Source of the DNA: a virus
DNA length: 24,056 nucleotides
Direction: 5' to 3' (one strand)
Virus record (IMG/VR): IMGVR_UViG_3300005563_000100
Coordinates: 1-24,056 of that record
The notes under the pieces were generated by a model. The model had not been told where the DNA came from, ran no database searches, and was given only the letters and a program-made list of their open reading frames with translations. A program made the translations under genes and the position numbers. The number at the start of each line of letters is the position of its first letter. Position 1 is the first letter of the stretch. Positions 1 to 24,056 of the stretch are shown here, piece after piece.

Positions 1-1
1 C

Positions 2-1204
2 CTCGAGGCCGCTCGCCTCTACCGAGCGAAGCGCGAACGCCTCGCCGCCGATCCGGCCCACGCAGCCGCGGAAACGGCGCGCCTCGACGAATGGATCCGC
101 CGCGTGATTGCCGTGAAGGAGCACGACGGCAGCTCGGCCGCGACCGTCGAGGTGTACCGGACGAAGCTCGGCCACTGGCTGCGGCTCGCGCCTGACGCCA
201 TGCTTGCGGAGGTCGACCCTGGTTTCGTTGATGCCTTCGTCGCGCAGCGCCGCAGCGAGGAGGTGTCGGACCACACAATCAGCAAAGAGGTCACGCATCT
301 GTGCACCGTGCTGAAGGCAGCCAAGCGCGCGGGCTGCTACCCGGGTGACATTGCGACGCTGCGCCCGCCGTCGCTCCATGCCGGCTACAAGCCCCGCAAA
401 CGCGCCCTGACCCGCGAGGAGGTCGTGGCGCTCATGGCCGAGCTGAAGCCCGAGCTGGCGGCGCTGGTGGCCATCTGCGTGTCTCTTGGCTGCCGACTGT
501 CCGAGGCCTATCGTTTGCAGCCGTCCGACATTGGACCGAACAGCGTCCACATTCGAGGAACGAAGACCGACGAAGCTGACCGCCATGTCCCGATCCTTTC
601 CGTGTTTCGGGCTCTCCTTGCCGAGGGAGCGCGTCACCTCCCCCTCGGAGCTGAGCCGAATAATCTTCGCCGAGATATCGCGGCAGCTTGCCGCAGAGCC
701 GGAATCACCAGCGCTACCCCCAACGACCTACGACGTACGCATGCCACGCTCCTGGCCAGTGCTGGAGTTGATCGGGACGTCACAAGAAGGCTCCTCGGGC
801 ACACCACCACCCGACTCGTCGACACGGTCTATGGGCACCCAACCACCGAAGCCCTAGGCGCGCTCGCGGAAGCGAAGCTACTGACCGCGGCGCCGTTACA
901 GGGACGCGACAGCTCCGCGAAAACACCGGCCAGCGCCAACGCTAATCCGGCAGAAAAACCCGGAGCCGATTTCGAGATTCGAACTCGAGACCTGCGGTTT
1001 ACGAAACCGGTATCGAATGCGCTAGGTAGCGGTGTTTCGCGGGAAACATCGGGTTTAAACAGGGTAGACGCGGCTGGATTAGGCCAGTTTCACCCTAGCG
1101 GCGCTACACGGACGCTACAATACATTCGGGGGTTGGTCGATGCTCGGTTGAGCTGGGGCGAGCGCAACCGGTTGGGTGATTTCGACGGGAGGCGGGCGCT
1201 ATGA
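2..1204 (+). CDS. int: Tyrosine-recombinase integrase, 5' end outside the window
   Basis: Site-specific recombinase that would integrate the phage at a tRNA gene. The frame is open to the left edge, so the true start lies outside; residue numbers here count from the in-frame GTG at 104. A SAM-like core-binding domain occupies about residues 1-80 and the catalytic domain about 98-250. Visible catalytic residues are R131 (GCRLSE), K154 (RGTKT), R210 in NDLR, H233 (LLGH) and nucleophile Y243 (TVYGH). The box II His is replaced by Asn207. After about residue 260 the protein continues through a low-complexity linker and then through the tRNA-derived attP core (residues about 287-303), ending in a tail that resembles nothing I know. 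Its stop overlaps the next start as ATGA at 1201. The integrase assignment is firm; whether the whole tail is translated is inferred from the open frame. Confidence 0.93.
   Translation, partial: LEAARLYRAKRERLAADPAHAAAETARLDEWIRRVIAVKEHDGSSAATVEVYRTKLGHWLRLAPDAMLAEVDPGFVDAFVAQRRSEEVSDHTISKEVTHLCTVLKAAKRAGCYPGDIATLRPPSLHAGYKPRKRALTREEVVALMAELKPELAALVAICVSLGCRLSEAYRLQPSDIGPNSVHIRGTKTDEADRHVPILSVFRALLAEGARHLPLGAEPNNLRRDIAAACRRAGITSATPNDLRRTHATLLASAGVDRDVTRRLLGHTTTRLVDTVYGHPTTEALGALAEAKLLTAAPLQGRDSSAKTPASANANPAEKPGADFEIRTRDLRFTKPVSNALGSGVSRETSGLNRVDAAGLGQFHPSGATRTLQYIRGLVDARLSWGERNRLGDFDGRRAL
962..1010 (-). other. attP: attP core: 3' half of a tRNA-Thr(CGT) gene
   Basis: Read on the - strand, this segment holds the anticodon stem-loop with loop TTCGTAA (anticodon CGT at 1003-1001), a 5-nt variable loop, and a perfect T-arm TCGAG-TTCGAAT-CTCGA. 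The acceptor 3' strand AATCGGC, discriminator T and CC follow. The acceptor 5' strand (expected GCCGATT) and the D-arm are absent at higher coordinates, and the outermost anticodon-stem pair is a C-C mismatch. It is therefore a 3' tRNA fragment, as left by integration into the 3' half of a tRNA gene. Integrase lies on one side and the early operon on the other, which fits attP. It lies wholly inside the int reading frame. Confidence 0.8.
1033..1048. promoter_or_regulatory. 16-bp inverted repeat resembling parS
   Basis: TGTTTC-GCGG-GAAACA has perfect 6-bp arms. It matches the widely conserved chromosomal parS (TGTTTCACGTGAAACA) at 14 of 16 positions, with both differences in the central four bases. 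It overlaps two of the candidate attP arm repeats, so it may simply be part of the recombination site. Confidence 0.35.
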
Positions 1205-1503
1205 TCTGGCTCGAGGTCCAGCGGCGTTCAGGCATCGACCGTCGTGACATCACCGTGAGTGGAGGCGCGGGAGTCGCAGATGGCGAATGCCCAGGGTGCG
1301 GCTGCTCCCCGTTCTTCGTCGCTGGCAGCGGGGCCGAGCAGCTGGACGCAGGACGCACCCGCGCCAATGGCCGGTGCCTCTCGTGCGCTGACCCCGTTGG
1401 CTACATCTACGCGGAGCCGGACACCATCTTCGGAGCCGAAGAGGATCGCGCCGTCCTGAGCTTCGGGCGTGCGCGGGTTTACGGCGGAGGGATTCGCCCG
1501 TGA
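1201..1503 (+). CDS. Small zinc-ribbon-like protein, first gene of the early operon
   Basis: This 100-residue protein is not recognised. The ATG is supported by a GGGAGG ribosome-binding site about 7 bases upstream and by the ATGA overlap with the integrase frame. Two cysteine pairs, C30-x2-C33 (with C35) and C59-x2-C62, form a plausible treble-clef or zinc-ribbon knuckle; the rest is Gly/Ala/Arg-rich with no membrane segment. As the first gene after attP it could be a small DNA-binding regulator or a directionality factor, but nothing in the sequence proves this. Its last codons lie within the hairpin of a terminator-like structure. Confidence 0.6.
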   Translation: MIWLEVQRRSGIDRRDITVSGGAGVADGECPGCGCSPFFVAGSGAEQLDAGRTRANGRCLSCADPVGYIYAEPDTIFGAEEDRAVLSFGRARVYGGGIRP

Positions 1504-1516
1504 CCCGCTTTTTTTT
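1473..1516 (+). terminator. Intrinsic terminator-like hairpin with T8 tract
   Basis: GCGGGT (1473-1478) pairs perfectly with ACCCGC (1503-1508). Inside it ACGGCG (1481-1486) pairs with CGCC(C)GT with one bulged C. Eight T residues (1509-1516) follow at once. This is the standard shape of a rho-independent terminator. It overlaps the 3' end of the gene at 1201-1503 and lies inside a coupled operon, so it may be an attenuator or an antitermination target rather than a complete stop. A 14-bp palindrome TTTTTGGCCAAAAA (1512-1525) overlaps the T tract. Confidence 0.6.
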
Positions 1517-1577
1517 GGCCAAAAATACTGAACGTAAGTTCGTCGCGCACATTGCCGCCACGGGGGCATCGAAGTGA
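1500..1577 (+). CDS. Possible 25-residue microprotein or leader peptide
   Basis: A GTG at 1500 overlaps the upstream stop as GTGA. The ORF ends in TGA at 1575-1577, which overlaps the next GTG start at 1574 in the same way. The peptide begins MTRFFLAKNTERKF. Exact coupling at both ends copies the rest of the operon and argues for translation. The T8 tract of the putative terminator falls inside it, so it could instead be a leader whose translation influences the hairpin. It is too short for homology arguments. Confidence 0.3.
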   Translation: MTRFFLAKNTERKFVAHIAATGASK

Positions 1578-1858
1578 CCGCGGCGCGTCGGTTCTACTCG
1601 GACATCACCGTGCGCCAAGAGGCGGACGCGGTCTGCTTCCGCTTCGAGCGCGGCGAAGAGGGCGTGAGCGACGTTGCCGAGGTGTGGATCTCCGTGTCGA
1701 CGGCCGCGCACGCTGCGGCGGCGCTACTCGAGGCGGGACTTGGTTACGACCGAGCGTGCCGCGTCGAGCAAAGGCTGCGCGAGGAGTTCGAACGAAAGCA
1801 GGGCTACCTGCCCGAGGCTGAGCGGGTGGATTTCGACGTGGTGATTCCCAATGGATAA
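1574..1858 (+). CDS. Hypothetical early protein, 94 aa
   Basis: A mixed alpha/beta, soluble-looking protein that I do not recognise. The N-terminal half reads as beta strands (FYSDITVRQ, AVCFRFER, VAEVWISVS) and the C-terminal half as charged helices (AAALLEAG, RVEQRLREEFERKQ). There is no signal peptide, membrane segment or cysteine pair. The GTG at 1574 is chosen because it overlaps the preceding 25-codon ORF; no strong Shine-Dalgarno is evident, so translation may depend on coupling. It overlaps the next gene by 8 bases, placing it in the same early transcript. Confidence 0.55.
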   Translation: MTAARRFYSDITVRQEADAVCFRFERGEEGVSDVAEVWISVSTAAHAAAALLEAGLGYDRACRVEQRLREEFERKQGYLPEAERVDFDVVIPNG

Positions 1859-2177
1859 CGTGACGATTCAAAACATCGGTAGCGGCGCGACCAAGGTGTG
1901 TGAGTTTTGCGGCTTCCTAGCGCGAGGAGGCTGGTTCCAGGTGCGCTATCCGGGGGGCGCTGGGCTGTGGGCTTTCTCGCTGCGACACGGTTTGATGGAG
2001 GCGAAGCGCGGTGAGCACGCGAAGTGGCGTATCGATGCTGAACAGCTCGAGACTTTGCGAGCAGAGGCGCGCGCGGCGCGTATCAAGTTCTCGGTAGAGA
2101 CAAAGCGAGCGAGTCGAAAGGCGCGACCTAGGCGCCCGGCGGAAGGTGTAGCTCAGCGCCAGACCGAGATGTGGTGA
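1851..2177 (+). CDS. Hypothetical early protein with one CxxC, 108 aa
   Basis: Function unknown. An N-terminal CEFCGF knuckle (C17, C20) and aromatic/Gly strands (GGWFQVRYPGGAGLWAFSL) are followed by a long charged helix and a basic C-terminal tail rich in Arg, Lys and Ala (KRASRKARPRRP), which could contact nucleic acid. Only one Cys pair is present, so a full zinc site would need other ligands or dimerisation. It overlaps the previous gene by 8 bases and the ERCC4 nuclease gene by one base (TGATG at 2175-2179), suggesting translational coupling with that nuclease. Confidence 0.6.
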   Translation: MDNVTIQNIGSGATKVCEFCGFLARGGWFQVRYPGGAGLWAFSLRHGLMEAKRGEHAKWRIDAEQLETLRAEARAARIKFSVETKRASRKARPRRPAEGVAQRQTEMW

Positions 2178-2662
2178 TGCAACGCGCGCCGAAAAAACCC
2201 GCGGAAAGGCCGCGAATTTTGATCGACCAACGCGAGCAGGCCCCGCTCACCTTTTGCGACACATTCACGGTCGAGCGCGTGTTGCTCCCGGTCGGCGACT
2301 ACTCGCTTGCCGGAGCGACCGACACAGTCGCCATCGAGCGCAAGCGCAACGGTGAGCTGCAATCGTGCTGCGGCACGGACCGCGATCGCTTCATCGCGCA
2401 GATCGAACGCATGCGCGAATACCCGGTCAGGTGGCTCGTCATCGAGTGCACGATGGATGATGTGGTGCTCGGTCTCAATCGCAGCGCTATCAACCCGATG
2501 AGTGTGCTCGGGACGCTCATCAAGTTTGGCAGCGATTGGAACATCCCGACGATGCTGTGCGGCGATGCGCGGAATGCGTCGCTGTTCGTCGAGCGGATCA
2601 TGTTGCGCGAATGGAAGAGGCTTCAGGAAAAGGCGAAAGCCGAAGTGAGGGAGAGCGCGTGA
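2177..2662 (+). CDS. ERCC4-domain nuclease
   Basis: A 161-residue protein built almost entirely of an ERCC4 (XPF/MUS81-type) nuclease domain. Visible motifs are ILIDQRE (residues 14-20, acidic D17), LPVGDYS (37-43) and AIERKR (52-57), which form the metal-dependent active site, followed by a helical section ending in a charged C-terminal helix. It lacks the helix-hairpin-helix module of eukaryotic XPF, as is usual for short phage versions. In phages such enzymes are thought to act on branched or flap DNA in replication and recombination. The ATG at 2177 is preferred over the in-frame GTGs just upstream because it forms the TGATG overlap used throughout the operon; the 3' end overlaps the next gene the same way. 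Confidence 0.85.
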   Translation: MQRAPKKPAERPRILIDQREQAPLTFCDTFTVERVLLPVGDYSLAGATDTVAIERKRNGELQSCCGTDRDRFIAQIERMREYPVRWLVIECTMDDVVLGLNRSAINPMSVLGTLIKFGSDWNIPTMLCGDARNASLFVERIMLREWKRLQEKAKAEVRESA

Positions 2663-3207
2663 TGGCGAAGTGTGAATGTTGCGGCGGTTTAAAGGACTCG
2701 GTAGGTGAGTTTGCTGGGGACGTGCCGGATACAGAGGGTCTAAGGGGCGCTTTGTTTTCTCTCGACTGCGTGAACTTTTATGGCCAGCAGGGGGTAGCCA
2801 ACCGCATCCGCTCCCGCCGCGCCAAGGCGGAGCAGCCGCGCGACACCATCCCCGCGCCGCCGATCGAGTGGGCGGAATCCGTTCACCCCGACGCGCAACC
2901 CTACGTGCTGCCGCCGCAGAAGCAGTGCCGCGAGTGCAGCCGACCCGAGCGCCCGATTACCGCGACGCATGACTGGTTCTGCGTGTACTGCAATCACTCG
3001 AAGGAGGGCGGAATCCATATTTCGCAGACAGGCGCTGACGCAATCACCGCAGCGGCGATGCTCAACGAGGAGACGCATCCGGGCGAAGCCGCTGCCCGCG
3101 CTCGCATGTCCGCCGCCGACCGCAAAGCAACGCCTCGAGCCACAGCGGAGAGCCGCATGCTGGCGTTGCCTCACCCTTGGGAGTGCGGCGGGGAGGATGA
3201 GCCGTGA
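2662..3207 (+). CDS. Hypothetical zinc-ribbon protein, 181 aa
   Basis: Two cysteine regions are visible: CECCGG at the N-terminus (C4, C6, C7) and a clear ribbon with C89-x2-C92 and C107-x2-C110 separated by 14 residues. Between and after them are a basic segment (RIRSRRAK) and an Ala/Arg-rich tail ending in WECGGEDEP. There is no membrane segment. The frame remains open upstream, but the ATG at 2662 is chosen because it overlaps the nuclease stop as TGATG. It sits directly after the nuclease and may help in DNA handling, but no function can be assigned. Confidence 0.65.
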   Translation: MAKCECCGGLKDSVGEFAGDVPDTEGLRGALFSLDCVNFYGQQGVANRIRSRRAKAEQPRDTIPAPPIEWAESVHPDAQPYVLPPQKQCRECSRPERPITATHDWFCVYCNHSKEGGIHISQTGADAITAAAMLNEETHPGEAAARARMSAADRKATPRATAESRMLALPHPWECGGEDEP

Positions 3208-3458
3208 AGCGCGTGCTCGACCCGAATCGCCCGAAGGTCCCCGAGATGATGCCGATCGTGCGCAGAATCTACGCGCGCCACGCTGCTGGCTGCTGCTGGC
3301 ATGTGGTGCTCGATGACGGGAACTACGCCTCGGCTAAGTTCTGTATCGAGTTTGCTCGCAAGGAAGGTCACCCCGACTGCTGCGCTCTGGCTGACCTGGT
3401 CGAGCGTGGCGTAACGCAGAGTCAGCTCGCGAAACTGGCGAGGAATCACCGCGAGTGA
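3204..3458 (+). CDS. Hypothetical early protein, 84 aa
   Basis: Not recognised. The protein is helical with a Cys/His-rich middle (HAAGCCWHV, and HPDCCALADL further on) and ends in a helix-turn-helix-sized segment (VERGVTQSQLAKLARNH). That segment has the spacing of a short HTH, but this is weak evidence. The GTG start at 3204 overlaps the upstream stop as GTGA and is preceded by GGGGAGG, a good ribosome-binding site. Its own stop overlaps the next gene in the same manner. Confidence 0.6.
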   Translation: MKRVLDPNRPKVPEMMPIVRRIYARHAAGCCWHVVLDDGNYASAKFCIEFARKEGHPDCCALADLVERGVTQSQLAKLARNHRE

Positions 3459-3844
3459 ACGCCCCCATCGTCCACCGCGACCCGCTCCTCGCCGGGTACC
3501 GCGCGTGTCGCTTCTACGCGATGCGCCGCGCGTGCCTCGCGCTCGCGGAGCTGCTGCGCGCCACCGCATATGACGGCGCCCAGATGCAAGAATTGCTGCT
3601 TGTGTGGCTGAAGCTGTACGACGCCGCGATCGTCGTCGCGTACGGCCACGCGCTCGCCTGCTGCAATGACCCGCGCCGTGCGTATCGCGTGTTTTGCGAG
3701 CGCGCCGTGCAGGAGCAGCTGCGGGAAAACGTGCAGCGCATGGCGGTGGACATTGTCGGGGAGCCGCGGAACGAGCCGCGCGGGTCGACGTTCGAAGAGC
3801 GCGTGTTGGATGACATTGAGTTTGCGAAAGTGAGGGTTGCGTAG
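3455..3844 (+). CDS. Hypothetical helical early protein, 129 aa
   Basis: All-helical by appearance: a run of amphipathic Ala/Leu/Arg helices (YRACRFYAMRRACLALAELL, MQELLLVWLKLYDAAIVVAY) followed by a charged C-terminal region. The middle helices are hydrophobic but interrupted by charges, so a membrane protein is unlikely. There is no recognisable family. The GTG at 3455 is part of a GTGA overlap and the stop TAG directly abuts the next ATG. The position in the early operon suggests a role in takeover or replication, which is inference only. Confidence 0.6.
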   Translation: MNAPIVHRDPLLAGYRACRFYAMRRACLALAELLRATAYDGAQMQELLLVWLKLYDAAIVVAYGHALACCNDPRRAYRVFCERAVQEQLRENVQRMAVDIVGEPRNEPRGSTFEERVLDDIEFAKVRVA

Positions 3845-4075
3845 ATGGCTTTCACGGGTGCTTACAGCTCGTCTGAGCGAAACGAGATTTGTCGACTGAT
3901 CCGCTCCTGTTACGGCGTATCCGCTCACGAGGCTGTTAGGCTCATGCGGCTCTACTCGGACAACCTTGACGCGGTTTTGGATACCTTGGGTGAATCCGAC
4001 GATTCGCCGCCAGTGAGTCAAATGGCGTTCGACCCAGCGAAGCAGACCAAATTCGGGTGGCGCCATGACCGCTGA
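3845..4075 (+). CDS. Small helical protein with UBA/TS-N-like pattern, 76 aa
   Basis: The segment from about residue 10 to 50 (ICRLIRSCYGVSAHEAVRLM, then NLDAVLDTL) reads as three short helices with the spacing of UBA or TS-N-like domains: helix, a G-V-S turn, A-x2-LM, then N-L-D-x-VLDTL. This is pattern resemblance only. The remainder is a polar tail. Base composition is visibly less GC-biased at third positions than in the large neighbours. The start abuts the upstream stop and the end overlaps the next gene by 11 bases. Confidence 0.55.
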   Translation: MAFTGAYSSSERNEICRLIRSCYGVSAHEAVRLMRLYSDNLDAVLDTLGESDDSPPVSQMAFDPAKQTKFGWRHDR

Positions 4076-4814
4076 CATGCGCACGCCGCGGGCCGCGCGA
4101 CAGGTCGCAGATTGCCGCCCGGTCGCGGCGCTCTACATCGACCCGCGGGGGCCGTATCCGAAGATGGCATATGGGCCTGAGGAGCTGTTCCTCGCGGATG
4201 GTCTCGTTAGCGCTTTTGATCCGCTCCACGTCGACTGCTGGGACGAGTCCCGCGACGCTCGCAAGTACGACGGCCCGCACCCGATCGTAGCGCACCCACC
4301 GTGTGGCCCGTGGGGTCGACTGCGGCACCTGTACAAGGGCAGTGAGCACGACTGCGCGCCGCGAGCCGTCGAGCAGGTGCGGCGGTGGGGTGGCGTTCTA
4401 GAGCATCCGGCGGGGTCGCTGCTTTGGCACAACGGACGGCCGTGCCCTAACACCGCGAGCGGTGCGCACTGTGAGCACGCGGCAGAAGATGGCGGTCCTT
4501 GCTGCAAGTGCGGCTGGGAGCATCTTCCGTACTCAGACCATGCCGAAGACTCGTTCGGCGGCTACACCATCGAAGTCGACCAATGCGAATGGGGCCACGT
4601 CGCCCGCAAGCGCACGTGGCTCTACCTCGTCGGCGTGCCGCGTGAGGCGCTCGAAGCGCCGCCGTTCCCTGACGCTGTTGCCACGCACCGGGTAACAAAC
4701 GGCTCCCGAGGGCGCACGGAGCTGCCTCGCTGCTCAGCGTTCGCTGCGCGCGCAACGCCCCCGCTATTCGCTGAGTATCTCGTGAGGCTCGCACGCGCCG
4801 CGGTGAAGCCATGA
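4065..4814 (+). CDS. Degenerate cytosine-C5 methyltransferase-like protein
   Basis: This 249-residue protein carries several C5-methyltransferase-like landmarks in order. AHPPCGPWGR (76-85) matches motif IV with the catalytic Pro-Cys (C80). GGVLEHPAGS (109-118) stands where motif VI ENV is expected. VARKRTWLYLVG (179-190) resembles motif VIII. TPPLFAEYLVRLA (231-243) resembles the C-terminal motif. The usual motif I FxGxGG is absent; the N-terminus reads ALYIDPRGPYPKM instead. A Cys-rich insert (C127, C136, C146, C147, C149) interrupts the middle and may bind zinc. It could modify DNA to evade restriction, or be a relative that has lost normal SAM chemistry. It overlaps both neighbours, the downstream one as ATGA. 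Confidence 0.6.
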   Translation: MTADMRTPRAARQVADCRPVAALYIDPRGPYPKMAYGPEELFLADGLVSAFDPLHVDCWDESRDARKYDGPHPIVAHPPCGPWGRLRHLYKGSEHDCAPRAVEQVRRWGGVLEHPAGSLLWHNGRPCPNTASGAHCEHAAEDGGPCCKCGWEHLPYSDHAEDSFGGYTIEVDQCEWGHVARKRTWLYLVGVPREALEAPPFPDAVATHRVTNGSRGRTELPRCSAFAARATPPLFAEYLVRLARAAVKP

Positions 4815-5176
4815 CCGCGCCGAAGCCCCGCGCCGAACTGCTCCGCCATCGACACGACGACGCGACCGAAAAACAGTGCCGCGTGTGCCGCAAGTGGAAG
4901 CCGCGCAAGAGCGGATTCTACGCACGCAGCTGCGCCCCCGATGGGCTGCAAACCATCTGCAAAGCCTGCGACAACGCCCGCTCAAGCAAGCGCTCCGAGT
5001 ACCCCGAGGGCGACCGGCCGAGCGCCTGCAAGCGGGGCAAATTCTGCAACGAGTGCGGCGGGCTCCCCCATCGCGTCGAGGGCAAACGCTGCCGCCGCTG
5101 CGGGCTCGCGTTCACCGAAGAGGCGCCACCCGAGCTCGAGCTCCGCCGGTTCGACGACATTCGCGCGCGCCGCTGA
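4811..5176 (+). CDS. Double zinc-finger early protein, 121 aa
   Basis: Two Cys4 units are clear. The first has C23-x2-C26 and C50-x2-C53, with the GLQTICKACDN signature often seen at the front of small phage HNH-type and related proteins. The second has C79-x2-C82 and C94-x2-C97. No HNH catalytic His-Asn-His triad follows, so this is better called a zinc-finger protein than an endonuclease. The protein is basic and probably binds DNA or RNA. ATG at 4811 overlaps the methyltransferase-like gene as ATGA. Confidence 0.7.
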   Translation: MTAPKPRAELLRHRHDDATEKQCRVCRKWKPRKSGFYARSCAPDGLQTICKACDNARSSKRSEYPEGDRPSACKRGKFCNECGGLPHRVEGKRCRRCGLAFTEEAPPELELRRFDDIRARR

Positions 5177-5182
5177 GGCCCG

Positions 5183-5332
5183 ATGCCTGACGAATTCGAG
5201 TGGGCCGTCATCGACGGGAGCGGCGCTGTCTGCGGGGTTCGCCGCACCGAAGGCGACGCGCGCGCCCTCGCTCGGATGCTGACTGCCACTTCGCCGCAAC
5301 GCGGGCCCTACACGTGGAAGAGGAACCAATGA
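5183..5332 (+). CDS. Small hypothetical protein, 49 aa
   Basis: The ORF begins MPDEFEWAVIDGSGAVCGVR and continues with a short Ala/Arg helix (DARALARML) to a stop. It is supported by tight packing: 6 bases after the previous stop, and a TGA overlapping the ATG of the VapE gene as ATGA (5329-5332). Its first 12 bases are identical to the starts of the genes at 9006 and 13654. The fold looks like a strand pair plus helix, and the function is unknown. It probably provides translational coupling for the helicase gene. Confidence 0.6.
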   Translation: MPDEFEWAVIDGSGAVCGVRRTEGDARALARMLTATSPQRGPYTWKRNQ

Positions 5333-6630
5333 GCGATCCCATCGACTTGGACAAGGCGCGCGCAAAGAAGTCGAAGGCGAAGCGTTCGGCGCACAACATC
5401 CCCAACACCGAATGGGGGCTCGAGCTCCGGTGCGACCAGGACGGTCGGGTCACGCCCGACGTGGGGAATGCGACCATCATCCTCGCCAATCACCGCGAGT
5501 GGGCCGGCGCGCTCACGTACGACGACTTCGCCGACCGCATCTATTGGTCCGCGGACGCGCCGCGCATCGCCGGCATGGATCGCCCACTCAAGGGCCAGGA
5601 GGTTGCCGACCACCACGCGACGTTCGTCCACCACTGGTTTGCCCGCCGCAAGGGCATCACGCTCAAGAAGGGGGCCGTGCAGGACGCCATGGTGTCGGCC
5701 GCGCGCCTGCGCACCGTGCATCCGCTCCGCGAATACCTGAGCGGGCTCAAATGGGACGGCACCAAGCGCCTCGGCTCGTGGCTCACTGCCTACCTCGGCA
5801 CACCGCTCTCGCGCTACTCGGTCGCGGTCGGCCGCTGGTGGATGATCAGCGCCATCGCGCGCGTCATGCGCCCAGGCTGCCAAGCCGACCACATGCTCGT
5901 GCTCGAGGGCGCCCAGGGCTTGGGCAAGAGCTCGGCGCTGCGAATTCTAGCCGGCGACTTCTACCTGCCGAGCCTCCCGGACATCAAGAACTCGGCCGCC
6001 GGCCACATGCTGCAGGGCAATTGGATTGCCGAAATCGGCGAGCTCGATGCGCTCCGCCGGCAGGAGCTCACGACGGTCAAGGACTTCCTGACGCGCACCG
6101 TCGACAAGTACCGCCCACCCTACGGCCGGTTCCAGGTCACGCGCCCGCGTCAGATGGTGTTCGCCGCGACGACCAACGAGGAGGCCTACTTGCACGACGC
6201 CAGCGGCGGCCGGCGTTTCTGGCCGGTGGTCACGCACAAGCTCGAGAGGGATGCCCTCGAGCGCGACCGCGACCAGCTCTGGGCCGAGGCAAGGGTTGCG
6301 TTCGAAGCGGGCGAGCATTGGTGGCCGAGCGACGAACTCAACCCGGAGATCCGCGAGGAACAGGCGGCGCGCCATGCCAGCGACGAGTGGGAGGGAAAAA
6401 TCGCGGAGTGGGTAGTCGCCAAGGCTCGCACCGGTTTTTCAATCGGCGACGTGCTGCAGAGCTGCATGGGGCTCGACGCTGGGAAATGGACACGAGCCGA
6501 CCAGACGCGAGTCGGTATGTGCCTGAAAGTGCTCGGATACGAGTGGCGCCGGCAGCGTGTAGAAGGTTCCGAACCGACCAAACGCTACTACCCCCTGCGG
6601 CAGCAGCCGTGCTTACCTGGCTCGGAGTAG
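5329..6630 (+). CDS. VapE-family primase/helicase-type ATPase
   Basis: 433 residues with the virulence-associated-E domain found in phage and phage-satellite replication proteins. The family signature HPLREYLSGLKWDGTKRL lies at 131-148. The P-loop GAQGLGKSS is at 194-202, Walker B WIAEIGEL at 232-239, a sensor-like ATTN at 280-283, and the typical GGRRFWPV at 293-300. The C-terminal 80 residues look like a winged-helix DNA-binding module. Family members are thought to act as replicative helicases that load at phage origins. It is the last gene of the early operon, and an AT-rich iteron-bearing region follows its stop, which fits an initiator/helicase next to its origin. The ATG at 5329 is chosen for its ATGA overlap and upstream GAGG. 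Confidence 0.9.
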   Translation: MSDPIDLDKARAKKSKAKRSAHNIPNTEWGLELRCDQDGRVTPDVGNATIILANHREWAGALTYDDFADRIYWSADAPRIAGMDRPLKGQEVADHHATFVHHWFARRKGITLKKGAVQDAMVSAARLRTVHPLREYLSGLKWDGTKRLGSWLTAYLGTPLSRYSVAVGRWWMISAIARVMRPGCQADHMLVLEGAQGLGKSSALRILAGDFYLPSLPDIKNSAAGHMLQGNWIAEIGELDALRRQELTTVKDFLTRTVDKYRPPYGRFQVTRPRQMVFAATTNEEAYLHDASGGRRFWPVVTHKLERDALERDRDQLWAEARVAFEAGEHWWPSDELNPEIREEQAARHASDEWEGKIAEWVVAKARTGFSIGDVLQSCMGLDAGKWTRADQTRVGMCLKVLGYEWRRQRVEGSEPTKRYYPLRQQPCLPGSE

Positions 6631-6853
6631 GTGTGCACCGGATATGTGCCTAGAATCAATCAGGAATATGGTCGCCGTGTACACTGTGCACTCCCAGAAT
6701 CAAATTCCCGAAACCTCTACCGTCTCAACGTCCTGACCTTCTATCTAGTATACACAGGTATACACAGGTATATTATGTATAGTAATAACAATATGTTAGC
6801 CCGTGCGCACCGTGGTTTTCAGGCGGTGCACACAGGTCGACACAGGTAGGCAC
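6631..6853. other. ori: Candidate replication origin: AT-rich island with iterons
   Basis: There is a sharp drop in GC just after the VapE helicase stop; 6741-6799 is roughly three-quarters A/T in an otherwise very GC-rich genome and could be an unwinding element. Around it lie four ACACAGGT repeats, a GTGCACCG/CGGTGCAC inverted pair (6633-6640 and 6824-6831), a GTGTACAC palindrome (6677-6684) and AGAATCAA twice (6652 and 6696). A 72-codon frame crosses the region but reads through the repeats and is not believed. Origin function is inferred from composition, repeats and the adjacent helicase gene. Confidence 0.6.
6752..6847 (+). repeat. Four ACACAGGT iterons in two 10-bp-phased pairs
   Basis: Exact copies lie at 6752-6759, 6762-6769, 6830-6837 and 6840-6847. 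Each pair is spaced 10 bp start to start, about one helical turn, so bound proteins would sit on the same face of the DNA. The AT-rich stretch lies between the pairs. Such iterons usually bind a replication initiator. Confidence 0.7.
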
Positions 6854-6982
6854 ATGCGGGAATTCATGGAGCAGTTGGCAGAGCAGGTCTTGCGAATTCT
6901 TCGAGAGGATTCCGATGTGCGAGCAGTGGTTTTCCGGTCAATGTCACGGAAGTGGTTCCAGTGGCGGGCGACCGCTTACTAA
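6854..6982 (+). CDS. Possible small protein, 42 aa
   Basis: An ORF starting MREFMEQLAEQVLRILRED and ending WRATAY. The first half is a good amphipathic acidic helix; the second half is basic and aromatic (RSMSRKWFQW). An AGGTAGG sequence 3 bases before the ATG could serve as ribosome-binding site but overlaps the last iteron. It is not coupled to neighbours. It could be a small replication modulator or an accident of an intergenic region. Confidence 0.4.
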   Translation: MREFMEQLAEQVLRILREDSDVRAVVFRSMSRKWFQWRATAY

Positions 6983-7281
6983 CCCCTCGCGCGCGCGCGG
7001 GCGCGTATCCCGACGCGGCGGCATCCGCCAGTTGACCACGCTGCCCCAGTGGCTAGCTTGAATATGTGAGCGGCGACGTTCACGGACAGGCCGGAAAGCG
7101 ACGGCAGGTGCTCACCAGGTCGACCAAAGCGACCGAAGACAGCTGGAAAGACAGCCGGAGCAGCAAGGGTAGGAAGTAGGAACCCAAGGTCAGGCAGGCG
7201 CGACGGCGCAGCTAGCGTGTGGTCGGCGAATCAGGCCCACTCCGATGGCTCCGCACCGCAAGGTCCGGGGCCTTTGGCGTC
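6983..7281. other. Region of about 300 bp without a convincing gene
   Basis: It holds an alternating CG tract (about 6988-7005) that could form a hairpin or Z-DNA. A TTGACC hexamer at 7033 lacks a well-spaced -10. A 37-codon basic ORF (GTG 7066 to TAG 7179) contains two AGACAGC repeats and has no good ribosome-binding site. The region separates the replication block from the lipoprotein gene and most likely carries transcription signals for that gene or the late module, but I cannot point to a secure promoter. Confidence 0.4.
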
Positions 7282-7875
7282 ATGAGGGCTTGGTTCGGCA
7301 TGCTTCCGTTGTTGCTGCTCCTGGGCATCGCGTGCTCGTCGGCAACCAGGGAGCCTGCAGGAGGCGCTCAGCCGGACGCGGGCACCTCAGGGTCATCCGG
7401 AGCGCCAAACGCAGCTGGCGGGCATCCTGGCGCGAGCGCGTGGCAAGCTGGGAACGGCGGCGCGACGGTAACGGGCGGACAGGCGGGAGTCGGTGGACAG
7501 ACGCCGGAAGCGGCGGGCGCCTCCGGCGCGGCTGGCTCGCCCGAAGCCGCTGACGCCGGGCCGACCTGGCCAGACTGCGCGGGCACATGGGCGATTTGCG
7601 ACGGCCCCGACGCGGACGGCAAGCCGATCGGCTACGGCTACGCCTGCCAGGTCCCTACCGGATACGGCACGCACTACCAGATGGCGTGCCAATTCTACTG
7701 CGACACCGACGCGAACACGGGCACGCTGGACCCGGATCGGCAAACGCGCTGCGAGGCGGCAGGCGGTCAATGCGCCTGCTTGTCGCTTGGCACGCTCGAT
7801 GACGCTGGCAATGTCGACGACTCCGGCCCCTGCTCGAACCGATACCAGTGTCAGCCGCGCGCGACTGTGCCATAA
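7282..7875 (+). CDS. Phage-encoded secreted lipoprotein with Cys-rich domain
   Basis: 197 residues. A lipoprotein signal peptide (MRAWFGMLPLLLLLGIACSS) places the lipidated cysteine at C18; the lipobox GIAC has an unusual Gly at -3. Residues about 24-93 form a Gly/Ala/Ser-rich linker, and residues 99-190 form a compact domain with ten cysteines (99, 106, 122, 136, 140, 157, 164, 166, 184, 190), enough for five disulfides. This architecture is typical of envelope lipoproteins of Myxococcota. The ATG at 7282 is preferred over the in-frame GTG at 7219 because it gives a normal signal peptide. It is not coupled to neighbours. The likely place is the periplasm or outer membrane, possibly blocking superinfection or altering the lysogen surface; function is inferred. 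Confidence 0.75.
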   Translation: MRAWFGMLPLLLLLGIACSSATREPAGGAQPDAGTSGSSGAPNAAGGHPGASAWQAGNGGATVTGGQAGVGGQTPEAAGASGAAGSPEAADAGPTWPDCAGTWAICDGPDADGKPIGYGYACQVPTGYGTHYQMACQFYCDTDANTGTLDPDRQTRCEAAGGQCACLSLGTLDDAGNVDDSGPCSNRYQCQPRATVP

Positions 7876-7881
7876 TGCGCC

Positions 7882-8208
7882 ATGTCGTCGCGTGTGACAT
7901 TCGAGTCGCTGGCGAATGAAACCGACCCGCTGGTCGTCAAGCGTGGGCTGCTCCGCACGCTGGATTCGCTGTTCGACGAGTGCGCCAATCGGACGCGCGT
8001 GAGCAAGGCCGGCGTCGCGTATGCGGACCCGGACAGCAACGGCGCAGCCAAAGCGACTGAGCTCGCGGCAAGAATTCTCGGCGCAATCGGCATGGACCCG
8101 AGCGTGCTCATTCAATTCCGTAACGACACGGAAAAGCTAGTGAAAAGAGCAGGAGCCGTGCTGCGCGAGCGCGAGGCTGAAGCGCTACCGTCCCGAGCCG
8201 CCGAATAA
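7882..8208 (+). CDS. Possible terminase small subunit, 108 aa
   Basis: A helical protein starting 6 bases after the lipoprotein stop. Residues about 37-70 (VAYADPDSNGAAKATELAAR, then ILGAIGMD) resemble the DPxAAxKALEL..LG pattern common in small terminase subunits, where short helices build a DNA-binding or oligomerising unit. The length also suits a small terminase, and the gene lies upstream of the large subunit, though six small genes intervene. There is no clear helix-turn-helix. An alternative is an unrelated small helical phage protein. No strong ribosome-binding site is seen. Confidence 0.45.
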   Translation: MSSRVTFESLANETDPLVVKRGLLRTLDSLFDECANRTRVSKAGVAYADPDSNGAAKATELAARILGAIGMDPSVLIQFRNDTEKLVKRAGAVLREREAEALPSRAAE

Positions 8209-8215
8209 TTCCACT

Positions 8216-8242
8216 TGGCACATTTGTGCCACTGGTGGCACA
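8216..8242. promoter_or_regulatory. Triple half-site dyad, TGGCACA / TGTGCCA / TGGCACA
   Basis: TGGCACA (8216-8222) and TGTGCCA (8225-8231) form a perfect inverted repeat with a 2-bp gap. GTGCCAC (8226-8232) and GTGGCAC (8235-8241) form a second, overlapping one, also with a 2-bp gap. Three half-sites in alternating orientation within 27 bp suit cooperative protein binding or two mutually exclusive hairpins. It lies just after the putative small terminase gene, so operator, packaging-site element and translational switch are all possible. Confidence 0.55.
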
Positions 8243-8251
8243 TTCTGTCCC

Positions 8252-8725
8252 GTGGGCCTGCTGAGTCGCTACACGCTGCAATTCCGTTCGCCGGCTTTCA
8301 ACCAGTCGGGGATCGTGCTGGGCAGCGACGTGGCGGTAGCGGGCGCGCGCGACGGCGAACTGGACCGCGGCAAGGTCGAGCGAATCGAGCACTGTGGCAC
8401 GCATGTGCGTGTTTGGGTGCGTCACGCCGACAGAGTGGCCGTTTGGCGCCTCCCGGGCGGCGGCGAAGGCGAGGAATTGGTCGATGGAGAAAATTCGAGC
8501 GTACGCGGACAACGTGGTGCTGAGGTTCGTCCCGAGGCCGACGACGGCACTGGGCGGACTGATTCACCTGCCGCAGCAGGTCACGGAGAGCCGAGTCGGG
8601 ACACGGGAAGCGGAAGTGCTGGCGGTGGGCCCGGGCCACTGGATGCGGTCGGGCCAATTCCGCCAAAACGTGGTCCAGGTCGGCCAAAGGGTTCTGGTCG
8701 ACGCGCTGGCGGGCCAAAATTATGA
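8252..8725 (+). CDS. Hypothetical protein overlapping the GroES-like gene
   Basis: A 157-codon frame from GTG 8252. The first 80 codons lie in otherwise unclaimed sequence and read as a plausible beta-rich protein (YTLQFRSPAFNQSGIVLGSD, THVRVWVRHADRVAVWRL). The last 78 codons overlap the GroES-like gene in another frame and end in KRGPGRPKGSGRR, an AT-hook-like motif. Extended overlap is unusual, and GC-rich sequence readily gives long shadow frames, so the product may be real, real only in its first half, or spurious. No strong ribosome-binding site is seen. Confidence 0.4.
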   Translation: MGLLSRYTLQFRSPAFNQSGIVLGSDVAVAGARDGELDRGKVERIEHCGTHVRVWVRHADRVAVWRLPGGGEGEELVDGENSSVRGQRGAEVRPEADDGTGRTDSPAAAGHGEPSRDTGSGSAGGGPGPLDAVGPIPPKRGPGRPKGSGRRAGGPKL

Positions 8726-8858
8726 CCTCGACCTGAGCGTTCCGCGGCACAACAAGCCCGCGGAGTGGGGTGACGAGCGCGGGGAGTTTCGCGTCGTGCG
8801 CGAGGACGAGATTCTGGCGGTCATCGAGCGCGATGCCGAGCCGGAGGCGGCGGAGTGA
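8484..8858 (+). CDS. GroES-like co-chaperonin
   Basis: 124 residues matching the Cpn10 layout. MEKIRAYADNVVLRFVPRP is the roof-proximal first strand (family: IRPLxDRVxV). GGLIHLPQQ (24-32) stands at the mobile loop, where the hydrophobic tripeptide contacts GroEL. EAEVLAVGPG (42-51) equals the family GEVLAVGxG. VGQRVLVDALAGQ (66-78) equals VGDxVxF, and EDEILAVIE (107-115) equals the closing strand. A phage co-chaperonin would cap the host GroEL ring to help fold capsid protein, as gp31 does in T4. The in-frame upstream extension lacks family features, so ATG 8484 with GAGG upstream is chosen. It lies just before the morphogenesis genes and its stop overlaps the next start as GTGA. Confidence 0.85.
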   Translation: MEKIRAYADNVVLRFVPRPTTALGGLIHLPQQVTESRVGTREAEVLAVGPGHWMRSGQFRQNVVQVGQRVLVDALAGQNYDLDLSVPRHNKPAEWGDERGEFRVVREDEILAVIERDAEPEAAE

Positions 8859-9013
8859 ATCTCGACCCGCGCCCGTACGCCGCGTGGAAGCGCAGCAGCC
8901 GCCCGCGCCGCGGGCCACTGCGCCGCGCAACCCTTTCCAGCCATGCGCTGGCCGTGATGGTCGCCGCGTGGCGCCACAAACCGCTCATCCCGAACAGGAA
9001 CCTCCATGCCTGA
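8855..9013 (+). CDS. Small basic protein, 52 aa
   Basis: The GTG at 8855 overlaps the GroES-like stop as GTGA, and the end overlaps the next start by 8 bases, so the packing supports it. The product is strongly basic (KRSSRPRRGPLRRA) with a short hydrophobic segment (ALAVMVAAW) in the middle. This could be a small membrane-associated or nucleic-acid-binding peptide. No family is recognised, and a chance frame remains possible. Confidence 0.45.
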   Translation: MNLDPRPYAAWKRSSRPRRGPLRRATLSSHALAVMVAAWRHKPLIPNRNLHA

Positions 9014-9308
9014 CGAAGATCACACCCCAGTCGACGGCCCCGAAACCAATCCGGCGCCGCCGCCCGACGTGAGCTGGCACACGTTCCGCCTGCGCAAACT
9101 GAACGTCGCGACCACGGCCGTCAACGGCAAGTACTGCCGCGTGTCCGAAATCGGCGAGGGCTACCACGCGGTCGAAGTCGAAGGGCTCGAGCCCGTGATC
9201 ACCGAAGAGCAATTCGGCATTTGCCAGAACATGGCGGAGCTGAGCGCGCTCGCGGGGCGCCCGGTGCGGCGGTTCGTCGCGGCGGACGGGGAAGCGACCT
9301 ACCGATGA
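9006..9308 (+). CDS. Hypothetical protein, 100 aa
   Basis: Begins MPDEDHTPVDGPETNPAPPP, a Pro-rich acidic leader, then a beta-rich body (WHTFRLRKLNVATTAV, HAVEVEGLEPVITEEQF) and a helical end. I do not recognise the family. It starts 8 bases inside the previous ORF and ends in an ATGA overlap with the next gene, so it belongs to the run leading into terminase. Its first 12 bases match two other gene starts in the window. Confidence 0.6.
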   Translation: MPDEDHTPVDGPETNPAPPPDVSWHTFRLRKLNVATTAVNGKYCRVSEIGEGYHAVEVEGLEPVITEEQFGICQNMAELSALAGRPVRRFVAADGEATYR

Positions 9309-9562
9309 CCTCTCGGGACTTTTGCTTTTGGCTGCAGGGGTATCTCGAGCTGAGAGCCAATAAAGACGCAAGTCTGTCGACGGAGCAGGCACGGTGCATC
9401 GCGAGCCACCTAGCCCTGGTGTTCACGCATGACATCGACCCGAGCATGGGCGCGCCTGCGCATCAGGCGAAGCTGAATGAAATTCACTCAGCGCAATCGA
9501 ATCAGGTCGCCGAAACCAACCACCTGACGATCGGTGGCTCTGGCCCGACTATGCGCTGCTAA
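9305..9562 (+). CDS. Conserved-looking small phage protein, 85 aa
   Basis: Starts MTSRDFCFWLQGYLELR and continues LSTEQARCIASHLALVFTHDIDPS. The FCFWLQG..E pattern followed by LxxEQxxxIxxHL recalls a small protein of unknown function found next to terminase or head genes in several proteobacterial phages; this is from memory of the pattern and not verified. The protein is helical with a polar, probably disordered C-terminal 30 residues. ATG 9305 overlaps the upstream stop (ATGA) and its TAA overlaps the terminase ATG (TAATG). Confidence 0.65.
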   Translation: MTSRDFCFWLQGYLELRANKDASLSTEQARCIASHLALVFTHDIDPSMGAPAHQAKLNEIHSAQSNQVAETNHLTIGGSGPTMRC

Positions 9563-11088
9563 TGACCACGCTGGCCGAGCTCGAGCAGCTGCAAGCCGTC
9601 AACCCGGTGGCAGCAGCTCGACTCGCGCAGCAAATCCTCGACGAGGAGAGCGACGACGGCGAGGAGAAAAGCCTCACGCTCTACAGCCCGCACCGACCGC
9701 ACGCGAAGCAACAGCAGTTCCTTGACCTCGACTGCAGTGAGGCGCTGTACGGCGGCGCGGCCGGCGGCGGCAAGTCCGATGCGCTGCTCATGGCGGCACT
9801 GAAATATGTGCACCAGCCGCGCTACTCGGCGATCCTGTTCCGTCGCACGTTCACCGAGCTCGCGCTGCCCGGGGCCATCATGGACAGGTCGCATGAGTGG
9901 CTTCGGGGCACGCGCGCGCACTGGAATGGGACTGAACATTGCTGGAAATTCCCAACCGACGGCGCGCCCTCGACTCTCACGTTCGGCTACCTCGACTCCG
10001 CTACCGATCACATGCGGTACCAGTCGAGCGAGTTCCAATTCATCGGGTTCGACGAACTCACGCACTTTCGCGAGAAGCAGTATCGGTACCTGTTCAGTCG
10101 CCGGCGCCGCCTGATTGGCTCGGATATACCGGCGCGCTCGCGTGGCGCAACCAACCCGGGCGGCGCTGGACACGACTGGGTGAAGGAGCGCTTCGGCATC
10201 CCGGATACGGTCGATTTCTCGCTCGTGTACAATTCGCAAGGGCGCGTGTTCGTGCCGGCGTCGCTGCGCGATAACCCGTCGCTCGACGCTGACGACTATC
10301 TATCCGCTCTCTCCGAACTCGACGCGACCGCGCGCGCCCAGCTCGAGTCAGGCCAGTGGGTAAGAGACACGGACGGGCTCGTGTACCGCGAGTTCGATCG
10401 CTCGCGGAACATTGTGCCCCAGCTACCGCAGCTCCCCGCCGGCGAGAGCTGGAAGCGCATACTATCGTGTGATTTCGGAGTGGTCGACCCAACCGCGTTC
10501 TGCGAACTGGCGTTCAACCGCTACGTGCGCGAAGTGTACGTCACGCGCTCCGAGCAGTGGGCGGACCGCTCCCCGAGCGAGATGGCCGAGGAGGCCATCC
10601 AATGGGGAAAGGACTGCGGCGGCTACGAGCAAGTGATCGGCGACGTGGGCGGGCTCGGCAAGGCATTCGAGAAAGAGTGGATGCAGCGATTCCGGCTGCC
10701 GCTAACGCCTGCCGAGAAAACAAGCAAGCTCGGTTTCATCAAGCTCATCAACGGCGACATGCGCGCGCGCAAGCTGCTCGTGCTCGACGGGCCGAATACG
10801 GATCTAACCGATAATATCGGCGTGCTCAGCTGGGACGACGGCGCGACGCGCGAGAATCAGGACCAGCCGAACCACCTTACCGACGCCCTGCTCTACGGGT
10901 GGCGCGCGAGCCGGCACTACGCGGCGAAGGACGCGCCGAGCATGCCCGCGTACGGCTCGGCCGATTGGCTCAAGAGGCAGACCGACGAGGAGCGTGAAAA
11001 GGCGTTCGCGGCGACGCGGAAGCGCGTGACGAAGGCGACGCGGAGCCTCAGCGATCGGCAGTTGATCGCGAAGATTGCGAGGATGTGA
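9562..11088 (+). CDS. terL: Terminase large subunit
   Basis: 508 residues, the motor and nuclease that packages phage DNA through the portal. The ATPase half carries the Walker A loop YGGAAGGGKS (63-72), Walker B FQFIGFDE (158-165) and the coupling motif ATNPGG (196-201). The RNase H-like nuclease half shows the acidic residues D304 (SCDFGVVDPT), D361 (IGDVGGLG) and D441 (HLTDALLYGW). The basic stretch FSRRRRL at 178-184 may contact DNA. Length and motif order are normal for the family. It starts at a TAATG overlap and is followed after one base by a small gene. Confidence 0.95.
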   Translation: MTTLAELEQLQAVNPVAAARLAQQILDEESDDGEEKSLTLYSPHRPHAKQQQFLDLDCSEALYGGAAGGGKSDALLMAALKYVHQPRYSAILFRRTFTELALPGAIMDRSHEWLRGTRAHWNGTEHCWKFPTDGAPSTLTFGYLDSATDHMRYQSSEFQFIGFDELTHFREKQYRYLFSRRRRLIGSDIPARSRGATNPGGAGHDWVKERFGIPDTVDFSLVYNSQGRVFVPASLRDNPSLDADDYLSALSELDATARAQLESGQWVRDTDGLVYREFDRSRNIVPQLPQLPAGESWKRILSCDFGVVDPTAFCELAFNRYVREVYVTRSEQWADRSPSEMAEEAIQWGKDCGGYEQVIGDVGGLGKAFEKEWMQRFRLPLTPAEKTSKLGFIKLINGDMRARKLLVLDGPNTDLTDNIGVLSWDDGATRENQDQPNHLTDALLYGWRASRHYAAKDAPSMPAYGSADWLKRQTDEEREKAFAATRKRVTKATRSLSDRQLIAKIARM

Positions 11089-11089
11089 G

Positions 11090-11281
11090 ATGGCCGCACC
11101 GGAAACGAATTTGAACCGCCCGCGCGTACTGAGGATGCTTGATCGGCAAAGGGAACTGCAGAGCCTATTGGAAATGTTGCAGGTTGGCAGCGTCAAGCAC
11201 TTGCAGGTATCGAATCATCTTCGAGCGCTATCGCGTCGCCTAGAAAAGCTACACCCGAAGGCGCAGCGAAATGGCGGGTAG
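11090..11281 (+). CDS. Small helical protein, 63 aa
   Basis: Residues about 10-60 form one or two charged leucine-rich helices (VLRMLDRQRELQSLLEML, LRALSRRLEKL) that could pair as a short coiled coil. There are no cysteines or membrane segment. The ATG at 11090 follows the terminase stop by one base and the end overlaps the next gene by 11 bases. Codon third positions are less GC-rich than in the flanking terminase and portal genes, suggesting that the pair was acquired separately. Confidence 0.55.
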   Translation: MAAPETNLNRPRVLRMLDRQRELQSLLEMLQVGSVKHLQVSNHLRALSRRLEKLHPKAQRNGG

Positions 11282-11711
11282 AACATCAGATGATCTGCTG
11301 CAGGAGGCCTACGAGGAGCTCGGTAAAGCTGAAGAAGCCCTGGGTGATCTTGCTAAGGAGAACGCTCGTTTGCTTGAGCTACTGCGTGACGCTGATGCTC
11401 TATGCGCGGAGCAAAGCGTTGAGGTTGCCGCGGCGCGCAGGGTACGCAATGAGTTGGATGAGGCTCGCGCGCATATCGCTAAGCTCTCTAGCGGCGAGGC
11501 CGAAAAGGCGCGCGAAAAGGTTCGCTTGCTGAATATCGAGATCGGTGGCCTAGAGAGAGAGCTGTGGACAGCAAAGGATCGCCTGTTCTCCCACCTTTAC
11601 CCGAGGCGCCACGTAATCACTGACAAGTACGAACGGCTACTGTCACGGTATCTGGGGACTGGCCCCTGGCGCTGGCGGGGGCGTCGTCTTTACTGGTCAT
11701 GGGCGAGCTGA
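11271..11711 (+). CDS. Coiled-coil protein between terminase and portal, 146 aa
   Basis: A long charged heptad-like region (about residues 5-105, for example LLQEAYEELGKAEEAL and VRLLNIEIGGLERELW) is followed by a basic, aromatic C-terminus (GPWRWRGRRLYWSW). About half of the first 72 codons end in G or C, against close to 90 percent at the start of the portal gene, so its codon use is foreign to its neighbours. No family is recognised. Its TGA overlaps the portal ATG as TGATG. It may be an added accessory gene, or a packaging or scaffolding aid. Confidence 0.6.
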   Translation: MAGRTSDDLLQEAYEELGKAEEALGDLAKENARLLELLRDADALCAEQSVEVAAARRVRNELDEARAHIAKLSSGEAEKAREKVRLLNIEIGGLERELWTAKDRLFSHLYPRRHVITDKYERLLSRYLGTGPWRWRGRRLYWSWAS

Positions 11712-13642
11712 TGGCCGTCACCGCGAACGAACGCCAATCCTACGCCACGGTGCCGCGCCGCTGGTGGGCCATCGAAGACGCCGAGGACATGGGTTCGGAG
11801 GTGTTTCGCATCGGCTCCGCGCTCGAGCGCGACCAGGCCGGCCGCCGCGCGCGCTGGCTTTCGTGCATCACCGCCTACGAGGGGCGCACGCTTGACTCGC
11901 TCTACGCCGACTCCTACTCGCGCTCCGAGCCACGTGAGGACCTGACCTACAATCTGCACCGGCGTGGCGTTCACACGGCGGTCGCGCAGATTGCCGGCCG
12001 CCAGAAGCCCAAGGCGCAGTTCCAAACGAGCGGCGCCGACTGGAGCACCCAGCGGCGCGCGCGCAAGCTCGACAAGATTTGCGAATCGCAGCTCACCCAG
12101 CGTCAGGGTCGCTACCAAAACGGGTGGGAGCTGATGGCGACGGTGCTCCGGGATGCCGCGATCGGCGGCGACGGCGTGGTCAAGGTGTATGCCGCGGGCA
12201 ACCGCGTCGTGTACGAGCGCAAGCGCGCGCACGAGCTCTACGTCGACCCGCTCGAAGCGCAGAGCGGCGACCCGCAAAACCTGTTCGATGTCTACAAAAT
12301 GGAGGTCGACAAGGCGATCGAAGAATTCTGTAACGAGCCGAACGACGAAGAGGGCAACCGCCTGCGCAAGCTCGCGCTCGAGTCGGCGCCCGACGTGCCG
12401 GTCGAGGGGCAGACGTTCGCGCAGCAGGCCCCGCGCGTCACGAAATCGGTGCGCATCGTCGAGGCGTGGCGCTTACCGCCGAACGAGGGCGAGCCCGGGA
12501 AACACGTGTTCGCGATGCAGGGCAAGCTGCTCTACGCGGAGGATTGGGAGCGGCCGAGCTTCCCATTCGTGTTTTTGCGCTGGGCTCCCGAGCAGGATGG
12601 TTTCTGGTCGCAGGGGCTCGTCGAAGAGGGCGCGAGCATCGCCGAAGAGGTGAACAAGGGCGCGCGCCGGCTGTCCACGCGCGTGCGGCTCTGCGCGCAG
12701 AAGAGAACCTACTACATCGAAGGCTCGTGCGATGAGGAGGCGCTACAGGCCAACGATGACGAGGTGCTCGTCCCCGTCGTGCCCGGGTTCACGATGCCCC
12801 AGGAGTCCGTCGTGGCGCCGTTCACACCGGCCGAGCAGCAGTGGCTCGAGTCGAATTACCAGAAGTATTTCGACCTGACCGGTGTTTCGCAGCAGGCCGC
12901 CACGTCGCGCAAAGAACCCGGCGTCAATGCCGCGGTCGCGATGCGTACACTGAACGACCTCAACACCGTGAACCTGTCCATGCAGGCGCGGATGTACGAG
13001 CAGGCGTTCGTCGACCTGGCCAATCTCACCGTCACGTGCATGCGCGAGGTCGCGACCTCGAAGCGCGGCTTCACCGTGAAGTGGCGCGGCAAGTTTTTCC
13101 TCGACGAAATCAAGTGGAGCGACGCGCGCCTCGAGGACGACATGTACGAGATCTCGGTCGCGCCAGCCTCGTCGCTGCCGAACGACCCCGCGGGGCGGCT
13201 CGAGATGGTGCAGGAGCTGTTTTCGGCCGGCGTCATCACACCGATCACGTTCAAAAACCTGCTCGGCTGGCCCGATCTCGAGAGCGAGCTGAACAGCGAG
13301 AGCGCCGAGTACGAATACACGGCGGAACTGCTCGACCGGTTCGTTTTCGAGCTCGAGGAGGGCAACAAGCTCCCATTCGAGGGATACGAGTCGCCCGAGG
13401 GATTCATCGTCGACAAGCAGCGCGCGATGATTCAGGCCACGAGCAAGTATTTCGAGGCCAAGCGCCGGCGCGCGCCGCAGTGGAACGTCGACCTGGTGAA
13501 GCGCTGGATTGGCGAGCTCGATATTTTGATTCAGCGCGCGCAGCGGGCCGCCAACGCAGGGCCAGCGGGCGCCGGCGCGCCGGGCGGGCCCGCGCAACTT
13601 GCCCCAAGCGGGCGCCAACTTGGAGCGGCCGAGGCCGCGTGA
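11711..13642 (+). CDS. Portal protein
   Basis: 643 residues. It lies directly after the terminase block and before scaffold and capsid, in the size range of podovirus portals. Typical portal features include the N-terminal LTYNLHRRGVHTAVAQIAGR, the wing/stem section RAHELYVDPLEAQSGD, and a long helical C-terminal part with NAAVAMRTLNDLNTVNLSMQ, which would line the crown and barrel. The C-terminal 30 residues are Ala/Gly/Pro-rich and probably disordered. The portal forms the dodecameric ring at one capsid vertex, docks terminase and later the tail. ATG 11711 is chosen over 11699 because it forms the TGATG overlap. Confidence 0.88.
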   Translation: MAVTANERQSYATVPRRWWAIEDAEDMGSEVFRIGSALERDQAGRRARWLSCITAYEGRTLDSLYADSYSRSEPREDLTYNLHRRGVHTAVAQIAGRQKPKAQFQTSGADWSTQRRARKLDKICESQLTQRQGRYQNGWELMATVLRDAAIGGDGVVKVYAAGNRVVYERKRAHELYVDPLEAQSGDPQNLFDVYKMEVDKAIEEFCNEPNDEEGNRLRKLALESAPDVPVEGQTFAQQAPRVTKSVRIVEAWRLPPNEGEPGKHVFAMQGKLLYAEDWERPSFPFVFLRWAPEQDGFWSQGLVEEGASIAEEVNKGARRLSTRVRLCAQKRTYYIEGSCDEEALQANDDEVLVPVVPGFTMPQESVVAPFTPAEQQWLESNYQKYFDLTGVSQQAATSRKEPGVNAAVAMRTLNDLNTVNLSMQARMYEQAFVDLANLTVTCMREVATSKRGFTVKWRGKFFLDEIKWSDARLEDDMYEISVAPASSLPNDPAGRLEMVQELFSAGVITPITFKNLLGWPDLESELNSESAEYEYTAELLDRFVFELEEGNKLPFEGYESPEGFIVDKQRAMIQATSKYFEAKRRRAPQWNVDLVKRWIGELDILIQRAQRAANAGPAGAGAPGGPAQLAPSGRQLGAAEAA

Positions 13643-13653
13643 AGGAATGACCC

Positions 13654-14793
13654 ATGCCTGACGAAATCCCGATGCCGCCCGGCGGCGCCGAAGCTGGTGA
13701 GAGCACCTGGTCTGCCGCCGAAAAACTCGCCGACGCGCACGAGGCCAGCCTCCGCGCGAAGGGCGAGCCAATCCCGGGAGAGCAAGCCGGTTCCATTGTT
13801 AGCTCCGAGCCGGTCGTGCACACGGCCGAGGTCGTCAAACCGGAGCCAGGCAAGCTCGCCAAGCCGGCAGCAAAGCCCGCGGCAGCCGTCCCAGCCGCCG
13901 ACAAGTCCGAGCTGCTCAAGCAAATCGAAGCGCTCGCGGCCAAGGCCGGCATGAAGGTCGACGCCAACCGTGTCGAGGTGGCCGAGCGGGTCGCGTTGCG
14001 CGAGGAAAAGCGGCGTTTCCGCGAGTCCGCGGCGCGCGAGCAAAGCGAAATCCGCGCTCGCCTCGCCAAGGAAATGCAGGATAGCGCCGACGCGCGCGGC
14101 AAGGCCGAGGCGTTCACCAAGGCGCTCGACGGCGGCGATTTCGACGGAATGGCGCGCGCCGCCGGGTTCAAGGACTGGCGCGAGATGCTGAACGAGCAGA
14201 CCAAGCGTATGGCCTCGCCCGAATACCGCCGCGTGCAGGAGCTCGAGCGCCGCGAGCAGGAGCGCGAGCGAGCCGCGAAGGAGGCTGACGAGCGCCGCGC
14301 CGCCGCCGAGCAGCAGCAACAGCAGGCGCGCAGCATCCAAGAATACAAGGCCGCGATGGCCGACGAGTTGAAGACACACGAGGGCATGCTCGGTCGCATG
14401 GCGGCGGACCCGGACATCGTCGATCTGCTCTACCAGGTGCGCGCCGAACACTACCGCGCGACGGGTGACGAACTCGAGCTTGCGGAGCTAGCTGAGCAGC
14501 CCGCGCGCGTGCTCGGAGGCAAGAGCGCACTTGATCTTTTGCGCTCGAAGTGGGAAGCTCTGAATGAGATTTTTGGCGACCATCCCGCCGATCTGGATGA
14601 GGCTGATTCGTCAGCTGCCCGCCGAGGTGGCCAACCCTCGCGAAGCCGGGAGCGAAAGCCCCCGAAAGTTGTTTCGCAAAGAAATGCCGCGGAGGCATCG
14701 GCGCAGCCAACATTCGACGACACGCCCGAGGGACAGAAGGCCTACAAGGCTTACTTCACTCAGTTGCTGAACCAGTCGACACACCCGAGCTGA
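13654..14793 (+). CDS. Probable scaffolding protein
   Basis: 379 residues placed between portal and major capsid, the usual site of a scaffold gene. It has an acidic Pro/Ala-rich disordered N-terminus (1-85), a long charged coiled coil from about 85 to 240 (ERVALREEKRRFRESAAREQ, ELERREQERERAAKEADE, QQQQQ), a helical region, and a basic Ser/Arg/Lys tail (SAARRGGQPSRSRERKPPK) of the kind that binds the inner face of coat protein. A good ribosome-binding site (AAGGA) precedes ATG 13654. The assignment rests on position and composition, not on a sequence signature. Confidence 0.75.
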   Translation: MPDEIPMPPGGAEAGESTWSAAEKLADAHEASLRAKGEPIPGEQAGSIVSSEPVVHTAEVVKPEPGKLAKPAAKPAAAVPAADKSELLKQIEALAAKAGMKVDANRVEVAERVALREEKRRFRESAAREQSEIRARLAKEMQDSADARGKAEAFTKALDGGDFDGMARAAGFKDWREMLNEQTKRMASPEYRRVQELERREQERERAAKEADERRAAAEQQQQQARSIQEYKAAMADELKTHEGMLGRMAADPDIVDLLYQVRAEHYRATGDELELAELAEQPARVLGGKSALDLLRSKWEALNEIFGDHPADLDEADSSAARRGGQPSRSRERKPPKVVSQRNAAEASAQPTFDDTPEGQKAYKAYFTQLLNQSTHPS

Positions 14794-14808
14794 GCCCACG
14801 ACTCCAGC

Positions 14809-14830
14809 GGCCTGGGATTTTCCCATGGCC
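14809..14830 (+). promoter_or_regulatory. Hairpin covering the major capsid start codon
   Basis: GGCC-TGGGA (14809-14817) pairs with TCCCA-T-GGCC (14821-14830), with a 3-base loop and one bulged T. The ATG of the capsid gene (14825-14827) lies in the 3' arm. No Shine-Dalgarno is seen in the 31-base gap before it. The hairpin may control translation or may be unfolded by ribosomes arriving from the scaffold gene. Confidence 0.4.
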
Positions 14831-16057
14831 TCGACCCTCACTACATTCGATTTCGCTCTCAAGACTCGATACACCGATCAAAAAGTCGAAAACCTGACGA
14901 TGGCCGACCGGCCTCTTTTCGCGATGACCAAGCGAAACGAGGACCTGAGCGGCACGCAGCTCGTCATCCCGCTCGTGCACGTGAACCCGCAAGGCGCCGC
15001 GGGCGACGCGCTGGCAACCGCGCAGACGAACGCGACGAACGTCGTCGGTAAAAAGTTCGCCATCACGCCGGGCGATTACTTCGCCAAGGTGGACATCGGC
15101 GACAAGGTCCTCGTGCTTTCGCGCGGCAATGCCGGCGCGTTCCTCGAGAACCAGCTGGCGGAAACCGATGGCCTATACGAGCAGGTCGCGGACAATTTCG
15201 CGATCTACCAGTGGGGCGCCGGCGGCGGCGCGCTCGGTCAGCGCGCGAGCGCTGCGACCAACGTGATCACGCTGGTCAACCCGCAAGACACATTCGCCTT
15301 CGAGGAAGGCATGACGGTGGTTGCGAGCTCCGGCGACGGTACGGGCGGTTCGGACGCGCTCCGCACCGGCTCGACCACGGTGGCGAGCGTGCAGCGCGAG
15401 GCTGGCACGGTAACGCTCACGAGCGCGGCCGGCATCACTTCGTTTGCCGACAACGACTACCTGTTCCGGCAGGGCGATTTCTACGGCAATACGACCGTCG
15501 CCATCTTCAAGGGTGTCCAGGCGTTCGTGACGAGCTCGAGCGCGCCCGGTGCGCTCTACGGCATGACGCGCAGCACGGATCCGCAGCGCCTCGCCGGCTG
15601 CCGCGTGCCGAGCTCGGACTACTCGGGCAAGAACATCGAGGAGCGAATCCGCCTGCTCGGTGCGTACATGTCCGGTCGCTACAAGACGCCGGGCGGCCTC
15701 ACCGGCTTCCTGCATCCCGAGGATTGGCAAAACCTCGAGACGGCGCTCGCGGCGCGCGGCCAGCGTCCGCTCACCGACGACTCGACCCGCTTCGGCTTCA
15801 TGAAGCTGCAGGTGGTGATGGGCGGCAAGATCGTCGATATCTACCCGGATCGCTATTGCCCGAAGGGCACGTTCTTCGCGCTCCGGCTCCAGAATTGGAG
15901 CTTCTACTCGCCGGGCAAGCTGATTCAGACCGTCAACGGCGACGGGCTGACGATGCTGCGCAAGGCGACCACGAACGACTACGAGTTCCGGCTCAAGTCG
16001 TACCCGATCCACGCCACGAACGCGCCCGGCTACAACGGCCGGATCCCGCTGCCCTGA
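14825..16057 (+). CDS. Major capsid protein, HK97-fold type expected
   Basis: 410 residues. The order is characteristic: an N-terminal arm (ALKTRYTDQKVENLTMADRP), a loop rich in polar strands (QLVIPLVHVNPQG), a spine-helix region (AFLENQLAETDGLYEQVADN), a beta-rich inserted domain at about 145-215, and a C-terminal P/A-domain part (IEERIRLLGAYMSGRYKTPG, LTGFLHPEDWQNLETAL, FFALRLQNWSFYSPGKL). It follows the scaffold-like gene and precedes connector genes. The N-terminus is well conserved in style with related phage capsids, which supports ATG 14825. The product forms the icosahedral shell. The specific capsid subfamily is not determined. Confidence 0.85.
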   Translation: MASTLTTFDFALKTRYTDQKVENLTMADRPLFAMTKRNEDLSGTQLVIPLVHVNPQGAAGDALATAQTNATNVVGKKFAITPGDYFAKVDIGDKVLVLSRGNAGAFLENQLAETDGLYEQVADNFAIYQWGAGGGALGQRASAATNVITLVNPQDTFAFEEGMTVVASSGDGTGGSDALRTGSTTVASVQREAGTVTLTSAAGITSFADNDYLFRQGDFYGNTTVAIFKGVQAFVTSSSAPGALYGMTRSTDPQRLAGCRVPSSDYSGKNIEERIRLLGAYMSGRYKTPGGLTGFLHPEDWQNLETALAARGQRPLTDDSTRFGFMKLQVVMGGKIVDIYPDRYCPKGTFFALRLQNWSFYSPGKLIQTVNGDGLTMLRKATTNDYEFRLKSYPIHATNAPGYNGRIPLP

Positions 16058-16064
16058 GGTGATC
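16056..16064 (+). promoter_or_regulatory. Extended Shine-Dalgarno for the gene at 16067
   Basis: GAGGTGATC matches nine bases of the sequence complementary to the canonical 16S rRNA 3' tail (AAGGAGGTGATC). The GAGG core ends 7 bases before the ATG. It is by far the strongest ribosome-binding site in the window, in contrast to the capsid gene before it. Confidence 0.8.
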
Positions 16065-16066
16065 TG

Positions 16067-16453
16067 ATGTCCAGAACTTTTGGCGACCTGATGCCGAACA
16101 ACGCGCTCGCTGTGCAGGACAATCTGCGTATCGCGGCGCTCGAGATCAACATCGGCGCGACGGGCGCGGTCGGCTCGCAGATCTTTGGGCCACCCGGCGT
16201 GACTCTCACCCGCACCGGGACGGGCACCTATACGCTCGTTTACCCGGCCGCGCTCGGCGTGGCGATCGTCCCGTACATCGCGAAGAGCGCGGCGCCGACA
16301 GTGTTCGACGCGTCGGTGACGGCGAAGAGCGCAACCGCTGGCACGGCCACGATCGTGACCGCCAACGCGGCAGGAACGGCAACGGACCCGGCCAACGGTG
16401 ACATCCTCGGCCTGCTCTTCTTCGCGAAGTGCTCGGCTCCGGTCAACGCCTGA
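16067..16453 (+). CDS. Small beta-rich protein, possible head decoration protein
   Basis: 128 residues, rich in Ala, Thr, Gly and Val, with alternating hydrophobic strands (LTRTGTGTYTLVYP, SATAGTATIVTANAAG) and almost no charge in its C-terminal half. There is no signal peptide. Together with its position right after the capsid gene and a very strong ribosome-binding site, this suggests an abundant virion protein such as a capsid decoration or cement protein. A head fibre or another small virion protein is also possible. It ends in a TGATG overlap with the next gene. Confidence 0.6.
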   Translation: MSRTFGDLMPNNALAVQDNLRIAALEINIGATGAVGSQIFGPPGVTLTRTGTGTYTLVYPAALGVAIVPYIAKSAAPTVFDASVTAKSATAGTATIVTANAAGTATDPANGDILGLLFFAKCSAPVNA

Positions 16454-16698
16454 TGGCCAATCCGAAGTCAGGGCTCGCGCTGCTGCTCGGGATGCCCTCG
16501 AAAGGGGCCCGCTCGGGCGACAGCGAGGGGCCGAGCGACGTGAACGACCCGGGCGAGGGCGACGAGGACATGGACGCCGAGTTCGAGCAGGCGGCCGTCG
16601 ACGCCTTCCCTGAGCTCGACGGGCAGCCGGAGCGACTTGCCGCGTTCAAGCAGGCCATCAAGGCGTGCATGGACAGTGACTACAGCGACGATACGTGA
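16453..16698 (+). CDS. Small acidic protein, 81 aa
   Basis: A short basic/hydrophobic start (MANPKSGLALLLGMPSKGAR) leads to a strongly acidic, probably disordered middle (DSEGPSDVNDPGEGDEDMDA) and a C-terminal helix (AAFKQAIKACMDSD). The frame is open upstream, but ATG 16453 fits the TGATG pattern. Small acidic proteins in head operons can be assembly chaperones or head-associated proteins; no family is recognised, so this is only a suggestion. Confidence 0.6.
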   Translation: MANPKSGLALLLGMPSKGARSGDSEGPSDVNDPGEGDEDMDAEFEQAAVDAFPELDGQPERLAAFKQAIKACMDSDYSDDT

Positions 16699-16724
16699 CG
16701 TGACCGAATTCACCGAGGCGCACC

Positions 16725-17462
16725 GTGAGCGTAAGAACCCGAACCCTGACCAATCTGCTGGCGGACATCCGCTGGCAGGCGGACCAGCTCGGCGCCACGG
16801 TGCGCAACGATGACGCCTCGCTCACGCGCGCGCTGAACCAGTCGATCCAGGCCTTTCGGGAGTGGGTTTCCGACAACGGATTTGCCTACTACCTGAAGAG
16901 CAGCGCGGGCACGTGTCCGATCGGCGCGACCTCGCCGTATGCGTTCGGGCTCATCACCATTTCCAGCATCTCGCCGGCCGTGGTGCGCGTGTACGGCTTC
17001 GACCTCACGATCAACAACGTGATTTATTCGCTCGACGCGGTCGCGTTCGCGGAGCGGAACAACTTCCAGGGCTTCCTCAGCGATACGAATAAGTCGGGCA
17101 TCCCCATCGCATTCACGATGTTCGACAACAACTCGATCGCGCTGCTGCCGCCCGCGCAGGCCGCCTACCCGTATTCGCTCTGGTACCTGCCGGTGAGCAC
17201 TGACCTGTCCGCCGGATCGGACACGTTCGATGGCATTGCCGGGTGGGAAGAGTGGCTCGTGTGGGACGTGCTGGTGAAGCTCGTGGTGCGCGAGACCGAT
17301 TTGGCGAAGGCGCAGCTTGCGGTCGGTGAGCGCGACAAGATTCAGGCGGCGATCCTGCGCCGCTCGCGCCACCTGCAACGACAGGGGCCGATGATCAAGC
17401 GCGACACCCGCAGCGAGAAGATGGACAAGCGCCGCTTCTTGCGGAGCAACTGGCGCGTATGA
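16725..17462 (+). CDS. Head-to-tail adaptor (P22 gp4-like)
   Basis: 245 residues. The N-terminal helices (LTNLLADIRWQADQLG, LTRALNQSIQAFREWV) and the characteristic later helix GWEEWLVWDVLVKLVVRE, followed by a basic C-terminal section (RRSRHLQRQG, RSEKMDKRRFLRSN), match the arrangement of gp4-like tail accessory/head completion proteins of short-tailed phages. Such proteins form the first ring below the portal. A beta-rich middle domain lies at about 60-160. The start is GTG with GAGG 5 bases upstream, and the end overlaps the next gene as ATGA. The assignment rests on pattern and position. Confidence 0.65.
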   Translation: MSVRTRTLTNLLADIRWQADQLGATVRNDDASLTRALNQSIQAFREWVSDNGFAYYLKSSAGTCPIGATSPYAFGLITISSISPAVVRVYGFDLTINNVIYSLDAVAFAERNNFQGFLSDTNKSGIPIAFTMFDNNSIALLPPAQAAYPYSLWYLPVSTDLSAGSDTFDGIAGWEEWLVWDVLVKLVVRETDLAKAQLAVGERDKIQAAILRRSRHLQRQGPMIKRDTRSEKMDKRRFLRSNWRV

Positions 17463-17875
17463 CCCTGAAGCAGATTCAGAGCTTCGACACCGACGACTCT
17501 AGCAAGCTCGACCACCAGCTCACGGAGTTCGAGGACAACGTGCGCGCCGAGTGCGACTCAATCCGCAGCTCGTTCGTCGCGATCCCGCCCCGGGCGAAAC
17601 TGATCGCGTCCGCAACGCGCGGGACCATTCCCGGCATTTTCGGCCAACAAATCACCGTCGATACCTCGCTCGCGGCTGGTGTTGTTTTGCTGCCTCCGCT
17701 CTCGACGAAGAACTTCGGCAAGCGGATCACGGTGCTCCGCACGTCGGCGTCAAACGCGCTCGTCGCGGCATGCCAACAACCAGGCGACACCATCGCGCTA
17801 TCCACTTTCCCCCAACCGCTCGCGGCGGGCGTCACCGAAATACTGTGTGACGACTCGGGGTATTGGCTCAAATGA
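17459..17875 (+). CDS. Small protein between adaptor and nozzle genes, 138 aa
   Basis: An N-terminal helix (about residues 14-40, LDHQLTEFEDNVRAECDSI) is followed by a compact beta-rich domain (ITVDTSLAAGVVLLPPLS, FGKRITVLRTSA, AAGVTEILCDDSGYWLK). A helix plus a beta sandwich-like unit is common in trimeric tail-associated proteins, so it may be a small tail or spike-anchoring component. I do not recognise the family. ATGA overlaps on both sides show that it is translated together with the connector genes. Confidence 0.6.
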   Translation: MTLKQIQSFDTDDSSKLDHQLTEFEDNVRAECDSIRSSFVAIPPRAKLIASATRGTIPGIFGQQITVDTSLAAGVVLLPPLSTKNFGKRITVLRTSASNALVAACQQPGDTIALSTFPQPLAAGVTEILCDDSGYWLK

Positions 17876-20800
17876 GCGACCTGCTACCGGTGCTGTTTTC
17901 GCGCGGCCAGAGCGAGGGCATGGATCCGCGCGTCGCGCCGCCCGACGTACATGCGGTCGCGCAGAACGTGCGCTGGCGCAAGGATGGGCGCCCCGCGAAG
18001 CGCTACGGGCTCACGCAAATCACGGCGACCGGCCTGGATTCTGGCGGCAGCACGTACGCCCAGCACAACGTCAACTTCGTAAGCAGCTGGCGCGGCGCGC
18101 CGCTTCTCGGACTCGGCGCAGGCGTGCGCCGCCTGCTCGGGCCGACCTGGTCCGATACGGCCGAGGCGAACCGGTCCCATTTGCCGCACTTCGCGCCGGG
18201 CCGCCATGACCCGATCGCTCGATCCGACCAGGCGACGCTTGCGAATTCGACCGTCGCCTACGCGAATGGCTACCTGCTCTACGCCTGGGACGACGGAGCC
18301 GCGGTTTACTGCCAAGTCGTCGACTCGAGCGGTTCGGTGCTCTTCGCGGCGCAGCTGGTGACGACCACCGGAATTTACCCGCGCGCGGTTGCGGTCGGCA
18401 CGATGATCTACCTGCTCTACTTCGACACCGGCGGCGCGCTTCACATTACCTGCCAGGCGTTCGACACAACGAGCCTGTCATTCGTCTCCTCGTCGACGGT
18501 CGGAACTCTCGGCGGCGCCAACATGCGCTTCGATGCGACCTCGCGCGGATCCGATTGGCTGCTGGTCTACCAGGCGGGGGCGACTGCGATCACCGCCAAG
18601 CTCATGTCGGGCGCGTCGACGCCGGGGCTGATTCAGGTTCAAGCGATCGCAACTGGCGCCGCGCCCGGGAATTGCCTGATGACGATTGTCGGCACGAGCA
18701 CGAGCGTGGTGTTCGTTGCGTGGCTCGAGCCGGCTCCTGGAAACATCAAGTTTTGCCCGTTCAATAACGCATTCACGGCGTCTATTGCTGCGGTTGCCAC
18801 CGTCGAAACGGACCTCAACAACACCGACCAGCCCGGCATCGTGCTCGACAACGCCAATAACGGCGGGCTGTTTTGGGGCGGATACAATAACAATCTGTAC
18901 CTACGTTACGCGGACATCTCGAGCGTTGGGGCGGCCGGAAGCGTCAGCACCGTGTGGCACCTCAGACCGTGCTCGCGCCCGTTTTACGGGAACGCCGGCA
19001 ACACGACGGCCTTGGATGGCCGGTTCATTTGGTGCCAGACGCACGACACGGGGCACGCCGGCTGGAACGATCAGCGCACGCACTACCTGATGTGGTTCAC
19101 CACGATCAACTCGGTGCCCAAGGCGCAGCTATGGACGCCCGGCCTGGTCGCGTCATCCAACTCGGTCGCGCACATGAGCGACATAGCGAACGACGGAAGC
19201 GCGTCGGCAAATACCAAATTCTGGACCACCTTCAATCAGGTTACGCGCGAAGGCTTCGGGTCACCTACGATTGGAGCGGACGCGATCGGGGTCGACTCCG
19301 TTTCATTCACGAGCATCTTTGCTCGACAAAGGGAAGCGGCGCGCGATACCGAGTCAGCCGGGCGCGCGGCGCAAATCTCTGGCGGCGTCCTATACGAGTT
19401 CAACGGCTCGCTCGAGGAGAGCGGGTTCATGCACGCGCCGGTGATTCAGTCGGCGACCGCGACGGCCGGCGGCGCGCTCACTGCGGGGACCTACCTCTAT
19501 CGAGCCGTTTACGAGTGGCAGGACCCACAGGGGCGCCGGCACCGTTCGGCCCCAAGCGATCCGGTGTCCCTCACGGTCGCCGCCGGCAACCTGACCGGCA
19601 CGCTCGCAATCGCTTCCCTTACCGGCTTCGCTCGGCGCGGTTATCCCACGGTGCACGTGTACCGAACGCTGGTCGGTGGCACGAGCTACCACCGAGTTAC
19701 GCCAAATACCGGCGCGCCGGCCGCGTACAATCTCGGCGTCGCTACCATCACCTACGCGGACACCATGTCCGATGCGAACGCCGCGACCTCAGAATTCCTC
19801 TACACCGATGGTGGTGTCGTTCCCAACATCTACCCGCCGCCCTGCACGTTCCTCGCCGAGTGCAATGGGCGCATTTGGCTCGGTGGGCAGCTCGATCGCA
19901 ATGTGCTTACGGCGAGCAAAGTCCTGGTGGATGGCGAGCCGACGCAATTCAGCGACGAGGCAGAGTTCTCGGTATTCCTGCCCGAGGAGTGCACCGGCAT
20001 CGCGAGCATCGATGGCACGGTCGTGGCGTTCGCGCGTGAGGGCATCTACCTCATCAGCGGAGACGGACCGAATGACGAAGGGGTCGGTTCGTTCAGTCCG
20101 CCCGTCAAGCTCCCGGCCGACGTGGGCTGCATCGATTGGCGCTCAGTCGTCTCCACGTCGCTGGGCATTTTCTTCCAATCGAAGCGCGGCATTTACCTGC
20201 TGCCCCGCGGGTTCAATACACCGGCCTTCGTCGGGATCGATGTCATCGACACGATGGCGAGCTTCCCGATCTGCATGTCGGCAACGCTCGTTTCCGAGCC
20301 TGCTTCGAGCGGAAAACTCGGCGAAATCACGGTGCGATTCATGATGGCCAACGCGGAGAACTCGACGTTCGCCGTGTGCCTCGTTTACGACCTCCGCGTC
20401 GGCGGCTGGTCGGTGGATATCTCGCCCAACAACAGCCCCCAGCTCGGCCCGGCCGGAACGTGGAACGACGCTTTCGTACAAACGAAGAGCCTGTCGGGTC
20501 ACTTCGATTCGATTTGGCAAGAGTCAAGTTCCACGTTCGACGACGCGGGATCGTTCGTTACGACGGAGCTCGGGACTGGAGACATCCGCCCGTTCGGGGT
20601 CGCTGGTTATGGCGGATTTGAGCGCGTGGTGGTGCTCGGAGAATACCGCGGCGCCGCGTTCGTCAACGTGACCGTCTCGGTGGACGGGGCGAACCTGGAT
20701 AACTTTTCTTTCAACGTGTCCGGTGCAGATCCGGGCGCGAGCGACGGATCCGTTTACCTGGATGTGACGCCGCGCGTGCGCATGGGCTCCGCGATCCGCG

Positions 20801-20916
20801 TGACTGTCTCGGACACAGCTGGGACGCCGAGCGAGGGCTTCATCGCTCAGGCGCTGTTCATCGAACACGAGACCATCGGCAAAACCAAGCGCCTAGCCAC
20901 GGCGCGGAGGGCGTGA
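17872..20916 (+). CDS. Large tail protein, nozzle/stabilisation-like, 1014 aa
   Basis: A very large beta-rich protein beginning with a short arm (DLLPVLFSRGQSEGMDPRVA) and a basic segment (NVRWRKDGRPAKRYG) typical of podovirus tail nozzle proteins. Many WD/propeller-style strands follow, then an Ig-like domain (about 525-620, GTYLYRAVYEWQDPQGRRHR) and a second beta block with FLAECNGRIWLGGQLDRN and GTVVAFAREGIYLISGDGP. This fits the P22 gp10/T7 gp12-type lower tail, which plugs and extends the portal channel. ATG 17872 overlaps the upstream stop. Exact family membership needs structure comparison. Confidence 0.7.
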   Translation: MSDLLPVLFSRGQSEGMDPRVAPPDVHAVAQNVRWRKDGRPAKRYGLTQITATGLDSGGSTYAQHNVNFVSSWRGAPLLGLGAGVRRLLGPTWSDTAEANRSHLPHFAPGRHDPIARSDQATLANSTVAYANGYLLYAWDDGAAVYCQVVDSSGSVLFAAQLVTTTGIYPRAVAVGTMIYLLYFDTGGALHITCQAFDTTSLSFVSSSTVGTLGGANMRFDATSRGSDWLLVYQAGATAITAKLMSGASTPGLIQVQAIATGAAPGNCLMTIVGTSTSVVFVAWLEPAPGNIKFCPFNNAFTASIAAVATVETDLNNTDQPGIVLDNANNGGLFWGGYNNNLYLRYADISSVGAAGSVSTVWHLRPCSRPFYGNAGNTTALDGRFIWCQTHDTGHAGWNDQRTHYLMWFTTINSVPKAQLWTPGLVASSNSVAHMSDIANDGSASANTKFWTTFNQVTREGFGSPTIGADAIGVDSVSFTSIFARQREAARDTESAGRAAQISGGVLYEFNGSLEESGFMHAPVIQSATATAGGALTAGTYLYRAVYEWQDPQGRRHRSAPSDPVSLTVAAGNLTGTLAIASLTGFARRGYPTVHVYRTLVGGTSYHRVTPNTGAPAAYNLGVATITYADTMSDANAATSEFLYTDGGVVPNIYPPPCTFLAECNGRIWLGGQLDRNVLTASKVLVDGEPTQFSDEAEFSVFLPEECTGIASIDGTVVAFAREGIYLISGDGPNDEGVGSFSPPVKLPADVGCIDWRSVVSTSLGIFFQSKRGIYLLPRGFNTPAFVGIDVIDTMASFPICMSATLVSEPASSGKLGEITVRFMMANAENSTFAVCLVYDLRVGGWSVDISPNNSPQLGPAGTWNDAFVQTKSLSGHFDSIWQESSSTFDDAGSFVTTELGTGDIRPFGVAGYGGFERVVVLGEYRGAAFVNVTVSVDGANLDNFSFNVSGADPGASDGSVYLDVTPRVRMGSAIRVTVSDTAGTPSEGFIAQALFIEHETIGKTKRLATARRA

Positions 20917-20917
20917 A

Positions 20918-22111
20918 ATGGCACTGAACGACACGGGTGGATACACGATCGCTCCCGACGCGGGGCCGCTGCCGAAGGTGCAACCGGGCACACCGGGCAT
21001 CCCTGGACAGGCGCCGCTCGGGGCGACCCCGTACAACCCGAACGATTCGAGCACCTGGACGACCGGCGTCGCGCGCCCTGGCGACTCGTTCAACATGAGC
21101 CAGAGCGACCGCAACGCTGCGGTGACATGGGGGCAGGGTCAGAGCGGTGTTCGGCCTTGGGAGAACCGCTCCGCGAGCGCGAACGACACGCGCAACAACT
21201 TCTATTACGGAGGCACGCCGGGCGGCGCGGCCGCGTTCAATGGGCAGGTCTATCAGACCGGACAGGACCTCGGCATGGGGTTCGGCCGCGTCGAAAACAA
21301 CGCCGGCTTCCTGCAAAAGAACGCGCTCGCGAACCAGAGCGACGCGCAGAGCCGTAGCCCAGGAAGGTTCCTGGATCAGTACTCGAGCACCAACAACGCT
21401 CTCGACCGCGGGTATCAACTCGGAGCGATGAATGGGCTCCAAAACTACATCGCGCAGGGGCCCGGGCCGAGCGCCGCGCAGGCGCAACTGAATCTCGCGA
21501 CGAACCAAAACACCGACTCAGCGCTTGCGCTAGCGCGCTCCGGGCGCGGCATGGGCGGCGGAGCCGCGGCTATGCGGCAAGCGGTCGCGCAAAACGCGGT
21601 GACGCAGCAGAACGCGGCTAACCAATCCGCGGTGCTGCGCGCTCAGGAAAACCAGAACTGGCAGCAAAACCAGCTGAACGCCTACAACCAGCTCGGCGGG
21701 ATTTCGGGCAACGCGCGCATGGGTGACGTGCAGCAGGCATCCTACACGAGCGGCACGCAGCAGGCGGCTTCGAACGCGAACGACCAAACAGCGCTCGGCT
21801 ATGGCGCGCAATCGCTCGGCGCGGGCAACCTCGCGCTCGGCGCGAACCAGGGCAACACGTCTGCGCAGCTCGGTTTCGCCGGCCTGCAGAACGACGTGAA
21901 CAAGTCCGCGCTGCAAGGGAACGAGAACTACGAGCAAAACCTGTACAACCTGTACGCGCACAACACGTTCGGCGCGCAGGCCCCACAGGGCACGAATTAC
22001 TCGCCCTATTTTGCTGCTGCTGGCGCCGTGATCGGCACAGCGGTGGGCGGACCCGGCGGCGGCGTCGCCGGCTACGAGGGCGGCAGCGCGCTCGGTTCGG
22101 CGGTGAGCTGA
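20918..22111 (+). CDS. Ejection-type internal virion protein, 397 aa
   Basis: Rich in Asn, Gln, Ala and Gly with long low-complexity helical stretches (AVTQQNAANQSAVLRAQENQ, QNWQQNQLNAYNQLGG). It ends in a glycine-zipper-like hydrophobic segment (AAAGAVIGTAVGGPGGG, about residues 367-383) able to insert in a membrane. This make-up is typical of podovirus ejection proteins that leave the capsid with the DNA and form a conduit across the cell envelope. It starts one base after the nozzle stop and ends in a TGATG overlap with the next ejection-type gene. Confidence 0.65.
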   Translation: MALNDTGGYTIAPDAGPLPKVQPGTPGIPGQAPLGATPYNPNDSSTWTTGVARPGDSFNMSQSDRNAAVTWGQGQSGVRPWENRSASANDTRNNFYYGGTPGGAAAFNGQVYQTGQDLGMGFGRVENNAGFLQKNALANQSDAQSRSPGRFLDQYSSTNNALDRGYQLGAMNGLQNYIAQGPGPSAAQAQLNLATNQNTDSALALARSGRGMGGGAAAMRQAVAQNAVTQQNAANQSAVLRAQENQNWQQNQLNAYNQLGGISGNARMGDVQQASYTSGTQQAASNANDQTALGYGAQSLGAGNLALGANQGNTSAQLGFAGLQNDVNKSALQGNENYEQNLYNLYAHNTFGAQAPQGTNYSPYFAAAGAVIGTAVGGPGGGVAGYEGGSALGSAVS

Positions 22112-24033
22112 TGCCCAATTTCGTCGACTACTCGACCGAGAACATGAACGGCACGCCCGTTCACACGTTCCTTGACGAAAATGGGCAGGCATCGCCGCCG
22201 ATGTACGGCGACCAGGCCGACGCGCTCGCCGCTGGCATCGACCAATTCAAGCAATTCCGCGCGGCCAACGCTGGCCCGGACATGCGCGTAGCGGGCCCGG
22301 GCGGCGGCATCCCGGAAGACAGCACCATGACCGGCTCCGGGCAGCTGAACCAGTCGGCGGGCCCCGCGGCAGCGCCGGAAGGCCCCAATCAATCCGTCGC
22401 GCCCTCCTCCCCTTCGACTCCCCAGCGGGAGGGCGGCGCGGCGCCTTCGTACTCTGCCGAGGATGCCCAGAGAGAGCAGGCGGCGCGCGAGGCGGAGCAG
22501 GCCGCAGCGATCCACAAAGCCGCGGCCTCGGGCAACCTCATCGCCGGGCAGAACGATCCGGGCGCATTCATCAACGCGCCGGTACAGGGCACGTCGCGCA
22601 GGCAGCTGCAGGCGCGCGCGGCCGGCTCGGTGGCCGTGCCGAAAACGGGCGAGGAGACGGTCGAGGGCGCGGCGCCGTACGACCAGGACGCGGCAGAAGA
22701 GCGAGCGAACGCAGATATCGACATGCGGCTTGCGAAGCAGAAACAAGCCGAGATGCTGCAGGCGCGCGCGGAGCGGGATGCGGCCATGTTCGATCAACAG
22801 GCCGCGATCGCCGCGGCGAAGCTGCAGCACGAGCAGCAAAAGCAGCAGCTCGTCGAGGATGGCGTGCAGCAGGACTACGCGACGGCGCGCGAGTTCCGCG
22901 ACCGCGTGGCCAAGCAACAGGTCGACCCGAATCGGCTTTTCAGCGGAGATCGCGGCGCGTTCAACACGATCGCGGCCGTCATCGGGCAGGGACTTGGTGC
23001 GTTCGCGGCGGCGGGCGGCGGAACCAACAATTTCCGCAACAACGGCGCCCAATCGCAGAACTTCGCCAAGGAGATCATCGATGGCGCCATCGACCGAGAC
23101 ATCCGCGCGCAAGAGGTGAATATCCGGAACGGGCAAGAGGCGTCGAACAGCCAACTGAACGACATTTACCGTCGCCTCGGGGACATGAACCAGGCGAAAG
23201 CCGTGCTCCGCTCGATGCAGCAGGACTACGCCGGCATCCAAATGAAGGCGCTCGCCGCGCGCGACGGCTCCGCGGACGCGCAGAACGCCTACGAGCAGTG
23301 GGAGGCAGCAAACGCAGCCGACCGCGCCGAGCAGGAACGCAAGTTCCAGGCGGACGCCTACGGCAAGCACACGATCAAGATCGCGCAGCAATACGTGCAG
23401 CCGGGCGGCGGCGGCCCGCCTTCGCTCGACCTGCAGCTGAAGCGCGCGCGCGCGCTGGGCGAGCTCGGTCAGCTCGGCAATCAGGGCGCATCGCAGCAGG
23501 CGGAGCTCGACCTGAAGCGCTCCGAGGCAGCGAAGAACAACGCGGAGGCCGCCAAGTCCGGGACCGATGCGAGCTACAATTCGGAGGTCGAGCCGGTCGA
23601 CACCGCGCTCACTGCGCTCGACGCGCTGGCACAGAAGTACGGGTATTCGGTCGACCCGCGCACCGGGAAATTCAGCGAGGGCGCGAGCTCGGGCTCCGGC
23701 TTCCCGCGGGACATCGTGCCGGGCGTCGACACGCCGACCACTGGCAACTTCAAAAAGGAGCTCGCGAACGTCAACACTCTCCATTCGATTGCCATGACCG
23801 GCAACAAGCGCGCGAATCCCGAGCAGGCCGAGGCGACGGGCGCCAAGGCCGGCGTGCTCAATGACACGACGCGCGAGCAACTCGAAAACATGCGCGCGAA
23901 CCTCATCGCCAAAAAAGCATCGCTTGGCACGGGGACGACGCCGCGCGCGCGCGCCATGCGAGCCGGGCAGCGTGTTCAGGTCGGGGTCGAGAACAACCAA
24001 GCCGCCGCGAGCGACGACATTCGAGAAGAGTGA
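22111..24033 (+). CDS. Second ejection-type internal virion protein, 640 aa
   Basis: The N-terminal part (1-110) is polar and Pro/Gly-rich. A long charged coiled coil spans about 120-280 (AQREQAAREAEQAAAIHKAA, ADIDMRLAKQKQAEML, KLQHEQQKQQLVEDG). A short hydrophobic Gly/Ala segment follows (FNTIAAVIGQGLGAFAAAGG, about 290-310). Further helices (EIIDGAIDRDIRAQEVNIRN, LKRARALGELGQLGNQ) complete it. The hydrophobic segment flanked by coiled coil resembles inner-core/ejection proteins. No lysozyme or transglycosylase motif is seen. It forms a pair with the previous gene. Confidence 0.65.
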   Translation: MPNFVDYSTENMNGTPVHTFLDENGQASPPMYGDQADALAAGIDQFKQFRAANAGPDMRVAGPGGGIPEDSTMTGSGQLNQSAGPAAAPEGPNQSVAPSSPSTPQREGGAAPSYSAEDAQREQAAREAEQAAAIHKAAASGNLIAGQNDPGAFINAPVQGTSRRQLQARAAGSVAVPKTGEETVEGAAPYDQDAAEERANADIDMRLAKQKQAEMLQARAERDAAMFDQQAAIAAAKLQHEQQKQQLVEDGVQQDYATAREFRDRVAKQQVDPNRLFSGDRGAFNTIAAVIGQGLGAFAAAGGGTNNFRNNGAQSQNFAKEIIDGAIDRDIRAQEVNIRNGQEASNSQLNDIYRRLGDMNQAKAVLRSMQQDYAGIQMKALAARDGSADAQNAYEQWEAANAADRAEQERKFQADAYGKHTIKIAQQYVQPGGGGPPSLDLQLKRARALGELGQLGNQGASQQAELDLKRSEAAKNNAEAAKSGTDASYNSEVEPVDTALTALDALAQKYGYSVDPRTGKFSEGASSGSGFPRDIVPGVDTPTTGNFKKELANVNTLHSIAMTGNKRANPEQAEATGAKAGVLNDTTREQLENMRANLIAKKASLGTGTTPRARAMRAGQRVQVGVENNQAAASDDIREE

Positions 24034-24056
24034 TGCCGGAGCCCACCGAACAACCT
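24033..24056 (+). CDS. Start of a further gene, cut by the window edge
   Basis: An ATG at 24033 overlaps the previous stop as TGATG, exactly as at the other late-gene junctions, and opens with MPEPTEQP. Only eight codons are visible, so no function can be given. By position another ejection or tail protein is likely. Confidence 0.55.

Follow-up and report, generated by a model that had tools for sequence, protein, structure and literature searches.

The ~225-bp segment that follows the stop codon of a VapE-family helicase gene is very likely the replication origin of the phage that carries it, with VapE serving as its initiator. The window analysed here is the whole 24,056-base stretch of DNA, which is the complete, linear IMG/VR record IMGVR_UViG_3300005563_000100 and is itself probably a fragment. 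We favor the origin reading because a repeat cluster that is unique in the contig and the weakest duplex of the contig both lie directly 3′ of VapE. An initiator/origin module had been proposed at this position in a sequence-only reading, and that proposal is supported in silico by a conserved layout, concerted change of the repeats, like-placed repeats elsewhere and a fold resembling that of PriRep1.

Repeats and AT-rich DNA downstream of VapE

The 8-mer ACACAGGT occurs at 6752, 6762, 6830 and 6840, always on the plus strand and nowhere else in the 24-kb contig (0.3 copies expected; none of 100 shuffles reached four). As the sequence-only reading had stated, the exact copies form two pairs (6752/6762 and 6830/6840) with a 10-bp spacing within each, all within 6752-6847. 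No other 8-mer of the contig has four copies within 110 bp, and any such 8-mer appeared in only one of 300 whole-contig dinucleotide shuffles and in none of 3000 local shuffles. The count of four holds for exact copies, but the array extends further. Degenerate matching, in which CAC was kept and at most two mismatches were allowed, detected RCACAGG-like copies on both strands from ~6635 to 6856, giving 15 matches (some overlapping), whereas other 233-bp windows of the contig have 2.6 on average and 8 at most. Exact and weaker copies together amount to about ten sites (6635-6856), the first iteron-like site being ~5 bp and the exact repeats 122 bp from the VapE stop. The left outer sites (6635-6649) are GCACCGG on the plus strand at 6635 and GCACATA on the minus strand at 6643, and the left inner sites (6674-6689, minus strand) are ACACGGC at 6674 and GCACAGT at 6683. 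The middle pair of ACACAGGT copies (6752-6769, plus strand) is followed by GCACGGG on the minus strand (6800-6806), at the right edge of the AT-rich stretch, and by a right set (6830-6856, plus strand) in which the copies at 6830 and 6840 are joined by GCACATG at 6850 in 10-bp steps. Since the generic 8-mer score of the window (five copies) is matched by 52% of its control windows and is not extreme, the case for the array rests on the exact four-copy, 10-bp pairs and on conservation. The helical phasing originally suggested is real in the window as a 10-bp spacing, but it is not a rule of the family, whose members use 8, 9, 10 or 13 bp.

The AT-rich stretch, a probable unwinding element at 6739-6800, begins 109 bp past the VapE stop codon, overlaps the middle pair and contains a GTAAT motif shared with relatives. 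The earlier description of repeats flanking very AT-rich DNA directly downstream of the helicase gene proved strongly justified: no 50-mer of the contig is lower in GC than 6749-6798 (24%, compared with a lowest value of 40% elsewhere and a contig mean of 65%), and among 60-bp duplexes the least stable is the one beginning at 6739 (-63.5 kcal/mol versus -78.4 for the next elsewhere). The two exact iteron pairs stand around this minimum. GC skew along the contig, uninformative as an origin marker, has its cumulative minimum at 961 and a local minimum at 6146 and does not point to the repeat segment.

Several further features of this DNA were observed. An open reading frame at 6631-6849 was rejected as a gene and regarded as a fortuitous open frame; it is not conserved, and the relative L002 has a stop early in the frame. 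The GTAAT of the window lies in the AT-rich part at 6780-6800, and relatives have GGTAATR followed by an A-rich run, e.g., GGTAATGATAAGAAAA (L002 6440-6465, L003 5265-5290, L004 1055-1080, and also L074). GGTAATR is also seen in Streptococcus phage Javan405 and some other Gram-positive phages and could be a melting or priming element; it was rejected as a general origin element since it recurs in some Gram-positive phages only. A short palindromic alternating CG run (CCCCTCGCGCGCGCGCGGGCG) lies at 6983-7003, ~130 bp past the last iteron; a comparable run, CGCGCGCGCGC, follows the array of L002. Elsewhere in the contig, just one further 8-mer forms a tight triple: CGCTCGGC, present three times with 21-bp spacing at 21792-21841, within an open reading frame.

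The VapE protein, its relatives and the wing residues

The VapE gene (5329-6630, plus strand) encodes a VapE-family initiator helicase of 433 aa, an identity suggested from the sequence at the outset and confirmed by the PF05272 (VapE-like helicase) profile (E 3.5e-73; 246 bits against a curated cut-off of 25). ATG 5329 is most likely the start, rather than GTG 5200, because the relatives align from there. The AlphaFold2 model (mean pLDDT 89.7) contains an ATPase core at about 132-345 and a C-terminal winged helix at about 353-422, with helices at 353-401 and wing strands at 404-422. Its best PDB match, over the full length, is 7pds, which is PriRep1 with dsDNA (E 8e-31, TM about 0.7); the NrS-1, poxvirus E5/D5 and SaPI5 helicases follow far behind. 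Many relatives seem to have a primase part, but a profile search found no primase domain in the window VapE, so that the host primase or another gene probably does the priming.

We infer DNA binding, melting, loading and actual origin use by analogy, modeled after the published scheme for SaPI Rep and Cch2, in which iterons are bound through the C-terminal domain (PMC7581432). The winged helix of VapE would bind RCACAGG iterons in sets to the left and right of the AT-rich stretch, and VapE hexamers would assemble on these two sets. There they would melt the AT-rich stretch (6739-6800), self-load and move outwards as they unwind the DNA.

Three viral contigs (L002, L003 and L004) encode a VapE 72-82% identical to that of the window. 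No further close relatives were found in the collections searched, a viral scan with the wider alignment added none, and a search of bacterial genomes with the window protein found none. The DNA downstream of VapE in all three aligns with the window across the whole array, and the layout is kept. At 20 columns the window and L002 agree against L003 and L004, and six of these (6637, 6678, 6687, 6754, 6764 and 6804) fall on one and the same base position in six separate iteron copies, a base that changes from A to T on the iteron strand in L003 and L004 (T to A as written at 6678, 6687 and 6804, where the sites are on the minus strand). The probability of this placement by chance is 1.3e-6 (hypergeometric, random placement), and by-eye alignment shows a seventh A to T change of this kind at 6832. 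In L003 and L004, six or seven aligned sites thus go together from CACA to CTCA, and the numbers of RCAC-type and RCTC-type sites are 15 and 0 in the window and 3 and 11 in L003. The iteron sites appear to change as a set while the layout is kept, as expected of the binding sites of one protein. At wing residue 409, VapE has Gln or Ala where the iterons are CACA and Glu where they are CTCA, an association that, with four sequences, can only be a hint.

Arrays after VapE were also seen beyond these close relatives. In the wider VapE set of the window (67 loci, down to about 34% identity, with 300 bp after VapE scored), clusters of at least seven similar 8-mers were present in 22% of loci versus 2% of control windows, and more than half of the loci had no clear array in the 300 bp downstream of VapE. 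The motifs vary by lineage (e.g., CCGTCAC, TCACGACCT, CCCCTGGCA, GTCCCTACC, AGCGTCATG, GTGTATGG), and many loci have repeat sets to the left and right of an AT-rich stretch, often in 8- to 10-bp steps. Among 51 non-redundant loci of a Javan405-like set (49 are relatives of Streptococcus phage Javan405, the other two of Marinobacter phage PS3), clusters of at least six copies were found in 61%, compared with 1% of control windows. Named phages with arrays after VapE are Marinobacter PS3, Paenibacillus Bob, Streptococcus Javan405 and Rhodobacter RcPescado; no array follows VapE in Pseudomonas phage Haddon or podovirus ctHz2215, where VapE is immediately followed, or overlapped, by the next gene.

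Covariation between the wing and the iteron comes from Gram-positive relatives, not from the window's own small family. In this set the wing motif before a conserved lysine tracks the iteron: K-S-G is associated with TGTTCC, K-T-G with TGTGCC, A/S-S-G with TGTTTCC, A/G-T-G with TGTTGCC and A/S-Q with TGTTACC. The rule was fixed in writing before 80 bacterial-genome loci were inspected; of several hundred available loci, the analysis covered the best 80 per scan. Of the 23 scorable held-out loci, many of which are close kin of training loci, 20 fit the rule, compared with 6.8 on average and at most 16 in permutations. Exceptions to the rule are L129, L147, L335, L339 and L345. For pairs at 60-85% helicase-core identity, the iteron class was shared by 139/148 with the same wing dipeptide and by 272/1690 with different wings. 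The proteins of L131 and L145 are 97% identical and differ near the wing (ATG versus SQN), and where one has GTTGCC sites the other has, at nearly all of them, GTTACC. Likewise, the proteins of L102 and L104, almost identical apart from the wing region, have a Ser/Thr difference in the wing, and six sites change from GTTCC to GTGCC in origins that are otherwise very similar. When winged-helix columns were scored one by one against the iteron, wing columns were among the top (phi 0.44 and 0.42, with the best helicase-core columns at 0.39), a result that, taken alone, would still be compatible with shared ancestry. Because the repeat sequence tracks two wing residues and near-identical pairs switch both together, VapE is the probable reader of the repeats.

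A broader proposal seems fairly likely, namely that the wing tip of VapE-family initiators spells the iteron base by base, so that phages could re-target their origins by one or a few substitutions and many mutually independent rep-ori modules would result, the window and its relatives being a further branch (CACA/CTCA). In the part of this code proposed for Gram-positive phages, the base before CC would be T, G or A according to whether one wing position holds Ser, Thr or Gln, and the preceding residue, Lys versus Ala/Ser, would go with TGT-N-CC versus TGTT-N-CC. Thanks to the natural switches of repeat and wing, existing proteins suffice for a direct test of how self-loading helicases recognize an origin, and the switches could yield sets of independent replicons. 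Two VapE modules were observed on one 103-kb contig (IMGVR_UViG_2585428088_000002), L102 and L106, with wings KSG and KTG and with iterons that also differ (GTTCC-rich and TGTGCC), a pattern suggestive of co-resident replicons whose origins are kept apart; a single contig likewise holds the two VapE genes L351/L354.

Other explanations of the repeats

The best surviving alternative, which we nevertheless consider unlikely, is that the repeats are operator sites of a transcriptional regulator (VapE autoregulation or a repressor) and not an origin. Short phased repeats are typical of operators, and those of the window occupy an intergenic stretch. However, no conserved promoter-gene arrangement was seen at their position 3′ of VapE, their placement after VapE recurs in phages with different neighboring genes, and they co-occur with the weakest duplex of the contig. 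The tracking of the VapE wing by the repeat sequence in relatives also speaks against operators. An origin driven by the host initiator, with the repeats as DnaA boxes, is very improbable: GTATACACA differs by one base from TTATACACA, but the TTWTNCACA box is absent from the whole contig, and the sites of L003 and L004 become TACTCA, unlike a DnaA box, while the layout stays. Equally improbable is a packaging (pac/cos) or partition site. Both kinds of site use repeat arrays, and the gene for the terminase large subunit lies ~2.7 kb downstream; against this, arrays are associated with VapE across loci and not with terminase or partition genes, no ParA/ParB-type match was found among the proteins searched, and the segment carries the deepest AT minimum of the contig. 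Chance is the least credible explanation, for although two-copy short repeats commonly arise in this way in an AT-rich intergenic stretch, the shuffles described above and the concerted change of the repeats in relatives speak strongly against it.

The carrier phage and known replicons

The gene order of the contig is an integrase, small early genes including one for an ERCC4-type nuclease, VapE, and then virion genes, namely the terminase large subunit, an SU10-like portal and adaptor, a head protein and an internal virion protein. Judged by these predicted genes, the carrier is a tailed, podovirus-like phage, probably temperate; PICI satellites are without a full virion gene set of their own, and the virion genes of this contig rule out satellite status. 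The ERCC4-type nuclease (2171-2659; PF02732, phrog_3490) is a possible recombination partner in the early region. Within the 3′ portion of the integrase gene, positions 970-1015 read on the minus strand resemble a tRNA 3′ half, with TTCGTAA as anticodon loop and TTCGAATC as T-loop; this could be an attP core inside that gene. ARAGORN found no full tRNA, including at 970-1015, and no tRNA genes or RNA families were found in the window.

Taken by its sequence and predicted fold, the module is a SaPI/PICI-type rep-ori replicon residing in an ordinary tailed phage. The PICI rep-ori modules, for which plasmid tests are published, provide the precedent for layout and function (PMC6092414). As in SaPIbov1, SaPI1 and EcCICFT073, the putative origin of the window lies immediately 3′ of the initiator helicase gene, with iteron pairs around an AT minimum, and the initiator has a C-terminal DNA-binding domain, predicted here by AlphaFold2 as a winged helix (PMC6092414, PMC7581432). 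SaPI/PICI elements are satellites, whereas the phage that holds the window module has terminase, portal-like and head genes of its own; the window VapE also is without a fused primase, and the iteron sequence differs. Cch2 of SCCmec, which has a putative origin with AAGTG iterons, similarly binds short iterons just downstream of its own gene via its C-terminal domain (PMC7581432), but it belongs to a different helicase subfamily and its origin has only three iterons. PriRep1 of a staphylococcal SaPI (7pds), a helicase of the VapE type, has the same full-length fold as the window VapE and is distant in sequence (about 25% identity).

Closer in setting are Marinobacter PS3, Paenibacillus Bob and Streptococcus Javan405, in which a VapE-family helicase gene is followed by an iteron array and AT-rich DNA as in the window, although their iterons have other sequences and their proteins are longer (about 730-790 aa). 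Noncoding origins have been described downstream of primase-helicase genes in Streptococcus thermophilus phages, and the use of such an origin by a phage may not be new as such. That such a module is present in a tailed phage, and also behind the VapE genes of many phages with diverse hosts, points to a common phage replicon that satellites share.
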